A stretch of 64,000 nucleotides of DNA, from positions 62,001 to 126,000 of the forward strand of contig JALVFE010000025.1 of assembly GCA_027030245.1 (NCBI GenBank), read 5' to 3'. This stretch comes from Melioribacteraceae bacterium. Lineage in GTDB: Bacteria; Bacteroidota; Ignavibacteria; Ignavibacteriales; Melioribacteraceae. This document shows positions 1 to 64,000 of this stretch, in pieces. The translations under genes were made by a program, and so were the position numbers. The notes beneath the pieces are model-generated. The model did no database searches and was not told the DNA's origin. It saw only the letters and a list, made by a program, of their open reading frames with translations. Numbering within the stretch: the stretch's first letter is position 1; every line of letters begins with the position of its first letter.

Positions 1-957
1 TGGGGCTATCCTTAAATCGAATCGGTAAACAATCCATTTGTCATTTTTTAAGCGTGCCAATCCGTCGTAGGTGGCAACAATGGGATTACCGTTCAAATCG
101 AATGCAATATCGAGAACCAAATTGTCGGGGAAACCATTATTTTGTTCTTTCTTGTAAGTTGTCCAATTAACCCCGTCGAACTTACTTAACCCTTCGGAAG
201 TGCAAACCCACAAATTATCCAGCTTATCAAACTTTAAAGCATTGATTGTATTATCGACTAGCCCTGAATTACTTTGATTATAATTTACCCACGTTTTCCC
301 GTCATATTTTACGACCCCGTTTAAGACAGAACCCAACCAAAGATTGTCTTTGCTGTCTATTGCTATTTTGTTATAAGCAAAATCCAAAATTTCGGATGTA
401 TTAGTGTTATAATCTACCCAATAAGTCGTATCGACCAAGTGAATGACTACATATGTATTTTTATAGCTTCTAACGGTTGCTTCGATACTATCCGTTCTTG
501 CATTTTCTTTCATCAAAACAATTTTATATTTCCCGGGGATTAAAGAGTAAAAAGTATGCGGTGTTATTTGACCGGTAGCTTTACCATTTAAAAATATATC
601 AGCTTTATCCGGTGTAGATACACAAGTTATCGAGCCGCGCATTTTAGGATTAGCATTAAAATCGATTAATAAACTTACAATCGAATCCTTATTTGTTTCC
701 ACGGTAAAACTAGTATCCCTGTATAATTCCCTTTTAAGTGTAACCGTATATTTTTTAACCTCCAGCCAGTCGAGCGTATCCGGGGTTCTTAATCCCGTTG
801 TTTTTCCGTCCAAGTATATTAAAGCACCGTCCGGAATCGAAGAAATAATCAACTTTGCGGCTACGGGTTTAGGACTGGTCGGCGAACTACGGGATACTTC
901 TTTTTCACAACTATACACCGATAGTAAAAGTAAAATCATGTAAAAAAATCTTTTCAT
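1..957 (-). CDS. Partial lipoprotein with two PEGA domains and a two-component-regulator-type beta-propeller
   Basis: The gene reads leftward and runs off the window edge; 319 codons are visible from the ATG at 957. The N-terminus is a lipoprotein signal, a short basic start, a Leu-rich stretch and then a Cys at about residue 17. Two PEGA-like beta domains follow (about 36-95 and 108-175, each with the pattern P-D-x-A-x-I-x-L-D/N-G-K). From about 190 on there are repeats of the type 'D-x-x-x-N-L-W-L-G-S/T' and 'K/S-x-D/N-G-x-x-W', which match the Reg_prop propeller blades of hybrid two-component sensors. The C-terminus is not visible, so it could end as a secreted propeller or continue into a sensor kinase. 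It starts 13 bases after the DUF4249-like gene and is probably in the same operon. Confidence 0.8.
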   Translation of the reverse strand, partial: MKRFFYMILLLLSVYSCEKEVSRSSPTSPKPVAAKLIISSIPDGALIYLDGKTTGLRTPDTLDWLEVKKYTVTLKRELYRDTSFTVETNKDSIVSLLIDFNANPKMRGSITCVSTPDKADIFLNGKATGQITPHTFYSLIPGKYKIVLMKENARTDSIEATVRSYKNTYVVIHLVDTTYWVDYNTNTSEILDFAYNKIAIDSKDNLWLGSVLNGVVKYDGKTWVNYNQSNSGLVDNTINALKFDKLDNLWVCTSEGLSKFDGVNWTTYKKEQNNGFPDNLVLDIAFDLNGNPIVATYDGLARLKNDKWIVYRFDLRIAP

Positions 958-970
958 ATCAACTTAAATA

Positions 971-1915
971 TTAATAATTTTTATATCCAAACTGTCTAAG
1001 AAACTTGTCCGTAAATAACAAGGAAAATCTTTGTTCTATAAAAGAACCGAAAATACCCAAACCGCCCGAAATGTTACCAAAATCCCTAACATCCAAAGAT
1101 ATTGTATATTCGTCGAAGAGCCTGGAAGTTGATAAATAATAAGTGGATAAGTTTTTATCAAAAATACGGAGATGTAAAATAGCACCTGAGATTAAAATTT
1201 GGGAATTTTTTGGTTCGTTTTTCGCAATGTTTCTTAATACACTTTTCACATTATCCAAATCGTACACCACTTTCGGGATTTTCGTAGGTGGTTTGTTAAT
1301 ACCGATTGTTTTTCCATTTTCCTTCACAAACCCCCAAGGAATAGTTACCTTTTTAAGAGTAAGCTTTGTACCTGTATCCACATAATATATCAATGAAAAT
1401 ACAGGAATGTAAATTAAATTATTTTCGTTCGATTTCCATTCAAACACCACGTCACCTCCCTTCGAATCAGGAATAACATGGGAAGACCTGTTAAACTCTA
1501 ATTGAACTTCAGGTACAATAGTTTTCGATCTCAACCGGTTACCATCGGGAAGCAGTGCTTCTATTTCCAATGTATCTCCTTCTTGAATATTGAATTTTGC
1601 ATAATAGTAATTTTTTATGGAATTTTCTTCGTTACCTTCAATAGTGGTGTCGCGTAAAAAATATATTTTATTTACCCCGTTCCATAACAATATTTTAGCG
1701 TTGTGCACGAAATAATCATTCAAATTGCTATTCACTAAATTCTGTTGCGGTTCAGCAGTTTTGAATATTGTGACGGCTTGCAAATTTGTATCCGCTCTTA
1801 TAATTCCGTTTAAAGAATACTTTAATTGATAATTATCGTAAGGGCTGAAATTCTCTTCACAATTCAAACTTGTGATTGTCAGAATTATTAACAATGTTAT
1901 GTTTTTTAAGTTCAT
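971..1915 (-). CDS. DUF4249-like surface lipoprotein
   Basis: A protein of 314 residues with a lipoprotein-type signal (hydrophobic stretch followed by S-L-N-C-E-E near residue 19). The rest is beta-rich, beginning with a short Ig-like segment that carries the 'NYYYAKFNIQEGDTLEIEA' stretch, typical of DUF4249-type proteins that accompany TonB-dependent receptors in Bacteroidota. Its ATG overlaps the receptor stop codon in an ATGA arrangement, so the two are translationally coupled. The likely role is an outer-membrane accessory lipoprotein for the receptor. The substrate is unknown and the family call rests on layout and sequence style. Confidence 0.7.
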   Translation of the reverse strand: MNLKNITLLIILTITSLNCEENFSPYDNYQLKYSLNGIIRADTNLQAVTIFKTAEPQQNLVNSNLNDYFVHNAKILLWNGVNKIYFLRDTTIEGNEENSIKNYYYAKFNIQEGDTLEIEALLPDGNRLRSKTIVPEVQLEFNRSSHVIPDSKGGDVVFEWKSNENNLIYIPVFSLIYYVDTGTKLTLKKVTIPWGFVKENGKTIGINKPPTKIPKVVYDLDNVKSVLRNIAKNEPKNSQILISGAILHLRIFDKNLSTYYLSTSRLFDEYTISLDVRDFGNISGGLGIFGSFIEQRFSLLFTDKFLRQFGYKNY

Positions 1916-4155
1916 AACTTAAAGCCGATATTTACTGTGGGTAAAAACGGGAGCATATTTACTTTTTCCCCTGTAGATCTATCAAAATAGAATAAATTTT
2001 CTCTGTTGTAAACGTTGATTATATTCACGTCCAATAAAAGTTCCCCAAAACTAAAGCGAAAAGTCTTGGAAACGCTAAAATCCAACCGGTGATAATTAGG
2101 TAAACGTTTGATATTTCTATCACCGAGAACGGAAAAAGGAATATAATGGGAGAGAACATTTAAATAATCCAAGTCATTCAATGCTAATTTATAATATCTG
2201 GCTGTAGCCGGTGTAAATGGTAAACCGGTTTTAAAGGTCCAAGATAAACTGGTTTTCCAGCCTTTTCCCAAATTTATTTCCGCAATAATATTTCCATAAT
2301 GCCTTGAATCGTACCTTGGATAATACAGCCATCCTTTAACTTGTTTATAAGCGTATGCTAAAGTGTAAGAAGCACTGAGATTAAAATTGCTATAATTTAA
2401 ATTAGAATTTAATTCCAAGCCGTAGGATTCTCCGTTGCCGTTTATCAAATCATTTTCCCAGTCATATTTTTTACTGTCATTAATTGCGGTAATATCAGAC
2501 AACTTTTTATAATATACTTCACTTTTGATATTCCAATTATTAAATGGCGTAATTTCAATACCAAAAGAATAATGCACGGCTTTTGGCAATTTTAAGTAGT
2601 TGGGAACAATAACATAAGGTTCAAAAAGCGAAACTACCTCGTTTTCGTCGGAAATAGTTGTAATTTCTTGTCTGTATTTCCCCCAAGCTCCTTTAATAGA
2701 AATAGCATCCGCCGGTTTATAGGTAAAACTTATTCTCGGTTCCAAATAATTATTACCGGAGGAAGAAACACTTGTAAAATTGTAGCGGGCACCGATATCG
2801 ATTCCAAAGTTTTTAAATCTCAAATATTTATATTTTGTAAACAACACAAAATTAGCTCCGCGGTCGTTAAATGAAGATATACCTCCGAAATTATTTTCGT
2901 AAGTCAAATTTCCAACTAGTGTAAAAACCTTTAACCCACCGGAAAATTCGTCGTTGTTATCGTATAGATAATTAAATCTATAGTTAAGTGATATTTCCCT
3001 AAGTTTGTTTTTTATCAACCGTGCGGTGCTTTCGTTAGGATTTACTTCTCCTTTAAAATCACTCACTGAAACGTTCAATTCGAATATTAAGGGAAATTTA
3101 AACACTTCGAACCATGAAAATCCGAAAATATTATTAGACCAGAAAAAATTTTCTTTTAGCAAATTGGAGTTCTTCAACATATCGCCGCTGGTAAAAAAAT
3201 GGGCAACAAATTTAGCGCCCGGAATAAAATCAGGATTTGAATAATTAATCTTCACGGAAGCATCGTAAAAATCGAACGGAAGCCTTCCTTTATTCAGTAA
3301 TTTACCGAGTATTCTGGAACTATGACTTTTTCTACCTGTAATAGCAAAAGAACCATACGGAATAGGACCTTCCAAAAGTAATTTTGCGGTAAGCATACTT
3401 AGTGAAGCTTTTGCTCCGTAATTGTTTCTATTCCCATCAATTGTAATTACATCGGTCACCGATGAAATTCTTTCACCATATTCGGATGTAAAACCGCCTT
3501 TATAAAATTTTACATCTTTAATCATTTCAGGATCTATTACACTGAATAGTCCAAGTGCATGGAAGGGATTATAAATTGTTGCTCCGTTTAACAGAACCAA
3601 ATTCTGATTATTATCGCTGCCCCGCACATAATATTTCGCCGAAACATCGGCAGTGAAATTTACTCCTGAAACAAATTGCAAAGCTTTGAAAAGGTCTGTT
3701 TCCACTCCATGGGGTAAGGCTTTAATATTACGTATGCTAAGTTTCTGCAATCCGATATCGGTTTCATTTCCGCGGGTTTTAATTTTGCCCACTTTCTCAA
3801 TTGCACCAAGCTGTACGGGATTCGGAGAAATTTCAAAATTAACCAATAAAGTTTTATTTGGAGGAACTACTAATTTTTCTGACTTAGAAACATAACCGAG
3901 ATAAGAAACGGTAAGTGTTAACTTTTTTTGAGCGGGAACCTTTGTTAAATAAAAATATCCATGCTCGTTTGTAGTAGTACCAATACTAAGTTCTTTAATA
4001 TATACATTTGCTAAAAATAAAGATTCCCCGCTCAAGCTATCGGTCACGAACCCGCGTATTCTACCGTAGGATTGCGGAAGAACCGTATTGCAAAATCCTA
4101 AAATCGACACCAACAAAAAAAATACGGTTTTCTTTATATTTATTTTTACTTTCAA
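1912..4155 (-). CDS. TonB-dependent receptor with N-terminal CarboxypepD_reg-like domain
   Basis: An outer-membrane transporter of 747 residues. A signal peptide (about 1-28, ending near L-P-Q) is followed by a CarboxypepD_reg-like beta sandwich (about 32-110: 'GRIRGFVTDSLSGESL', then 'TNEHGYFYL'), a plug domain (about 130-240, with 'KYYVRGSDNNQNLVLLNGA' and 'GGFTSEYGERISS') and a long beta-barrel ending in an aromatic-type C-terminus 'VNIGFKL'. The start is TTG at 4155, preceded by AGGGAT; no ATG fits the signal peptide. Such receptors import large or scarce substrates using TonB energy. The DUF4249-like partner downstream is coupled to it. No TonB box or siderophore-specific feature can be assigned, so the substrate is open. 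Confidence 0.88.
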   Translation of the reverse strand: MKVKINIKKTVFFLLVSILGFCNTVLPQSYGRIRGFVTDSLSGESLFLANVYIKELSIGTTTNEHGYFYLTKVPAQKKLTLTVSYLGYVSKSEKLVVPPNKTLLVNFEISPNPVQLGAIEKVGKIKTRGNETDIGLQKLSIRNIKALPHGVETDLFKALQFVSGVNFTADVSAKYYVRGSDNNQNLVLLNGATIYNPFHALGLFSVIDPEMIKDVKFYKGGFTSEYGERISSVTDVITIDGNRNNYGAKASLSMLTAKLLLEGPIPYGSFAITGRKSHSSRILGKLLNKGRLPFDFYDASVKINYSNPDFIPGAKFVAHFFTSGDMLKNSNLLKENFFWSNNIFGFSWFEVFKFPLIFELNVSVSDFKGEVNPNESTARLIKNKLREISLNYRFNYLYDNNDEFSGGLKVFTLVGNLTYENNFGGISSFNDRGANFVLFTKYKYLRFKNFGIDIGARYNFTSVSSSGNNYLEPRISFTYKPADAISIKGAWGKYRQEITTISDENEVVSLFEPYVIVPNYLKLPKAVHYSFGIEITPFNNWNIKSEVYYKKLSDITAINDSKKYDWENDLINGNGESYGLELNSNLNYSNFNLSASYTLAYAYKQVKGWLYYPRYDSRHYGNIIAEINLGKGWKTSLSWTFKTGLPFTPATARYYKLALNDLDYLNVLSHYIPFSVLGDRNIKRLPNYHRLDFSVSKTFRFSFGELLLDVNIINVYNRENLFYFDRSTGEKVNMLPFLPTVNIGFKL

Positions 4156-4231
4156 ATCCCTATGCTTTTAACTTTAATACGATTAATTTAAATCTAACTA
4201 TAAATAATATAAAATAAAACTCATTTCGGTA

Positions 4232-6214
4232 TTATTTTTCTTTCTCGGCTCTCAACGAATCCCATGTCATATAAGCTATCAATATCAAAAACATTACCAA
4301 TCCAACCAATTCGGCTCCGTGGGTTTCCGACCATTCGTGAAGTTTCCAATCGGCTCCAGCAGATTTTAGTATAACGCTTATCACTCCCATCAAAGCGCCA
4401 CCGGCAATAAAACCGGATGCGATAAGAATACCCCTTTCTTTTCTTGCTCTGTTTAGGTCTTCGTCTTTACTTCTTGTAGAAACATAATGCGCAATTAAGC
4501 CGCCGACTAAAATCGGAGTGTTAAGTTCCAGCGGTAAATACATTCCCAATGCAAAAGCGAGAGCGGGAACTTTAATCATCGTAAGTATCAAAGCAAAAAA
4601 GGCACCCGCAATGTACATCATCCAAGGTGCAGGTTGATTAGACATAAGCGGTTTTATTACCGCCGCCATTGCATTCGCTTGCGGTGCAGGTAATTCGTTG
4701 CCCGTAAAACCATAAGTGTTGTTCAATAATAAAATTACCCATCCAACGGTAGCGGCAGAAACAACCGTACCTACAAACTTCCACGATTCCTGTTTATACG
4801 GTGAAGAGCCGAGCCAGTAACCGATTTTCAAATCTGTAATAAATGCACCGGCTACAGAAAGAGCCGTACATACAACCCCGCCAATGATTAAGGCAGAAAC
4901 CATACCTGCGGGTCCCGAAAGTCCGGCTGCAACCAAGATAACTGAAGATAATATTAAAGTCATCAAAGTCATTCCCGAAACGGGATTAGTTCCGACAATT
5001 GCAATTGCATTTGCCGCAACCGTGGTAAAAAGAAACGAGATTATCAAAACAATTAACAATCCGATAATTGCATGCATCAAATTATTTACAACGCCAAATA
5101 AGAAAAACACAAAAATTAATAATGCGGTAACGGTAATGCCGCTGGCGATTATTTTCATCGGCAAATCCCGTTGTGTACGCAGAGTATTATTTTCATCCGC
5201 ATGTTTACCGCCGAAAAGTTCTTTAAAACCAAGAGAGAATGCCGTTTTGATTACACCGGAAGATTTGATAATTCCGATTAATCCCGCCATTGCAATACCA
5301 CCAATACCGATGTGCCGGACGTAATGGCTGAAAATCTGTTCGGCCGACATATCTTTAATTAACAAATCAACACCCGCACCGATAGGCATTGTGATGTAAT
5401 CGCCCAGATACGCGAAAACCGGAATTATTACATACCACGCAACGAATGAACCGGCTGCAATAATTGCCGCATATTTTAATCCTACAATGAAGCCCAAACC
5501 CATTACCGCCGCGCCAACATTCAATTTAAATACAAGTTTAAATTTATCGGCGAGAGTTTGACCTGCCTCAATCACCCTTGTTGAAAATACTTCGCTCCAC
5601 CAACCAAAAGAAGCAATTATAAAATCGTACAACCCACCGATAAGTCCGCTAACAACCAAAACTTTTGCTTGACCGCCTTCTTTTTCACCGGCGACTAAAA
5701 CTTCGGTGGTTGCCGTTGCTTCGGGGAACGGAAATTTTCCGTGCATTTCCGCAACAAAATATTTTCTGAAAGGAATTAAAAACAATATTCCTAAAAATCC
5801 GCCGAATAAAGACGCTAAAAAGATTTCGATAAATTCGACTTGCAAATTCAATATATATAAAGCAGGTAAAGTAAAAATAGCACCGGCCACAATTGCGCCC
5901 GAGGTTGCACCGATCGATTGAATAATCACATTTTCACCCAACGCCTGCTTACGTTTGAAAGCCGTTGCCAAACCGACTGCTAAAATGGCAATAGGGATAG
6001 CGGCTTCGAAAACCTGTCCGACTTTCAAACCCAGATAAGCCGCGGCGGCAGAGAATAAAACAGCCATAATTAATCCCCAAAAAACAGACCATGCATTTAC
6101 TTCGGGATAGGTCTTTTCCGGCTCCATAATCGGAATATATTTCTCGCCGGGCTTTAATTCAGTGTATGCATTTGCCGGCAATCCGACCATCTTTTTGTTA
6201 TCAAGATCGCTCAT
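4232..6214 (-). CDS. OPT-family oligopeptide transporter
   Basis: A polytopic inner-membrane protein of 660 residues with about 14-16 hydrophobic segments. It matches the bacterial OPT (oligopeptide transporter) family: an N-terminal 'LKPGEKYIPI' stretch, then 'LGLKVGQVFEAAIPIAI', the 'FPFPEATATTEVL' motif and a C-terminal 'GGLIAHYVS' segment. The family moves peptides or metal-peptide complexes with protons. Its ATG overlaps the TAA of the upstream secreted subtilase (TAATG), and a strong AGGGAG ribosome site lies inside the protease gene, so protease and transporter are co-translated. The inferred role is uptake of peptides released outside the inner membrane. Confidence 0.9.
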   Translation of the reverse strand: MSDLDNKKMVGLPANAYTELKPGEKYIPIMEPEKTYPEVNAWSVFWGLIMAVLFSAAAAYLGLKVGQVFEAAIPIAILAVGLATAFKRKQALGENVIIQSIGATSGAIVAGAIFTLPALYILNLQVEFIEIFLASLFGGFLGILFLIPFRKYFVAEMHGKFPFPEATATTEVLVAGEKEGGQAKVLVVSGLIGGLYDFIIASFGWWSEVFSTRVIEAGQTLADKFKLVFKLNVGAAVMGLGFIVGLKYAAIIAAGSFVAWYVIIPVFAYLGDYITMPIGAGVDLLIKDMSAEQIFSHYVRHIGIGGIAMAGLIGIIKSSGVIKTAFSLGFKELFGGKHADENNTLRTQRDLPMKIIASGITVTALLIFVFFLFGVVNNLMHAIIGLLIVLIISFLFTTVAANAIAIVGTNPVSGMTLMTLILSSVILVAAGLSGPAGMVSALIIGGVVCTALSVAGAFITDLKIGYWLGSSPYKQESWKFVGTVVSAATVGWVILLLNNTYGFTGNELPAPQANAMAAVIKPLMSNQPAPWMMYIAGAFFALILTMIKVPALAFALGMYLPLELNTPILVGGLIAHYVSTRSKDEDLNRARKERGILIASGFIAGGALMGVISVILKSAGADWKLHEWSETHGAELVGLVMFLILIAYMTWDSLRAEKEK

Positions 6215-9042
6215 TATTCACTCCCTTTAATATTAAAAAATACAGGAATTTCTTTCTCGGTTTTCTTTGTATCTAAATTTTTAAAATAGATTTTACCGAA
6301 TTGTTTTGCATCCGCCGGAATGTTTTCCAGATTTCCGAATCTGCAATTCAAATCCGTTAGTATCGAAGGATAAAAAGTCACGAAAGGTAATCCGCCGGCG
6401 GTTACTTTGAATGACGGAGCATTATCAACATAAGTGTATTCTTCAACAAATATAGTCATATTACCGGCTTCATTTGCAAATGCCGGACGTAAAACCAAAC
6501 TTAGTTTGGTAGTATCGGATTTAAACTTATTTCTAATTCCTATTTCATCCGATCTATAAGACAAACCGCCAAGTTCAAGCGCTTTACCGTTTTCATCATA
6601 AATCATCATTGCAAAATCCGTAGTTTTATTAAAATCTTCTTTGCTTATCGAAATCTTGAATTTCTTTTTTATCAATTCGGGAGTAAGAGTAAACGGCAAA
6701 GAATGATAATCGGAATTTTCCAAATGAATAATATGCTTTTGGTAATATCCGAGAATTTCGCCTTCCAACTTATATTCTTTCGCGTGAGTAAAAGTATTAA
6801 TGAAAGTCAGTTTTGTATCGTCAGCGGATAATTCGTTTTTGTCGGAAAGTTGCACGCCGGAAAATTCGACTGAAAGATTAACAACGGAATTACCGCTTGC
6901 TCTGAACAAACCGAGCACATCCAATTCGTAAACGGCGCCGGGTATTAATTCGGAATAATTTCTCTCTACTGTTTTTTCGTCTTCCGCTCTCAATATAACT
7001 CTGTCTAATTGCCTTCCGTCCGGATCGTGCAAGAAATACCAAGCAAAAGCGTAAGTATCGGGATTTGATTTCATTTTCACTTTCATGGAAGATGCGCCTG
7101 CGGGAATTTGTATAAAGAACCGTTTGTGCTCACCGGGTTTTAATTCAATATCGTTCCAGTTCATCTCGTAATCGTTTTCTTCATTAAATCGATAGGGAAT
7201 TACAACTGTTGCCATCATTGTAAATTCCGGGAATCTTGATTTATCGGCTCTGAATGCTTTTAATATCCCGTTGTATAAACCCGGCTCGGTTAGTTTCGAT
7301 TTATCTATTCTTACGCTAACCGTAGTTGATTGATTATTTCTGATATATGTTTTTCTCTTAACGGGCTTTAACCAATCGGCGTAACTTTTAATATAGTATG
7401 ATCTGAAAAACTTTTTCTTCCCTATTAAATTATCCCGCTTAACCGAGAAATTAAATTTCTCTTTACCGGTTAAGAACAAACCGTTCCGTATATAAAGGTT
7501 GGGCGCCGAACCGCCGGGCATATTCGGAGCAAAAGATTTAATAGTATAAGTTTCAATTTTTTTATGTTCATTCGATTTAATATATTTCTTTAACAGTTTC
7601 CAAGCATTCATTACGTTTATGTAACCGCCGCCTTGATCGAGAATATCATAGCCTTCCATTTTCGTAGCGCTTTCGGTTAAAACTTTATAAAGTAAGCGGG
7701 AGGGAATTTTTACATCGGGGAATTCAACTTTTGCAGCGCTTAAAAGCAAAGCCATAACACCTGCGGAATACGGCGATGCCATGCTTGTTCCCCAAAATCT
7801 GTCTCCCCTGCTGAAATTCGGGACGGTAGATGTGCAAGCTCCGGGTGAAACCACGTTAGGTTTTAATACTTCTCCGCCGCGCGAACTGAAATGCAAAATA
7901 ATATTATTTTCCAATTCGGAGTCGAAAAGGTCACGACCAACTTCTTTTGTTAAAACCGCGCCTGTCGAAAATATCGCATCCGTTGCTGCCGGCATGCCGG
8001 TAGTTGAAATTCCGGGGCCTTCGTTTCCGTTGGATGTACTTATGTATAAGTAAGGATTATCTTTTACGAGTTTTTCCAAAAACTTTTCTATATCGGCGCG
8101 GCCTTCAATTTCCGAGCCGACACCGAAACTCATGTTAATAATGCAAGGTTCTTCCCTTTCTTTAGAAATTTTATCTGCATAAAGATATGCTTTTTTCATA
8201 CTTTCGGTTACCGTAGCTCCACCGGCAAAATTATTATTTCCCAATTTCAGTCCCATAAGTTTTGCACCCGGCGCAACGCCGTTAAAATCGGGACTTCCGT
8301 CAATGTGGTAACCCGTAGCAATACCGGCGCAATGAGTTCCGTGCGAACCGTCATCGAAAAAGAAGTTTACTACTTTTCTTTCCGGGAAGATATTAACGGC
8401 AATTGTAAATTGGGGAATATCTTTTTCGTTCGGAATTGTGAACGTATCGAATTTTTCTCTGTAGTTTCTAAGCGGATTTTCATCGGCCAAATCGCCGTTG
8501 CCGTTTGCATCAACGTAAACAACCCAAAACGTATCGTTTTCTGCGGCAGTGCGGAATGTAACAAAATAAAATTTATCGTTCTTCGTTCCGTTTCCGTTTA
8601 CGTCCGCGGCGCCGGAATTGGAGTTTTTCCAAAGCGTTTCGGAGAGAAGTCCGATAAAATAATTATCGTCTATTGCATGAAAAGCTAGTCCTTTCGATGA
8701 TTCGATTTTATAACCTTTATCTTCATTTTCAAAAATCAGTTTACCGTCATCGTTGTCGAAGTCCGCTTCATAAAAATTCACATCGCCTTGACCAGTAAAA
8801 TCCTGAACATCAATAACTTTTACTTCGCCTGTAGATGTTTTTGTTAATCCGTCTATTCCCATATCTATTCCGGTATCCAAGACCAAAACAATTGTTCCCC
8901 TTCCGTCATATTCGGGATACAGTTTAAGAAATTCTTCCACTCCGGTTGAATTTAATGTTAAAAACGTTTGGGTGGAATCCTGTCCGGTTATTCCTACCGT
9001 AAAAACAAAAAAGGAAATCAGAATAAGTTTTAACTTAGACAT
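6214..9042 (-). CDS. Secreted S8 family serine peptidase, tripeptidyl-peptidase-II-like
   Basis: A protein of 942 residues with a signal peptide (about 1-20). The subtilase triad is complete: Asp56 in V-L-D-T-G, His234 in S-H-G-T-H-C-A-G and Ser420 in G-T-S-M-A-S-P, with the oxyanion Asn340 in N-G-N-E-G-P-G. The 'EYDGRGTIVLVLDTG' opening and the long (about 178-residue) insert between Asp and His resemble tripeptidyl peptidase II rather than subtilisin. The C-terminal 500 residues are beta-rich, as in the TPP-II family. The start ATG has GGTGAT six bases upstream. It lies directly before the OPT transporter gene, which fits peptide breakdown followed by uptake. Confidence 0.9.
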   Translation of the reverse strand: MSKLKLILISFFVFTVGITGQDSTQTFLTLNSTGVEEFLKLYPEYDGRGTIVLVLDTGIDMGIDGLTKTSTGEVKVIDVQDFTGQGDVNFYEADFDNDDGKLIFENEDKGYKIESSKGLAFHAIDDNYFIGLLSETLWKNSNSGAADVNGNGTKNDKFYFVTFRTAAENDTFWVVYVDANGNGDLADENPLRNYREKFDTFTIPNEKDIPQFTIAVNIFPERKVVNFFFDDGSHGTHCAGIATGYHIDGSPDFNGVAPGAKLMGLKLGNNNFAGGATVTESMKKAYLYADKISKEREEPCIINMSFGVGSEIEGRADIEKFLEKLVKDNPYLYISTSNGNEGPGISTTGMPAATDAIFSTGAVLTKEVGRDLFDSELENNIILHFSSRGGEVLKPNVVSPGACTSTVPNFSRGDRFWGTSMASPYSAGVMALLLSAAKVEFPDVKIPSRLLYKVLTESATKMEGYDILDQGGGYINVMNAWKLLKKYIKSNEHKKIETYTIKSFAPNMPGGSAPNLYIRNGLFLTGKEKFNFSVKRDNLIGKKKFFRSYYIKSYADWLKPVKRKTYIRNNQSTTVSVRIDKSKLTEPGLYNGILKAFRADKSRFPEFTMMATVVIPYRFNEENDYEMNWNDIELKPGEHKRFFIQIPAGASSMKVKMKSNPDTYAFAWYFLHDPDGRQLDRVILRAEDEKTVERNYSELIPGAVYELDVLGLFRASGNSVVNLSVEFSGVQLSDKNELSADDTKLTFINTFTHAKEYKLEGEILGYYQKHIIHLENSDYHSLPFTLTPELIKKKFKISISKEDFNKTTDFAMMIYDENGKALELGGLSYRSDEIGIRNKFKSDTTKLSLVLRPAFANEAGNMTIFVEEYTYVDNAPSFKVTAGGLPFVTFYPSILTDLNCRFGNLENIPADAKQFGKIYFKNLDTKKTEKEIPVFFNIKGSE

Positions 9043-9060
9043 TTTATCACCTTATATTTT

Positions 9061-9897
9061 TTATTTAATCAAAAAACTTGTTTGCGATTTATGGAGTTTA
9101 TCCAATTTATTGTAATCTAATTCGGAACCCATAACGCTATGCGGAATCAGGTAAACTATGATTAATAAAACAGATGCAAACAGCGCCCACTTATGCGGCT
9201 TTTCACTTTTTCGATACATATATAAAGCAAACAACCATCCGATCATAGCAATAAGGGTTTTATTATCCGTAAGATCCCAACCGAACGGAATGCCCGTCCA
9301 TAACGCACCGAAAGCATATTGTTGTACCAAAGGGCCTAAAATAAATCCGCCGATAAAAAGAAAACCAATTGTCCAATAAGTCAATTTTCTCAGGTTGGCT
9401 TTTTTAGAAAAAATCTCCAAGCCGGTGCGGGTTGAAAGCAACATTGCTCCAAACATGAAAAATATATGCGGCAAAAGAACTGTCAGCGGTACAGCTCCTT
9501 TAAAACGTGTAACAACCGTTTTATCTCCGGGTATATTTATTAATTGTTCACCATATTTTAATTTAACATAATATTCTAATTTTCCGGCGGGCGGCTGATG
9601 CGGTAAATAAGCGATAAGACTTCCGTTTTCGTAACGCATTGGGATTTGAGTGTATTCATCATTTGTTTTGTAGCGCTTATAATAAAGAATACCTTCGATA
9701 GAAGAATCGGGCACGGAAACTTTTACTTCTTGATCGCCTTTTCCGCCATGACTTCGCGTAAATTTATAATCGATAACCATATTATTTAGATTTACGCTTC
9801 CACTGATAGGATAAGTGGGACCTGTTATTCTCTGATAATAAGCAGTTAAAAGTGTAATAAGAAAGGCAACCAACCACAGCCATATCCCGGACTTCAT
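9061..9897 (-). CDS. Uncharacterised membrane protein with periplasmic beta domain
   Basis: A protein of 278 residues from the ATG at 9897. A TTG nine bases further upstream gives a longer reading, but it abuts the AGG and is less likely. One N-terminal membrane helix (about 6-22) leads into an extracytoplasmic beta-rich domain (about 30-140). At least four more helices follow (about 142-160, 175-195, 220-235 and 245-265), with a conserved-looking 'GIPFGWDLTDNKTL' loop between them. I do not recognise a functional family. It ends 18 bases before the subtilase gene and leads the protease-transporter operon, so it may assist peptide use, but that is only positional inference. Confidence 0.72.
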   Translation of the reverse strand: MKSGIWLWLVAFLITLLTAYYQRITGPTYPISGSVNLNNMVIDYKFTRSHGGKGDQEVKVSVPDSSIEGILYYKRYKTNDEYTQIPMRYENGSLIAYLPHQPPAGKLEYYVKLKYGEQLINIPGDKTVVTRFKGAVPLTVLLPHIFFMFGAMLLSTRTGLEIFSKKANLRKLTYWTIGFLFIGGFILGPLVQQYAFGALWTGIPFGWDLTDNKTLIAMIGWLFALYMYRKSEKPHKWALFASVLLIIVYLIPHSVMGSELDYNKLDKLHKSQTSFLIK

Positions 9898-9960
9898 ACT
9901 GAGCAACCTATAGAAATTTCAAAAACTCTTCAGAATCGAGATAAAATATACTTAATCTGG

Positions 9961-9995
9961 CAGTGAAAATAAATTAAATTCCGTTGAAGGAATTT
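9961..9995 (-). terminator. Probable intrinsic terminator after the flagellar supercluster
   Basis: On the minus strand the arms AAATTCC and GGAATTT (9976-9982 and 9989-9995) form a perfect 7-bp stem with a 6-base loop. They are followed by AATTTATTTT. The hairpin sits about 10 bases past the stop of the PAS kinase gene at 10006. The stem is AT-rich, so termination may be partial. Confidence 0.5.
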
Positions 9996-10005
9996 GGGAA
10001 AAAGT

Positions 10006-11868
10006 TTATTCGGATAAGAGAGGAAACGTTAAAATAACATCTGTGCCTTTTTTGAGTTGACTTTCGATTTTCAAAGTTCCATTGAGATACGATGTAAGTT
10101 TATTTGCAATGGTTAATCCTAAACCGGCGCCTTCGTATTTTCGTCTGTAGGATTCGTCTTCCACTTGCTGGAAAGGCTCAAGAATCTTATCCAAATCCTC
10201 GCTTTTAATACCAATACCGGTATCGCTAACTATTATTTTCGCATTGTTATTTTCTTTTAACGTTTGTAATATAACTTTGCCATGCGGAACATTGTACTTA
10301 ATTGCGTTGTCTACCAAAACATCCAATATTTTTCTGAACTTTTCTTCGTCGATTTTTACAATTAATCTTTCTGCGGCAAGATTTGTTTCGATTGTTATAT
10401 CGGAATTTTCCAACTTGTTTTTGTAATCCAAGAATGTTTCGGTCACGAGCGGATTCAAATCCGTTTTTATCATATCGAAATCTTGATCGCCCGACTCGAG
10501 CAACGAAACTTCCACTATGTTATCCACCAAATGCAGCAACCGGTTTACACCTTCTTTCATATACCGTATCATTTCCAACGAAGAATCTATACGGTTCTTT
10601 TCCAAATCATCTTCGAGAAGTTCTGAATATCCTACAATCGCATTTAGCGGTGTTCTTACTTCGTGAGACATGTTAGCGAGAAAAACGGATTTTAGTTTGT
10701 TAAGTCTGTTTTCTTTTTCGAAAGCTTCTTTTAATTTTTTTTGGATAAGTAATTGCTCGGTAATATCGTTTAAAATTACAATGAATACACGTTCTTTATG
10801 GAAAGAATCGTAAATGAATGTAATTTTACCTTCGTAATTTCTTTCTTTGTATTCGTAAGCAAATTTTATGGAAAGTTCACCCGAACTTTCCAACTTAATT
10901 ATATTTGTTTCAACAGCTTCAAAAAATCCTTCCGGTAAATAACGTTTAATCTTTTTATCCGTTACGGCATTTTTCTCCAAACCGAATAATTTTTCGAAAA
11001 CTATGTTAATGTTTTCAAAATAGAGTTCGTCATCCGTCTTACGCACTATTAAAAGCGGATCGAAGATGTTATTGATAATCGATTTTTGTTTTTCTTCGGA
11101 TTGTTTTATGTACCGGGTTTTAAGAACATAATGCGTAATATCGTTAGCCACAACAATAAAGCCGCCGTTTTCCCCTTTTGCCTTTACAGGATTTAGTTGA
11201 AGTTCTTTAAACCACAACTGATTTTTTTCATTTAAATCCGTAATTATTTTCGACCATTTTTTATGAACCGAAAGATGATTTTTCAGTTCCTCCAAGTCGG
11301 AAGAGGAAAGAAAATCAGAGATTATGTCGGGCAAATAAGAATTGTATATTTGCTCTATTCTTTTTCCGAAAAACCGCTCGAACGATTTGGAAGCATAATT
11401 AATAATTCCGTTTGCGTCAGTAATTAAAACGGAAATATTGCCGTACTCAATGGCTTGACCGAGATTATCGATTTTCTCTTCGATTTTAATTTTTGATTGC
11501 GGAGGAGAGACGGTCATAAAAAAATATTCGGTACCGGTTAATGTAAAGCGGTTAAGTTCAACGAAGAAAGGTTCGCTTTTATTTTCCGTTTCGATATAAA
11601 TATCGGAATTGAATTGCGAATATCCTGAATTCTTGAAATTATTAAAAATTTCCGCGAACCCGGGTTCACTTTTCAGTTCCAGAACGGAATTGCCATCAGC
11701 AAGATTAAAATAACTTTGAAAATTTAAGTTTGAGTGAATAATCAAGGCATTGTCATCAATCAAAGCAAACGGTTTCGCATCCGGAATATCTTTAAATTTA
11801 TTTTTATGAAAACCGTTTCCGTTCACCCCATCCGGTGGGAAATTATCAGTCCTTAAAATTTCATCCAT
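10006..11868 (-). CDS. PAS-domain sensor histidine kinase
   Basis: A soluble protein of 620 residues without membrane helices. Three PAS-like segments (about 35-125, 138-250 and 262-375) lead into a dimerisation domain with the H-box 'FLANMSHEVRTPLNA' (His402) and an intact ATP-binding domain (N-box Asn521 in V-D-N-A-I, D-T-G-I-G-I at 549-554, then G-A-G-L-G-L). It is therefore a complete cytosolic kinase sensing an internal signal. It overlaps the preceding unknown gene by 8 bases and is the last gene of the long flagellar run. The two receiver proteins just upstream are natural phosphotransfer partners by position. Confidence 0.92.
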   Translation of the reverse strand: MDEILRTDNFPPDGVNGNGFHKNKFKDIPDAKPFALIDDNALIIHSNLNFQSYFNLADGNSVLELKSEPGFAEIFNNFKNSGYSQFNSDIYIETENKSEPFFVELNRFTLTGTEYFFMTVSPPQSKIKIEEKIDNLGQAIEYGNISVLITDANGIINYASKSFERFFGKRIEQIYNSYLPDIISDFLSSSDLEELKNHLSVHKKWSKIITDLNEKNQLWFKELQLNPVKAKGENGGFIVVANDITHYVLKTRYIKQSEEKQKSIINNIFDPLLIVRKTDDELYFENINIVFEKLFGLEKNAVTDKKIKRYLPEGFFEAVETNIIKLESSGELSIKFAYEYKERNYEGKITFIYDSFHKERVFIVILNDITEQLLIQKKLKEAFEKENRLNKLKSVFLANMSHEVRTPLNAIVGYSELLEDDLEKNRIDSSLEMIRYMKEGVNRLLHLVDNIVEVSLLESGDQDFDMIKTDLNPLVTETFLDYKNKLENSDITIETNLAAERLIVKIDEEKFRKILDVLVDNAIKYNVPHGKVILQTLKENNNAKIIVSDTGIGIKSEDLDKILEPFQQVEDESYRRKYEGAGLGLTIANKLTSYLNGTLKIESQLKKGTDVILTFPLLSE

Positions 11869-12520
11869 GAATAACTGTAATTCTTTCTATAATTAAAGGA
11901 TCGTTCACCTCATGTTCAAACAAATAATTTTTGACTAAGTTAAATTTTCCAAGTTTATCTAAAAAAGTGTAAACTCCGTAAAGTATATTTTGAAATTCCT
12001 CTAATAACTGCTCTTTAATTCCGTCGGTCAGGTTTTTCATCATTATATCGTCTTCGTTAGTAAGAGCCGAGTGTAAATCCAAATCCAAAATTCTATCGTA
12101 CAATTGATTTATGAACGGAATTTCGAATTTAATCGGATTTTCCATAATAACGACTTTATCTTTAGCTACGGATAATTTCACCAATACGGCTTTTTCTTTT
12201 ATTTTAGATCTATGCACATTCAGTATGCTGAATTGTTGCATGATGTTAGAATATAATTCGTTCAAGTTAATTTCCACAAAAAACTCAATTCCGGCGATGA
12301 TAAATTTTAAAAATACGTTTTCGGAGGAAGGGTATTGTATTTCTTTCAATTCCCAATTTATATGTGCAAGAAACAAAGCCGCGGGAGAAAAGGTTATCGT
12401 ATCTTTAATCGAGTGTTTTCCGGAAACATTATAATGAAGCGGAAACTCGGTTCGCGAGCTTGTTTTCTTTTTTCCTTTATAGGAGCCGTTTGGATTAATA
12501 TTTAAAATTTTTTCCAACAC
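11861..12520 (-). CDS. Uncharacterised protein in the flagellar signalling operon
   Basis: A protein of 219 residues starting at GTG (12520) with a clean GGAGG seven bases upstream. There is no signal peptide or membrane helix. The first half looks beta-rich (about 25-115, with 'FSPAALFLAHINWELKEI'); the second half is helical (about 125-205). I looked for the RxxxR and D/NxSxxG signatures of a PilZ domain and did not find them. It lies between a receiver protein gene (54 bases upstream) and the PAS kinase gene (8-base overlap), so a role in that signalling branch is plausible but unproven. Confidence 0.7.
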   Translation of the reverse strand: MLEKILNINPNGSYKGKKKTSSRTEFPLHYNVSGKHSIKDTITFSPAALFLAHINWELKEIQYPSSENVFLKFIIAGIEFFVEINLNELYSNIMQQFSILNVHRSKIKEKAVLVKLSVAKDKVVIMENPIKFEIPFINQLYDRILDLDLHSALTNEDDIMMKNLTDGIKEQLLEEFQNILYGVYTFLDKLGKFNLVKNYLFEHEVNDPLIIERITVIHG

Positions 12521-12573
12521 GCCTATTCCTCCATCTTAACTATCGAAAGAAATAGGCAAAAGTTGATTGAATA

Positions 12574-13230
12574 TCAGTCGATGTTCAGCATCTTATTGCC
12601 GAGTGCGTAGTCTTTCATTTCGGGTGATTGGAGGTTTTTGAGGGCATCGACAAATTTTTGTATTCTTTTAATCGATTCTTCGATTATATAAAAATCTTCG
12701 TCGAATCTTTTTCCGTTTTCGGCCAACTCGCTTTTCAAATCTTCCAAAGTTACAACGAGGCTGCTCAGCGGATTATTAATTTTATGACCGATTGTTGTGG
12801 CGAGTTCTACTATTGCTTTACTGTGCTCTATTTTTTTAAGTTCATTTTGAAGATTGTGAATTCTAATTCCGGAACGTATGCGTGCTAACAGTTCTTGGTT
12901 CTCAACGGGTTTAACGAGGAAATCATCGGCGCCTACATCCAAGCCGGTTACTCTGTCTTTTAACGAAGAACGGGCGGTAAGCAAAATGAAATAAATTGTT
13001 TTATATTCCTCGGTGCTTTTAACCGCATTACACAATTGCAAACCGTCCATTACAGGCATCGTCCAATCGGCGATTATTACTTTAGGTTTGAATTCTTTCA
13101 GAGCTTCTAAAGCTTCTTCGCCGTTTTCTACAGCTTTAACATTGTAGTCGTTTTTAGTTAGCAACCGTTCGAAAATAAAACGCGTATCGTATTCGTCTTC
13201 TACCAATAATATTTTATCTTCTTCGTTCAA
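12574..13230 (-). CDS. Receiver domain fused to an orphan histidine-kinase dimerisation helix pair (REC-DHp)
   Basis: A protein of 218 residues. An N-terminal receiver domain (1-122) has the acidic pair E11/D12, phospho-acceptor Asp55 in A-D-W-T-M-P, Thr85 and Lys107 in V-K-P. A coiled linker follows, then a dimerisation/phosphotransfer segment (about 135-205) with the H-box core 'IGHKINNPLSSL' and His149. The protein ends there, with no ATPase domain. It could act as a phosphotransfer relay or be phosphorylated by another kinase. The start is TTG, overlapping the upstream stop as TTGA. Confidence 0.82.
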   Translation of the reverse strand: MNEEDKILLVEDEYDTRFIFERLLTKNDYNVKAVENGEEALEALKEFKPKVIIADWTMPVMDGLQLCNAVKSTEEYKTIYFILLTARSSLKDRVTGLDVGADDFLVKPVENQELLARIRSGIRIHNLQNELKKIEHSKAIVELATTIGHKINNPLSSLVVTLEDLKSELAENGKRFDEDFYIIEESIKRIQKFVDALKNLQSPEMKDYALGNKMLNID

Positions 13231-13622
13231 TTCAGTTTATGTTTATTGATTTTTTGCAAAAACGTATTTAAATCGGTTATCGGTTTAGTAATATAATCAA
13301 CTGCAAAACCATTTTCTAAAAAATAATTAATCTCGCTGTTTTTTTTATAAGCGGAAACCAAAATAATAGGGATATGAGAAAATTTGGAATTTTGTTTTAT
13401 TTTTTTTGTTAAGTCCATACCGCTTATGTTTTTGCCTTCTATCGTAGTATTTTTAAGATTAATGTCCAATAAAATTAAACTTATTTCTTCATTTTCAATA
13501 AGGGAAAATATTTCCTCGGCATCGTCCGATTGAAGAATTGGAATGTTCATTTTTCCGAAGAGATGGGAATAAAATTTTTTTGTAAAGGGATCGTCTTCCA
13601 CCAAAAGTAAATAGCCAGACAT
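13227..13622 (-). CDS. Single-domain response regulator
   Basis: A receiver-only protein of 131 residues from the ATG at 13622, one base after the motB stop codon. A TTG at 13643 would add seven residues and is less likely. It has the acidic triad (E9, D10, D11), phospho-acceptor Asp53 in L-L-D-I, a Ser at the beta-4 end and Lys in T-K-P. No output domain is present, so it probably acts by protein contact or as a phosphate relay. It is coupled to the following REC-DHp gene through a TTGA overlap and belongs to the stator/regulator operon. Confidence 0.85.
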   Translation of the reverse strand: MSGYLLLVEDDPFTKKFYSHLFGKMNIPILQSDDAEEIFSLIENEEISLILLDINLKNTTIEGKNISGMDLTKKIKQNSKFSHIPIILVSAYKKNSEINYFLENGFAVDYITKPITDLNTFLQKINKHKLN

Positions 13623-13623
13623 C

Positions 13624-14397
13624 TTATTCCGAATATTTAACAATTATACTGATTCTGCGGTTGGAAGCATCGAAAGGATTTTTAGGATTTCTCAAACGTT
13701 TATCTGCATAACCACGTATTTCGTCAATCTGGGATTCTTTCACCCCGTTAGCCATTAAAACCCGGCGTGCGGCATTTGCCCTGTCTGCACTTAGTTCGAA
13801 GTTTGTATAGCCCATTCCGTTTCCCGGATAAGGTCTGGCGTCCGTGTGCCCTTCTATAACAATTTTGTTATTAACTTTTTTTAACCGTTTTGCGATAAGC
13901 GCTAATATCTTTTTAATTTCGGGTTTCATTTTGGCTGTTCCCACTTGAAAAAATTCACCTTTATCCGATTCGGCCAATTCTATCCTCAGACCTTCATCAA
14001 CAACTTCTACATCAATAAGTCCCTCAAAATCCTCAAACCCGTTTCTATCCAATTCTTCCTTAAGGGCTTTCCCCATCTGGGTAAGTCTTTCCTTTTCCAA
14101 TTCCTTTTTTTGAGCTTCCGTAAGCAGAGAGGGGGTGGCTTTACTATTTCTTCCCGCACCCTTGAAAACGCTTGGCCCGTTACCTGAACCGAAGCCGCTC
14201 GGATCGTTAAAATAACCGGCAATGTTATTTTTTACGTCTTCGTTTTGTGCAAGTATCCAAAGTACAATAAACAAAGCCATCATTGCGGTTACGAAATCGG
14301 AATAAGCAACTTTCCACGCTCCGCCGTGATGACCGTGTTTTCCTTTTTTGCCTTTCTTAATTATTATCGGCGCATCATTGTGTTCGTTTTCACCCAT
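13624..14397 (-). CDS. motB: Flagellar motor stator protein MotB (first set)
   Basis: A protein of 257 residues. A basic, His-rich cytoplasmic tail precedes one membrane helix with the ion-binding Asp34 in A-Y-S-D-F-V-T-A-M-M. A plug and linker region is followed by an OmpA-like peptidoglycan-binding domain (about 140-255, with 'IVIEGHTDARPYPG' and 'LSADRANAARRVLMANGV'). It anchors the MotA ring to the wall and conducts the driving ion. It starts 3 bases after the motA stop. The helix sequence resembles the proton-type E. coli MotB, but ion choice cannot be settled by eye. Confidence 0.95.
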   Translation of the reverse strand: MGENEHNDAPIIIKKGKKGKHGHHGGAWKVAYSDFVTAMMALFIVLWILAQNEDVKNNIAGYFNDPSGFGSGNGPSVFKGAGRNSKATPSLLTEAQKKELEKERLTQMGKALKEELDRNGFEDFEGLIDVEVVDEGLRIELAESDKGEFFQVGTAKMKPEIKKILALIAKRLKKVNNKIVIEGHTDARPYPGNGMGYTNFELSADRANAARRVLMANGVKESQIDEIRGYADKRLRNPKNPFDASNRRISIIVKYSE

Positions 14398-14400
14398 TCG

Positions 14401-15258
14401 CTACTCGCTTTTTCCTCTCAGATAATTTTCAAGTTCCGAAAACGTTGGGCGTACATCCGAAATTAATGTTCTTCTGCCTATTTCAACAGCAACAATCGGC
14501 GGATTTCCTTTAGCATATGCAATAACACAAGCTTTAATGGTTTCAAGATATCTCACTTCATCTTCAATCATGTGTTCGATGAATGTGGCAAGCGGTCCGA
14601 TGAATCCGTATGAAAGCAAGATTCCAAGAAATGTTCCTACCAGTGCAGCAGCAACATGGTGACCAACTGCTTCGGCGCCGTCGTTAATACTTCCCATTGT
14701 TATAATGATACCGAGGACTGCCGCAACAATTCCCAACCCCGGGAAAGCATCGCCCACTTTGGTAAGCAACGAACTTACAGGATGGTTTTCGGCTTCGAAT
14801 GTTTCTATTTCCACATCCATCAATGCTTCCACTTCGTGCGGGGGAACACCGCCGGATAACATTACTTTAAGCGTATCGCAGAGAAAAGCAACCGCTGTTT
14901 TGTTTTTAATAAATTTTTCATTTGCCGAAAGTATATCGCTTTCTTCGGGAGATTCGATATGTTTTTCGATTGCAAGCAAGCCATCTCTTTGCGCTATTAA
15001 AAACAAATCGTATAACGATTTGAGTAGTTGTAAATTATCTTCTTTCGTTGCATGTTTTAAGCTTATCGCTTTGGGAATTGTGGCAAATATCTTCTTTATG
15101 TTATCCAAACCGGCCATAATTAAAAGACTGCCAATGGCAGCTCCGCCGATGGTTATAAATTCTGAAACTTGCACTAACACCAAAAGATGTCCGCCTGCCA
15201 TTGTAAATCCGGCAATCAGACTTGCTAAAACGACAACACCGCCAATAATTATAAACAT
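14401..15258 (-). CDS. motA: Flagellar motor stator protein MotA (first set, long E. coli-like type)
   Basis: A protein of 285 residues with four membrane helices. It has the long N-terminal form ('GGHLLVLVQVSEFITIGGAA'), the 'VPPHEVEALMDVEIETFEAE' cytoplasmic stretch and the ion-channel helices 3-4 'DAFPGLGIVAAVLGII' and 'VGTFLGILLSYGFIGPLA'. It closes with 'YAKGNPPIVAVEIGRRTL', as in E. coli MotA. It forms the ring around MotB and pushes on FliG. It follows the REC-Hpt gene by 5 bases. It is clearly a different subfamily from the second MotA in this window. Confidence 0.95.
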   Translation of the reverse strand: MFIIIGGVVVLASLIAGFTMAGGHLLVLVQVSEFITIGGAAIGSLLIMAGLDNIKKIFATIPKAISLKHATKEDNLQLLKSLYDLFLIAQRDGLLAIEKHIESPEESDILSANEKFIKNKTAVAFLCDTLKVMLSGGVPPHEVEALMDVEIETFEAENHPVSSLLTKVGDAFPGLGIVAAVLGIIITMGSINDGAEAVGHHVAAALVGTFLGILLSYGFIGPLATFIEHMIEDEVRYLETIKACVIAYAKGNPPIVAVEIGRRTLISDVRPTFSELENYLRGKSE

Positions 15259-15263
15259 ATTAG

Positions 15264-15977
15264 TTAACTAGTTTGTTTTGAAAAATTTTGTTTAATCGAA
15301 TTAACAATCTGAAAAATTTCGTTACATTTAAATTCGGCAAATACCCAATCGGTCGGAGAATTAAACTCTCTTTTTTCCAGTTCTTCACTTATTTCGGTCA
15401 ATTCCGGATATCCCATAGTTCCGCCCGAACCTTTAATTTCATGAATAGCACTTTTTAGTTCTTGTTTATCTTTATTTCTAATAGCATTTGTAATCCTATT
15501 TTTCTTTTCGGGAAAAGAATCAAGAAAATATTCTATTAAATCATGCTTAAATTCGTTTACTTCTTCTTCCGTAAGCATTGCTTCGGAAACTTCCACGGAT
15601 TCTTTTCCTATTACTTCGTTTATATATTCGAGAATTTTTTCATTTTTTAAAGGTTTGGATAAAACTTTGTCGGCTCCAGCTTCCAGTGCGGCAAGAACAT
15701 TGCGACGTGCCGTATTTGCGCTGATTACTATAACCGGAATGTCTTTAATTTCATCCAACACTTTTTTAACATTTAACATTTTCAAGCCATCCAAATTCGG
15801 CATCATCAAATCGAGAAATATTACCGCCGGTTTAACTTCAATAGCTTTTTGAATTCCCTCAACACCGTCGGTACTTGTGTAAACCATAAATCCTCTGGAT
15901 TCCAAAAATCTTTTTAGAAACATGAGAATTTCATTCGAATCATCAATAATCAATATTTTCTCTTTATGGTTTATCAT
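15264..15977 (-). CDS. Receiver-Hpt fusion protein
   Basis: A protein of 237 residues. The receiver domain (1-125) has D12/D13, phospho-acceptor Asp56 in F-L-D-L-M-M-P, Ser86 and Lys108 in S-K-P-L. The C-terminal Hpt domain (about 140-235) carries His179 in 'AIHEIKGSGGTMGY'. Receiver plus Hpt proteins usually work in multistep phosphorelays. It sits between csrA (4-base ATGA overlap upstream) and motA, so it may tie a phosphorelay to post-transcriptional or motor control. The partner kinase is unknown; the PAS kinase at 10006 is a candidate. Confidence 0.88.
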   Translation of the reverse strand: MINHKEKILIIDDSNEILMFLKRFLESRGFMVYTSTDGVEGIQKAIEVKPAVIFLDLMMPNLDGLKMLNVKKVLDEIKDIPVIVISANTARRNVLAALEAGADKVLSKPLKNEKILEYINEVIGKESVEVSEAMLTEEEVNEFKHDLIEYFLDSFPEKKNRITNAIRNKDKQELKSAIHEIKGSGGTMGYPELTEISEELEKREFNSPTDWVFAEFKCNEIFQIVNSIKQNFSKQTS

Positions 15978-16216
15978 TTTTCCTTGTTAATCTTGTTCAA
16001 TTTCAGTTTGTCCAAATCGAGATGAATTTTGCTCATCTTGGTAGCTTGAACCGTATGTTCTTTTACTTTGGAATAAATTTCTTCGCGTAAAATTTTTACA
16101 TCAGACGGAGCCTCTATTCCTATTTTAACTTGATTATCGTTTATTCCTACAACGGTAATAACAATATCATTTCCGATTCTTATTTTTTCGCCTTGTTTTC
16201 TGGTTAACACTAACAT
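15974..16216 (-). CDS. csrA: Carbon storage/flagellar regulator CsrA
   Basis: An RNA-binding translational regulator of 80 residues. The start 'MLVLTRKQGEKIRIG' and the 'VKIGIEAPSDVKILREEIY' stretch are diagnostic, including the Leu4 and Arg residues that contact GGA motifs. It is somewhat longer than usual, with a Lys-rich tail of about 15 residues. fliW lies directly upstream, the pairing known from Bacillus and Campylobacter, where FliW sequesters CsrA and links flagellin levels to translation. A candidate target site is the flgE leader in this window. Confidence 0.96.
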   Translation of the reverse strand: MLVLTRKQGEKIRIGNDIVITVVGINDNQVKIGIEAPSDVKILREEIYSKVKEHTVQATKMSKIHLDLDKLKLNKINKEK

Positions 16217-16224
16217 TTCACACT

Positions 16225-16608
16225 CTAATTTTTTACAAAAAGTTGGTAATCGACCGGATATGCTTCCGAATCTATAATCTTTTGAAATCCGTTTTTGTCT
16301 TCGTGGTTTATATAAATCGGTGCTTTTAAATTTATGGTAATGTTTGCAGGATCTTTATCCAATTTTACGATTCCGAAAGGTTCGTATCCTTCGTTTTGTT
16401 TATAATTTTCCATCAATAAATTTATAGGGAAAAGAGGGAAAACTATTTCCGGTTGATCTACGGAAGTAAGCCAGTAAAAAATTCCTTCGTCTTCCGAAAT
16501 TAGTAAAAACCGTTTCAGTTCTTCGAAACCGAGAATCCCGTTTTCGAAAGAAATTATTTTCTCTTCTTGAAATTCTACTTCACCGAATTGATCTGTTTTA
16601 AGTTTCAT
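16225..16608 (-). CDS. fliW: Flagellar assembly factor FliW
   Basis: A protein of 127 residues with family motifs 'EEKIISFENGILGFEELKRF' near the N-terminus and 'NITINLKAPIYINHE' in the second half. FliW binds flagellin and, when free, antagonises CsrA. It ends 8 bases before csrA and starts 7 bases after the second motB, so stator, FliW and CsrA are likely co-transcribed. Flagellin itself is not in this window. Confidence 0.94.
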   Translation of the reverse strand: MKLKTDQFGEVEFQEEKIISFENGILGFEELKRFLLISEDEGIFYWLTSVDQPEIVFPLFPINLLMENYKQNEGYEPFGIVKLDKDPANITINLKAPIYINHEDKNGFQKIIDSEAYPVDYQLFVKN

Positions 16609-16615
16609 TTTAGTA

Positions 16616-17437
16616 TTACCTTTTTAATATTATAATATCAACCCTTCTATTTTGTGCCCTGCCTTCCGGAGTATCGTTTGATGCTACGGGCTTGTATTCC
16701 GAATAACCCACGATCGCCACTCTGTCGGGGTTAAGTCCTTCGGTATTCATTAAATAATAAGCTGTGTTTGTGGCGCGGGCAACCGATAAATGCCAATTCG
16801 ACGGATATTGGGGTGTATTTATTGGAATATTATCGGTGTGTCCCTCTATTCTTATATCGTTCGGGATTGTTCTAAGTACTTTAGCGAGTTTACTTAAAAT
16901 CGATTTTGATTCGGGATTCAATTCAGCTTCTCCCGTTTTGAATAAAATATTATCCAAAATTCTGATTGTTATTCCTCTTTCGTTTTCAATCAGCTGCACA
17001 TTATTTCCGTAGTCGTATTCGTCAATCACACTCTGCAATGTTTCTCTTAGGGTTCGGCTTGAATTCATGTTACCCGTAAGTAACATGTTTTGGTTTCCCA
17101 ACCCTTCCACTGCTTTTTTAGTACTAAAAACACTGCCGAAAGCATTCATAATATCTTTATATTTATCTGCGTCAACATTTGAAATCGTGTATAAAATAAT
17201 AAATAACCCCAAGAGCAAAGTTATCAGATCCGCATAAGTAATCAGATAACGATCTTTATCGTGATCGTCTTGAAAAAATGAATCGTCCGGACTTAAGCGG
17301 CTCTTAGCATTTTTTGTTCTTTTTGCGGTAACAGGCTCATTAATCGCGATCTTATTAATGAGGGGATTTCCCCGCTCTGAATCGCCAGAACCCCCTCCAA
17401 CGATACTTCCATCATATGTTTTTCTTCCAAGTGGCAT
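16616..17437 (-). CDS. Second stator B protein (MotB/MotS/PomB-like)
   Basis: A protein of 273 residues: a Gly/Ser-rich N-terminal extension of about 60 residues, one membrane helix with the ion-binding Asp70 in L-I-T-Y-A-D-L-I-T-L-L-L, and an OmpA-like wall-binding domain (about 150-272, 'IRIEGHTDNIPINTPQYPSNWHLS'). The only conventional start I find in frame before the helix is ATG 17437, which lies 145 bases inside motA2; no GTG or TTG occurs between. Either the overlap is real or an unusual start codon is used nearer the helix. The 'YADLITLLLGLF' form is that of Bacillus MotB/MotS and PomB stators. Confidence 0.9.
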   Translation of the reverse strand: MPLGRKTYDGSIVGGGSGDSERGNPLINKIAINEPVTAKRTKNAKSRLSPDDSFFQDDHDKDRYLITYADLITLLLGLFIILYTISNVDADKYKDIMNAFGSVFSTKKAVEGLGNQNMLLTGNMNSSRTLRETLQSVIDEYDYGNNVQLIENERGITIRILDNILFKTGEAELNPESKSILSKLAKVLRTIPNDIRIEGHTDNIPINTPQYPSNWHLSVARATNTAYYLMNTEGLNPDRVAIVGYSEYKPVASNDTPEGRAQNRRVDIIILKR

Positions 17438-18072
17438 TGTTTAAGTCTATCCGCTATTGGTAACCATAGTAAATTTGCACTAAAAATCCCCCACAAAGTT
17501 GCAATAAAAGCTGTTGCAATATTATGAATTAAGGTTTGCGGATCGTCTCCGGCTTGAGCCAAAGTCATAATCAGTCCCATCACGGTTCCGATAATTCCCA
17601 TAGTCGGAGCATAACCGCCCATCTTACTAAAAATAAATATATTACTGAAATGGCGGTCTTGCATAGCTTTCATTTCCGCCAAAGCAATACTTTCCAAAGA
17701 ATCGGCATCCGTTCCGTCCATTACAAATCTTAAAATTTTCTGAGGGAACGGATACTGTAATTTGGATAAATCTTTTTCTACCGATATTAATCCTTCTTGT
17801 CTGCTTTTAGTTGCTATGTAAACAAAAACGTTAATTAGTTTTTTTACGTCATATTTCCGCGGGAAATAGGCAAGTTTTATAAGCGGAAATATTTTTAAAA
17901 ATTTATCGAACCCGAATCCTATAATTGTTGCAGCAAAAGTTCCGCCGAATACGATTATTAACGGCGGCAGTAAAAACAAACTTTCGGCTTTTCCGCCTTC
18001 TAAAAAAAAAGCTCCGAATACAGACGCAATTCCAAGAAATAAGCCGTAAACGCTTCCTTTATTACGGAACAT
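17293..18072 (-). CDS. Second stator A protein (MotA/MotP/PomA-like, short type)
   Basis: A protein of 259 residues with four membrane helices and the short-type layout: 'FLEGGKAESLFLLPPLIIVFGG', then 'MGGYAPTMGIIGTVMGLI', 'WGIFSANLLWLPIADRLK' and the end 'LEGVLAIQSGEIPSLI'. This is the MotP/PomA/Bacillus MotA subfamily, distinct from the E. coli-like copy at 14401. PomA and MotP members often use Na+, but Bacillus MotA of the same type uses protons, so ion choice is open. Its ATG overlaps the flgL stop (TAATG). Confidence 0.93.
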   Translation of the reverse strand: MFRNKGSVYGLFLGIASVFGAFFLEGGKAESLFLLPPLIIVFGGTFAATIIGFGFDKFLKIFPLIKLAYFPRKYDVKKLINVFVYIATKSRQEGLISVEKDLSKLQYPFPQKILRFVMDGTDADSLESIALAEMKAMQDRHFSNIFIFSKMGGYAPTMGIIGTVMGLIMTLAQAGDDPQTLIHNIATAFIATLWGIFSANLLWLPIADRLKQCHLEEKHMMEVSLEGVLAIQSGEIPSLIRSRLMSLLPQKEQKMLRAA

Positions 18073-19319
18073 TATAAGTAATCCAATAATGATTTAGGTA
18101 ATATCATAGATGAAATTTTATAACTGGAATCCAAACTAAACTGAGCGCTTTCCAAATCGATTAATTCTTGCGCCATATCTACGTCGTTTTCCACAGATAA
18201 AAGTTTCAATAATTCAAATTTTTGATTTTGTAACAAATCCAACGTATCGTTTAACCGGTTAGTGATATTTCCCGCTTCAGATAATTTATCGAGAACATGA
18301 GAATTGAATTCCTCAACAATTTGAGTTTGCATTTTATTCGGTCTTTCGCCGTTTCTTAATTTTTCTTTAATGGATAAAAGAGTATTGAAAATATCCGCTT
18401 TCTGGCTTAATGAATTAACTATAGCGGTATCGTCCGAAGTTTCCATCATTTTATCAAAATCTATTACCAAGTTAATTTCCGGATCGTCCAACTGAATCAT
18501 GATATCACTCGGGTCGTCTCCGTTAACCGAAACCAATTCCCCGCTCGATGAATCGAAAACCAAATCATTTACGGTTTGGCTGTCAATAACATTGGAATCC
18601 GAATCTACGATTTCATACGAGAGATCATAAGTATTATCGGCGGTTTTCGTATAACTTAATGTGATTGTATATTCATTACCGTCGGCATCGTATATTTTTT
18701 CGGAACTTTGTTGTACTGAACCTATCGCAGCATTTGAACTTAAATTTCCGGATTGTTCAAGCACCGGAAGGAAAAGTTCCTTGCCGGTAATATTCACTTT
18801 TTGAAATACATTGTTGGAAAGTCTGATTTTTTGTACTCCGCCGATATCGCCGTTAAACTCAACGCTTTTTCCGTCGGCAGATAAACTGAACGGTTTTGTA
18901 GAATGATTCGTTCCGCCGAAGTTATACATATTGTTATATTCCGAATTAGCCAAATCTATTATTGTATTCAATGCCGCATCGATATTTGAAGCAAACACAT
19001 CCAAATCTTCATCAACCGTAGCATTAGTAAGTTTTGTAAATTCCACCAATACTTTTTGGGTTTCCGTTTGGATACCTTCCATTGCAACTATCGAACTATC
19101 AAGCATTGAAATGCTGTTTTCTATGTTATTTGCAAACGACTCATTATTACGTATTTGGTTTTTTAATCTCATTATTCTTGAGTTTGCCAAAGGCGAATCC
19201 GAAGGTTTATTAACCTTGTTTTGCGTTGTAATTCTTTCTTGAATAAACGCTATTCTATCTTTGGCATTCGATAAATTCCGTAAGAATGCAAATTGTAAAA
19301 ACCCGTCCGGTACTCTCAT
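18072..19319 (-). CDS. flgL: Hook-filament junction protein FlgL
   Basis: A protein of 415 residues of the flagellin/FlgL family. The N-terminal coil has the 'NKPSDSPLANSRIMRLKNQI' stretch; the C-terminal coil ends 'DLESAQFSLDSSYKISS'. The beta-rich centre (about 170-290) is expanded, making it about 100 residues longer than E. coli FlgL. It joins FlgK to the filament. It lies 3 bases after flgK, in the usual flgN-flgK-flgL order. Low-complexity Asp/Ser patches in the centre are typical of surface-exposed insertions. Confidence 0.93.
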   Translation of the reverse strand: MRVPDGFLQFAFLRNLSNAKDRIAFIQERITTQNKVNKPSDSPLANSRIMRLKNQIRNNESFANNIENSISMLDSSIVAMEGIQTETQKVLVEFTKLTNATVDEDLDVFASNIDAALNTIIDLANSEYNNMYNFGGTNHSTKPFSLSADGKSVEFNGDIGGVQKIRLSNNVFQKVNITGKELFLPVLEQSGNLSSNAAIGSVQQSSEKIYDADGNEYTITLSYTKTADNTYDLSYEIVDSDSNVIDSQTVNDLVFDSSSGELVSVNGDDPSDIMIQLDDPEINLVIDFDKMMETSDDTAIVNSLSQKADIFNTLLSIKEKLRNGERPNKMQTQIVEEFNSHVLDKLSEAGNITNRLNDTLDLLQNQKFELLKLLSVENDVDMAQELIDLESAQFSLDSSYKISSMILPKSLLDYL

Positions 19320-19322
19320 TTT

Positions 19323-20681
19323 TTACACCAAGTTTATTAATGTTTCAAGTAAATCGTCTGCAAGCGTAATTAATTTTGCCGCAGCATCATACGATTTTTG
19401 ATATTTAAGAACATTTACCATTTCTTCATCCGTAGAGACCCCGGAATATTGCATTTTCTGTTGTTCAAGTTGCGCCAAAACCAAATTATATGAATCGGCA
19501 TCTTGGGAACTGACTTGAATATCGTTAGCAATTTCACTTATATAATTCGAATAATTTTCGGAAATAGTTAAGCCGTCTTCGTATGTTACATTTCTCAGAC
19601 CGGCAATTTCCAACGCAATTTCATTATTTCCATTCGTACCGTCCTTAGAAACGGCAATCATACTGGGATTTTCAAGTATTTTCTCATTAATTTTTAATTC
19701 TCCGTTTTCGTAAGATGTGAAGAATAAAATGCCGTCTTGCGGCGGATTTGTGTTTGTGTAACCTTTTTTATGAACATTGTTAACCGAGTCGTAGATTTTC
19801 TGCGTAAGTGCATCTAAACTTTCCAGATACTTCGGGACTTTCTCGGCAAAAATATCGGTAACAGCTTTAAGTTCGCCGCCGCGTAGCGAAACGGTTGCGG
19901 CACCGTCTTTAGTTTGAACTTTAAGTTTCCCGTCTTCTTGGGCAAGTTTAAATTCAACTCTGTGCAATCCGTCAACGGCAAAAACTCCGCCGATGGAAAC
20001 GTTCGCCACGTTGTTTTTATCTATATTAACATTAATGTTTGCTATTTGGCTCAACTCATTAAGCAACGCGTCCCGTTTGTCAAGTAAGTCGTTTGGACTG
20101 TATCCTACAACGGATGCTTCATATATTTGTTTATTCAACATGTGAATCTGTTCGGTAATGGTGTTTATTTTACTTACCATGTTTTGTGCATCCGCTCTCA
20201 TATCAGATTGGATTTGCGTAAGATCGTCATGAATATTTTGAATTTTTTCCGAAAGTTGTTGAGCCGCTTGAATAACGCTTGTCCGTAAAGGTGACGAAGT
20301 GGGATCAACCGATAAATCATCCCATGATTCAAAAAATTTATTAATCAAATTGGAAAGTCCGTAATCGGAAGGCTCGCTGTATAAAGATTCAACTTGACTT
20401 AAAACTTGCGCTTCTTTCTGTGCGGAATAAAAATTCTGGTTTGCGTTTCTTATTTGCCTTTCCGTAATTTCGTTGCTTACTCTTAAAACATGATCTAATT
20501 TTACACCTGCACCGAATGTAAAGTTTGCTCTGTAATCCGGTCTTTCCGTTCCAAGAACAACCAACCGTCTGCTATAATTCGGATTATTCGCATTGGCAAT
20601 ATTATCGGAAACAATGGACAACGCCCTTTGATAAGTAAACAAACTTGTTCGCGATATATTAAATAAATTACTTATACCCAT
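19323..20681 (-). CDS. flgK: Hook-associated protein FlgK
   Basis: A protein of 452 residues. The N-terminus has the rod/hook family motif 'SDNIANANNPNYSRR'. Then comes the FlgK helical region ('LINKFFESWDDLSVDPTSSP', 'LNKQIYEASVVGYSPNDLLD') and the C-terminal 'LKYQKSYDAAAKLITLADD'. At 452 residues it is on the short side, with a reduced variable domain compared with E. coli (547). It forms the first hook-filament junction layer. It follows flgN by 3 bases and precedes flgL. Confidence 0.95.
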   Translation of the reverse strand: MGISNLFNISRTSLFTYQRALSIVSDNIANANNPNYSRRLVVLGTERPDYRANFTFGAGVKLDHVLRVSNEITERQIRNANQNFYSAQKEAQVLSQVESLYSEPSDYGLSNLINKFFESWDDLSVDPTSSPLRTSVIQAAQQLSEKIQNIHDDLTQIQSDMRADAQNMVSKINTITEQIHMLNKQIYEASVVGYSPNDLLDKRDALLNELSQIANINVNIDKNNVANVSIGGVFAVDGLHRVEFKLAQEDGKLKVQTKDGAATVSLRGGELKAVTDIFAEKVPKYLESLDALTQKIYDSVNNVHKKGYTNTNPPQDGILFFTSYENGELKINEKILENPSMIAVSKDGTNGNNEIALEIAGLRNVTYEDGLTISENYSNYISEIANDIQVSSQDADSYNLVLAQLEQQKMQYSGVSTDEEMVNVLKYQKSYDAAAKLITLADDLLETLINLV

Positions 20682-20684
20682 TTT

Positions 20685-21140
20685 TTAACCTTTTTTATCT
20701 ATTAACGATTTGGTTGTTGTGTTTAATATTGCCGAAATAGTTTCCGAAACAAATTGACGCGTATGTTGAATAAGGAACATGTTTTGCTTATTTAACTTCA
20801 TTATTTCGGAAATATATCCTTTAATGGTATTGTTAAATGTCTGTAAGGTCTTCAGCTGTTTTTCGTCCGCTCTTCCTTTTAATACAGAGAGCAGATTGGA
20901 TATTTTGAAATCATTATTACTCAAATTGAGTTTTTGATAAATCTCAATGATGGAATCCAAGCGTTTCTCTTCATTAGTTTGAATTTTAAGCAACAATTTT
21001 TCTTCTTGCTTTATAATTTCTTCCAAAGCCGAATTATTACGTGAAACAAGTGCTTCTTGTTTCTTCTTCATTACTTCCAAAAGCGATTGCAAGTCTTTCT
21101 TTTGGGTTTCCAATACCGTTAGTATTTTATCGATTTTCAT
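20685..21140 (-). CDS. flgN: FlgN-like export chaperone
   Basis: A protein of 151 residues, almost entirely helical and charged, with the FlgN-family layout: a long N-terminal coil rich in Lys, Glu and Leu ('EEIIKQEEKLLLKIQTNEE') and a C-terminal helix after about residue 110. FlgN chaperones FlgK and FlgL to the export gate, and both genes follow immediately. Family assignment relies on size, helix pattern and position, since FlgN sequences are weakly conserved. Its ATG overlaps the flgJ stop by 4 bases. Confidence 0.8.
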   Translation of the reverse strand: MKIDKILTVLETQKKDLQSLLEVMKKKQEALVSRNNSALEEIIKQEEKLLLKIQTNEEKRLDSIIEIYQKLNLSNNDFKISNLLSVLKGRADEKQLKTLQTFNNTIKGYISEIMKLNKQNMFLIQHTRQFVSETISAILNTTTKSLIDKKG

Positions 21141-21934
21141 GATGAACTCAAATTATTTAAATAATGTTTAACTCTGTTTATATAAGTTTTTGTTTCGGTA
21201 AAAGGCGGAATGCCTTTGTATTTCTTAACGTTGCCGGGTCCGGCGTTATAAGCGGCTAAAGCAAGGTCTTTATTACCATTATATTGTCGAAGCATTAGCG
21301 CCAAATATTTAGTGCCGGCAAAAATGTTTTCTCTTGGGTCCCAAACATTCTTTACTCCCAAATATTCGGCTGTTGCATCGGTAAGTTGCATCAATCCTTT
21401 AGCATTTGCTTTGGAAACGGCTTTCGGATTTCCTCCCGATTCGGCTAAAATAACCGACTTGATTAATTCGGATTCAACCCCGTATTTTTTTGATGCTTCG
21501 AGAATTATATGTTCAAACTCGGCAATTTTATTTTGTTTGGCGTTAGCTTTTTTTGCTTTACGCATTATTTCATTTTTCAAGCTGTTCTTCACATTAATTT
21601 TCGTGAAACGCAGTTTATTTATATCGAGTTTTTCTCCGGTTAATTTTTCATAAATTTTACCCGCTACACCAAAACTTTTAGCTTCGGACATGTATGTAGC
21701 TAATTCGTTTTCAAAAATCGTATCGAACACGTCGCCGCCGTAGTTATTTTCGCCGAAAAGTCCGCCCACCGATTTTGTCATGCTTTTCAACATCATTCGT
21801 GTAAGCATGGATTCAAAATCAAGTGAAGTTTTAGCAAGTTTTCGCTTTTCTTCCGGCGTAAAATTATTTTTTACTTTTGCCGGTTGCTTAATTTGCTTTA
21901 ACGGATTCGATATTTTTAACTCTAACGGTTTCAT
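21137..21934 (-). CDS. flgJ: FlgJ-type rod-binding protein fused to an SLT lytic transglycosylase
   Basis: A protein of 265 residues. The N-terminal rod-binding domain (about 30-105) has 'LDFESMLTRMMLKSM' and 'YGGDVFDTIFENELA'. A Lys-rich linker leads to a C-terminal goose-lysozyme-like SLT domain (about 135-262): catalytic Glu165 in L-A-E-S-G-G-N-P, 'NAKGLMQLTDATAEYLG' and 'ALAAYNAGPGNVKKYKG'. E. coli FlgJ has a glucosaminidase domain instead; SLT fusions are known in other lineages. It caps the growing rod and opens the peptidoglycan. It starts 1 base after the flgI stop. Confidence 0.93.
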   Translation of the reverse strand: MKPLELKISNPLKQIKQPAKVKNNFTPEEKRKLAKTSLDFESMLTRMMLKSMTKSVGGLFGENNYGGDVFDTIFENELATYMSEAKSFGVAGKIYEKLTGEKLDINKLRFTKINVKNSLKNEIMRKAKKANAKQNKIAEFEHIILEASKKYGVESELIKSVILAESGGNPKAVSKANAKGLMQLTDATAEYLGVKNVWDPRENIFAGTKYLALMLRQYNGNKDLALAAYNAGPGNVKKYKGIPPFTETKTYINRVKHYLNNLSSS

Positions 21935-21935
21935 G

Positions 21936-23030
21936 TTAAATTATAATTAATTCTGCGTTTAATGCTCCTGCTTCTTTTAATGCTTGAAAAATTGCTATTA
22001 TATCTCTCGGGGAAACTTTTAACGAATTCAAAGCCGCCGCAACTTCCTGCACATTAGTCGCCCCGTTTATTGAATATGTAGAACTGTTTTGTTGTTCCAC
22101 TTTCGGTACTCTGTTATTAAAGAAAACCGTTTGACCTTGAGAAAATCCGGATGGCTGAGAAATTATCGGGAACGACTTTATGGTTATATTCAAACTTCCG
22201 TGAGTAATGGTAACCGGCGAAATTCTAACGTTTGTTCCAGAAACAACAGTACCGGTTTTCTCGTTTAATACAACACGAGCCACAACATCTTTGTTCACTT
22301 GAATTGATTCCAACGATGCCAAAAAGCCGGTGATATTACCTTTTCTGTTATCGGGAACCTTTACTTTAATTTCACTTCCGCCAATCGGTTTTGCCAATGA
22401 ATCGTTAAACTGTGTGTTTATTGCATTTGCAATATTATTAAGCGTTGTGAAGTCCGGCTCTCGTAACAGTATTGTTATTTCATCCGTATTATAGTTTTCT
22501 GAATTTGTAATTGCTTTTTGTAATTCACCGCCGTTCGGTATCCTACCGCTAAGGGCGTGATTCCGCGCAACCCTTCCGCCACTAACGGTATTTATATCGT
22601 AACCGCCTATTGAAACTGCTCCTTGAGCAATTGCGTATACTTCCCCGTTCTTACCGGATAACGGCGTCATCAATAAAGTTCCGCCCATCAGACTTGTCGC
22701 ATCGCCAAGAGAAGAGACAAGCACATCGAAATTTGCGCCTTGTTGCAGTAAGTTGCTAACGGTTGCCGTTACCATAACCGCTGCAATATTACGCGTTCTT
22801 AAGTTCTCTTGCGGAACGGTAATTCCGAAACGTTTGAGCATCGAAATTACTGATTGCACTGTAAACGTTGAACGGTAACTGTCGCCGCTACCCGCAAGTC
22901 CTACCACAAGCCCGTAACCGATTAATTGTTCCGATTTAACCCCTTTGAAATATGCGATATCCTTAATTCGTTGGGCATCTACAATTCCGTTGAGCAAAAT
23001 AAAAATTAATATAACCTTTAAGTATTTCAT
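21936..23030 (-). CDS. flgI: P-ring protein FlgI
   Basis: A protein of 364 residues from the ATG at 23030, which has GGTGAT five bases upstream; a longer reading from 23051 is unlikely. A signal peptide (about 1-19) is followed by the family opening 'RIKDIAYFKGVKSEQLIGYG' with 'GLAGSGDSYRSTFTVQSV', and it ends 'VSPRDIIAIFQALKEAGAL', the normal FlgI finish. It assembles the periplasmic ring around the rod in the peptidoglycan layer. It follows flgH by 8 bases and precedes flgJ by 1. Confidence 0.96.
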   Translation of the reverse strand: MKYLKVILIFILLNGIVDAQRIKDIAYFKGVKSEQLIGYGLVVGLAGSGDSYRSTFTVQSVISMLKRFGITVPQENLRTRNIAAVMVTATVSNLLQQGANFDVLVSSLGDATSLMGGTLLMTPLSGKNGEVYAIAQGAVSIGGYDINTVSGGRVARNHALSGRIPNGGELQKAITNSENYNTDEITILLREPDFTTLNNIANAINTQFNDSLAKPIGGSEIKVKVPDNRKGNITGFLASLESIQVNKDVVARVVLNEKTGTVVSGTNVRISPVTITHGSLNITIKSFPIISQPSGFSQGQTVFFNNRVPKVEQQNSSTYSINGATNVQEVAAALNSLKVSPRDIIAIFQALKEAGALNAELIII

Positions 23031-23038
23031 TTTATCAC

Positions 23039-23608
23039 CTAAAATAACCAATGGAATAGTTTAGTTAACCAACCCGGGCTTTGAACCCGGTCGATTGCCC
23101 CGCTTCCTTCCAGAATAAGTTCCGCTTCGGAAATATTATACGAATAAACCGTATTGTCGGCTTGAATATCCGAAACTCTCACTATGCCTTTTATTGAGAT
23201 CATCTGTTCTTCACCGTTGATTGATATTTTTCTGCTTCCTTTTATATGCAGCAATCCGTTCGGTAAAACAGAATCGATAAGCGCACTGATTTTTGTTCTA
23301 AACATTCCGGATGATTTTGTCACTCCCGCACCTTTGAATTCACTGTTTGTGCCAAGGTCTAGATCGGCGCCGGGTATTGAATTTCCTGATACACTCCCTT
23401 TTCCTCCCAGACCGATATCGCTTGATCTACCCGTTGAAGTTTCAGCTTTGTTCGATGCTTGAGATGCTTCGACTACAACAATAGTAATCGCATCGCCGAC
23501 ACGCGAAGCTTTGTAATCGGAAAACAATGAATTTGATGCGTATTGTTTCATTGTTTGCCCTAAACTGCAAACAGTCATTGTTAGTAATATGATTATTGTT
23601 TTTTTCAT
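23039..23608 (-). CDS. flgH: L-ring protein FlgH without a clear lipobox
   Basis: A protein of 189 residues from the ATG at 23608; a TTG at 23620 is an alternative. It is recognised by 'YKASRVGDAITIVVVEASQA', 'KGAGVTKSSGMFRTKISALI' and 'VLPNGLLHIKGSRKI', and by ending in 'LTKLFHWLF'. It forms the outer-membrane ring. FlgH is normally a lipoprotein. Here the only early Cys (Cys14) is preceded by T-V and not by the Gly/Ala/Ser needed at -1, and S-L-G before Gln18 looks like a signal peptidase I site. Neighbours are flgA (4 bases upstream) and flgI. Confidence 0.93.
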   Translation of the reverse strand: MKKTIIILLTMTVCSLGQTMKQYASNSLFSDYKASRVGDAITIVVVEASQASNKAETSTGRSSDIGLGGKGSVSGNSIPGADLDLGTNSEFKGAGVTKSSGMFRTKISALIDSVLPNGLLHIKGSRKISINGEEQMISIKGIVRVSDIQADNTVYSYNISEAELILEGSGAIDRVQSPGWLTKLFHWLF

Positions 23609-23612
23609 TTTC

Positions 23613-24272
23613 TTACTCAACTATTTCTACTATATTTTTATTTATTACCCGCGCCGCAAATTGTTTACCATTTTTATAATTGTAAACTTTTATTACGTCA
23701 TCTTTGTCTCCGGCGCTTCTTGTTTTAACATTAAAAGAAATTTCAATATTTCCGATTTGTTTAACGGCTTTAACAATCCGGTTTTTCTCAAGCAGCTTGC
23801 GTGCTTCAATCATTACATCCTGAAGAACATAATTTTTTCTTATCGTTCTTTTGGCTATCGCATTTTCAATATTAAATTCAACCGCAACCGGTTTATTTCT
23901 GAGTTTCGCAACATCCATTTCCTTTACAGTAAAATCATTGACAGACAATCTTTCACCTTTCTTTATGTCATTTACCGCAACCAGAACATTTTTATACAAC
24001 CTTACTCTTAACGAAATATAGGATTGTGTTTTCGTATTTCCTTTTTCAAGATAAACCGGCAAATAAGCCATTGCGCCTTTTAATTTCAATTCTTTGTCTT
24101 TTGCCAATTCCACTTTCACGTTACGCGCTTCAAATATTTTTGGTGTTGATAACACTTCATACTCAAACCGGTTGTAGCCGGTTAATTTGGATTTCAGATA
24201 ATCGTTAATCATACTATCCGAAAGCCGGCTACCGAATATTCCCAAAAGTATGATTAATATATTCGTTAACAT
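23613..24272 (-). CDS. flgA: P-ring assembly chaperone FlgA
   Basis: A protein of 219 residues with an N-terminal hydrophobic signal segment. A SAF-type domain (about 93-155) includes 'VLVAVNDIKKGERLSVNDFTV'; a C-terminal FlgA domain follows with 'RIVKAVKQIGNIEISFNVKT' and the 'VYNYKNGKQFAARVINKN' type ending. FlgA is a periplasmic chaperone for FlgI polymerisation. It lies 8 bases after flgG and directly before flgH and flgI, the usual arrangement. Confidence 0.92.
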   Translation of the reverse strand: MLTNILIILLGIFGSRLSDSMINDYLKSKLTGYNRFEYEVLSTPKIFEARNVKVELAKDKELKLKGAMAYLPVYLEKGNTKTQSYISLRVRLYKNVLVAVNDIKKGERLSVNDFTVKEMDVAKLRNKPVAVEFNIENAIAKRTIRKNYVLQDVMIEARKLLEKNRIVKAVKQIGNIEISFNVKTRSAGDKDDVIKVYNYKNGKQFAARVINKNIVEIVE

Positions 24273-24280
24273 TTTAGTTA

Positions 24281-25081
24281 CTATCCCCGTTTTAGATTAT
24301 TGGCTATTGAAAGCATATCTTCAACGGTTTTAACTGTTTTGGAATTTATCTCGTATGCACGCTGCGCTGCAATCATATTAATCATTTCCTCGACTATATC
24401 TACATTTGAAGCTTCAAGGAAGCCTTGGTTTATTTCCCCGAAACCGTCTTTAGCAGGATCTCCGAGAATCGGCGGACCTGATGTTTCCGTTTCTGCGTAA
24501 AGATTATCGCCAAGTGCTTTCAAGCCTGCGGGATTAACAAATTTTGCCAGTTGAATATTTCCCAATTCAATTTTATCGCCGCCCACTTCGGTTAAACTAA
24601 CCGCGCCGTCTTTGGAGATATTTATCCGTAAAGTCGCATCGGTAATGGTAAAACCCGGTTCCAAAACATATCCGCCGGTTGTAACGATTGAACCGTTCGC
24701 GGAAATTTTAAACGAACCGTCACGCGTATAAGCATAAGTGCCGTCGGGTTTCCTTACCTGAAAAAATCCGTCGCCTTGAATTGCCAAATCCAATTGGTGA
24801 TCGGTTTGTCTGAGATCACCCTGTTGAAATATTTTTTGCGTTGAAGAAATTTTAACGCCGCTACCAACTTGAATGGTAGGGTTTCCGTTTTCAACAACAC
24901 CGGTTTCATCGGCATTTCTCGGATTAGCCGCAACCTCTTGATACATAAGGTCTTTGAACTCAGCTCTATTTCGCTTAAAACTGGTTGTATTAATATTCGC
25001 AATATTATTAGAAATTACTTCGATGTTCAGCTGTTGAGCATACATTCCGGAAGCAGCTGCTCTTAATGCTCTGTTTGGCAT
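24281..25081 (-). CDS. flgG: Distal rod protein FlgG
   Basis: A protein of 266 residues. The N-terminus has 'ALRAAASGMYAQQLNIEVIS' followed by N-N-I-A-N-I-N-T-T; the internal 'QGDGFFQVRKPDGTYAYTRD' and the end 'AQRAYEINSKTVKTVEDML' are classical FlgG. A near-perfect GGAGGT lies five bases before the ATG, one of the strongest ribosome sites here, in line with a structural protein made in many copies. It follows flgF by 15 bases. Confidence 0.96.
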   Translation of the reverse strand: MPNRALRAAASGMYAQQLNIEVISNNIANINTTSFKRNRAEFKDLMYQEVAANPRNADETGVVENGNPTIQVGSGVKISSTQKIFQQGDLRQTDHQLDLAIQGDGFFQVRKPDGTYAYTRDGSFKISANGSIVTTGGYVLEPGFTITDATLRINISKDGAVSLTEVGGDKIELGNIQLAKFVNPAGLKALGDNLYAETETSGPPILGDPAKDGFGEINQGFLEASNVDIVEEMINMIAAQRAYEINSKTVKTVEDMLSIANNLKRG

Positions 25082-25096
25082 TATACCTCCTTATTA

Positions 25097-25804
25097 TTAA
25101 ACTTTACCGATTTCTTTTGCCTGTCCCATCATTTGGTCGAGCGAAGCAATCATTTTTTGTGAAGCTTCGTAATCTTTTTCCAATTTGATCATCGCTTGCA
25201 TTTCCAAAATCGGATTTGTATTCGATTCTTCCAAATATCCTTGATGTATTTCGAAATCGCTCTCCGGCGCTTTTCTATAATCTTCATCCGCCAGGTAATA
25301 TTTTCCGTTTCCGCTTCTTATAAGTTTGCGGGTGTCTTCAACTTCAACTATTTTAAGTTGATTAACAATTTCATCCCCCACTTTAATTATACCGTCTTTG
25401 GTTATCGTTACCGGTTTATTGCTTTCAAAGATGTTTTCCAGAAAAGATATTTCACCGTTTTTACCTTGTACTCTTTCACCGTCTTCCGTAGTTAGAAAAC
25501 CTTCCGCATCAATTTTGAATTTGCCGTTTTTTGTTATTTCCAATCCTTGTTCCGTTTTAACCACAAAGAAACCTTTACCCGAAATCGCAAGGTCAAACGG
25601 GTTTCCGGTCTCGAGCAAACTGCCCTCAGAAAAATCGGTTATTTGTTTTACCGTTTTGTTTTCTTCCCTATCCAAATATTCTGAGAACGGGATTTCCCTT
25701 TTGAATCCGGTCGTATTTATGTTTGCTAGGTTATTGGCAACAATTTCTATGTTTCTAATTTTATCCTGCAAACTTTTGGCGGCAAAATAAAGACCTTTTA
25801 CCAT
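25097..25804 (-). CDS. flgF: Proximal rod protein FlgF
   Basis: A protein of 235 residues of the rod/hook family: 'LYFAAKSLQDKIRNIEIVAN' then N-L-A-N-I-N-T-T-G-F-K-R at the start, 'ISGKGFFVVKTEQGLEITKN' in the centre, and the C-terminal 'MQAMIKLEKDYEASQKMI'. It is shorter and less typical than FlgG and precedes it, so FlgF is the best fit (a second FlgG-like rod protein is the alternative). Its ATG overlaps the end of the small upstream gene by 7 bases. Confidence 0.88.
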   Translation of the reverse strand: MVKGLYFAAKSLQDKIRNIEIVANNLANINTTGFKREIPFSEYLDREENKTVKQITDFSEGSLLETGNPFDLAISGKGFFVVKTEQGLEITKNGKFKIDAEGFLTTEDGERVQGKNGEISFLENIFESNKPVTITKDGIIKVGDEIVNQLKIVEVEDTRKLIRSGNGKYYLADEDYRKAPESDFEIHQGYLEESNTNPILEMQAMIKLEKDYEASQKMIASLDQMMGQAKEIGKV

Positions 25805-25992
25805 TGTTCATTTCCTTTGTTGTTAAGGTTTACTTCTTCCATTAACATAATTAGCCGCGATGTAACTTCGGCTTTATTTATTAACGGATTATTCTTATTA
25901 AAATATTTCTCCACACTTTGTTTTTCCATTAGGCTTAACTCAAACATCTGTTGAAGCTTGGTAACAATATTTTTTGTGTTTATTGTTTTCAT
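25798..25992 (-). CDS. Small uncharacterised protein upstream of flgF
   Basis: A protein of 64 residues, charged, helical and with no membrane helix. The ATG at 25992 lies 5 bases after the stop of the upstream FliK-like gene, and its end overlaps flgF by 7 bases. This tight packing argues it is translated. No family is recognised. It could be a small chaperone or regulator of the rod operon. Confidence 0.6.
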   Translation of the reverse strand: MKTINTKNIVTKLQQMFELSLMEKQSVEKYFNKNNPLINKAEVTSRLIMLMEEVNLNNKGNEQW

Positions 25993-25997
25993 TTTTT

Positions 25998-27140
25998 TTA
26001 CGAATAATTCACTACTGATTTATAATTATCAAATATCTTTCTCATATTCTTTTTTTTAAATGATTTAAATCTTAAGAATGATTTCAAATGCATATCCGCA
26101 TTTATCTTTTCATTAAAAGTTTCCGTAATAAATTTACCTTCTAACGGATCGCCGACAGAATGCAATTCGCCGTAAATTATGTTCTCCGTCAAGTACCCTA
26201 TTAATTTATTTTCTTTATTATCAGTGGTAATAAAAAGATTATATACTTGCGTATCTTTTTCCGCTTCATACTTTACGTAGTAGAACTTGTAACCTCTTCC
26301 ATTGCTTAATACAATAAAATCTTTATAAATTCCGGTAAGGGCGAAATAGCTTTTTTGAAGAAGATATTTTTCAAGATATTTCGCGATACTCCCGGTTAGT
26401 TGTTCTTCACCAATAGATTTTCTTTGTTGTTCATCTTCCAAGAGTTCGAGAATTTCAATTAAATTATTGTCCTTGTTTTTAAGCTTACCGGAAAGCTCTT
26501 CAGCGTTGTTGCAAACAAGATACGACCAAAGTGCTTGCGTAAAACGTGAAAACCCGTTTTCAATTTTATATTCGTTTAGCAATTCGAATATTTTTTCGCT
26601 AATGCTTTCAAAACTTTGATCAAATATTTTAATGAATCTGTCTAACACCTTTGCAGTATTGAGTTTATTACTGTTCCATATCAAATGAGTCAGTACTTTT
26701 AATTCATCTAATGAGTAATTTGAATTATTCATTCTTAAAAATGTTATCAATTCCTCTACAAAACTTTTTACCAACGGTTTTTGTAATACCAGTAACAGGT
26801 TTACCGTTTCAGTGGTTAACGGATTTTTCTTTATTCCCAGAATCTTCAATAATTTATCAATCTGCCGTTCATTGTTTTCTTTCTTTATGTCCAACGATAC
26901 CGTTAAAGGATTATTCTTTATAATTTTACCTGCAACAATCTCACCGATTTCCAAATCAACCGGTAATTCGGTTACGTATAATTTTCCGTCTATTAAAACT
27001 TTTTCTCCTTTAGGGAATTTTTCTATTACTTCAATTTTAACCGGCGTATATCGAATAGTTGTTAACCCAACCGTTTTATCCTTTACCAAGCTTAATCTTG
27101 AAAACGGAATATAATTTCTATTTAAATATTTCTTTTCCAT
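25998..27140 (-). CDS. Possible FliK-like flagellar protein
   Basis: A protein of 380 residues with no signal or membrane segment. The N-terminal beta module (about 25-80, 'GKLYVTELPVDLEIGEIVAG') followed by a helical region that begins 'IDKLLKILGIKKNPLTTETV' (about 90-200) resembles the layout of FliK-like hook-length proteins of Gram-positive and related flagella. The C-terminal part (about 260-360, 'YFALTGIYKDFIVLSNGRGY') is beta-rich, as a FliK export-switch domain would be. A clear FliK sits at 43995, so this would be a second, divergent member. It shares 1 base with the upstream gene. Confidence 0.5.
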   Translation of the reverse strand: MEKKYLNRNYIPFSRLSLVKDKTVGLTTIRYTPVKIEVIEKFPKGEKVLIDGKLYVTELPVDLEIGEIVAGKIIKNNPLTVSLDIKKENNERQIDKLLKILGIKKNPLTTETVNLLLVLQKPLVKSFVEELITFLRMNNSNYSLDELKVLTHLIWNSNKLNTAKVLDRFIKIFDQSFESISEKIFELLNEYKIENGFSRFTQALWSYLVCNNAEELSGKLKNKDNNLIEILELLEDEQQRKSIGEEQLTGSIAKYLEKYLLQKSYFALTGIYKDFIVLSNGRGYKFYYVKYEAEKDTQVYNLFITTDNKENKLIGYLTENIIYGELHSVGDPLEGKFITETFNEKINADMHLKSFLRFKSFKKKNMRKIFDNYKSVVNYS

Positions 27141-27652
27141 TATCTGCTTGCAATTAATTTTAACTTAGCCGCCAATAACAATTCACCTTTTGATATTGAA
27201 AGTTCTTTAGCCATTTTTGATAAATTTTCACTTTTGATATTCAATCCTATTTTGCCCAAGCCTATATTTTTTCTCAGAGTTTCAATTTCTTCGTTGTTTT
27301 TTCTAATAATTTTTTCGAGTCTTATTTTTTCAATGTTTGCTTTAATTTCCTCCGGGGAAAGCAAGGTTGCTTTAGGTTTTCTTTCCTTCCATTTTCTTAC
27401 CAGCATTACAAGTAATGCCGTTTCGAGCATAACAAAAATGATAGCAAACATTGTTCGCGTTTTATTCTCAATTTTTGGTTTAACAAGCGATGTCGCTTTT
27501 GACGTTTCAATAAAAGTCGATTTCCTTTCATTCTTTTGAAGTTTACTATCAATAATTTCTTTAAGATCAATCCCCGCTTGCGATTGAGCTTTTATTTTAC
27601 CTGCAAATCCCAATAGCATAACTGCCATAACAAATATTGCAAATGTTCTCAT
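27140..27652 (-). CDS. Membrane-anchored coiled-coil protein, uncharacterised
   Basis: A protein of 170 residues: a signal-like N-terminus (about 1-22, ending K-A-Q), a short extracytoplasmic stretch, a second hydrophobic helix (about 66-84) and a charged cytoplasmic coil ('IEKIRLEKIIRKNNEEIETL'). The C-terminal 'LSKMAKELSISKGELLLAAK' looks like a small helix-turn-helix-type motif seen at the end of some flagellar or DUF2802-like proteins. No firm family. Start and stop abut both neighbours, so it is part of the same operon. Confidence 0.65.
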   Translation of the reverse strand: MRTFAIFVMAVMLLGFAGKIKAQSQAGIDLKEIIDSKLQKNERKSTFIETSKATSLVKPKIENKTRTMFAIIFVMLETALLVMLVRKWKERKPKATLLSPEEIKANIEKIRLEKIIRKNNEEIETLRKNIGLGKIGLNIKSENLSKMAKELSISKGELLLAAKLKLIASR

Positions 27653-28951
27653 TTATCTTATTCTCCTTTTTAAGGGAAATGTAAGAACAATAGCCGAACC
27701 TTTATTTTCAAACGATTCGATTTTGTAATTTCCTTCGTGTCTTTTCATCAGGTTTGCAATAATGTTGACATTAATTTGATACTCACTCAGTTTTTGAGAA
27801 TTGCCGGTATCCTTTTTCAGTTCGTTAGTTGAAATTATTCTAAGAATAACCTCATTATTTTTGTATCTCGTTTGAATTATTACCCCGCCTCTACTTTGCA
27901 AATCCGTATTAATCAAACCGAAAATATTATTCAGCAGTTGGAAAATGTAATTCGGGTGACTTAATACCGACGGTATTCTGTTTTCCAAATCCAGCACGCC
28001 TTCAAGGTTTAACCCTTCAAGAGTAGATTTCACAAGGGAAAAATATTCTTTGATAATTTTATTTATGCTACACGGTTGAATTTTAATTTCGTCGTGGTTC
28101 ACTTCCGAAAATTTTACCAACCGGTCGATAGCTTTACTAATCTTATTAATTTGACGTTTAATTTTTTTCGTTTCTTTTTGATATTCCGGTTTAACATTCA
28201 ACAAATCCAACTGCGAGATAATAACCTGCATAGGATTACGAATTTCTTCCAAAATTCCGTTCGTTAATTCGCCGATTGCCGCAAGTCTGAAATCATTAGA
28301 AAGTTTAGCTTGATAAGTTTGCAGTTCTTTGTAAGTATCTTTTATTTTTTCTTTAAGATGGGCTTTCCCGATTTTTGCCATAGCCGAATTGAGCAAAATC
28401 CGAATACTCTTCTTTTCCAAGTCACCCAATTTTTCCTTGGCAAGCGGAGTTAAAATAGCAAGAACGCCTTCGTTTTTGCCGTCGTCTTTAATCGGGAGAA
28501 TCAAATAATTCAATTTAGGTCCTTGGGAATTATAACTTTCAAGATCGGGTACAACTATTTCCTTATCGGAATCAAACACCAAATTAAGCACACCCTCTTT
28601 ATAAAAGCCGTTAATTGTACTTACTATTTTCGAATTATCAAGCTTGTCTATCGGTTTAAGATTCAAATATTCATTATCAAACAACAATAATGCGGTATCT
28701 TTCAGCGGCAATATTTTTTTCAAATAGATTCCGAGTTTAGCCGCCAGGATATTAGGATCACCAAGCGTTTTAGTATCCTCTTCAAATTCAATAACTGTTT
28801 GAATAATGAAAGAATACTTTTCAAGCAAAAAAGCATTGACTTTATTTGCTTCCCGCTTTCTTTCCGCGGCTCTTTCCTTAAACTCGGTTAGATTAACCAA
28901 CGATTCATAAAACGGAATTGCTTCGATATTTGTTTCTTTGTGAAGTATCAT
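27653..28951 (-). CDS. Degenerate histidine kinase (pseudokinase) with GAF-like domain
   Basis: A protein of 432 residues with no membrane helix. A GAF-like domain spans about 45-195. The dimerisation segment (about 220-285) aligns with NtrB/FlrB-type kinases, but the phospho-accepting His is replaced by Glu235 in G-I-L-E-E-I-R-N-P; the codon is GAA at 28247-28249. The ATPase-like region (about 310-430) lacks a standard N-box Asn and the D-x-G-x-G motif, though the end 'ENKGSAIVLTFPLK' still fits the fold. It probably acts as a non-catalytic sensor or scaffold. It lies beside two HDOD genes and fliA. Confidence 0.85.
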   Translation of the reverse strand: MILHKETNIEAIPFYESLVNLTEFKERAAERKREANKVNAFLLEKYSFIIQTVIEFEEDTKTLGDPNILAAKLGIYLKKILPLKDTALLLFDNEYLNLKPIDKLDNSKIVSTINGFYKEGVLNLVFDSDKEIVVPDLESYNSQGPKLNYLILPIKDDGKNEGVLAILTPLAKEKLGDLEKKSIRILLNSAMAKIGKAHLKEKIKDTYKELQTYQAKLSNDFRLAAIGELTNGILEEIRNPMQVIISQLDLLNVKPEYQKETKKIKRQINKISKAIDRLVKFSEVNHDEIKIQPCSINKIIKEYFSLVKSTLEGLNLEGVLDLENRIPSVLSHPNYIFQLLNNIFGLINTDLQSRGGVIIQTRYKNNEVILRIISTNELKKDTGNSQKLSEYQINVNIIANLMKRHEGNYKIESFENKGSAIVLTFPLKRRIR

Positions 28952-28953
28952 AA

Positions 28954-29823
28954 TTAAAAGACACTCGAATTTAGTTCTTCGATAAACAAATTCCTGTAAC
29001 TTTCAATAAAGCCTTCCAAATCGCTTTCATTAATTTTAAGCGTTTCGAAAATGCTTTCGTCGAGTTTAAAACGATCATCCAAATAGAAATTACCTAGCTC
29101 GAGATATTGTGTCATATAATCCGCTAAATGAACAACTGCCGTCAGCACATCTGCGTTGGTACTTAAATTTGGTTTGTGATGGAATTCGATTGTTTCACAA
29201 AGATGAACCGGTAATTTCCATTTGTTCGAAAGGAACTTTCCGATTTCGGCATGAGTCATTCCCAAATATTCCAATTCTATTTCTTCCAATGATTTTTCCG
29301 AGTTAACAAATTCATTTGCTATCGATTCGTAAGCGGAATTGAAATATTTGTGCATTACGGGAATACCCAAATCGTGTAATAGTCCGGCTACAAAAGCTTC
29401 GCTTCCGATACGGTAACCCAAATCTTCGGCAATTCTTTTTGATGCCGAGCCTGTAATAATCGAATGTTTCCAGAAGTTGCTTTGATCAAAATATTTATCC
29501 GATTTATTTTTGAAAGATTCCACCATTGTCAATGCAACTACAATATTTTTGATATCCTGATATCCGATAATCAAAATTGCAAAATCGATAGTAGAAACCT
29601 TTCTCGGTAAACCGTATAAAGGAGAATTGGCAATCGATAATATTTTGGTTGACATACCTTGATCTTTTCCGATAATTCTTCCAAGCTCTGCCGCATTAGT
29701 AGAAGGATCATCCAATAATTTAGAAACTTCCATAACCGCAGACGACATTGCGGGAAGATTATAAATGTTAGAAAGCATTGATTCCGATTGCTTTCTTCTT
29801 TCTTGAATAAGTTGTTCTTCCAT
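28954..29823 (-). CDS. HDOD domain protein (copy 1)
   Basis: A protein of 289 residues made of one HDOD domain (about 15-215): 'VSKLLDDPSTNAAELGRIIG', 'KDQGMSTKILSIANSPLYGL' and 'AFVAGLLHDLGIPVMHKYFN'. HDOD proteins resemble HD phosphohydrolases without full catalysis and take part in signalling. The His and Asp of L-L-H-D-L-G remain, but other metal ligands of true HD hydrolases are not obvious. It is a clear paralogue of the gene at 29844. The start lies 20 bases after that gene. Confidence 0.9.
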   Translation of the reverse strand: MEEQLIQERRKQSESMLSNIYNLPAMSSAVMEVSKLLDDPSTNAAELGRIIGKDQGMSTKILSIANSPLYGLPRKVSTIDFAILIIGYQDIKNIVVALTMVESFKNKSDKYFDQSNFWKHSIITGSASKRIAEDLGYRIGSEAFVAGLLHDLGIPVMHKYFNSAYESIANEFVNSEKSLEEIELEYLGMTHAEIGKFLSNKWKLPVHLCETIEFHHKPNLSTNADVLTAVVHLADYMTQYLELGNFYLDDRFKLDESIFETLKINESDLEGFIESYRNLFIEELNSSVF

Positions 29824-29843
29824 TTTGTTTATCCTTAATTAAT

Positions 29844-30725
29844 TTAGTAATTAATAATTTCTTGCTGATATTCAAACAATTCTTTGTAGCTTTCAATAAA
29901 ACGTTCGAGATATTCTTCGTCGCCTAATTTCAAAATATCGATTACGCTTTTGTCCAATTCCAAATTCCTATCCCATAAATAATTTCCTATTCCCAATTTA
30001 ACGGTCATGTAATCCGCCAAATGAATTAATGCCGTAAGCTCTTTGTGTTGCTCGGCTTCGGAAGGCGTATGATGAAACGCTACCGATTCCGATAACGAAG
30101 CCGGCAAGTTCCATCTGTCCAATAAATACATACCTATTTCTTGATGAGTTAAACCGAGTATTTCCCTTTCCGCTTCAAGAAATGTTAAACCTTTATTTTC
30201 AACGGCATTTATTATCTCTTTAAATTCTTTGTTGAAATATTTATAAATCACCGGTATTCCCAAATCATGCAACAATCCCGCAGTAAAAGCTTCGCCGCTT
30301 ATTTGATAACCGAGATCGTCGGCTATACGTTTTGCCGCAGTAGCGGTAATTACCGAATGCATCCAGTATTTTTTATGAACAAACTTCCCATCGCCCATTT
30401 TTTTTAAGGTCTCCATCATCGATAGGGCGATTACGATATTTTTAATTTGATTAAACCCGAGAATAACAACCGCAAAATCAATAGTTGAAACCCTTTTGGG
30501 AATTCCATACAAAGGAGAATTTGCAACCGTTAATATTTTTGTTACCAAACCTTGATCCTGACTAATCATTTTTCCCAATTGAGCTGCGCTTGTATTCGGA
30601 TCGTCAATCATCTTGGATACCTCAACGATAATGAACGGGAGAGAAGGCAGATTATAAACTGACGAAAGAATTCTGATTGCTCTTTTCTTTTTTTCTTCAA
30701 GATTCCCTGACTTTGCTTCCTTCAT
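29844..30725 (-). CDS. HDOD domain protein (copy 2)
   Basis: A protein of 293 residues with the same HDOD layout as its neighbour: 'VSKMIDDPNTSAAQLGKMIS', 'QDQGLVTKILTVANSPLYGI' and 'AFTAGLLHDLGIPVIYKYFN'. By eye about half of the residues match copy 1 over the whole length, so the pair is a tandem duplication that has diverged. The ATG lies 29 bases inside the end of fliA with AAGG six bases upstream, suggesting coupling to the sigma factor. The role is unknown; flagellar HDOD proteins have been tied to regulation in some bacteria. Confidence 0.9.
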   Translation of the reverse strand: MKEAKSGNLEEKKKRAIRILSSVYNLPSLPFIIVEVSKMIDDPNTSAAQLGKMISQDQGLVTKILTVANSPLYGIPKRVSTIDFAVVILGFNQIKNIVIALSMMETLKKMGDGKFVHKKYWMHSVITATAAKRIADDLGYQISGEAFTAGLLHDLGIPVIYKYFNKEFKEIINAVENKGLTFLEAEREILGLTHQEIGMYLLDRWNLPASLSESVAFHHTPSEAEQHKELTALIHLADYMTVKLGIGNYLWDRNLELDKSVIDILKLGDEEYLERFIESYKELFEYQQEIINY

Positions 30726-31344
30726 AATCCTTTTCTAATTTTTTTCTTAGCTCTTTCATTATTTTCGAATGAATCTGCGAAACGCGGGAGACCGTTATGT
30801 TAAGCACATCTGCAATTTCCTTGTAATTCATTTCTTCGTAGTAATACAAACTGATAATCAACCTGTCTCTCTCGTTTAATTCTTTAATCGCTTCTTTTAA
30901 AAATTCTTTTTGCTCTTCTTTGTCGAATTGTTCGTCCGGTTTTTTTGCATCGGAAGGGATTACTTCCGAAAGCGTATAACCGTCTTCGCCATCGTAATGA
31001 TGATGCAAAGAAACGTTCCGGTAAACAATTCTGTCCTCATCGTTCAGGTTAGCCCTCGGCTTTATTTGCAGCTTTCTCAGTTCGTCGATAATTTTTCCAC
31101 GGATCCTCTGAATTGCGTAAGTTTCGAACTTTGTTCCGTAATCCGGATCGAAACGGTCGATAGCTTCGCTTAAACCTTCAACACCGAATTGGAAATAATC
31201 CTTTTCGTCAATAACATTAAGGTTAATGAACTTCGAGTGATGGATTACGTAATGAACAAGATTAGTATAATTAAACATTATCTGTTTTTTAATCTGCGGG
31301 GAGGGCTTCTTTTTGTATTGAGCCCAAAGTGTAGCATTATTCAT
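30697..31344 (-). CDS. fliA: Flagellar sigma factor FliA (sigma-28)
   Basis: A protein of 215 residues. Region 2 has 'DYFQFGVEGLSEAIDRFDPD' and 'FETYAIQRIRGKIIDELRKL', diagnostic of the FliA/WhiG group. Region 4 has 'LNERDRLIISLYYYEEMNYK' with the helix-turn-helix 'EIADVLNITVSRVSQIHSKI'. It directs transcription of late flagellar and chemotaxis genes; a matching promoter lies at 61393-61419. No anti-sigma factor FlgM is seen in the window. It follows a small membrane protein (8-base overlap) and flhG, the usual neighbourhood. Confidence 0.95.
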   Translation of the reverse strand: MNNATLWAQYKKKPSPQIKKQIMFNYTNLVHYVIHHSKFINLNVIDEKDYFQFGVEGLSEAIDRFDPDYGTKFETYAIQRIRGKIIDELRKLQIKPRANLNDEDRIVYRNVSLHHHYDGEDGYTLSEVIPSDAKKPDEQFDKEEQKEFLKEAIKELNERDRLIISLYYYEEMNYKEIADVLNITVSRVSQIHSKIMKELRKKLEKDYEGSKVRES

Positions 31345-31573
31345 TATCGCCGCTTCCCACTAATTTTTGGTTAATAGTTTGTTCTTTGTTACCGAACGCT
31401 TTGTTTATGGCTTTGATAAACGTAAGCGTTAAAACCGAAAATAAAATTGTAACAACCAGAAATACGATTGTTGACTTAATAATTACATCCTGCACCATCA
31501 TTCCTTTTTGAGCAAAGATGACGATGGAGATGAAAAATATTAAGAGACCGAAATTGAAAATTATTTTACTCAT
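31337..31573 (-). CDS. Small two-helix membrane protein
   Basis: A protein of 78 residues from the ATG at 31573, which is preceded by a perfect AGGAGG; a longer reading from 31612 is unlikely. Two hydrophobic helices (about 4-20 and 31-56) are followed by a short charged tail. It overlaps fliA by 8 bases and follows flhG after a 116-base gap that could hold a promoter. No family is recognised. Confidence 0.75.
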   Translation of the reverse strand: MSKIIFNFGLLIFFISIVIFAQKGMMVQDVIIKSTIVFLVVTILFSVLTLTFIKAINKAFGNKEQTINQKLVGSGDNE

Positions 31574-31689
31574 TTTAGGTTCCTCCTTGCCAAGGTGAAT
31601 TACAAAGAGCATACCAAAACTTTTTAGCGGGAAACGTTGATTTTAAGCTGTTTTAACAAGGTTTTTGAGCAAGAAAATTGCGGATGATT
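31574..31689 (-). other. 116-base gap upstream of the small membrane protein and fliA
   Basis: This is one of the few sizeable gaps within the run from fliL to flgL. It could carry a promoter for the fliA group. A TATGCT hexamer lies about 42 bases before the start at 31573, but the -35 region is poor, and no sigma-28 or sigma-54 pattern fits well. I see no terminator-like hairpin. Confidence 0.35.
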
Positions 31690-32523
31690 TTACGGTTGGC
31701 TATTATTAACCAGGTGATTGATTTTAATTAATTTTTCAGCGAGCATGCTAAGTTCGGCAATGCTTTTACCTTTTGGGAAATATTCGTAATATGGCTTTTG
31801 CTCGATGATGGAAGTCATAATCTCTTTGTCAAAAGTAATATTTCCGAGATAATTAACCTTTGAACCGAGAAAGTGGGAAACCGCTTCCGAAAGATTTTGA
31901 AATGCGGTTTTACCTTGTGCGACACCGGCTTTATTTACAATTACATTTATGTTTTTCCCAATTTCATTGACCTTTAACAATTTTGCAATTACATACGAAT
32001 CCATAACCGATGTCGGTTCGGGAGTGGTTAATAAAACAATTTCATCAACAAGACTGAGAACCGTAATAATATTTTTGTTTGCACCTGGCGCAAGATCTAA
32101 AAATATAAAATCGTAATTACCGGCAAGTTTTGTTTTAATATCGCCGATTAGCCGGTACAGCATAGTTTCGGTAATAACCGGGTATTCAACCGCGCCTGAA
32201 TCCCCGAAAATAAAATGCAAATTTGTTTTATACTTATAAATTAAATCCGTTATTTGTTTATCAAAAGCAAAATAACCATGAAGCTGATTTTGAGAAACGG
32301 AATTTAATAATACATTAATATTTGAAAGATTAAAATCCAAATCGATTACCAAAACCTTTTTGCCCTTATCCGCCAAAGCGGCAGCAATGTTAAGCGAAAC
32401 AAAAGTTTTACCTACTCCGCCTTTTCCCGAAGAAAAAGCATATAATTTCCCGGCTTCTTCATTCCCGGATTTTAAGTTTGCTATATGGTTTAACTCATAA
32501 AGTCTTTTAGCTTGTCCAATCAA
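31690..32523 (-). CDS. flhG: Flagellar number regulator FlhG (MinD/ParA-type ATPase)
   Basis: A protein of 277 residues with the deviant Walker A 'SSGKGGVGKT' (31-40), 'VLVIDLDFNLSNIN' and the Walker B-like 'FIFLDLAPGANK'. The N-terminal 'QAKRLYELNHIA' matches the DQAxxLR-type helix that activates FlhF. The start is TTG, overlapping the flhF stop as TTGA; no ATG fits. FlhG sets flagellar number and site with FlhF. It follows flhF, as usual. Confidence 0.94.
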   Translation of the reverse strand: MIGQAKRLYELNHIANLKSGNEEAGKLYAFSSGKGGVGKTFVSLNIAAALADKGKKVLVIDLDFNLSNINVLLNSVSQNQLHGYFAFDKQITDLIYKYKTNLHFIFGDSGAVEYPVITETMLYRLIGDIKTKLAGNYDFIFLDLAPGANKNIITVLSLVDEIVLLTTPEPTSVMDSYVIAKLLKVNEIGKNINVIVNKAGVAQGKTAFQNLSEAVSHFLGSKVNYLGNITFDKEIMTSIIEQKPYYEYFPKGKSIAELSMLAEKLIKINHLVNNSQP

Positions 32524-33611
32524 TTTATTTTCCCCGTATAAATCATATTGGCAATAAAATTGGGATCGGCGGCAATTATGTCATCGGGAATAACTTGTCC
32601 GTTCGTCAAGTATTTTACCGGTTTGTTAATACTCGAAACCAAATTCAATATATTCCCGTAAGATATTGCTTCGTCTAATTTGGTGAATACCAATCCGTTG
32701 TAGTTGAGCTTCTTAAACTTCAGCGCTACGTCTACCATGTTTTTTATATCCACCGTACTGCTTAACACTAAATATGTTTCATCGACTTTTGCGGCTTTGA
32801 GATAATCGTTAATTCCGTCAAGAAGTTCCGGTTTATTTTGACTTCTACCAACGGTGTCTATGAAAATTATATCTTTCTTTTTCAACATGGATATTTGTTT
32901 TTTCAAATCCGAAGGTTCATACGCAACATAAAAATCGATATTGCTTATTTCGGAAAATATTTTTAACTGATCCATTGCTCCGAGCCGGTAAGTATCTATT
33001 GAAATCAAACCGATATCAAGGTTGTGGAGAATTTTGGATATCACCGCCAGTTTAGCAATACAAGTGGTTTTTCCAACTCCGGTCGGACCGACAAGCGCAA
33101 TGGTTTTAGGTCCTTCGTTCTTTTTTACTTCGAAACTTTCGGTAGGAATCATCGAACCGATTACGGAAACCAAATGTTCGTCAATATTATTTTCATTCAA
33201 AAGACCGGAATATTTTTTCAGTTGTGCAATTATCGATTCCGCCAATCCGTTATTGATATCTTGTTTGATTAATCTTTCTTTTACCTTTCTTAAATCTATT
33301 TTATTTTCTTCTCTTATAATTTCCGGAGCGGGGTTGGGGAATTTCGGTTTTCGTTTCTGCTGATAAATTTTCTCCGATAATTTTTTCAGTTCCTCTTCAA
33401 AATCGGCAACAGAAGAATTTTGAGCTTTCAAATTTCTCTTTTCAGTTTTACTTTCCGGTTCGTCGAAGCCGGCTGTAATCTCAAACATCTTTCGACCGTT
33501 ACCGTTTCCGAGTACTTTTGTATTCAAAACAATAGCTTCGCCCCCGAATTCGGTTTTCATCGATTCTATCGCTTCTTTTAAAGTGGGGGCAACAAATTTT
33601 TTTATCTGCAT
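32520..33611 (-). CDS. flhF: Flagellar positioning GTPase FlhF
   Basis: A protein of 363 residues of the SRP GTPase family: an N-terminal region with 'MQIKKFVAPTLKEAIESMKT', a helical N domain, and a G domain with P-loop G175-P-T-G-V-G-K-T, 'LGLISIDTYRLGA'-like signature (as I-D-T-Y-R-L-G-A) and 'IIFIDTVGRS'. It marks the flagellar pole or site and recruits early components. It starts 1 base after the flhA stop, in the normal flhA-flhF-flhG order. Confidence 0.95.
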   Translation of the reverse strand: MQIKKFVAPTLKEAIESMKTEFGGEAIVLNTKVLGNGNGRKMFEITAGFDEPESKTEKRNLKAQNSSVADFEEELKKLSEKIYQQKRKPKFPNPAPEIIREENKIDLRKVKERLIKQDINNGLAESIIAQLKKYSGLLNENNIDEHLVSVIGSMIPTESFEVKKNEGPKTIALVGPTGVGKTTCIAKLAVISKILHNLDIGLISIDTYRLGAMDQLKIFSEISNIDFYVAYEPSDLKKQISMLKKKDIIFIDTVGRSQNKPELLDGINDYLKAAKVDETYLVLSSTVDIKNMVDVALKFKKLNYNGLVFTKLDEAISYGNILNLVSSINKPVKYLTNGQVIPDDIIAADPNFIANMIYTGKIN

Positions 33612-33612
33612 A

Positions 33613-35655
33613 TTAGACCTCTACTTTACCAAGAAATTCGATTTCAATATTTGCCGGAAGTTCCGTGTACGAAAGCACTACGATATCCGGGAAAGTTGTG
33701 TGTAATAATCTAAACAAGTATGGACGTATGGTCGCGGAAGTAATTAAAATCGGCATGTAACCCAATTCCTTAACCGAATTAATATTTTCTTGGAGCGATT
33801 GATTCAAAGCTTTTAACATATCGGGAGTTAATCCCAAAGTTTGAGTTGCATCGCTTTGCTGGCTTAAAGCATTTGTAATATATTCTTCCAATTTTTCTCC
33901 GACCGCCAAAGCATGAATTGTATTATTGGAATCCTTGTATAAGTTTGCGATGGTATCACTTAACGAATGGCGTACGTATTCGGTAAGCACATCAACATTT
34001 TTGGTAACTTTCGAATAGTCAATTAACGACTCGAGAATTTGTACCAAATCTTTTATCGGTATTAATTCCTTCAATAAATTCTGCAATACTTTTTGAATTG
34101 TTCCGAGCGGTAATAATTCGGGATTTATATCTTCAACAACCGCCGGGTATTCTTTTTTCAAATTTTCAAGAAGTTGCTTAACAGATTGACGTGTTAAAAT
34201 TTTATCGAAGTTTTTCTTTATGGTTTCTTGCAAGTGAGTTGAAAGAACCGAAATACTATCGACCACCGTATATCCGAGTAATTCCGCTTTGTCTTTTTCT
34301 TCATCGGTAATCCAAAAACCGGGCAAATCGAAAGCAGGATCTCTTGTAGGAATACCGCTGAGTTTTTCGGTAATCTCACCCGAGCTCATAGCCAAATATC
34401 GGTCGCTGTATATTTCATAATGCGCTACAATATTTCCTTTAATCTTAATTAGATATTCGTTGGGATTCAGTTGAAGATTATCGCGCACGCGCACCGGCGG
34501 AACCAAAATACCGTATTCCAAAGCAATATATTTTCTTGTGGAAGAAATTTTTTGAAACAGATTACCGCCCTTATTTTCATCAACCAATGAAATTAAACCG
34601 TAACCGATTTCCACTTCAACGGGATCAACTTGCAAGTATTCTTCCACTTTCTCTTCAGCGGTTTCCGTTGTAACAACTTCTTCTTCATCTTCGGAAGGAA
34701 GTTCTTCATCTTTCGATTTATTAAGGAAGAAAGTGATTACCCCGAGCGAACCGCCTAAAAACATGAACGGTATGGTCGGCATCCCCGGAACAATACCGAA
34801 TAAAATAACGGCACCGGCAACAGTACCAAGCACACGCGGATTGGAAAACAATTGAATCCGCATTTGCTTATCCATCGATTTTCCTTCGGCGCTTTTGGTA
34901 ACCACCATACCTGCGGAAGTAGCAATAAGTAAAGCCGGCACTTGCGAAACCAAACCGTCGCCAATAGTTAAAATTGTATAAGTTTGCAATGCGGTATTAA
35001 TTGCCATTCCACCTTGAACCACGCCAATAATAATACCGCCGATAATGTTAATCGCGTTAATTAATAATCCGGCTATTGCATCCCCTTTAACAAATTTACT
35101 TGCACCATCCATCGCGCCGTAAAATTCTGCTTCCCGCGATATTGCATCCCTTCTCGCTCGGGCTTCCGCTTCCGTGATTAACCCGCTGCTCAAATCTGCA
35201 TCTATTGCCATTTGCTTTCCGGGCATTGCGTCCAAAGTAAATCTGGCGGCAACTTCGGAAATTCTTCCGGAACCTTTAACGATAACTATGAACTGAATTA
35301 TAACAAGGATTAAGAATACTATGAATCCTACAACATAACTTCCGCCAACTACAAACGAACCGAAAGTTTCTATCACTTTTCCAGCATAACCGTTTAATAA
35401 TATTAACCTTGTTGAACTTATATTTAACGCAAGTCTGAAAATTGTTAACACTAATAGCAGTTGCGGGAAAACAGATATATCCAAAGGGGAATTGATATAC
35501 AGCGAAACTATTAATATTAATACGGCAAAGGTAATATTTAATGCCAATAGAAAATCAAGGAAAAATGCGGGTAACGGAATAATCATCAATCCGAGCATAA
35601 AGATTATTCCGAACGCAAATAAGAAATCGCTATTTTCTAAAACTTTTTTCAGCAT
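33613..35655 (-). CDS. flhA: Flagellar export gate protein FlhA
   Basis: A protein of 680 residues: eight membrane helices in the first 320 residues, with the FHIPEP-type block 'ARFTLDAMPGKQMAIDADLS' and 'GLITEAEARARRDAISREAE'. The cytosolic ring-forming domain (about 345-680) includes 'DNLQLNPNEYLIKIKGNIVA' and ends 'LLHTTFPDIVVLSYTELPAN'. It forms the nonameric gate that receives export substrates. It shares one base with flhB (TAATG). Confidence 0.97.
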   Translation of the reverse strand: MLKKVLENSDFLFAFGIIFMLGLMIIPLPAFFLDFLLALNITFAVLILIVSLYINSPLDISVFPQLLLVLTIFRLALNISSTRLILLNGYAGKVIETFGSFVVGGSYVVGFIVFLILVIIQFIVIVKGSGRISEVAARFTLDAMPGKQMAIDADLSSGLITEAEARARRDAISREAEFYGAMDGASKFVKGDAIAGLLINAINIIGGIIIGVVQGGMAINTALQTYTILTIGDGLVSQVPALLIATSAGMVVTKSAEGKSMDKQMRIQLFSNPRVLGTVAGAVILFGIVPGMPTIPFMFLGGSLGVITFFLNKSKDEELPSEDEEEVVTTETAEEKVEEYLQVDPVEVEIGYGLISLVDENKGGNLFQKISSTRKYIALEYGILVPPVRVRDNLQLNPNEYLIKIKGNIVAHYEIYSDRYLAMSSGEITEKLSGIPTRDPAFDLPGFWITDEEKDKAELLGYTVVDSISVLSTHLQETIKKNFDKILTRQSVKQLLENLKKEYPAVVEDINPELLPLGTIQKVLQNLLKELIPIKDLVQILESLIDYSKVTKNVDVLTEYVRHSLSDTIANLYKDSNNTIHALAVGEKLEEYITNALSQQSDATQTLGLTPDMLKALNQSLQENINSVKELGYMPILITSATIRPYLFRLLHTTFPDIVVLSYTELPANIEIEFLGKVEV

Positions 35656-36737
35656 TAAATAATACTTTTCTTTTTATTATTCTTTAATTGAAAAACATAC
35701 GCCAATATTTGTGCCACCGCTTTATATAAATTTTCCGGAATTTCATCGCCGACATCACACGCTTTGTAAAGCGCCCTTGCAAGCTGAACATCTTCATAAA
35801 GCGTAACATTATTCTCTTTTGCAATCTTTTTGATTTTTTGCGCTACGAGATCCATTCCTTTGGCAACAACTTTAGGTGCGGAATATGAGCCAACTTCATA
35901 TTTTAGTGCAACTGCAAAGTGAGTAGGGTTTGTGATTACAACATCGGCTTTGGGAACTTCTTGCATCATTCTGTTCCTTGCCATTTCAATTTGCTTACCT
36001 TTTATCCGTGCTTTAATTTCCGGATCCCCTTCCGTTTGCTTATGCTCTTCTTTAACCTCTTGTTTTGTCATCATCAAATTTCTTTTGAACTTAAACTTTT
36101 GGTATGTCAGATCGGCTGCCGCGATTAATGCATAAACCAATGTGATTTTCCAAAGGAACGACATTGAATTTTCCATTATAAATTCAACAATCTCACCAAG
36201 CGTATAGTGGATTAACTTAAACGTACTCATTAACATATCGGATAAAATTATATATGAAACCCATCCGACAATTAGAATTTTGAACATTGATTTTAGAAGT
36301 TCCACAAGCGGTTGAGTTGAGAAAAACTTATTTTTCAAACCTTTAAGCGGATCTAATTTCGAAAACTTCGGCATAAGCGCTTTCGGCGTAAGCTTAAAGC
36401 CCACTTGCCCGTAACCCGCAATAAGCGAAATTAAAACCAATCCCAATAAAAGCGGCGCCATTGTTAACGCAAAAAACATTACCGCTTTCATGAAGTAAAC
36501 ACGGAGTAATTGAACAGTCAAATCGAGTTGACCCAAAGAACCGAAAATATAAACACTCAGTTCTTTAAAACGATTACCAATAAACGTTTTACTCGAAAAC
36601 AGAATGAAAAGTCCCGTTGCAAATATTGCTAATGAGTTTAATTCCTGACTCTTTGCAACTTGACCTTCTTTCCGGCTATCGGCTAATTTCTTCGGGGTTG
36701 CTTGTTCGGTTTTTTCCTGTCCGTTTACCTCAGGCAT
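35655..36737 (-). CDS. flhB: Export switch protein FlhB
   Basis: A protein of 360 residues. An N-terminal 'QEKTEQATPKKLADSRKEGQ' stretch, four membrane helices (about 30-210) and a cytoplasmic domain with the autocleavage motif Asn270-Pro-Thr-His are all in place. FlhB switches export from rod/hook to filament substrates together with FliK. It follows fliR by 4 bases. The C-terminal tail is short. Confidence 0.97.
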   Translation of the reverse strand: MPEVNGQEKTEQATPKKLADSRKEGQVAKSQELNSLAIFATGLFILFSSKTFIGNRFKELSVYIFGSLGQLDLTVQLLRVYFMKAVMFFALTMAPLLLGLVLISLIAGYGQVGFKLTPKALMPKFSKLDPLKGLKNKFFSTQPLVELLKSMFKILIVGWVSYIILSDMLMSTFKLIHYTLGEIVEFIMENSMSFLWKITLVYALIAAADLTYQKFKFKRNLMMTKQEVKEEHKQTEGDPEIKARIKGKQIEMARNRMMQEVPKADVVITNPTHFAVALKYEVGSYSAPKVVAKGMDLVAQKIKKIAKENNVTLYEDVQLARALYKACDVGDEIPENLYKAVAQILAYVFQLKNNKKKSII

Positions 36738-36741
36738 TTAC

Positions 36742-37518
36742 TCACCCCGCCATATACTTAATAATATCTAATAATTTCATTTCATAATTCTTCAAAAGTG
36801 TTTCAAAGAAATAAACATACATCGGAATCAAAACAATGAAGATTGCAATACCAACCATAATCTTTAACGGTAGGATCACAAAAAACACTTGAAAATTCGG
36901 GCTGACACGAGAGAGAATTCCACTGGCCAAATGAATTAAAAAAAACGCAACAATTACAGGTGCAGCAATTTGTATGGATAAAATAAACATAATAGCAGAG
37001 TATTTAATCATTAACGTATGGACGCTTTCGTTTATAGGATAAAAACCAAGCGGAATTACCTTGAACGAATAAATCAACGCCTGTATAATGAAATGATGCC
37101 CTTTAATCAAAAGAAATACTACAGTTGCCATCATTATCATTAAAACCGTAAGCATATTGTTTTGAGATTCGGTTGACGGATCGAACATTTCAGTCATTAC
37201 AATTCCCATGTCCCTTCCTATATTCAGACCGGCATAACCTATTCCCTCGAATACAAATCTCAAAATCAAACCCATTAAAATTCCCGTAATTGCTTCCTTC
37301 AGTGCAATAAGAGCCAAAGGAATTAGCCTGTCGTCGTATTTAATATGACTCGTATCAACAGAGAACAAAATTACGTACGTAATTAATAACGAGAGTGCGA
37401 GCTTCGGCACCATAGGAATATTTTTGTTGTTGAAAAGGGGCACAACAATAAACATTGCCAGAATGCGGATATATATCATTATTCCGCCGAGAAAATCCGA
37501 TACCAGAATTTCCGTCAT
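36742..37518 (-). CDS. fliR: Flagellar export gate protein FliR
   Basis: A protein of 258 residues with about six hydrophobic helices. 'RILAMFIVVPLFNNKNIPMV', 'GIGYAGLNIGRDMGIVMTEM' and 'GILSRVSPNFQVFFVILPLK' are family motifs. Together with FliP and FliQ it builds the export gate core. It overlaps fliQ by 4 bases. Confidence 0.95.
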   Translation of the reverse strand: MTEILVSDFLGGIMIYIRILAMFIVVPLFNNKNIPMVPKLALSLLITYVILFSVDTSHIKYDDRLIPLALIALKEAITGILMGLILRFVFEGIGYAGLNIGRDMGIVMTEMFDPSTESQNNMLTVLMIMMATVVFLLIKGHHFIIQALIYSFKVIPLGFYPINESVHTLMIKYSAIMFILSIQIAAPVIVAFFLIHLASGILSRVSPNFQVFFVILPLKIMVGIAIFIVLIPMYVYFFETLLKNYEMKLLDIIKYMAG

Positions 37519-37784
37519 TTCACAACTGTGGTTATTAGGTTAAATATCTTGTTGGTAAATTCAATCATCTTATCGGTAATGAACGGCAGCGATACAATTA
37601 TCGCTATAGCCGTTATCATTATTTTGGGTACAAAAGTCAGCGTCATCTCTTGAATGGAAGTTGCCGCTTGAAATATGGAGAGTACAACACCGACTGTTAG
37701 TCCGGCGCCCAAAATAGGCAATAATATTAACAAAACGAGATAAAACGCTTCAGTTAAAATTCCTATAACTAAATCGATTGACAT
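37515..37784 (-). CDS. fliQ: Flagellar export gate protein FliQ
   Basis: A protein of 89 residues with two membrane helices. 'ILPILGAGLTVGVVLSIFQA' and 'ATSIQEMTLTFVPKI' are characteristic. It packs around FliP and FliR. It shares one base with fliP upstream. Confidence 0.96.
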   Translation of the reverse strand: MSIDLVIGILTEAFYLVLLILLPILGAGLTVGVVLSIFQAATSIQEMTLTFVPKIMITAIAIIVSLPFITDKMIEFTNKIFNLITTVVK

Positions 37785-38542
37785 TATGCAAAACTCCTAA
37801 CAAGTGAACTGACAATTAAATTCCAACCGTCTACTAAAACGAAAAGTAAAATTTTAAACGGCAGAGAAATAAGCATGGGCGGCAGCATCATCATGCCCAT
37901 TGACATAAGAATACTGGATATTATCATATCGACCATAACAAAAGGGATAAATAAAAAGAACCCTATAATGAACCCGGCTCTTAACTCACTAAGAATATAT
38001 GCCGGAATTAAAATATGAATAGGCAAATCCGCCGGAGTGTTAGGTCGTTGTATGCTCGACATGCTGGCGAAAAGCTCAAGGTCCTCATTCCTTACATTTT
38101 TAAGCATAAAATTTCTAATGGGCTCAATCCCCTTATCGTAAGCTTCTTCTATGCTTATTTGATGATCGAGATACGGTTTCAGCGCAGTTTGGTGAACGGT
38201 TTCCCAAGTGGGAGCCATTATGTAAAACGTAATGAACAACGCAATTCCGGCCAACAACTGATTAGGCGGCATTTGCATTGTACCCATCGATGTTTTAAGA
38301 AATTGAAAAACAATTATTATTCTTAAATAAGATGTTGTCATTATCAAGATTGACGGAGCAAGCGATAAAATTGTAAGAAGTAATAAAAGTTGAAGAGTAA
38401 CTGACAAATCATCCGGATTATCCGATGTTCCGATACTGATTCCTACCGAAGGCAACGGAACCGTTGTGGTTTGCTGTTGAGCCAAGGTAACGGTAGAATT
38501 TAAAATTAAAATTAATCCCAAAATCATTAATAATTTCTTCAT
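37784..38542 (-). CDS. fliP: Flagellar export gate protein FliP
   Basis: A protein of 252 residues: a signal peptide (about 1-21, ending T-L-A-Q), then the family block 'LLTILSLAPSILIMTTSYLR' and 'RIIIVFQFLKTSMGTMQMPP', and later 'GFIIGFFLFIPFVMVDMIIS'. It forms the pentameric core of the export gate. It overlaps fliO by 4 bases. Confidence 0.97.
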   Translation of the reverse strand: MKKLLMILGLILILNSTVTLAQQQTTTVPLPSVGISIGTSDNPDDLSVTLQLLLLLTILSLAPSILIMTTSYLRIIIVFQFLKTSMGTMQMPPNQLLAGIALFITFYIMAPTWETVHQTALKPYLDHQISIEEAYDKGIEPIRNFMLKNVRNEDLELFASMSSIQRPNTPADLPIHILIPAYILSELRAGFIIGFFLFIPFVMVDMIISSILMSMGMMMLPPMLISLPFKILLFVLVDGWNLIVSSLVRSFA

Positions 38543-38880
38543 CTCAAGCCCATATTCTTTTTAAGCAACTGAAGAAAGGTTGGTTTTTCAGTGCTCTCGT
38601 AACCGGGAAGATTTTCATCAAATGAATCTTCCATTTTATCAATAAGGTTAATTGAATTTTCCGCAACACCCAGAACGTAAACTTTATCGTCTATCTTAAC
38701 AATAGAGATAAACTTTTTCGGCATAATTGTTTGAGTTGATAAAATTTTAATTCTTAACGAATAGTTGTTTTTACCCGGGGATGAATAAAAATATCTTTTC
38801 AATAGATATAACATTCCGTACATTGCGCCGAGCATTACGAACAGGATTAAAAAAACTTTTGCGATATCCCAAAAGCTCAT
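38539..38880 (-). CDS. fliO: Export gate assembly protein FliO
   Basis: A protein of 113 residues with one N-terminal membrane helix (about 8-26) and a small cytoplasmic beta domain ('IKILSTQTIMPKKFISIVKI', 'DDKVYVLGVAENSINLI'), as in the FliO/FliZ family. It stabilises FliP during gate assembly. The position between fliN and fliP is canonical. It overlaps both neighbours by 4 bases. Confidence 0.9.
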   Translation of the reverse strand: MSFWDIAKVFLILFVMLGAMYGMLYLLKRYFYSSPGKNNYSLRIKILSTQTIMPKKFISIVKIDDKVYVLGVAENSINLIDKMEDSFDENLPGYESTEKPTFLQLLKKNMGLR

Positions 38881-39365
38881 TTCTCCAATCCTTTCAACCT
38901 TTCGGAAGCATCCACCAAGTTTGTTATTCTGATACCGAAATGTTTATCTATAACAACAACTTCGCCTTCGGCAATCTTTTTATTATTTACAAATATATCG
39001 ACAGGTTCACTCGCCAACTTTTCCAACTCAATAACATAGCCTCTTTCCAATTCCAAAATGTCTTTAATTTGCATTTTCGTGCGACCCAGTTCGATGTAAA
39101 CATTCAGTTGAAGATCTTTAAGAAATTCTAATTTCTCATCGTCCACAACTCCTTTCTTCTTCGAATCATCGAATGCCGGGAAATCCGCAACGGCAGCGTC
39201 AACGTCAGCCGGTTGCTCTTCGGCTTGAAAATCGGCCGCTTGTTCGGCTTCCGCTTGAACCGTTCCCGAATCTTCGGTGCCGACGGATTCTGCTTCCGCA
39301 TCATTCGTCTCGGGCATTTGCTCGTTGTTTAATTCATCTTGATTTTGAACGTTTTCTTCAGCCAT
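38877..39365 (-). CDS. fliN: Motor switch protein FliN with acidic N-terminal extension
   Basis: A protein of 162 residues. The SpoA-type C-terminal domain (about 85-160: 'LQLNVYIELGRTKMQIKDIL', 'LEKLASEPVDIFVNNKKIAE', 'GEVVVIDKHFGIRITNLVDA') is typical. The first 75 residues are Asp/Glu/Ala/Gln-rich and disordered-looking, longer than in E. coli FliN (137 in total). It forms most of the C-ring with FliM. It follows fliM by 6 bases. Confidence 0.95.
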   Translation of the reverse strand: MAEENVQNQDELNNEQMPETNDAEAESVGTEDSGTVQAEAEQAADFQAEEQPADVDAAVADFPAFDDSKKKGVVDDEKLEFLKDLQLNVYIELGRTKMQIKDILELERGYVIELEKLASEPVDIFVNNKKIAEGEVVVIDKHFGIRITNLVDASERLKGLEK

Positions 39366-39371
39366 ATTTAT

Positions 39372-40358
39372 TTACTCCTCTTGAAATGCTTTTCTCGTAA
39401 TTTTTACCGATTTATGTTTATTTGATTTTCCGGGAATTCCGTAATACAAATTTTTATTATCAATTTTAATTAAAACTTCTTCACCGATTTTTTTATCCGT
39501 TGTTATCACATCACCAACTTTAAGTTGCATCAACTGCTGGAACGAAATTGACGACCGGGCAAACTCAACTTCCACGGACATTTCGGTTTCGAGAAGTTTT
39601 TGAGTTAAAATACTTTTCGATGTCGTACCGTCATGTTTAATCGGACGAATGGAAGATAAATTTTGAGTCGATAATTTTGAAAGTATCGTATCGAAAGCAT
39701 ATGTTGCAAAACAAATATTCATCAAATAAGCTTGCTCGCCAATAAGAATTTCAAACGTTATCAACAAAACACTTTCGCTTTGTGAAGTTATTTGAACAAA
39801 ATCAACATCGGGCTCGAATTTATCGACTACAAATTCATAATCACCGACAATCTGCCAGGCTTTTTGTAAGTCCTGCATGATTTTTTCAACTATCGTCTGC
39901 AAAACCCTTTGCTCTATAACGGTAATTACGTTTGAGCTTTTCGAACCCATTCCGTTTCCACCCAATAATCTGTCGATTAATGTAAAAGCGAATTCGTTGC
40001 TGAATTCCAAAATTCCTTTTATATCGGTCTTTTTAATATCGAACGTAAACAGACAAGCCGGATTGGATACGGAAAGAACATACTCGGAATAATAAATCTG
40101 ATCGACCGTTAAAACATTAATATTTATAATTGATTGCAACTTGGACATTAAATACGAACCGAATAACTCCGCAAAATTTTCGTAAATATTTCTAATCGTT
40201 CTCAGTTGGTTCTTCGAAATCCGGTTAGGTAACCGGAAATCGAACGGAATAACCTCTTTGCCCGATGACTCGGGTTCCACGGTTTCTTTCGGTTCGGACT
40301 GCGAGCCCATATTGTTTAATAGGGCATCAATTTCATTTTGCGATAATACTTCGGCCAT
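39372..40358 (-). CDS. fliM: Motor switch protein FliM
   Basis: A protein of 328 residues. The N-terminal CheY-P-binding peptide 'LSQNEIDALL' (about 5-14) is intact, which fits the two CheY-type proteins encoded in the window. The middle domain has 'DRLLGGNGMGSK' and the C-terminal SpoA domain 'MQLKVGDVITTDKKIGEEVL'. It links FliG to FliN in the C-ring. It follows fliL by 1 base. Confidence 0.96.
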   Translation of the reverse strand: MAEVLSQNEIDALLNNMGSQSEPKETVEPESSGKEVIPFDFRLPNRISKNQLRTIRNIYENFAELFGSYLMSKLQSIININVLTVDQIYYSEYVLSVSNPACLFTFDIKKTDIKGILEFSNEFAFTLIDRLLGGNGMGSKSSNVITVIEQRVLQTIVEKIMQDLQKAWQIVGDYEFVVDKFEPDVDFVQITSQSESVLLITFEILIGEQAYLMNICFATYAFDTILSKLSTQNLSSIRPIKHDGTTSKSILTQKLLETEMSVEVEFARSSISFQQLMQLKVGDVITTDKKIGEEVLIKIDNKNLYYGIPGKSNKHKSVKITRKAFQEE

Positions 40359-40359
40359 T

Positions 40360-40914
40360 TTAGTTTAACACGTATTTACTGAAATAAACTTTTTTAACTT
40401 TGGTTTTCGGAATCAACTTTTTTACTTGTTCCAACAATTCGATTTTAAGCGAATCTTTTTCAAGCGGATTGCTTAATACATGAAGGCTTTTTTGAGATAA
40501 AGTGGAAATTATCATATCTCTGACGATTACATCTTTTTCTTCCAACTTTTTCTTTTCTTCTTCTCCGCCTTTTACTTCCAAACCAACGGAAAGTAGCAAT
40601 AATCTTTTGCCGCTCGTATGCGCCGGATTAATAATTAAATCTTCCATCGGATATATAAACGATTCCCCCTCTTCTTCGTCTTCGGTTTCTTCCGCTGCGG
40701 CTTCTTCGCCTTCTTCTCCGTCGTGACTTTTAACTTGTTCCGCATGAGCAGAAGCACTCGGTTTAACCAAAAAATTTGCCGTTACGAAATAAACTATAAC
40801 AAGCTGCAATACGAAAAGCGGTACTCCTATAAGGATTATCTTAAAATTAAATCCTTTCTTTTTACCTTCTTGTTCTTGTTTTTCTTCCTTTTTAGCGTCT
40901 TTTTTGTCTGCCAT
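40360..40914 (-). CDS. fliL: Stator-associated basal body protein FliL
   Basis: A protein of 184 residues: a Lys-rich cytoplasmic tail, one membrane helix (about 25-45), an acidic Glu-rich linker (about 60-85) and a periplasmic domain with 'YPMEDLIINPAHTSGKRLLL' and 'VRDMIISTLSQKSLHVL'. It surrounds and supports the stators. It is the first gene of the fliL-to-flgL run; a sigma-54-like site lies 37-52 bases upstream. Confidence 0.93.
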   Translation of the reverse strand: MADKKDAKKEEKQEQEGKKKGFNFKIILIGVPLFVLQLVIVYFVTANFLVKPSASAHAEQVKSHDGEEGEEAAAEETEDEEEGESFIYPMEDLIINPAHTSGKRLLLLSVGLEVKGGEEEKKKLEEKDVIVRDMIISTLSQKSLHVLSNPLEKDSLKIELLEQVKKLIPKTKVKKVYFSKYVLN

Positions 40915-40950
40915 TTGTTACCTCGTATTTAATGTTGCTTAAAATTTATA

Positions 40951-40966
40951 CTCAATAGGTATGCCA
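40951..40966 (-). promoter_or_regulatory. Possible sigma-54-like promoter before fliL
   Basis: On the minus strand TGGCAT is followed after five bases by TTGAG. GG and GA are ten bases apart, the spacing of sigma-54 promoters, but the -12 dinucleotide is GA and not GC. The predicted start would give a leader of about 25 bases before fliL. The same variant precedes flgB. Confidence 0.35.
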
Positions 40967-41084
40967 GCAGTATGAAGTGGATACAGTTAAAAAACAGTGA
41001 GAAAACTAAGTTTTTTTTATTTAAGAATTTTGGGAATGGTTAATATTGTACATCTGAACAATAATTAAATGTCCGGGAATTTAT

Positions 41085-41124
41085 AAAAAGAGGGAGGAGA
41101 GGGGCTGAATTAATCAGCGCCCTC
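41085..41124 (-). terminator. Probable terminator after flgE
   Basis: Arms 41099-41108 and 41114-41124 form a 10-bp stem with one bulged base and a 5-base loop (GAGGG and GCTGA pairing with TCAGC and CCCTC on the minus strand). Five T residues follow about 8 bases later (41085-41089). It sits 10 bases beyond the flgE stop, which fits the end of the flgB-to-flgE operon. The spacing to the T-run is longer than ideal. Confidence 0.55.
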
Positions 41125-41134
41125 GGAAAATTCC

Positions 41135-42784
41135 CTATCTAACCAGACTTGTAATTTCTTGAAGTAATGTATCCGAAACGGTAATTACCCTTGCGTTAGC
41201 CTGGAACCCTCTTTGCGAAACTATCATCCTGGTGAATTCTTCGGATAAATCTACGTTCGATTGCTCCAAAGCACCGGATTGTAAAGTAGTATTTGTCGAT
41301 TCGCCGGGTTCGCCGATTAAAGGATCACCCGTATTTGCAGATACGGTGTACATATTCTCCCCGACACTTACCAATCCGTTTCTATTCGGGAAGTTTGCTA
41401 CAAGAATTTGTGCTAACTTTTTGGATTGTCCGTTTGTGAAAACGCCGACAATAAAACCAAGTTGATCAATACTTATGTTCGAAAGCGAAGCAGCTGCCGA
41501 ACCGTTTTGATTTAATGCCGAAATCACCGAGTTAGCGGAAGTTTGGGTAATCCCTTCGAATTTTTCTCCGAAGTCCAATTCGATATTACTCTGACTAGCG
41601 CCACCTTCGGGTTTGAAGACCAACACCGGAGGATTTGGCGAAACGGAAGCCAGTGAACCATCGGAGTTAAATGTAAGACTACCTGAGTTACCCGTTAATG
41701 TTCCGCTTTCCGCAGGTAAATTTGCAGTCCAGCTCCAACTGTTACTGTCCAGTTTTGTAAAAGACAAAGTCAAGGTATGCGCATTACCAAGAGAATCGAA
41801 TATCGAAACCGTACCTTTTACCAAAGTCGGTTCCCTGTTTTCATCAACAGCGGAACTTATTGTGTTTGTTCCTTTTTGCGCAACCCCGGTAGGATCGAAA
41901 GTAAAGTTTATTCCCAATGCTGTTTCTTGAATTTGAATCGGTTGCGGCGGAGTGTTTCCGTCCAATGATAACATCGGTCCTTCAGGATCAGTACTATCGA
42001 ATACAGCTTCAACCGTTGTAGGTCCTACGGCCGGAACTGTTGGGTTACCATCTTCATCTAAAAGTTCATAGGTTAAATTGTAGGTATCCGCAGCCGTTTT
42101 TTCGTAAGTAACCTGGAACGTATATTTATTGCCCATTTCATCATAAACTGTGTTAGATTCTTCAACCGTATCGCCGACAGCCATCGATCCGTTTATGCTT
42201 CCGGTCTGCACATAATTTTCCGAACGCGTAAGTGGCGAAGTACTATCAAGATTACCTCCCCACGATGCATAAGTTGTTGCAACTGCCGGGAGTCTTAAAT
42301 TTGAATTAATAACAATATCTTCCAGATTGTTGCCGGGAGGAATCACACCGTCTTCCGTAGCAACTTTACCTTGCACAACCGCACCGTTTTGCGGGTTAAC
42401 AAGTTTACCGTCTGCATCAAAAATGAATGCTCCGGCTCTTGAGTAGAGACGTTGACCGTTTCTTTCAAGGATGAAAAGACCTTCGCCTTGAATTGCCAGA
42501 TCGGTAATAATACCGGTACGTTCAAATGTTCCTTGATTCCAGTTTCTGTCAACGGAATTTAATTTCATACCCAAACCGATTTGAAAAGTATTAGTACCTC
42601 CGGAAGTATCGGTGGGATTGGTACCGTATCTGACAAATTGGTTAAAAGTATCGCTGAAAGTAACTCTTGAACCCTTGAAACCAATTGAATTAACGTTGGC
42701 AATATTGTTGCCAATAACGTCTAACATTGCTTGGTGGTTTCTGATACCGGATACACCGGCAAAAAGGGAATTAATAAGTGACAT
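41135..42784 (-). CDS. flgE: Flagellar hook protein FlgE
   Basis: A protein of 549 residues. 'INSLFAGVSGIRNHQAMLDV', then N-N-I-A-N-V-N-S-I-G-F-K, 'IQGEGLFILERNGQRLYSRA' and the ending 'RMIVSQRGFQANARVITVSD' identify the hook protein. It is about 150 residues longer than E. coli FlgE because of enlarged outer domains (about 190-450), in which a 'GNKYTFQVTYEKTAADTYNL' segment resembles one in FlgL. The ATG has a perfect AGGAGGT, and its 106-base leader is structured. It is the last gene of the flgB operon. Confidence 0.96.
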   Translation of the reverse strand: MSLINSLFAGVSGIRNHQAMLDVIGNNIANVNSIGFKGSRVTFSDTFNQFVRYGTNPTDTSGGTNTFQIGLGMKLNSVDRNWNQGTFERTGIITDLAIQGEGLFILERNGQRLYSRAGAFIFDADGKLVNPQNGAVVQGKVATEDGVIPPGNNLEDIVINSNLRLPAVATTYASWGGNLDSTSPLTRSENYVQTGSINGSMAVGDTVEESNTVYDEMGNKYTFQVTYEKTAADTYNLTYELLDEDGNPTVPAVGPTTVEAVFDSTDPEGPMLSLDGNTPPQPIQIQETALGINFTFDPTGVAQKGTNTISSAVDENREPTLVKGTVSIFDSLGNAHTLTLSFTKLDSNSWSWTANLPAESGTLTGNSGSLTFNSDGSLASVSPNPPVLVFKPEGGASQSNIELDFGEKFEGITQTSANSVISALNQNGSAAASLSNISIDQLGFIVGVFTNGQSKKLAQILVANFPNRNGLVSVGENMYTVSANTGDPLIGEPGESTNTTLQSGALEQSNVDLSEEFTRMIVSQRGFQANARVITVSDTLLQEITSLVR

Positions 42785-42818
42785 ATTGACCTCCTAAGGT
42801 TTTTTGTTATACTTTTTT

Positions 42819-42873
42819 GATTCAACGTCAGTCGTTCGGTTGAATCGGGGGCGTCCTTGGAAGGTCCCGCCCC
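42819..42873 (-). promoter_or_regulatory. Structured flgE leader: two abutting hairpins with a CsrA-like GGA box
   Basis: On the minus strand the first hairpin has a GC stem GGGGCG/CGCCCC (42868-42873 with 42848-42853) enclosing GGACCTTCCAAGGA. The second has a perfect 8-bp stem GATTCAAC/GTTGAATC (42839-42846 with 42819-42826) and a 12-base loop. The 3' side of hairpin 1 includes CAAGGACG (42852-42859), one base off the CsrA core CARGGAUG. No T-run follows, so it is not a terminator. The AGGAGGT ribosome site lies at 42789-42795. Confidence 0.6.
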
Positions 42874-42890
42874 GTTACTTAATTAATTAT

Positions 42891-43271
42891 TTATCTTGCA
42901 AAAACTACACTATCTATGTTCGTAAAAATGTTATCTTCTTTTTCCGAAATCTCCATCGCAGTTATTACAGTGCGATTAGGGACATTAACTATGAAAGCCG
43001 TTTTATCCATCATTACTAACGAATCTTTCGCTCCTTTACTCTCCGCTTTGCTGATTGCCGTTTTTAATTTACTAATATCCGATTCTGTCAAGTTTATATT
43101 CCTCGCTTCCAATCTTTTCGAAGCATGACTTGAAAATTTTATTCTCTCAAGTTCCGTTTTGAAAATCTCATCGAAGCGCGAAGTCTTTTGGGACGCTTTC
43201 GATGCCGGAATTCCGCTATCGGGAATTACCGGAATAAACGGGACTTTTACGCCGTTTATGATTTCAGCCAT
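42891..43271 (-). CDS. Flagellar operon protein, TIGR02530 family
   Basis: A protein of 126 residues. 'FSSHASKRLEARNINLTESD' and 'SLVMMDKTAFIVNVPNRTVI' with the end 'NIFTNIDSVVF' match the TIGR02530 flagellar protein found between flgD and flgE in Bacillus and related operons. Its function is not established. The position here, after flgD (overlapping it by 16 bases) and before flgE, is the usual one. Confidence 0.9.
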   Translation of the reverse strand: MAEIINGVKVPFIPVIPDSGIPASKASQKTSRFDEIFKTELERIKFSSHASKRLEARNINLTESDISKLKTAISKAESKGAKDSLVMMDKTAFIVNVPNRTVITAMEISEKEDNIFTNIDSVVFAR

Positions 43272-43981
43272 GATTCAAAATCCTTAGTTTGTGTTCTACC
43301 CGAAGAATTACTGGATTGTAAAATTTCAAATATCTCGCCTAAGGAATATTCAACACCGTTAATTACCAACGCCGTACCGTTCTCATTAAATCTTACCGCT
43401 TCTATCATTCCTATACTGTACGTATCTATAACCATTGGTTCTCCGTTTGCACCTGTTGCTTCAACCTTAAACGTATATTGCCCTGTGGCAACTTTTTCAC
43501 CGTCATTATCGGTAAAATCCCAAGATAGTTTATGTTCGCCCGAAGTTTTGGGAACATCTTCGAAAGTCTTAACCACTCTTCCGCTCGCATCCAATATTTT
43601 TACCGATACCGTTGTTGCACTTGTAGGCAATGTGTAACCGAATTGAGCTTTGGTTTGACCGGTATAATCAATAGCATTGGAGTTTACTTTCGCATCCTTT
43701 CCGATAAGAGCCGCGGTTAACGTATTGTTCACTGCTTGCGTTAATAAATAATTTGCATCTATACTCTGATTCAACGAATCATTCATGTTGGATAATTGCT
43801 CGAGACTGCTGAATTGGGCAAGCTGTGCCGTGTATTCACTTCCGTCAAGCGGTTCCAACGGATCTTGATTTTTTATTTGCTCCATCATGAGTTTTAAAAA
43901 ATCATCTTTACCAAGTGCGCTCTTACCTTGAGGACCGAAGTTCGGTGTTGCTTGATTTAACAATGATGTTATAGATTCCAT
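43256..43981 (-). CDS. flgD: Hook cap protein FlgD
   Basis: A protein of 241 residues. The N-terminal export and capping region 'LGKDDFLKLMMEQIKNQDPL' and 'YTAQLAQFSSLEQLSNMNDS' is diagnostic. A FlgD-type Ig-like/Tudor domain follows (about 95-200, with 'GRVVKTFEDVPKTSGEHKLS' and 'WDFTDNDGEKVATGQYTFKV'). It caps the growing hook. It follows fliK by 13 bases. Confidence 0.95.
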   Translation of the reverse strand: MESITSLLNQATPNFGPQGKSALGKDDFLKLMMEQIKNQDPLEPLDGSEYTAQLAQFSSLEQLSNMNDSLNQSIDANYLLTQAVNNTLTAALIGKDAKVNSNAIDYTGQTKAQFGYTLPTSATTVSVKILDASGRVVKTFEDVPKTSGEHKLSWDFTDNDGEKVATGQYTFKVEATGANGEPMVIDTYSIGMIEAVRFNENGTALVINGVEYSLGEIFEILQSSNSSGRTQTKDFESWLKS

Positions 43982-43994
43982 TTCTTTATCTCCG

Positions 43995-46703
43995 TTATGC
44001 TAAATATTCGTAAGTGTTATATCCGTAATACCGTGTGTTAACAGTGTCTTGGATTTCGTTTTCAATTTCTTCCACATTAAATTTGGTTCCTTTTTTTCCG
44101 GTCTTATGATCGCTCTGCTGCTTACCGGCATTATTCATCGAAATATTCAAACTACCGAGCTGTATTCCGTCCTTATTCAAGTTGGAAAACAGTTCATCCA
44201 GATTTTTTTCCAGTAATTGTTTTGCGTGAAGATTATCAACCTGAATGTGAGCTTTAATCGAATTATTCGAAGAATCCAAAGAAATATTCACTTTTCCCAA
44301 ATGTTTAGGTTCAAGCTCCAGAACCATTGTGGTTTTTTCGTTTTTCTGAATAAACTTTGAAATCTCTCTGAATAACTCCGTGTACTTTACTGATCTTAAA
44401 ACCGGCTCGCTTTTCACGGTTTGTTGTGTTGCGTTCATGTTTTTATCGGTAATTTTTTCCGATACATGTTCGAATGCGGTTTTATTATTTACATGTTTAA
44501 CCGGCTCTTTCGGATGATGCTCACTCTTACTTTGATTTTCAGATTGTGCCGAATTATCTTTTGTTCCGGAATCGTTTTTCGCCGAAACCGTTTGTGATTC
44601 CTTTACGTTATTCTCTTTCACGTTTTTGGGTTGATCCGAAGTTTCGGGTTTTAAATGTTCTTTAGTTTCCGGAATATGATTAACATTTACCTCTTTGTTT
44701 ACATCGGCTTTACCGGTTGTTTCTTTTTCCGGTTTAGCTACATTTTCTTGTGCAGCATTAAAAACATTGACCTTCGCCGGTTTTGAATTGCGAACTTTTG
44801 CACCGGTATTCTTAACATCATCGCCTTTGTTTTCTCTATCATCCGTGTTAATTATATTTTCGGCAACTTTCTTCGATGTATTGTTCTTAATATGTTTTTG
44901 TTTCGTTACTTGTTTATTGCCGTTATGAACTTTACTTTTTGGCGGTTTGTGTTCAGTTGAAAGTTCTTCATGTTTTTGGTTTTCTGATTTTATTATTTCC
45001 CTTTCAAAATCGGGAACTTTAGCAGACGATTGTTTCGTAGTAGTTGTTTTACTAACGATATTTTCTTGCGTTTGCTTAACTTCTTTTCCACTTAGGATTT
45101 GCTGACTTTCATTTTTTTCCGGTTTCTGTATTTTCGAATTCTTAACATTCTCTTTTGTTTTTTCCGCAGCCTGTGCAGAAGGCTTATCAACATTGGTTTT
45201 CACACGGTTTTCCGTTTTGCCGGATTTAAATTCTACGGTCACTTCGTTTTTTTCAACCGACTTATTTTCCGAAATGTCTTTTTGTACTTTGTCATAATTT
45301 GTTTCAGTGTTATTGTTTTTCCTCAACTCAGGCTTTGCAATCTTTTCAGTGTTTTCAGAGCTAACCGGATTTTTTTCCGTTGGGGAAACAACCGTAATTT
45401 TCTTTCCGGTGTGTTTTATAGCTTCGTCATAATTTAGAGTTTGAGTACCGGCTTTATTTTCAACGCTTTTTGTTACTTGCTTATGATTAAGCAATGGTTT
45501 TTCACGAATAATTGTTTTGCCCGTCACATTAAAATATTCTTTAGCAAAAAGATTCTTCCCATTTATCTTTTCACCGTTACTTAATTGAATTTTTGCAGTT
45601 TCCGCTTTTGGATTTTCTATTTTCTCTTTGTTGTTAACCGGTTTTTCCGGTTCCGCAAGTTTTGATTCAAATATTTTTTGCGAATCGTATTTTTTTGCTT
45701 CTTGCCCGTTACCTTTGGTTGAAATGACAAATTCTTTAGGCTTATTCTGATTATTAGTTATTTCAATTTTCTTGATTGCCTTTAATTGCGAGTCGTCTTT
45801 TATCTCATTCAAAAAAGCACGAACCTGTTTTACCGGAGTTTTTGAACTGAACTCAACAACCTTTGCTTTTTCTTGATTGCCGGAATGAAGAACAACTTGA
45901 ACTGTTCCTTTATCCACTTTTGCATTACTATTTTGCTTGAATAAACGAATGGGATTTTCTTCAATAAATTTTTTAACCGTTATTTCAGATTTTCGTAATG
46001 CTTCTATTTTTTTACCGGCATTTTTTGTTCCGTTTTGTTGTTTACTTTGAATTTTATTTATTATAGTTTTTACTTTATTTTCTTTAGTAACATTGTCTTT
46101 CGCTTCCGGAATTTCATTTTCATAATTTTCAGTTTTGCCGATCACTTCATTTTTATTTTTTATAACAGATATATTCGCAGTAAACTTGTTTTTCTTCGCG
46201 CCTGTATTTTCAAATATTTTTACATTTACTTGATTATCCTCATCCTCAAGATTTACCAAAATATTTCCGCCTTGTTTCAGAACCGTTTTAATTATTTTCA
46301 ATTTGAGATTTTTACCGGCGATATCTTTTAGTTCTTTAAATGTTAAAGGTATTTCCGACTGAATTACATTGCTTTTGTTATCGGCGGAATGTTTTAACCC
46401 GGATTCCAATTTTGAAATAACCGAATCCGGTAAAAGAGAAATTAACGGCATTGCGGTATTTACCGCATTCTCCGGATATTCCTTCTTTATAATCTCCAAT
46501 AATTTAATTTCTTTAACATCCAACTTAGGTGATTGACCGGTTGCATCGATTAAATTATCTACCGGTACATCTTGGTTACCCATTAAAACTTTAATTATAT
46601 CGGCAAACAAATATTTCTTACCTTTTAATTTCGGTGAATTGGCAAGTTGCATGTTTGCCGTATTATCATTAACGTTTATGTACATCGGATTAAATTGCAT
46701 CAT
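43995..46703 (-). CDS. fliK: Hook-length control protein FliK, unusually long
   Basis: A protein of 902 residues. The C-terminal switch domain (about 770-870, 'TTMVLELEPKHLGKVNISLD', 'AHIQVDNLHAKQLLEKNLDE', 'LGSLNISMNN') is classical FliK. The preceding 600 residues are Lys/Asn/Glu/Thr-rich, low complexity and probably disordered. FliK commonly has 400-600 residues, and its length acts as a ruler for the hook, so a long hook is suggested. It follows the MotE-like gene by overlap of 4 bases and precedes flgD, as usual. Confidence 0.93.
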   Translation of the reverse strand: MMQFNPMYINVNDNTANMQLANSPKLKGKKYLFADIIKVLMGNQDVPVDNLIDATGQSPKLDVKEIKLLEIIKKEYPENAVNTAMPLISLLPDSVISKLESGLKHSADNKSNVIQSEIPLTFKELKDIAGKNLKLKIIKTVLKQGGNILVNLEDEDNQVNVKIFENTGAKKNKFTANISVIKNKNEVIGKTENYENEIPEAKDNVTKENKVKTIINKIQSKQQNGTKNAGKKIEALRKSEITVKKFIEENPIRLFKQNSNAKVDKGTVQVVLHSGNQEKAKVVEFSSKTPVKQVRAFLNEIKDDSQLKAIKKIEITNNQNKPKEFVISTKGNGQEAKKYDSQKIFESKLAEPEKPVNNKEKIENPKAETAKIQLSNGEKINGKNLFAKEYFNVTGKTIIREKPLLNHKQVTKSVENKAGTQTLNYDEAIKHTGKKITVVSPTEKNPVSSENTEKIAKPELRKNNNTETNYDKVQKDISENKSVEKNEVTVEFKSGKTENRVKTNVDKPSAQAAEKTKENVKNSKIQKPEKNESQQILSGKEVKQTQENIVSKTTTTKQSSAKVPDFEREIIKSENQKHEELSTEHKPPKSKVHNGNKQVTKQKHIKNNTSKKVAENIINTDDRENKGDDVKNTGAKVRNSKPAKVNVFNAAQENVAKPEKETTGKADVNKEVNVNHIPETKEHLKPETSDQPKNVKENNVKESQTVSAKNDSGTKDNSAQSENQSKSEHHPKEPVKHVNNKTAFEHVSEKITDKNMNATQQTVKSEPVLRSVKYTELFREISKFIQKNEKTTMVLELEPKHLGKVNISLDSSNNSIKAHIQVDNLHAKQLLEKNLDELFSNLNKDGIQLGSLNISMNNAGKQQSDHKTGKKGTKFNVEEIENEIQDTVNTRYYGYNTYEYLA

Positions 46704-47227
46704 TTCGGACTAGTTAGTTTTTTAATTTTTTCAGTTGATAAATTAGAGAGTATTTCAGCAGCTTTCTTTTTATTCATCGAATAGAGTAAATCTCTCGCTT
46801 CATTATCGGAAATGGATGCCAATAATTTAGCTGCTTGACTCGATGACATTGTTTCATATAATTTTCTTGTCGATTTCAACCATGCGAGATAAGCGCTGTC
46901 CTTTCTCGTTTCCATTTTCTTTTTTAAGTTTTCAATCTCCAAATCCTTTTGCTGGATAAGCGTTTTAGCGGAACTAAGTTCCCTTTGTAAATTTGCAACT
47001 TCATTTTCCAGCGAATCGACTAATGTGGTTAAAATTGTTAAACTATCCGGTTCCATTGCCAATGAATCCGCCATTGCCAATTGTGTGGAATCGGCGATTT
47101 CTTGTTGTGGCGGCGAAAAATCAAGAGAGAAGACATCGTTGTACTTAGTATTCAAAACGAACAAACCGGCTGTTGTTGCCGCAAAAGCCAATGTAAAAAT
47201 CAATATGTACATTATCGTATTTTTCAT
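46700..47227 (-). CDS. MotE/YlxF-like flagellar protein
   Basis: A protein of 175 residues: an N-terminal membrane helix (about 5-24), an acidic linker, a coiled coil (about 70-110) and a C-terminal MgtE-N-like helical repeat 'SSQAAKLLASISDNEARDLL' with 'MNKKKAAEILSNLSTEKIKK'. This is the layout of MotE of Sinorhizobium and YlxF of Bacillus, the latter encoded between fliJ and fliK just as here. The proposed family role is chaperoning or stator support; its role here is inferred. Confidence 0.82.
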   Translation of the reverse strand: MKNTIMYILIFTLAFAATTAGLFVLNTKYNDVFSLDFSPPQQEIADSTQLAMADSLAMEPDSLTILTTLVDSLENEVANLQRELSSAKTLIQQKDLEIENLKKKMETRKDSAYLAWLKSTRKLYETMSSSQAAKLLASISDNEARDLLYSMNKKKAAEILSNLSTEKIKKLTSPK

Positions 47228-47662
47228 TTAGTCTTTCCTCGATTTCTTAATCGCGATTTCGTCCATCCTCAGTTGCTCAAGCTTATTTTGTTCAGCATTA
47301 AAAATCATTTTATGATGTTCTTCCAATTTTTCAAATATTTTTGTTTCCTTAGATTTTTCTGCAAGTTCTTCAATCTTTTCCTTTTTCTCTTTTTTCAATT
47401 CCTCTATTTTTTCATCAACGTATTCCAATTTTTCATTGATATACTTTTCAAACTTCGAATAAAAGTGTAGCTCTTTGCTTTCCACATAGTTCTTTGCCAA
47501 TATTTTGCGTTTCTCGTTCTCTTTTTCTTGAATCAATTCTGTTTTATAATCGATTAATTTTTGAATTTTTATATTTAATTCACTTACCTGTCTTTGAACT
47601 TCCTTCTCAAAAATTTTTTTTATTCGTTTAATATTCTTGTATTTATAATTAAACTTCGCCAT
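47228..47662 (-). CDS. fliJ: Export chaperone-escort FliJ
   Basis: A protein of 144 residues from the ATG at 47662 (TGATG overlap with fliI). It is one long Lys/Glu-rich coiled coil beginning 'MAKFNYKYKNIKRIKKIFEK', as in FliJ. FliJ couples the FliI ATPase to FlhA. Sequence conservation in this family is low, so the call leans on position between fliI and the MotE-like gene. Confidence 0.88.
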   Translation of the reverse strand: MAKFNYKYKNIKRIKKIFEKEVQRQVSELNIKIQKLIDYKTELIQEKENEKRKILAKNYVESKELHFYSKFEKYINEKLEYVDEKIEELKKEKKEKIEELAEKSKETKIFEKLEEHHKMIFNAEQNKLEQLRMDEIAIKKSRKD

Positions 47663-48996
47663 CAATCAACCAACGGTTTTTCTATAATTTGCATCAACCT
47701 TTCAACCGCTTCCGAAAAAGTTGATTTCTCTTTCATATCCTGTTTTAAGTAACTACGGAGCGATTGTATTTTAGAAAGTGCATGATCGATTTGCGGATTA
47801 CTTCCTTTAACGTACGCTCCGATATTAATAAGGTCCTCGGCTTCGTTGTATGTTGCTAATATTTCATTAAATTGAACGGCTCTTAATCTGTGATCGTCAG
47901 AAACAATATCTGGCATTACCCTGCTCACGCTTTGTAACGGATCGATTGCCGGGAATTGTCCTTTGTTAGCAATTTTGCGGGAAAGGACAAAGTGACCGTC
48001 GAGAATCGATCTTACTGCATCCGCAATAGGTTCAGTCATATCGTCTCCGTCAACAAGAACGCTGTAGAATCCGGTAATACTTCCTTTCTCCGACGTTCCG
48101 GCTCTTTCCAACAATTTAGGAAGCAAAGCGAATACCGACGGCGTATAGCCTTTGGTTGTCGGCGGTTCCCCGATGGTTAATCCCACTTCCCTTTGCGCCA
48201 TTGCAAAACGGGTGACCGAATCCATCATCAAAACAACGTCTTTTCCTTTATCTCTAAAATATTCGGCAATCGTAGTTCCGATAAATGCAGCCTTAATTCT
48301 CATCAATGCCGGTTTATCGCTCGTTGCAACAACAACCACTGATTTTTTCAACCCTTCTTCGCCCAAATCCTTCTCTATAAATTCTCGAACCTCTCTCCCC
48401 CGTTCGCCTACTAGCACAATTACGCTCACGTCCGCATCGGTATTTCTTGCAATCATTCCGAGCATCACACTCTTACCGACGCCGCTACCTGCAAAAATTC
48501 CAATTCTTTGCCCGCGACCAACGGTTAATAATCCGTCTATCGCCCTTACTCCTGTCTGCAGCGGCTCTTGAATTCTCTTCCTCTGCAAAGGATTTGGCGG
48601 TTCCCTGTAAACTCTTCTTTTATTTTCAAAATTAATTTCCCCTTTGCCGTCAAGGGGATTTCCGAATCCGTCTATTACTCTACCCAACAACGATTCTCCA
48701 ACTCCAATAGAAAATGTTTCGCCTGTTGCCACAATCTGACACGAAGGGGAAATGTCTTCCACCTCGCCAAGGGCAATCGACAAAACCTTTCCATCTTTAA
48801 AACCTACAACTTCCGCTTTACTTACTTCTTTACCCGATTTATCCACTATCGTACAAATTTCACCTAACGAAGCGTTAGGACCTATTGACACAACCACCAA
48901 ACCGATAACATCGGTCACTTTCCCGTTGATTTTTATCAATTCGGTCCTTGTCAATACCTCGTCAATTTTCTCTTCAACCGCTTCAGTGAATGTCAT
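47662..48996 (-). CDS. fliI: Flagellar export ATPase FliI
   Basis: A protein of 444 residues homologous to F1 beta subunits. Walker A is G170-S-G-V-G-K-S. 'VIVLVGERGREVREFIEKDL', 'DVVLMMDSVTRFAMAQREVG' and 'GEPPTTKGYTPSVFALLPKL' are diagnostic of FliI. It energises loading of export substrates. Its start overlaps the end of fliH by 4 bases. Confidence 0.97.
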   Translation of the reverse strand: MTFTEAVEEKIDEVLTRTELIKINGKVTDVIGLVVVSIGPNASLGEICTIVDKSGKEVSKAEVVGFKDGKVLSIALGEVEDISPSCQIVATGETFSIGVGESLLGRVIDGFGNPLDGKGEINFENKRRVYREPPNPLQRKRIQEPLQTGVRAIDGLLTVGRGQRIGIFAGSGVGKSVMLGMIARNTDADVSVIVLVGERGREVREFIEKDLGEEGLKKSVVVVATSDKPALMRIKAAFIGTTIAEYFRDKGKDVVLMMDSVTRFAMAQREVGLTIGEPPTTKGYTPSVFALLPKLLERAGTSEKGSITGFYSVLVDGDDMTEPIADAVRSILDGHFVLSRKIANKGQFPAIDPLQSVSRVMPDIVSDDHRLRAVQFNEILATYNEAEDLINIGAYVKGSNPQIDHALSKIQSLRSYLKQDMKEKSTFSEAVERLMQIIEKPLVD

Positions 48997-49631
48997 TCCT
49001 TATTCTCTTCCAATAAATTATTCGAAAGTTGTCTTTCCAATTCTTCCAGCATTGTAGATATTCTCGAATCCACATTCCCAATTTCCGATTCAACAACGCA
49101 TCCGCCTATTCCGATATTTTCATCTTTGTTTATTTTTATTTTTGCAAGTCCCGTATCAAGTTTTTTTATCAAATCGTTTTTCTCCAAAAGCTCATAATCT
49201 TTCGGATTCAACTTAATTACCATTTCATTTGCGCCAAGAATTTTACCAAGACTGTTTTTCAAAGTTGTTTCGATAATCGAGTTTTGACTGAGCTCCTTAT
49301 CTAAAATTTTCTTCGAAATTTTTACCGATGTATTAATAATTATTCGTTTTAACTCATCTTCGTATGTTTTCAATTTTTCCTCGAAGGAAGAAAGTATCGT
49401 ATAAAATTCTTTTGATTGTTCGACTAATTTATCCGTATAGGTTTTCTCAAGTTCTTCTTTAGCCTTTTCATAACCCGCTTGAAATCCTTTTTGATACTCT
49501 TCCTCGAGCTGTTCTTTAATAATATCTTTCTCTTCGGTATTATCATTTTTTTCTACGATTTCCTCTTTTAATTCACCGATTACAGCTTTAACTTTTTTAC
49601 TTTTAACGGAAATTTTAATAACATCAGACAT
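48993..49631 (-). CDS. fliH: Export ATPase regulator FliH
   Basis: A protein of 212 residues from the ATG at 49631, with AGGAGG directly upstream; an in-frame GTG at 49643 overlaps that ribosome site. The acidic, helical N-terminal half ('EYQKGFQAGYEKAKEELEKT' carries the GxxxG-like repeats) and the C-terminal V-ATPase-E-like domain ('MVIKLNPKDYELLEKN', 'IGIGGCVVESEIGNVDSRIS') fit FliH. It overlaps the fliG end by 8 bases. Confidence 0.93.
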   Translation of the reverse strand: MSDVIKISVKSKKVKAVIGELKEEIVEKNDNTEEKDIIKEQLEEEYQKGFQAGYEKAKEELEKTYTDKLVEQSKEFYTILSSFEEKLKTYEDELKRIIINTSVKISKKILDKELSQNSIIETTLKNSLGKILGANEMVIKLNPKDYELLEKNDLIKKLDTGLAKIKINKDENIGIGGCVVESEIGNVDSRISTMLEELERQLSNNLLEENKE

Positions 49632-50664
49632 AAACCTCCTCACTGCCTCCTCTAAAGCTTACGGTAATTTCTTCTTGTTCTTCTAACATTTTAATTACAT
49701 CCACAACTCTTGCTTGAGCGGCTTCCACTTCTTTAAGTTTCACAGGTCCCATAAATTGTAATTCTTCTTTCAGCAAGTCGGCAGCACGTTCGGACATATT
49801 TGAAAATATTTTTTCTTTGACTTTATCGTCTGCCACTTTCAAAGACAACGCCAAATCTTTTCTGTCAACTTCTTTCAATATTCTTTGTATATCGCGGTCT
49901 TGCAAATGAATGATGTCATCGAACATAAACATCAAACGTTTTATCTCCATTGCCACTTCTTCGTCTTTCTCTTCAATCTTGGCAATAATTTCTTTATTCA
50001 AGGAAACCGGAATGCGGTTCAAAATTGTTGCAACGGTTTTGGATCCGCCTACTTGTCCCATAGTTTGATTAATTGAAAATCCTGCTAACTCATCCACTAC
50101 CTTTTCAACTTGCTTAAGTGTCTGCGGTGAAATTTTTCCCAATGTTGCAATTCGGTAAACCACTTCAACTCTTAAATCTTCGGGCAACTCTGCCAAGGCT
50201 TCCGCTGTTTGATCGGGATTAAGATTAGCCAAGATAAGTGCAATTGTTTGCGGATGTTCTTTGCTAAGGAAGTTAACCAACTGTGAAGAATCCGCATTTT
50301 TCAATACATCGAATCCGTGCAATGTAGTTATGTTCTTTACTTTTTCTATTACTTCCAAAGCTTTTGAATAACCAAAGGACTTTTCCAAAACCTGTTGAGC
50401 GAATTCCAATCCGCCTTCCAAAAGATATTCTCTTGCCGTAACCAATTCATAGTATTCGTCGATGACTTGTTCGGCTACGTGTGCGGGAATGTTTTTTACT
50501 TTGGTTATTTCCGCAGAAATAGCTTCGACGTCGGACGGCTCGAGATATTTAAAAACTTGCGAAGCGGCATCTACATTGAGCGCAATAAACAATAACGCCG
50601 CTTTTTGCAAACCTGTTAATTCGCTTATATCCGTTCTGGTAACACTTGTTGTACTATTACTCAT
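49624..50664 (-). CDS. fliG: Motor switch protein FliG
   Basis: A protein of 346 residues. 'LTGLQKAALLFIALNVDAAS' opens the N domain; the middle domain has 'LSKEHPQTIALILANLNPDQ'. The torque helix 'DDIIHLQDRDIQRILKEVDR' keeps the charged residues that contact MotA. FliG binds the MS ring FliF, FliM and the stators. It overlaps fliF by 8 bases. Confidence 0.97.
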   Translation of the reverse strand: MSNSTTSVTRTDISELTGLQKAALLFIALNVDAASQVFKYLEPSDVEAISAEITKVKNIPAHVAEQVIDEYYELVTAREYLLEGGLEFAQQVLEKSFGYSKALEVIEKVKNITTLHGFDVLKNADSSQLVNFLSKEHPQTIALILANLNPDQTAEALAELPEDLRVEVVYRIATLGKISPQTLKQVEKVVDELAGFSINQTMGQVGGSKTVATILNRIPVSLNKEIIAKIEEKDEEVAMEIKRLMFMFDDIIHLQDRDIQRILKEVDRKDLALSLKVADDKVKEKIFSNMSERAADLLKEELQFMGPVKLKEVEAAQARVVDVIKMLEEQEEITVSFRGGSEEVYV

Positions 50665-52273
50665 ATTCGTCTTCCCTCAACCAAGAGTTAATTAATTTAG
50701 CAGCTTCCGATGGGTTTTTAGCTACGTAATTCACAATCTTTTCTTGTTTCATTTGCCTGTGTGCGGCTTCGTCGCTAATTTCATCTTCCAAATCGCCTAT
50801 TTCCAAAAACTTTTTCTTTTTTGCGGCAGAAGGTTGAAATGTTGGCGGAGCCAAGCCACCCGACGCACCGGCGCCGGATGGTGCGAGATCACCAAATGCC
50901 GGATCTTGATATGGCAAAGCGCCGATTACTATTTTTTCTTCTTTTAATTTTTTCAAAAGATTTTTTAATACCAAGGCGCCGCCGGCAATAGCTAAAATGA
51001 CTAAAATATAATTAACCATCATTTGCATATTGTCGGTTAAGAATCCGCCTTCGTCTTTAAATTCGTCTTCGTTCGGTGCTTCGAAAGGAATACTTACAAT
51101 TGAGATTTGGTCTTTTCTTGTATTATCCAATCCTACGGCTTTACTTATTAACATTTCCAATTTTTTCAATTGCTCTTCTGAACGCGGTTCGTTTACAATT
51201 TCCACCTTGTCCCCGACTTTAACTTCTTTCCTAATTCCGTTAATTACCGCGGCAACGGTAATTCTTTTTATATTTCCCGCACCTTCAATTACTTTTTCCA
51301 AAGTTTTACTTACTTCATAGTTTGTGGTTACGTTTTCCGAAACTATTGCATTGGAGTCGCTTACACTCACACCGTTACTTTGCGACCTTGATGTTTGTTC
51401 GCTTATTGCCACTTGGGATTCCGGATCGAATGCCTCGAGCGTTCTTTCAACTTGCTTAAAGTTTAAATCAACATTGATTTGCACATCGGAATTACCGTAA
51501 CCAACAACTTTATCCAAAATTTGCTGGGCTTTATTAGTCAAATAATTTTCAATTGATGTTTTTATTTCAAATTGCCGTTGTCCGTTTACCGATAAAGGAC
51601 TTTGATCTACCGCTTTAGATAACATGCGTCCTTTTGAGTCGATTACAGTTACATCATTTGGACTGAGTCCTTCAATACTGTGGGAAACAAGATTTGTTAT
51701 TGCAACAATATTTTCCTCGGTAAGCGAAGCCCCGCTTTTAAGTTTTAATATTACGGATGCGCTGGGAGATTTTTCTTCACTTTTAAAAATTGTTTTTTCC
51801 GGAATGACAATATGTACACGAGCAGCTTTTACTTTATTTTGCTGCATAATTGTTCTTGCCAATTCACCTTCGAGCGCACGTTTATAATTCATCTTTTGCA
51901 CGAACTCGGACATACCGATTACATTTTTATCGAATATTTCATATCCTACTATTCCGGAGCTTGGTATTCCTTTTCCTGCCAATGCTAATCTAACTTCGTA
52001 TACTTTTTCTTTGGGAACACTTATTGTGCTTCCGTTAGCAGTAATTTTATAAGGAATTTTTTCCTGTTGTAAGTACTTAATAACTTGAGAAGCATCTTCT
52101 TGACTTATATTTGTGTACAGCGTTGAATAACTCGGTTCGTTCATTATAAAAAAGAGAAATCCGATAAAAATTAACGAACCGATTGCGAGTCCGCCGATTA
52201 ATAATCTCTGTTGAAAAGAGAGTTTGTTGAAGATGCCGACTAACGAGCTGTAAAGATTTTTTCCTTTATCCAC
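50657..52273 (-). CDS. fliF: MS-ring protein FliF
   Basis: A protein of 538 residues with a membrane helix at about 25-45 and a second near 440-460. Ring-building motifs such as 'LALAGKGIPSSGIVGYEIFD' and 'NYKRALEGELARTIMQQNKV' are present, and the C-terminal tail that binds FliG ends 'AAKLINSWLREDEYE'. The start is GTG at 52273, since no ATG precedes the first helix. It follows fliE by 2 bases. Confidence 0.96.
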   Translation of the reverse strand: MDKGKNLYSSLVGIFNKLSFQQRLLIGGLAIGSLIFIGFLFFIMNEPSYSTLYTNISQEDASQVIKYLQQEKIPYKITANGSTISVPKEKVYEVRLALAGKGIPSSGIVGYEIFDKNVIGMSEFVQKMNYKRALEGELARTIMQQNKVKAARVHIVIPEKTIFKSEEKSPSASVILKLKSGASLTEENIVAITNLVSHSIEGLSPNDVTVIDSKGRMLSKAVDQSPLSVNGQRQFEIKTSIENYLTNKAQQILDKVVGYGNSDVQINVDLNFKQVERTLEAFDPESQVAISEQTSRSQSNGVSVSDSNAIVSENVTTNYEVSKTLEKVIEGAGNIKRITVAAVINGIRKEVKVGDKVEIVNEPRSEEQLKKLEMLISKAVGLDNTRKDQISIVSIPFEAPNEDEFKDEGGFLTDNMQMMVNYILVILAIAGGALVLKNLLKKLKEEKIVIGALPYQDPAFGDLAPSGAGASGGLAPPTFQPSAAKKKKFLEIGDLEDEISDEAAHRQMKQEKIVNYVAKNPSEAAKLINSWLREDEYE

Positions 52274-52275
52274 AG

Positions 52276-52563
52276 TTATGAGATCCTAGTTAGTTCTTTA
52301 TACATATCGATTGCTTTATTTCTGATTTCCGTTAGAAGTTGAAGGCTGGTTTTTGCTTTCTCACCGGCAATCATTACTTCGTGAAGCTCAACATCGCCAC
52401 CGGTTAAAAACTCATTGATCATTTCATTCGATCGTAGTTGATCTTTATTTACGTCTTTAACAAAGTCGGACAACATATCGCCGAATTTTTCCGTTGAGTT
52501 TATCGGCTTTGGTTTGTTGCTTAAAAATTCCGGTCGATTTGCTCCTAATCCATTTACTTTCAT
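52276..52563 (-). CDS. fliE: Rod-MS-ring junction protein FliE
   Basis: A protein of 95 residues from the ATG at 52563 with GAGGG upstream; a longer reading from 52626 would overlap the neighbour by 62 bases. 'FGDMLSDFVKDVNKDQLRSN' and 'GGDVELHEVMIAGEKAKTSL' are the family motif, ending 'LTEIRNKAIDMYKELTRI'. It joins the MS ring to the rod. It starts 1 base after a small unknown gene. Confidence 0.94.
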   Translation of the reverse strand: MKVNGLGANRPEFLSNKPKPINSTEKFGDMLSDFVKDVNKDQLRSNEMINEFLTGGDVELHEVMIAGEKAKTSLQLLTEIRNKAIDMYKELTRIS

Positions 52564-52564
52564 T

Positions 52565-52813
52565 TTACCCTCGCTTATCAAATAAAGAACCCAACGAAAC
52601 TCCCGAAAGTTTTCCGCTAGGTTCATAGAAATGATAATTATTTATTTCTTTTTCATTTTCGGGATAAAGATTTTTAAAGAATGCCTTTTCGGATTGATTT
52701 ACTTCCGTAACACTCTTTAATTCTTTAACCATATTAGTTTTTTTAATTTGATTTTTATCATTATTAATTTTATACGGATTATAATTTCCGGCGTAATTCG
52801 TAGAAATTTTCAT
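52565..52813 (-). CDS. Small uncharacterised protein between flgC and fliE
   Basis: A soluble, basic protein of 82 residues. The N-terminal half is Asn/Lys-rich and looks disordered; the C-terminal half ('FFKNLYPENEKEINNYHFYE', ending S-L-F-D-K-R-G) looks compact and conserved in style. It starts 1 base after flgC and ends 1 base before fliE, so it belongs to the rod operon. I know no function. Confidence 0.7.
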   Translation of the reverse strand: MKISTNYAGNYNPYKINNDKNQIKKTNMVKELKSVTEVNQSEKAFFKNLYPENEKEINNYHFYEPSGKLSGVSLGSLFDKRG

Positions 52814-52814
52814 T

Positions 52815-53297
52815 TTATATCTCCAACGAATTTTTAGCTATTTGTTTGGAAGCTTGAAAAGCTGCGACATTTGCTTCGAAACTTCTCGATGCCGCAATCA
52901 TATCAACCATTTCGGTTACAACATTCACGTTTGGCATTTGAACATAGCCATCTTCATTAGCATCCGGATGGTCAGGCATGTAAACCAGTTCACCATCCTT
53001 CCCGTCTTCTTTAACTTCGGTGATAATATTTTTTTCTGCATCTTCCAACGAATTGCGTCGGACCGGCATAAGTTCGTTAAAAACGTCTCCGGTCAAACTT
53101 TTTCTAAGCGGAATTGTCTTTTTATTTTCTTCGATTTGTTTAACAACAAGGTATTTCCTTTTATACGGTTTTCCGTCAGCCGTCTTTGTTGTACTCATGT
53201 TGGCAATATTCTCGGTAACGAGTTCCATTTTTTTCTTTTGGATACTCATACCTTTTGCGCTGATTCTAAAGGATAAAAAATTCGGAGTAATTTTCAT
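52815..53297 (-). CDS. flgC: Proximal rod protein FlgC
   Basis: A protein of 160 residues. 'RISAKGMSIQKKKMELVTEN' followed by I-A-N-M-S-T-T and the ending 'PNVNVVTEMVDMIAASRSFE' with 'ANVAAFQASKQIAKNSLEI' are classical. The ATG has GGAGGG upstream. It overlaps flgB by 4 bases. Confidence 0.96.
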   Translation of the reverse strand: MKITPNFLSFRISAKGMSIQKKKMELVTENIANMSTTKTADGKPYKRKYLVVKQIEENKKTIPLRKSLTGDVFNELMPVRRNSLEDAEKNIITEVKEDGKDGELVYMPDHPDANEDGYVQMPNVNVVTEMVDMIAASRSFEANVAAFQASKQIAKNSLEI

Positions 53298-53680
53298 CTC
53301 TTCCCTCCGCTAATTACGTATTGTAATGATTTGAAGTAATTATTCAATTTCCTTGCGGCAAATTTGAACAGAATAGTGTTCTGCGCCATATCCGCCATTT
53401 CTTTATTAACGTCAACATTATTAAATCCGGAATCTAAATTTTCGCTGTCGTCTGTTACCACTTTTATTTTAGTTTGTAACGTTTTTTGATTTCCGCCAAT
53501 ACTTCCGATATGATTTTTCTCCACGGACTTAATAGCATTGCTGTAAGTAGCACTGAATTCCACATCTTTCCTTTTGTAGTTGATAGTGCCGGCGTTTGCT
53601 ATATTTTGGCTGATTACTTTTTGTTTAAGTGCCGCGTAATCTAACACGCGTTCAAGTAACTTATTTGTTGGTACTGCCAT
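53294..53680 (-). CDS. flgB: Proximal rod protein FlgB
   Basis: A protein of 128 residues from the ATG at 53680 (AAGG six bases upstream); a GTG two codons earlier is an alternative. 'LDYAALKQKVISQNIANAGT' and the ending 'NNVDVNKEMADMAQNTILFK' are characteristic. It is the first gene of the long operon that runs to flgE; a sigma-54-like element lies 27-42 bases upstream. Confidence 0.95.
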   Translation of the reverse strand: MAVPTNKLLERVLDYAALKQKVISQNIANAGTINYKRKDVEFSATYSNAIKSVEKNHIGSIGGNQKTLQTKIKVVTDDSENLDSGFNNVDVNKEMADMAQNTILFKFAARKLNNYFKSLQYVISGGKR

Positions 53681-53706
53681 TTCCACCCTTTTTTTTCAAG
53701 TTTATT

Positions 53707-53722
53707 TTCAAAACTAGTGCCA
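53707..53722 (-). promoter_or_regulatory. Possible sigma-54-like promoter before flgB
   Basis: On the minus strand a perfect TGGCAC is followed after five bases by TTGAA. The GG and GA dinucleotides are ten bases apart, as in sigma-54 promoters, but the -12 box has GA and not GC. It lies in the only gap (117 bases) between the chemotaxis and flgB operons. The 5' leader would be about 16 bases. Confidence 0.4.
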
Positions 53723-53797
53723 TAATGGAATTATGTATTTTGAGGTGGAAACGGCGTATTTTACGGAAGGGGTTGGCTAAATATGAACACTTGAAAA

Positions 53798-54046
53798 CTA
53801 TTCGTCAGAATAATCGAGCAAAACCGATTTGGTTTCACCACATGAACAGACAAATTTTATTTCTTTGAGATTATCGTTTACGTCTTTTTTTAATATTATT
53901 TTAACGCCATCGTGTACGTCTTCTTCTACGTCAATTTTTGCTACACCTATTAATTTTACATCTTCGGCTTTAATAACGTTATCAACAACATCGGATTCTC
54001 TGTAAGAAATTTCCCTATAAACAGATTCTTCGAATGTGTTTTCCAT
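53798..54046 (-). CDS. Small acidic protein with C-x-C-G motif at the end of the chemotaxis operon
   Basis: A protein of 82 residues, acidic, with no membrane helix. It has a beta-rich C-terminal half containing 'EIKFVCSCGETKSVLLDYSD'; the C-S-C-G pair could bind metal or thiols, though two Cys alone are few for a zinc site. It starts 1 base after cheB and is the last gene before the 117-base gap. No family is recognised. Confidence 0.65.
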   Translation of the reverse strand: MENTFEESVYREISYRESDVVDNVIKAEDVKLIGVAKIDVEEDVHDGVKIILKKDVNDNLKEIKFVCSCGETKSVLLDYSDE

Positions 54047-54047
54047 A

Positions 54048-55112
54048 TTAAGTTACCTCATTTAAAATTTGCGGGATTTTTTCCAATGGCGCTACCACAT
54101 CGGCTAATTCATTATCAACTATTGCTTTCGGCATTCCATAAACCACCGAAGACGATTCGTCTTGCGCCAAACAGTAGCCGCCAACACTTTTAAGTTTTTT
54201 TATACCTTCAAGACCATCATGTCCCATGCCAGTCATAATTACACCTAAAACTTTCGAACCGTATTGTTGAACAACCGATTCAAGCATTATATCGACCGAA
54301 GGTTTATGCAAAACATTTTTATCACTCTCAAAAACTTTGATTATTCTTTTACCCGAGAGATTTTTTTTAACGTTCATTTGCATTCCGCCGGGAGCAATAT
54401 AAACATAACCGTTTTTAACTTCTTCCGAATCTTCGGCTTCTTTTACGGTAAGTTTACTTAGGCTGTTCAGCCTGTTTGCCAGCGACTTAGTAAATTTCGG
54501 AGGCATGTGTTGAACAATAAACACCGGTACTTGCACATCCAACTTAGGTATTACTTTTTGAAGCGAAAGGGGACCACCGGTAGAAATACCAATAGCAATT
54601 GAATTAAATTTCCCCTTAGGAAGTTTTCCGTTTGTAGGGATATGAACTTTGCGCTCTCCCTTTCCTTTAATTTCTCCCTTTAAATGTTCTATTCTTTCGC
54701 GTAAGAATTTCTGTCTTACTATCGTTTTAATTTTGCGTATTAAATCTTTTTTGACCTGCTCCATATTAACGCTTACGAAAGACATTTCTTTCGGGATAAA
54801 ATCCACCGCACCGCTGTCCAAAGCTTCCAAGGTTGCTTCGGCACCTTCGGTGGTTAATGAACTCACCATTATAACGGAGGTTGGAGCTTCTTTCATAATT
54901 TTCCGTAATGCCGTCAGTCCGTCCATTCGAGGCATTTCAATATCAAGAGTGATAACATCGGGGCGGAGCTGTTTTGCTTTTTCAACGGCTTCCACTCCGT
55001 CTTTTGCCATATCGATTATTTCTATTTCGGGATCGGCACTTAAAATAATGGAAAGGGATTTTCTCATGAACGCCGAATCATCAACGATTAAGACTTTTAT
55101 TTTTCTGTTCAA
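54048..55112 (-). CDS. cheB: Chemotaxis methylesterase CheB
   Basis: A protein of 354 residues: a receiver domain (phospho-acceptor Asp57) and a methylesterase domain with the triad Ser177 (G-I-S-T-G-G), His202 (V-Q-H-M-P) and Asp299 (G-M-G-H-D-G). It removes methyl groups from receptors and is activated by CheA. The start is TTG, overlapping the cheA stop as TTGA. Receptors are not encoded in the window. Confidence 0.96.
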   Translation of the reverse strand: MNRKIKVLIVDDSAFMRKSLSIILSADPEIEIIDMAKDGVEAVEKAKQLRPDVITLDIEMPRMDGLTALRKIMKEAPTSVIMVSSLTTEGAEATLEALDSGAVDFIPKEMSFVSVNMEQVKKDLIRKIKTIVRQKFLRERIEHLKGEIKGKGERKVHIPTNGKLPKGKFNSIAIGISTGGPLSLQKVIPKLDVQVPVFIVQHMPPKFTKSLANRLNSLSKLTVKEAEDSEEVKNGYVYIAPGGMQMNVKKNLSGKRIIKVFESDKNVLHKPSVDIMLESVVQQYGSKVLGVIMTGMGHDGLEGIKKLKSVGGYCLAQDESSSVVYGMPKAIVDNELADVVAPLEKIPQILNEVT

Positions 55113-57502
55113 TTTTGACCCGTTAATTTATTTACAAGTTCGGCAACATCAACAATCATTACAACTTTGCCGTCGCCCATAATAGTGGAACCGGCTATAC
55201 CTTCGATGTTGCCCAAATATTTCCCTAATGTTTTAATTACGATTTCTTTTTGACCAACCAAGCCGTCAACCTTTATTCCAATACGTTTTTCGGCAATGCC
55301 TACAACAACAACGAAGTAATAATCTTTATTATCCACACTTTTATCTACTCCGTAAAGCATATTATCTATATCGCTGAGCGGTAAAACCATATCCCTAAGT
55401 TTTACGCATTCGGTCTGATTAACAAGATAGACTTCGTCTTTTGCAACTCTTATTACTTCGATTACGGAACTTAACGGAATAACAATTGTTTCACCCGATA
55501 TTTCCACCAGCAATCCTTGGATTATTGCAAGCGTAAGCGGAAGTTTGATTATTATCTTTGTTCCCTTGCCTACTTCGGATTCAACGTTTATTATTCCGTG
55601 CAGTTTGGTCACATTGGTTTTAACCACATCCATACCAACGCCGCGACCCGAAACATTTGTTACCTTTTCGGCAGTTGAGAAACCGGGAGAGAAAATGAAA
55701 TTGTAAATTTCCTTGTCGCTCATTTCCTTTACTTTTTCCGGAGTTACCAATCCCCGCTTCACAGCTTTCTCGGCAATTACTTCCGGGTTAATTCCTTTTC
55801 CGTCGTCTTCAATTGTAATAATAATATCGTTGCCTTCGTGATCGGCAGACAAAACGATTGTTCCTTTTTCCGGTTTCCCTTTTTCCTTTCTTACTTCAGG
55901 GGGTTCAATTCCGTGATCCACCGAATTCCGGATTAAATGAACCAACGGATCGTTAATTTCTTCAATCAATGTTTTATCTAATTCGGTTTCGGCGCCTTTA
56001 ATAATCAATTGAATATCTTTACCGGTTTCTTTGCTTAAATCTCTTACCAATCTCGGGAAACGGTTGAACACCTTACCAATCTTTATCATTCGCGTTTTCA
56101 TTACAGCCAATTGGAGTTCAGTGGTCATCAAGTCTATTTGTCTTGTTGTTTCCGCCAGATCGTGAGCAATTTTGGACCCTTCATATTCTTTGATAGCTTC
56201 CGCATTAACTTGCAATAATCTGTTCCTACCCAAAACCAATTCCGAAATGATATTCAGCAAATCGTCCAGACGTTCTACATCAACTCTAATTGTTTGTTCG
56301 ATTGTCTTTGAGGGATTTTGAACTTGCTTTGTTTCTTTTTTTGCTTTCCCTTCTTTTTTATTTTGAATTTCTTTTGGCTTTGGTTCCGTTTTTTCTTCGG
56401 CAACCGCAACTTCGCTTTCCGTTTCACCTCTATCTAACGTTATTGTATTTTTATGCTCAACTTTAGTTTTGCTTTTTGAGGTTTTTACACTTGAAGTATT
56501 GCTGATTTCCTGTTGTGTTCCGTTACTGTTAAAATTATCCAGAATAAGTTGGAGCCTACCTAAAATTTCGGCTGTATTCAAATTTTCATTTTTTTCATTT
56601 TCCACAATCGTAAGCAGTTCGGTAATAACATCATAACCTTTCAGGATACCGTCCATTATTTCATCGTTCAGCAAAACTTCGCCTTTTCTTAGTTTGTTCA
56701 GTATATCTTCCAGCTTGTGAGTTACTTTTTGTAATTTAACTAAACCGAGGAAACCGGAAGTTCCTTTAATCGTATGGAACGAGCGGAAAATTTCATTCAA
56801 CAAATCTTTATTTTCCGGTTCCGATTCCAGTTTAACAAGATCGAGGTCAAGCTTTTCAAGTATTTCCTTTGTTTCAACTACAAAACTTTCGAATATTTCA
56901 TTCATCTCCGGGTCTTGCAACATTGAGTAATCACCAACCGGTTCTTCCACTTGAGGTGTTTGTTCCGGTTGTGGTTCAGGGGCTTCGGCTGTTGCAGGTT
57001 CATTCTGCGGGGCTTTTTCTTCGCCCGATTCATTTTCTTCTGTATTATCTTCCGTTGCACCGGCTTGGGTTTCAGCGGATGATGTTTTTCCATTCATATT
57101 ATCGAGAACACTTACTAACAACGAAATTACTTCGTCCGTATCGTAATCTTCGTTCTTTTCCGTTTCGATAACTGCCAGCAACTCATTAATCGAATCGAAG
57201 CCTTTGAGAATAGCATCCATTATTTCGTCATTCAGAACAACTTCGCCTTTTCTTAGTTTGTTCAGTATATCTTCCAGCTTGTGAGTTACTTTTTGCAGTT
57301 TAACCAATCCTAGGAAACCGGACGTTCCTTTGATTGTATGGAAAGATCTGAATATATCGTTTAACAAATCCGGGTTTTGCGGTTCCGATTCCAATTTCAT
57401 TAAATCGGAATCGAGTTTTTCGAGAATTTCTTTCGTTTCAATCAGAAAACTCTCGAATATATCTTTCATTTCCGGATCGTTAAGTAAATTATAATCACTC
57501 AT
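55109..57502 (-). CDS. cheA: Chemotaxis kinase CheA with duplicated Hpt domain
   Basis: A protein of 797 residues. There are two nearly identical Hpt modules (1-135 with His55; 191-325 with His243), each after a linker. The dimerisation domain (about 400-465) is followed by an ATPase domain (N-box 'LVHLIRNSVDHGIEPP', D-D-G-K-G-I at 566-571, G-R-G-V-G-M) and a CheW-like C-terminal domain (about 655-797). A separate CheY-binding P2 domain is not apparent. It phosphorylates CheY and CheB. Gene order is cheZ-like, cheA, cheB. Confidence 0.95.
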   Translation of the reverse strand: MSDYNLLNDPEMKDIFESFLIETKEILEKLDSDLMKLESEPQNPDLLNDIFRSFHTIKGTSGFLGLVKLQKVTHKLEDILNKLRKGEVVLNDEIMDAILKGFDSINELLAVIETEKNEDYDTDEVISLLVSVLDNMNGKTSSAETQAGATEDNTEENESGEEKAPQNEPATAEAPEPQPEQTPQVEEPVGDYSMLQDPEMNEIFESFVVETKEILEKLDLDLVKLESEPENKDLLNEIFRSFHTIKGTSGFLGLVKLQKVTHKLEDILNKLRKGEVLLNDEIMDGILKGYDVITELLTIVENEKNENLNTAEILGRLQLILDNFNSNGTQQEISNTSSVKTSKSKTKVEHKNTITLDRGETESEVAVAEEKTEPKPKEIQNKKEGKAKKETKQVQNPSKTIEQTIRVDVERLDDLLNIISELVLGRNRLLQVNAEAIKEYEGSKIAHDLAETTRQIDLMTTELQLAVMKTRMIKIGKVFNRFPRLVRDLSKETGKDIQLIIKGAETELDKTLIEEINDPLVHLIRNSVDHGIEPPEVRKEKGKPEKGTIVLSADHEGNDIIITIEDDGKGINPEVIAEKAVKRGLVTPEKVKEMSDKEIYNFIFSPGFSTAEKVTNVSGRGVGMDVVKTNVTKLHGIINVESEVGKGTKIIIKLPLTLAIIQGLLVEISGETIVIPLSSVIEVIRVAKDEVYLVNQTECVKLRDMVLPLSDIDNMLYGVDKSVDNKDYYFVVVVGIAEKRIGIKVDGLVGQKEIVIKTLGKYLGNIEGIAGSTIMGDGKVVMIVDVAELVNKLTGQN
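56528..57502 (-). repeat. Direct duplication of the Hpt-coding segment inside cheA
   Basis: Segments 57098-57502 and 56528-56932 encode the two Hpt modules, offset by 570 bases at their first codons. Around the histidine region (57240 versus 56680) more than 50 consecutive bases are identical, far beyond what protein selection needs, so the copy is recent or maintained by gene conversion. Confidence 0.85.
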
Positions 57503-57516
57503 GTTCTTCTTCTGTT

Positions 57517-58272
57517 TTATGAAAATAGTTTATCGATTTCGTCTTGTGACGTCTTTTGCTGCTCTTCTATTATTTTATCTATATCCGATTGCTTACTGCC
57601 ATGTTCGGTATATTTTGCATTTGCATCAAAATGCTGTCCGCTGTTTAATCCGGTGTTATAATTATCTTGATCCATTTCATATTCGCCGAAATCCTTCAGC
57701 AGATCGTTTAATTTTTCATGTACCGAGGAGATAAGATGATTAACCGCTTCCAATTGTTGACTTGTAATATCTTGGACTTGCAAGGAAAGCGTAATTTTAT
57801 ATGAAGCTTCTTCTATAACTTCTATATTCTTCAATATCCTATCCACGGATTCGTAAACCGGAAGCGAATCGACCAGTTCATCGATAATCTTTAATGCCGA
57901 AGGATTATCTCCGACAAGAGCTTTCAGTTTTTCAAGTCTTTCCAAATTGCTTGTGCCGGATTTATTAATCGAAGATAATTCTTCTTTTATTTTTGCTACT
58001 TGATTTCCTATTTCGTCTATCAAATCCAGAATTTCTGTAGTAGCCAATTCGGTTGCCGATGTAACATCGTTTATTTGGTTTGTTGCTTGTGGCATTTTAT
58101 GCGTACTTTCCACAATCGAGGCATTAACATTATCCAAAAGCGGCATCGTTTCATCGACGAATTGTGTGATACTTTCGATTATGGGAACAATTTTTTCCCC
58201 GTAATGAAAGAGTTTCTTCATCTCCCCGAGTTTTTCGAGTATAACATTTAAATTTGTATTTATTTTACTCAT
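57517..58272 (-). CDS. cheZ: CheZ-like CheY-P phosphatase
   Basis: A protein of 251 residues, almost wholly helical. A CheZ-type motif sits at about 164-175 (L-Q-V-Q-D-I-T-S-Q-Q, with acidic Asp168 and Gln172 as candidate catalytic residues). The C-terminal 'QDEIDKLFS' resembles the CheY-binding tail of CheZ, joined by a long flexible Asn/Gln-rich linker. It lies between cheY and cheA. The alternative is another QDIT-type chemotaxis protein. Confidence 0.78.
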   Translation of the reverse strand: MSKINTNLNVILEKLGEMKKLFHYGEKIVPIIESITQFVDETMPLLDNVNASIVESTHKMPQATNQINDVTSATELATTEILDLIDEIGNQVAKIKEELSSINKSGTSNLERLEKLKALVGDNPSALKIIDELVDSLPVYESVDRILKNIEVIEEASYKITLSLQVQDITSQQLEAVNHLISSVHEKLNDLLKDFGEYEMDQDNYNTGLNSGQHFDANAKYTEHGSKQSDIDKIIEEQQKTSQDEIDKLFS

Positions 58273-58284
58273 ATCAATTTCCTT

Positions 58285-58662
58285 TTAGGAACTCGCTAAA
58301 ATTGCGTCGATTTTTTCTTTAAGAATTTGCGGGGTAAAAGGCTTTACAACGTAATTGGAAACACGCGCTTGCAATGCTTGAATTATATCTTCTTTTACAC
58401 CCCGGGTAGTAACCATTAAAATAGGAAGGTTTTCCGTCTTGGGATTTCCACGTATTGCTTTAGTCAGTTCCAAACCGGTCATAACCGGCATGTTCCAATC
58501 AGTTATTACAAAATTGATTGATTCGTCGGCATTTAGTTTTTCCAATGCTTCTTTGCCGTCTGCCGCTTCGGCAAATTTATTGTAACCCAGCGTTTTTAAG
58601 GAATTGGTTACAATTCTGCGCATTGTAACCGAATCATCAACGACTAAAAAATTAGGTTCCAT
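58285..58662 (-). CDS. cheY: Chemotaxis response regulator CheY
   Basis: A protein of 125 residues, receiver only. D9/D10, phospho-acceptor Asp55 in T-D-W-N-M-P, Thr in V-T-T-R-G and Lys in V-V-K-P-F match CheY closely, including the W-N-M-P pattern of E. coli CheY. Phosphorylated CheY binds the N-terminal peptide of FliM, which is intact here. It lies 8 bases after a second receiver gene. Confidence 0.94.
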   Translation of the reverse strand: MEPNFLVVDDSVTMRRIVTNSLKTLGYNKFAEAADGKEALEKLNADESINFVITDWNMPVMTGLELTKAIRGNPKTENLPILMVTTRGVKEDIIQALQARVSNYVVKPFTPQILKEKIDAILASS

Positions 58663-58669
58663 ATTCTCC

Positions 58670-59035
58670 TCAATTTAAATATTTTGAAACTTCATATTGT
58701 ACACGTTTAGGATCAAACGGTTTTACGAGATACGAGCTTGCGCCGTATTTCAAACCGCGCTCGATATCTTCCTCATTGTTCAACGAGGACAGAATGATTA
58801 TCGGAATATCTTTATTTTCCTGACTTGAACGTATTGATTTAATAAATTCAAAACCATCCAAGTTGGGCATATTCAAGTCGGTTATAATCAAATCGACTTT
58901 TTGCTTAGGTAATAATTCCGCCGCTTCCATTCCGTCGCTTGCAACTATCACTTCGAATCCTTGCATTTTTAATGATACGGAAACAAACTTTCTAATTGTC
59001 GGGGAATCATCGGCAATCAAAATTACTTTCTTCAT
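58670..59035 (-). CDS. Second CheY-like single-domain response regulator
   Basis: A protein of 121 residues with D9/D10, phospho-acceptor Asp53 in T-D-L-N-M-P, Ser in L-S-S-L and Lys in V-K-P-F. It is less like E. coli CheY than its neighbour. It may be a phosphate sink or a second CheY, as in bacteria with several CheY proteins. It lies 7 bases after cheR. Confidence 0.9.
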   Translation of the reverse strand: MKKVILIADDSPTIRKFVSVSLKMQGFEVIVASDGMEAAELLPKQKVDLIITDLNMPNLDGFEFIKSIRSSQENKDIPIIILSSLNNEEDIERGLKYGASSYLVKPFDPKRVQYEVSKYLN

Positions 59036-59042
59036 TTTATGA

Positions 59043-59957
59043 TTACTCCTTTTTATATCCTATTGTCTTGGGAAAGCTTACCAAACGGAAAGCTTTAGAT
59101 ATTCCGTGTAAAGATTCGGAATATCCGATAAACAAGTAACCTACCGGGTTAAGAGCATTATATAAATGTTCAACTACCTTCTTTTTGGATTCAAGATTAA
59201 AATAAATGAGTACGTTTGCACAAAAAATCACATCGAAATTATTCATCATTCTCATCCCGGCATCATCGTAAAGGTTCAGGATTTTGAACTTTACCATCTT
59301 TTTTATTTCCGGGATAACTTCCATAGTGTTGTTTTCCCTTGGTATAAAATATTTTTTCAAGTATAACGGCGGAGTATTACGAATCGAATATTCTTTGTAA
59401 ATCCCCCGCTTCGCATTTTCCACAACCGCATAGTTTATATCGGTACCTATTATTTCCACTTGTAATCCGGGGTATTTTGGTAATATCAATTCAGTAAGTA
59501 CCATGGCAATTGTGTAAGCTTCTTCCCCCGAAGACGATGCCGCACTCCAGATTCTTAATTTCTTTTTATTCAGCTTTCTCGGATCGTTAAGTAGTTCCGG
59601 AACAATATGTTGAACCAATGCATCGAACTGCGGTTGATTTCTGAAAAAATATGTTTCGTTAATGGTAATCGCTTCGAAAAGTTGTTTCTTCTCCGCTTCG
59701 CGTTGCGGATTAAATTTCACATATTCCAAATATTTTTCGAACGAATCCAGACCTAAATAGTTTATCCGCTTTTGTAATCTGCTTTCGAGCAAGTACTTTT
59801 TGTTATCTTGAAAATATATTCCGCTTACATCATAAATATATTTTCTCCATTCATCGAATGTTTTAGCGCTCATCTGTAATTTTTTGTTATCACTTATCGA
59901 AAAGTTGAAGTTAAATTTACTTCCGACATTCGATGCTGCTGTTTGTTGAGAAATCAT
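59043..59957 (-). CDS. cheR: Chemotaxis methyltransferase CheR
   Basis: A protein of 304 residues. An N-terminal helical domain (about 30-105) precedes the SAM-binding domain with 'LRIWSAASSSGEEAYTIAMV', 'VEIIGTDINYAVVENAKRGI' and 'FDVIFCANVLIYFNLESKKK'. It methylates receptor glutamates using SAM, opposing CheB. It follows the HEAT-repeat gene by 28 bases. Confidence 0.95.
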   Translation of the reverse strand: MISQQTAASNVGSKFNFNFSISDNKKLQMSAKTFDEWRKYIYDVSGIYFQDNKKYLLESRLQKRINYLGLDSFEKYLEYVKFNPQREAEKKQLFEAITINETYFFRNQPQFDALVQHIVPELLNDPRKLNKKKLRIWSAASSSGEEAYTIAMVLTELILPKYPGLQVEIIGTDINYAVVENAKRGIYKEYSIRNTPPLYLKKYFIPRENNTMEVIPEIKKMVKFKILNLYDDAGMRMMNNFDVIFCANVLIYFNLESKKKVVEHLYNALNPVGYLFIGYSESLHGISKAFRLVSFPKTIGYKKE

Positions 59958-59985
59958 ATCAATTACTGAATATTGTTATTAAATT

Positions 59986-61350
59986 TTATATGGTTAACAA
60001 AATATTATTTGCAGTTTCTTTTACCATTTCGTCTTCGTCTTCTGCAAGTTTCTTTATTGCTTCAACTACTTGTGGTTCGCGACTGTTCTGCACAATTTCC
60101 AAAAGTCGTAATTTATTCCAAGGGCTCGGATCTTCAGCCATTTTATCTATAAATAATAATGCCGTTTCGGGAACCAAGAAAAAGAGAAGTTCCATACTTA
60201 ATAATCTTATCATTTCGTCATGATGATCGAGGTTAGAAACCAGGAAGTTAGAAAACTTTGATTGTTCAACTTGTTCTAACTTGAAGAAACTTTCTGCTTT
60301 TCCGTTGGCAATTAAATTTTTAACCAATTCCAAAATTTTTCCCGTATGTTCATCGTTCTCGGATAATGAATCAACAATTTCCATAAAGAAGTTATCGGAA
60401 TATTGGAAGAAAATACTTTCCAGCTTTTCATCAAGTTTTTCGTTTATACCGTAATTTTTAATTGCATTTCTCATTACGCTTCTATCTGCAAAAGCTTTGT
60501 AACATTGGCTAGCATATATTTTATACTTTAAATCACCTTCGGCAAATATTTCATTCGCCAAAGCAACCAAGTGGCTTCCTTCGTGAATGTCGTAATCGTA
60601 TTTACTTCTCAATTTCATTAAAGATTCAAATGCCGCCCAAGCTAAGGGACCGTTATAATTGGAAATTACTTCGTTGAGTAAATCAACGGCATCTTGATTA
60701 CCTACGTCACCCAAACTTTCCACAATGGAGAATTTTGTAAGTTCATCCACTTCATCGTATTTTTCGAGCATAAAGGCAACAGCTTTGTCTCCGCCAATTT
60801 TTCCCAAAGCTTCCATTACCGTTGCCCAAAAGAGTTCATTTTTGGAATACGCGCTTATTATTTTTTCAACGCCTTCTTCGGCTTTTAAATTACCAAGCGC
60901 TTCAATGCAGGCTAGTATCACATTATCGTCTTCGGTTTCTTCAAATACTTTTAAAATAGAAGGGACAGCTTTCTTATCTCCGATAAGTCCCAGCAAGTCG
61001 ATAATGAATTTATGATCATCGTCGTTACCTTTGGGTAGATAATCGATCATTGCGTCAACTGCTTCACTCCCTTTTGCCAATAAAATTTCACCGGCTAAAT
61101 TCCGGGTGGCCGCATCGGGGGAGGAAATATACGGAACAACTATTTCCGGAATATGAGGATTTTTGTTCAATATTAATGTTGTAGAAATTGAATCTCTGAT
61201 TCCGTTGTTTTTATCCACGATTCTCTCCGCTAAGTATTTAGCTATTTGCTCTGGTAATTCCGTGATTCTGAAATTCTCAGCCGTCATTCTGATAATTTGC
61301 GGATCATCGGAAGTTAAAATTTCTTTTACTCTCGAATATTCTTGTTGCAT
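59986..61350 (-). CDS. HEAT-repeat protein leading the chemotaxis operon
   Basis: A soluble protein of 454 residues made of repeated helix pairs of about 31 residues. Examples are 'VVPYISSPDAATRNLAGEIL', 'IDLLGLIGDKKAVPSILKVF', 'VILACIEALGNLKAEEGVEK' and 'ATVMEALGKIGGDKAVAFML', all of the PBS-lyase/HEAT type. There is no catalytic domain, so it is probably a protein-binding scaffold. It is the first gene of the chemotaxis operon, behind a sigma-28-type promoter, so a role with receptors, CheA or the switch is inferred. Confidence 0.85.
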   Translation of the reverse strand: MQQEYSRVKEILTSDDPQIIRMTAENFRITELPEQIAKYLAERIVDKNNGIRDSISTTLILNKNPHIPEIVVPYISSPDAATRNLAGEILLAKGSEAVDAMIDYLPKGNDDDHKFIIDLLGLIGDKKAVPSILKVFEETEDDNVILACIEALGNLKAEEGVEKIISAYSKNELFWATVMEALGKIGGDKAVAFMLEKYDEVDELTKFSIVESLGDVGNQDAVDLLNEVISNYNGPLAWAAFESLMKLRSKYDYDIHEGSHLVALANEIFAEGDLKYKIYASQCYKAFADRSVMRNAIKNYGINEKLDEKLESIFFQYSDNFFMEIVDSLSENDEHTGKILELVKNLIANGKAESFFKLEQVEQSKFSNFLVSNLDHHDEMIRLLSMELLFFLVPETALLFIDKMAEDPSPWNKLRLLEIVQNSREPQVVEAIKKLAEDEDEMVKETANNILLTI

Positions 61351-61686
61351 TTTAGTTTATGTTTTAATGAAAGAAAAACTTTCTCTTGTGTACTATCGTA
61401 TTTTTGTAAAATTTTTTTATACCAAATTCCTATATCAAATTAAATGCCTGCAATTTTTTCTCCGATTTTTTACGATTTTAGGTCGCTTTTTCTACCCTTT
61501 GTGGCTAAATACAACCATAGTGATAAAAATATGATTTTCGGTTAATTATTCTTTTTAATATAGATAACAACAACACCAAGTCATTTTAAAAATTATTTTT
61601 TACGGTCTAAATTTTTATTTGGAATTTTAATACCTTTTTGTCTATTTTTAGAAAGCGAAATTAATTCTTGTGTGTCTAGGTAAATA
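61351..61686. other. 336-base divergent intergenic region
   Basis: This is the only gap above 300 bases. It separates the leftward chemotaxis operon from the rightward Mrp antiporter operon. It holds a good sigma-28-type promoter for the leftward operon (61393-61419). For the rightward operon, AT-rich tracts (such as TATAGAT near 61560) could form a promoter, but I cannot fix one. No RNA gene or strong hairpin is evident. Confidence 0.6.
61393..61419 (-). promoter_or_regulatory. Sigma-28 (FliA)-type promoter of the chemotaxis operon
   Basis: On the minus strand TAAA (61416-61419) is followed by exactly 15 bases and then TACGATAG (61393-61400). The FliA/SigD consensus is TAAA, 15 bases, GCCGATAT, so five consecutive bases of the -10 core (CGATA) and the spacing match. 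The expected start lies about 36 bases before the HEAT-repeat gene. fliA is encoded in the same window. Confidence 0.72.
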
Positions 61687-62175
61687 ATGAGTCGGTTTAT
61701 ATTTAGTTTCGGTATTTTTTTTCTTATATGGCTTGGCTTTACATCATCATTCCATTATCAAGAAGTCATCGTTGGTGCTTTCCTTAGTTTAATTTTAGCA
61801 TTTTTAAGTTACAAATCGTTTACCGAACGGGGATTGTTTTACCTTAATCCCAAAAGATTATTTTACATAATAAAATATTTGGCTGTTTTCACCATTGCCT
61901 TGGTTAAAGCAAATTTCGACGTTGCGAGGCGCGTGATAAATCCCAAATTACCAATAAATCCGGGTATTGTAACATATCATACTTCGTTGAAATCGGATAC
62001 TGCAAAAATGTTTTTGGCAAACTCGATTACCTTAACTCCCGGAACTTTAACCGTTGACGTTATCGACGACAAATTGTATATACATTGGATAGATGTTATT
62101 TCCGAAGATCCTGAAACTATTTACAATGAAATAGGTAAAGATTTCGAAGAAATATTAAAGGAAATTTTTAGATGA
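61687..62175 (+). CDS. mnhE: Mrp antiporter subunit MnhE
   Basis: A protein of 162 residues with two to three N-terminal hydrophobic helices and a cytoplasmic C-terminal domain. 'VAVKANFDVARRVINP'-like segment (here A-L-V-K-A-N-F-D-V-A-R-R-V-I), 'MFLANSITLTPGTLTVDVID' and 'LYIHWIDV' are diagnostic of MnhE/MrpE. It is the first gene of the Na+/H+ antiporter operon, with TAGG eight bases before the ATG. Confidence 0.94.
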   Translation: MSRFIFSFGIFFLIWLGFTSSFHYQEVIVGAFLSLILAFLSYKSFTERGLFYLNPKRLFYIIKYLAVFTIALVKANFDVARRVINPKLPINPGIVTYHTSLKSDTAKMFLANSITLTPGTLTVDVIDDKLYIHWIDVISEDPETIYNEIGKDFEEILKEIFR

Positions 62176-62420
62176 TTTATATCTATGCTGCATTTATAAT
62201 TTTAGCGGTGTTTTTTGCGGTTTTAAGAGGTTTGCTCGGGCCAACAACTTCGGACAGGGTAGTTGCATTGGATAATCTCACAACAATTTCAACCGCCGGC
62301 TTGGTTTTACTTGGATTTGTTTTTCAACGGTTTATATATATTGATGTTTCTCTGATTTACGGCGTACTTTCCTTTGTTGGAGTTTTAACAATCGCGCGGT
62401 ATTTGGAAGGTGGATTATGA
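62172..62420 (+). CDS. mnhF: Mrp antiporter subunit MnhF
   Basis: A protein of 82 residues with three membrane helices. 'LRGLLGPTTSDRVVALDNLT' is the MrpF signature. It overlaps mnhE and mnhG by 4 bases each (ATGA). Confidence 0.93.
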   Translation: MIYIYAAFIILAVFFAVLRGLLGPTTSDRVVALDNLTTISTAGLVLLGFVFQRFIYIDVSLIYGVLSFVGVLTIARYLEGGL

Positions 62421-62755
62421 TTTTGAATATATTAGGAAACGTTTTAATCACAATAGGTGTGATTTTCCTTTTTCTCGGAGCGCTTGGTATTTTCCGCATG
62501 CCCGATGTTTATTCAAGAATGCAAGCGGGAACCAAAGCTACTACGCTCGGAGCGCTTAGTACGGTTATCGGAGTGGGAATACTTCAACCCGAATGGTTTT
62601 GGAAAACATTGCTTATAGCTATTTTTATTGCTATTTCCAATCCTATCAGCTCACATGCACTTGCGCGCGGAAGTCATAAAATAGGGATTAAGCCTTTTAT
62701 GAAAAAAGAGGGCTTGGACAGCTACGAGAACGTTAGCATTGAGGAGGAAAAGTAA
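62417..62755 (+). CDS. mnhG: Mrp antiporter subunit MnhG
   Basis: A protein of 112 residues with three membrane helices. 'LGALGIFRMPDVYSRMQAGT' and 'KATTLGALSTVIGVGIL' are the MrpG signature. The C-terminal tail is charged. It shares one base with the next gene. Confidence 0.94.
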   Translation: MILNILGNVLITIGVIFLFLGALGIFRMPDVYSRMQAGTKATTLGALSTVIGVGILQPEWFWKTLLIAIFIAISNPISSHALARGSHKIGIKPFMKKEGLDSYENVSIEEEK

Positions 62756-63003
62756 TGAGCTGGCTGATGATAATTGTTGTTGTTTTGTCCGTAGTATTAA
62801 TCATCGCCGCATTGTTTGCCGTTTATCAGAAAGATTTATTGTTAGCGGTTATCGGCACTTCGGCGGTTTCGGTTGTTCTTTCCGTGTTGTTTTATATTTT
62901 ACAAGCACCGGATGTGGCTTTAACCGAAGCGGCAATCGGCGTGGCATTAACAACAATTATTTTTGTGATTACAATTAAAAAAACCAAAAGGTTTGAAGAA
63001 TGA
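62755..63003 (+). CDS. Stand-alone DUF4040 subunit of the Mrp antiporter (MrpA C-terminal or MnhB-like piece)
   Basis: A protein of 82 residues with three hydrophobic helices. 'YILQAPDVALTEAAIGVALT' is the DUF4040 motif, which in Bacillus lies within the C-terminal part of MrpA. Here it is a separate small gene, as in the split Mrp and Mbh-type complexes of several other bacteria and archaea. It overlaps mnhB by 4 bases. Confidence 0.88.
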   Translation: MSWLMIIVVVLSVVLIIAALFAVYQKDLLLAVIGTSAVSVVLSVLFYILQAPDVALTEAAIGVALTTIIFVITIKKTKRFEE

Positions 63004-63680
63004 GAAAGGTAATTGCAATTCTTTTGTTAATAATAATCGGATATTATTCGATTGACACTATTTTAAAAATTCCTTTTGGCGAGGGTGTTAAAGGAGTAGG
63101 GAAACACTATTTGGAATCAACAATTAAAGAAACGGGCGCAGTAAATTCGGTTACAGCTATTGTTGTAAGTTACAGAGGTTTCGATACTCTGGGTGAAGTT
63201 ACGGTCTTGTTTTTGGCTGCAACCGGTTTGGGAGCAATACTCTACGATAAAAAAGGAAAAAAACGCTCTTTGCAAAATGCTAGTCTTATTGTAAAAACAT
63301 CTTCAAAAATAATTTATCCGTTAATAGCTTTACTCGGGGCTTACGTTTTCGTTCACGGACATTTAACTCCAGGTGGAGGTTTTCAAGGCGGAGCAATTAT
63401 CGCAACGGGCGTTCTGCTTATGTTTATTTCTTACAGATCATTCGAAACTAATCATAAAGCTTTAAGCATTATAGAATCCCTTGCGGGAATGACTTTCGTT
63501 ACAATAGGCTTTGCCGGATTAATTTACGGAACGTCGTTTCTGCAAAATATTTTACCTTTCGGGATTCCCGGGGAATTGTTCAGCGCCGGAATAATCCCGT
63601 TGATTTACGTTGCGGTCGGTTTTAAAGTGGGAGCCGAATTAACCGCATTATTGGATAACTTATTAAAAACGATTAAGTAA
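63000..63680 (+). CDS. mnhB: Mrp antiporter subunit MnhB with N-terminal MbhE-like segment
   Basis: A protein of 226 residues. The first part (about 1-80) has 'AVNSVTAIVVSYRGFDTLGE', the motif found at the MrpA C-terminus or in MbhE. The second part (about 92-226) is the MnhB domain with 'YVFVHGHLTPGGGFQGGAII'. The two parts are fused in one protein here. Six or more membrane helices are visible. Confidence 0.92.
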   Translation: MRKVIAILLLIIIGYYSIDTILKIPFGEGVKGVGKHYLESTIKETGAVNSVTAIVVSYRGFDTLGEVTVLFLAATGLGAILYDKKGKKRSLQNASLIVKTSSKIIYPLIALLGAYVFVHGHLTPGGGFQGGAIIATGVLLMFISYRSFETNHKALSIIESLAGMTFVTIGFAGLIYGTSFLQNILPFGIPGELFSAGIIPLIYVAVGFKVGAELTALLDNLLKTIK

Positions 63681-63681
63681 A

Positions 63682-64000
63682 ATGATTTATTACATAACAT
63701 CGATTTTACTTGTATTAATTGGTATGTACGCCGTTTTGGTTAAGAAAAACCTTATTAAAATCGTAATAGGTTTATCGATTGTTGACAATGGCATACATTT
63801 GTTATTAATCGCCATCGGTTATGTTAAAAACGGAACAGCTCCCATTTTTTCCAAAGCCGGTTTGCAACCGAACCAAATGGTTGATCCGGTTCCGCAAGCG
63901 CTGGTGTTGACGGCAATTGTTATCGGTCTGGCTGTAACGGCGGTTGCGCTATCGTTGATAATCAGATTGTACGATCATCATAAAACTTTAAATATTAATA
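63682..64000 (+). CDS. mnhC: Mrp antiporter subunit MnhC (NuoK-like), partial
   Basis: The gene starts at ATG 63682, one base after mnhB, and runs off the right edge after 106 codons. 'VKKNLIKIVIGLSIVDNGIH' and 'VDPVPQALVLTAIVIGLAVT' identify the MnhC/NuoK family. The NuoL/N-like MnhD and MnhA subunits would be expected beyond the window. Confidence 0.93.
   Translation, partial: MIYYITSILLVLIGMYAVLVKKNLIKIVIGLSIVDNGIHLLLIAIGYVKNGTAPIFSKAGLQPNQMVDPVPQALVLTAIVIGLAVTAVALSLIIRLYDHHKTLNIN

Follow-up and report, generated by a model that had tools for sequence, protein, structure and literature searches.

Sequence comparison gives good support to the view that a working flagellar histidine kinase has been converted into a pseudokinase across the order Ignavibacteriales. 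The gene in question belongs to a Melioribacteraceae bacterium and lies in a 64,000-nucleotide stretch of its DNA, called the window here. Catalysis has been lost yet the gene is kept by selection, which suggests that its product probably acts by touching partners rather than by passing on phosphate. Our overall reading, which we consider probable, is that a kinase of the flagellar system gave rise to a GAF-bearing pseudokinase that works through protein contact, as DivL does. The gene, its domains and its immediate neighbours are laid out in the window as follows.

27653-28951, minus strand: pseudokinase gene, 432 aa, with an N-terminal helix, a GAF-like domain, a long helix, a DHp domain and a lid-less CA fold
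28424-28771, minus strand: GAF-like domain, residues about 61-176, placed by the model, the 4mcw profile match and GAF matches in orthologues
28199-28321, minus strand: DHp helix 1, residues 211-251, the region of lowest entropy
28247-28249, minus strand: Glu235 codon GAA at the position of the phospho-accepting His, by alignment with canonical kinases
27656-28084, minus strand: degenerate CA domain, residues 290-432, with Asn346, DxGxG and GxGLG gone and the lid shortened; predicted fold kept
28954-29823, minus strand: HDOD protein, directly upstream of the pseudokinase gene (Pfam)
29844-30725, minus strand: second HDOD protein (Pfam)
30697-31344, minus strand: fliA (sigma-28), 215 aa (Pfam and NCBIfam)
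27140-27652, minus strand: 170-aa protein of unassigned function in which a hydrophobic stretch was noted by eye, encoded after the pseudokinase in the apparent operon

The reading frame begins with ATG and contains no internal stop, and the start of the 170-aa gene adjoins its stop codon. A preliminary description, made from the letters of the DNA, had proposed an otherwise intact gene in a fliA/HDOD setting with Glu in place of the phospho-accepting His, and the frame, the Pfam and NCBIfam assignments of the neighbours and the alignment bear this out: in three canonical kinases that this genome also encodes (L002, L003, L005), the residue aligned to Glu235 is the His. The ATP boxes are eroded as described there, and somewhat further. 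In the N-box, Asn342 is kept and the second Asn (346) is replaced by Leu, DxGxG is missing, and so is GxGLG. The stretch from N342 to G407 measures 65 residues (median of 67 pseudokinases) versus 76 in 10 intact orthologues, indicating that part of the ATP lid, about 11 residues, is missing. Of the hallmarks of an active HisKA kinase the protein thus retains the HisKA fold and lacks the His, the second N-box Asn, DxGxG and GxGLG; of those of a histidine pseudokinase it shows a kinase fold, absent catalytic residues and purifying selection. The conserved helix 1 surface and the gene order hint, indirectly, that it may also bind a receiver domain according to its phosphorylation state, as a DivL-like pseudokinase would. 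HisKA is matched by Pfam at residues 227-283 (28.7 bits, cut-off 26.9), and HATPase_c has no Pfam match to the protein even at E <= 1. The best NCBIfam matches, AtoS and ZraS, both fall far under their cut-offs.

The GAF domain proposed in the same description could also be upheld. The Pfam match in the window protein is below threshold (E 0.15), and it is backed by a family profile (query residues 52-213) that matches the N-terminal domain of PDB 4mcw at E 2e-7, a domain we take to be a GAF. Above the Pfam cut-off, GAF is found in two intact orthologues and in the degenerate proteins that occupy the same gene position (the slot) in two genomes outside the order, G335 and G529. A profile match to the haemagglutinin chains 1ybi/4lo0 (E 3e-5) was taken as chance.

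The loss is shared throughout the order. Among 58 relatives, 42 carry an orthologue (E <= 2.5e-52), the next matches being other kinases (E >= 3.8e-15), and those records of the family that bear names have labels such as Melioribacteraceae, Ignavibacteriales and Stygiobacter electus. The form is degenerate in 42/42, with His235 absent from 41 and present in L036. Further orthologues from a wider draw of 294 genomes of the class were pooled with the earlier loci, yielding 74 distinct orthologues inside the window's order and 44 outside; the sources overlap partly, so that a number of the 74 nearly duplicate one another. Excluded were five sequences identical to earlier rows, and outside the set stand two orthologues cut at contig ends (G419, G392) as well as wider-draw matches with E above 1e-32, which are probably other kinases. 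L200 ends at a contig edge and was hence scored without GxGLG.

N346, DxGxG and GxGLG are absent from all 74 order orthologues, and the His from 72. The two that have it (L036 and L212, both of genus g9) represent a regained state in which the ATP motifs are still absent. Outside the order, by comparison, the His is kept in 43 of the 44 orthologues, N346 in 42, DxGxG in 43 and GxGLG in 41, with His and N346 retained together in 42; all three ATP motifs are present in each of the 10 intact orthologues first examined. As the loss of the ATP motifs is common to 74/74, it is not due to chance, and a sequencing error or a strain-specific loss is ruled out. Close homologues with the His, which the preliminary description had named as the finding that would speak for such an error or loss, are confined to genus g9. 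Of the two features whose conservation in related genomes it had proposed to check, the erosion of the ATP boxes is shared completely and Glu235 itself partly: position 235 is Glu in 56 of the 74, Asp in 5, Asn in 4, Gln in 3, His in 2, and Ser, Thr, Lys and Gly in one each. Glu is therefore not needed everywhere at this site, which is acidic (Glu or Asp) in 61/74.

In line with a stable, selected pseudokinase gene in the flagellar cluster, as opposed to a decaying one, dN/dS over the whole gene is 0.047-0.080 in five pseudokinase pairs (dS 0.93-1.98), and 0.003-0.058 for the DHp part of the same pairs. Further pairs with dS over 2 or undefined were left out; between the window gene and that of the closest relative (L001/L007) dS was saturated, giving no whole-gene ratio. 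Entropy averages 1.19 over DHp helix 1, compared with 1.95 for CA, 2.22 for helix 2 and 2.36-2.66 for the remaining regions. Four residues, K216, G227, Q242 and F281, are identical in all 74 order orthologues. K216 occurs in 0/44 outside the order, where Gln is nearly always found; Gln242 was invariant in the 10 intact rows first read and differs in 3 of the 44. Position 246 is Ser in 72 order orthologues and Thr in 2, and outside the order Ser in a single row (L206, from G335) and otherwise Gly, Leu, Met, Ala or Ile. Counted from H260, this position would correspond to A271 in 4jau, the site altered when the HK853 interface was rewired. An AlphaFold2 model of the pseudokinase built with 47 sequences has moderate confidence and an unreliable domain arrangement (pLDDT 78, pTM 0.47). 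The CA fold is kept in the model, with Z 17.0 against the CA domain of ThkA, and comparison with HK853 complexes gives Z of about 16-17.

The position of the gene links the pseudokinase to active kinases. The window and its kin share the order flhA-flhF-flhG-(91 aa)-fliA-HDOD-HDOD-pseudokinase-(170 aa)-(380 aa)-flgF, and in 45 of the 46 named loci the gene immediately before the pseudokinase encodes an HDOD protein; the exception is L084, where fliA takes this place. At 8 of 11 loci from outside the order (L123-L130), a kinase orthologue sits between HDOD and flgF; the remaining three (L131-L133, family f6) begin near the slot or sit in a different setting. Two such slot kinases were scanned and showed HATPase_c at E 7e-27 and 4e-28 plus GAF domains. 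The nearest kin of the pseudokinase found are thus intact kinases, several of them in the same slot. In an 80-row tree all 67 pseudokinases, including those of the order families f1, f2 and f3, form a single clade with support 100 on a long stem of 1.55 changes per column. The ratio of net to within-group distance is 2.00 for the slot gene, 1.36 for HDOD and 0.80 for flgG; the value of 1.08 for fliA is unreliable, since distances within the sister clade are very large (5.79). Judged by motif, the slot is ancestral and its ancestral occupant an active kinase.

Two genomes outside the order hold variant slot proteins. G335, which belongs to family f54 and is represented by a single assembly (160 contigs, 98% complete), is the nearest outgroup found. 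Its slot protein, L206, keeps the His and the GAF domain and has lost all three ATP motifs, with neither a HATPase_c nor a HisKA Pfam match at E <= 0.01. G335 groups with the order in the FliA tree (100/98.7, starred, 28 rows) and, unstarred, in the HDOD tree (80/82) and the slot-protein tree (91/93), in which the L206 branch is very long. Because G335 keeps the His without any ATP motif, it suggests, as a single genome and if its placement is right, that loss of ATP binding came first and loss of the His second. In G529 (L207; L222 2168-3553) the His is replaced by Asn and N346 by Phe, and DNGNG and a HATPase_c match are retained. This single genome may represent a separate loss; its slot kinase is linked to fliA and HDOD.

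The distribution of the pseudokinase follows that of the flagellum. FlhA is present in 44 of the 58 relatives; the pseudokinase occurs in 42 of these and in 0/14 without FlhA. Of the two exceptions, G021 is 68% complete, with a contig end 499 bases beyond its fliA, and G043 lacks any match to the window FliA at E <= 1e-5. Candidate partners lie elsewhere in the window, beside motAB and 14 kb from the pseudokinase gene, near an intact kinase.

12574-13230, minus strand: receiver-DHp protein, candidate partner, with His149 and Asp55 and no CA domain (Pfam)
13227-13643, minus strand: single receiver protein, candidate partner (Pfam); its G335 counterpart directly follows the slot gene
10006-11868, minus strand: intact PAS-HisKA-HATPase kinase near the receiver-DHp gene (Pfam); a relative follows the receiver-DHp gene in L084

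The receiver-DHp protein, which has a phosphorelay-type layout, was found (E <= 3.1e-68) in exactly the 42 pseudokinase-bearing relatives of the 58, with 51-94% identity in the 41 others carrying it; its His and Asp are each present in 30/30 rows examined, of 42. The corresponding G335 locus reads fliA-HDOD-slot gene-receiver-(receiver-DHp), where Pfam bears out the final two genes. L084 reads short kinase-NtrC-(weak flhF match)-fliA-pseudokinase-(receiver-DHp)-PAS kinase, with the first two Pfam-confirmed. The exclusive co-occurrence, perfect in the 58 relatives, is weakened by homologues elsewhere in the class: at E <= 1e-40 and 38-40% identity in 4 of 11 non-order genomes, and at 35-44% identity in 19 of 32 further ones, G335 alone reaching 51%. 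Apart from G335, wherever the slot was read in these genomes its kinase is intact. The receiver-DHp protein therefore predates the conversion, so its co-occurrence with the pseudokinase is not specific and may merely follow the flagellum. HDOD adjacency is likewise shared with intact kinases and so does not single out the HDOD proteins as partners. The receiver/receiver-DHp pair would be at least as good a partner candidate as the HDOD proteins.

An adjacent cognate NtrC regulator was considered and rejected. Sigma-54 activators were mapped in the genome itself and in 11 non-order genomes, and none lies beside the slot. The window itself contains no sigma-54 activator match; the closest one, at C25:135792, is about 45 kb off and has its own kinase, and in the non-order genomes the nearest on the same contig is about 18 kb from the slot (G108, G290). 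About 44-50 kb from the pseudokinase, L171 9339-14978 holds genes for flagellin, an NtrC regulator and a short intact kinase, along with a weak FlgM-like match and fliS- and fliD-like frames recognised by eye; the short kinase and the NtrC regulator are probably the FlrB/FlrC pair of this genome. Replacement of FlgM by the pseudokinase was also rejected, as FlgM-like matches exist, mostly under the cut-off (over it in 2/20 genomes; E <= 0.1 in 13/20).

How might the protein work? The ancestor would have been a GAF-containing HisKA/HATPase kinase between HDOD and flgF, as found by motif in the sister orders, whose ATP-binding machinery and phospho-accepting His were lost on the way to the window's order. 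The remaining parts, a lid-less CA fold, the GAF domain and a DHp helix whose surface is very conserved, are all under purifying selection. The GAF domain or the N-terminal helix may sense an input and the long helix carry the signal down, whereupon the DHp surface would bind a receiver domain or a regulator of the flagellar hierarchy and alter its activity or phosphorylation, in the manner of DivL with DivK~P or of NifL with NifA. Gene order points to the receiver-DHp protein (12574-13230) and the receiver (13227-13643) as the likeliest partners; next would come the FlrC-like NtrC regulator encoded near flagellin, with its short kinase. A more specific version, which we offer tentatively and hold to be unlikely as a whole, is that the kinase turned stepwise, losing the ATP site first and the His later, into a receiver reader. 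Here, the acidic residue at the dead phosphoacceptor site in 61/74 would face the receiver active site and may thereby favour an unphosphorylated, metal-loaded receiver, the opposite of DivL, so that the protein gates a receiver-to-DHp phosphorelay for flagellar control across the order. If this were true, the intact kinases of the sister orders and the His-keeping G335 would make a datable natural experiment in the birth of a pseudokinase.

Other explanations have to be weighed against action by contact. The pseudokinase might steer phosphotransfer within a heterodimer, its DHp domain dimerising with the receiver-DHp protein or another kinase. The two proteins have complementary losses, the one lacking the His and an ATP site and the other having a His and no CA domain, their genes are close together in G335 and L084, and the predicted fold can also be superposed on RetS from its co-complex with GacS, 7n0e (Z 16.0); the occurrence of receiver-DHp homologues also where the slot kinase is intact argues against this idea, which we see as conceivable but unlikely. 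Alternatively, the phosphatase half of the kinase alone may survive, with the residue four positions after the lost His (Ser, Thr or Asn) dephosphorylating a receiver. DHp helix 1 is indeed the most conserved region, and position 239 is Ser in 39, Asn in 10 and Thr in 10 of the 74 order orthologues (59 altogether). However, Asn is found there in 43/44 outside the order, so that most pseudokinases have replaced it by Ser, and Glu, Asp or Lys stands there in 15 of the 74. Moreover, the His of HK853 itself joins in phosphatase action, the activity of H260A being diminished (PMC5727384), and DivL is without phosphatase activity on DivK~P (PMC4211667). Survival of the phosphatase activity alone is thus an improbable explanation.

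A role as scaffold or anti-sigma-like factor, acting on FliA or the HDOD proteins, would agree with the gene directly following HDOD or, in L084, fliA, and with G043, which has FlhA and lacks both a FliA match and the pseudokinase. The same adjacency in intact kinases means that it does not mark a new function, and the FlgM-like matches also count against such a role, so we regard it as quite unlikely. Last, the gene could be a non-functional remnant held by operon structure, or a sequencing artefact. Its missing ATP motifs and a stem faster than that of flgG (2.00 versus 0.80) could be read in this way, but losses common to all 74, the low dN/dS and the residues identical throughout the order make this very improbable. 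Action of the pseudokinase by protein contact thus remains our preferred reading.

Histidine pseudokinases are already known as a kind, DivL being the most prominent in the literature searched. DivL belongs to the circuit for swarmer and stalked cell fate in Caulobacter and has, like the window protein, a HisKA/CA fold without the His (Tyr550 in DivL); it has no kinase or phosphatase activity, yet binds DivK~P via its ordinary docking face (PMC4211667). The modelled CA domain of the pseudokinase superposes on DivL 4q20 with Z 16.8 and 2.8 A over 134 residues. Unlike DivL, the pseudokinase has Glu at the His site, no ATP motifs and a shortened lid, carries a GAF instead of a PAS domain, and is encoded in a flagellar structural operon beside fliA.

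Likeness to other systems is partial. FlrB/FleS and NtrB-type flagellar kinases resemble the pseudokinase in flagellar setting, and its CA model matches NtrB 1r62 (Z 16.8, 1.8 A over 122 residues). In contrast to these kinases, the pseudokinase has no catalytic residues and no NtrC-type gene adjacent, and the genome's short intact kinase and NtrC pair lies separately, near flagellin. NifL consists of a sensor and a kinase-like region and holds NifA by contact; it senses via PAS, and its target NifA is an AAA+ activator. The NifL-NifA structure 9qq6 and the pseudokinase model superpose poorly overall, with an rmsd of 22.8. ChpT, Spo0B and other DHp phosphotransferases combine DHp with a degenerate CA domain and keep the His, as does the slot protein of G335, whereas 72/74 order members have no His to carry phosphate.

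We found no report of this flagellar-slot pseudokinase in the limited collection of literature searched. As far as that collection shows, an order-wide pseudokinase in a flagellar operon with an active counterpart in the sister-order slot is new, and it would add a component to Ignavibacteriales flagellar regulation of which the same literature yielded no description. With an active counterpart in the same slot and an apparent intermediate, the abandonment of catalysis by a kinase becomes directly testable. Flagellar motility has been described for Melioribacter roseus (PMC3534657), so that a cultured test organism is at hand for the group; two records under this name, L062 and L092, encode the pseudokinase, with Glu and Asn at the His position.

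The neighbourhood offers several further observations. A scan for promoters and terminators returned no more sites than shuffled sequences. The window FliA (215 aa) scores 164 bits, under the FliA_WhiG cut-off of 189.6, with Pfam regions 2 and 4 found and region 3 not; the eight sister-order FliA frames in L123-L130 measure about 243-255 aa. A receiver-HDOD fusion as partner was absent from five sister HDOD frames scanned. Three of these five, all beside fliA, carry a C-terminal sigma-70 region 4 (L123:7004-8074, L128:5814-6899 and L128:6893-7936; Pfam E 4e-8 to 7e-7), and by eye the same combination appears in L129:6988-8151 and L125:10854-11540. Pfam finds no such region in the two HDOD proteins of the window. 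On the 3' side of the pseudokinase gene, 25998-27652 (minus strand) encodes the unnamed 170-aa and 380-aa proteins, the former with positional counterparts in sister orders that share a similar GKGEL-type end (by eye). Beside motB, where the window has the receiver and receiver-DHp genes, some sister-order genomes carry a receiver-HD protein (L136:3113-4384, Response_reg and HD_5 by Pfam; L137:3038-4228 and L140:2678-3862 by eye).
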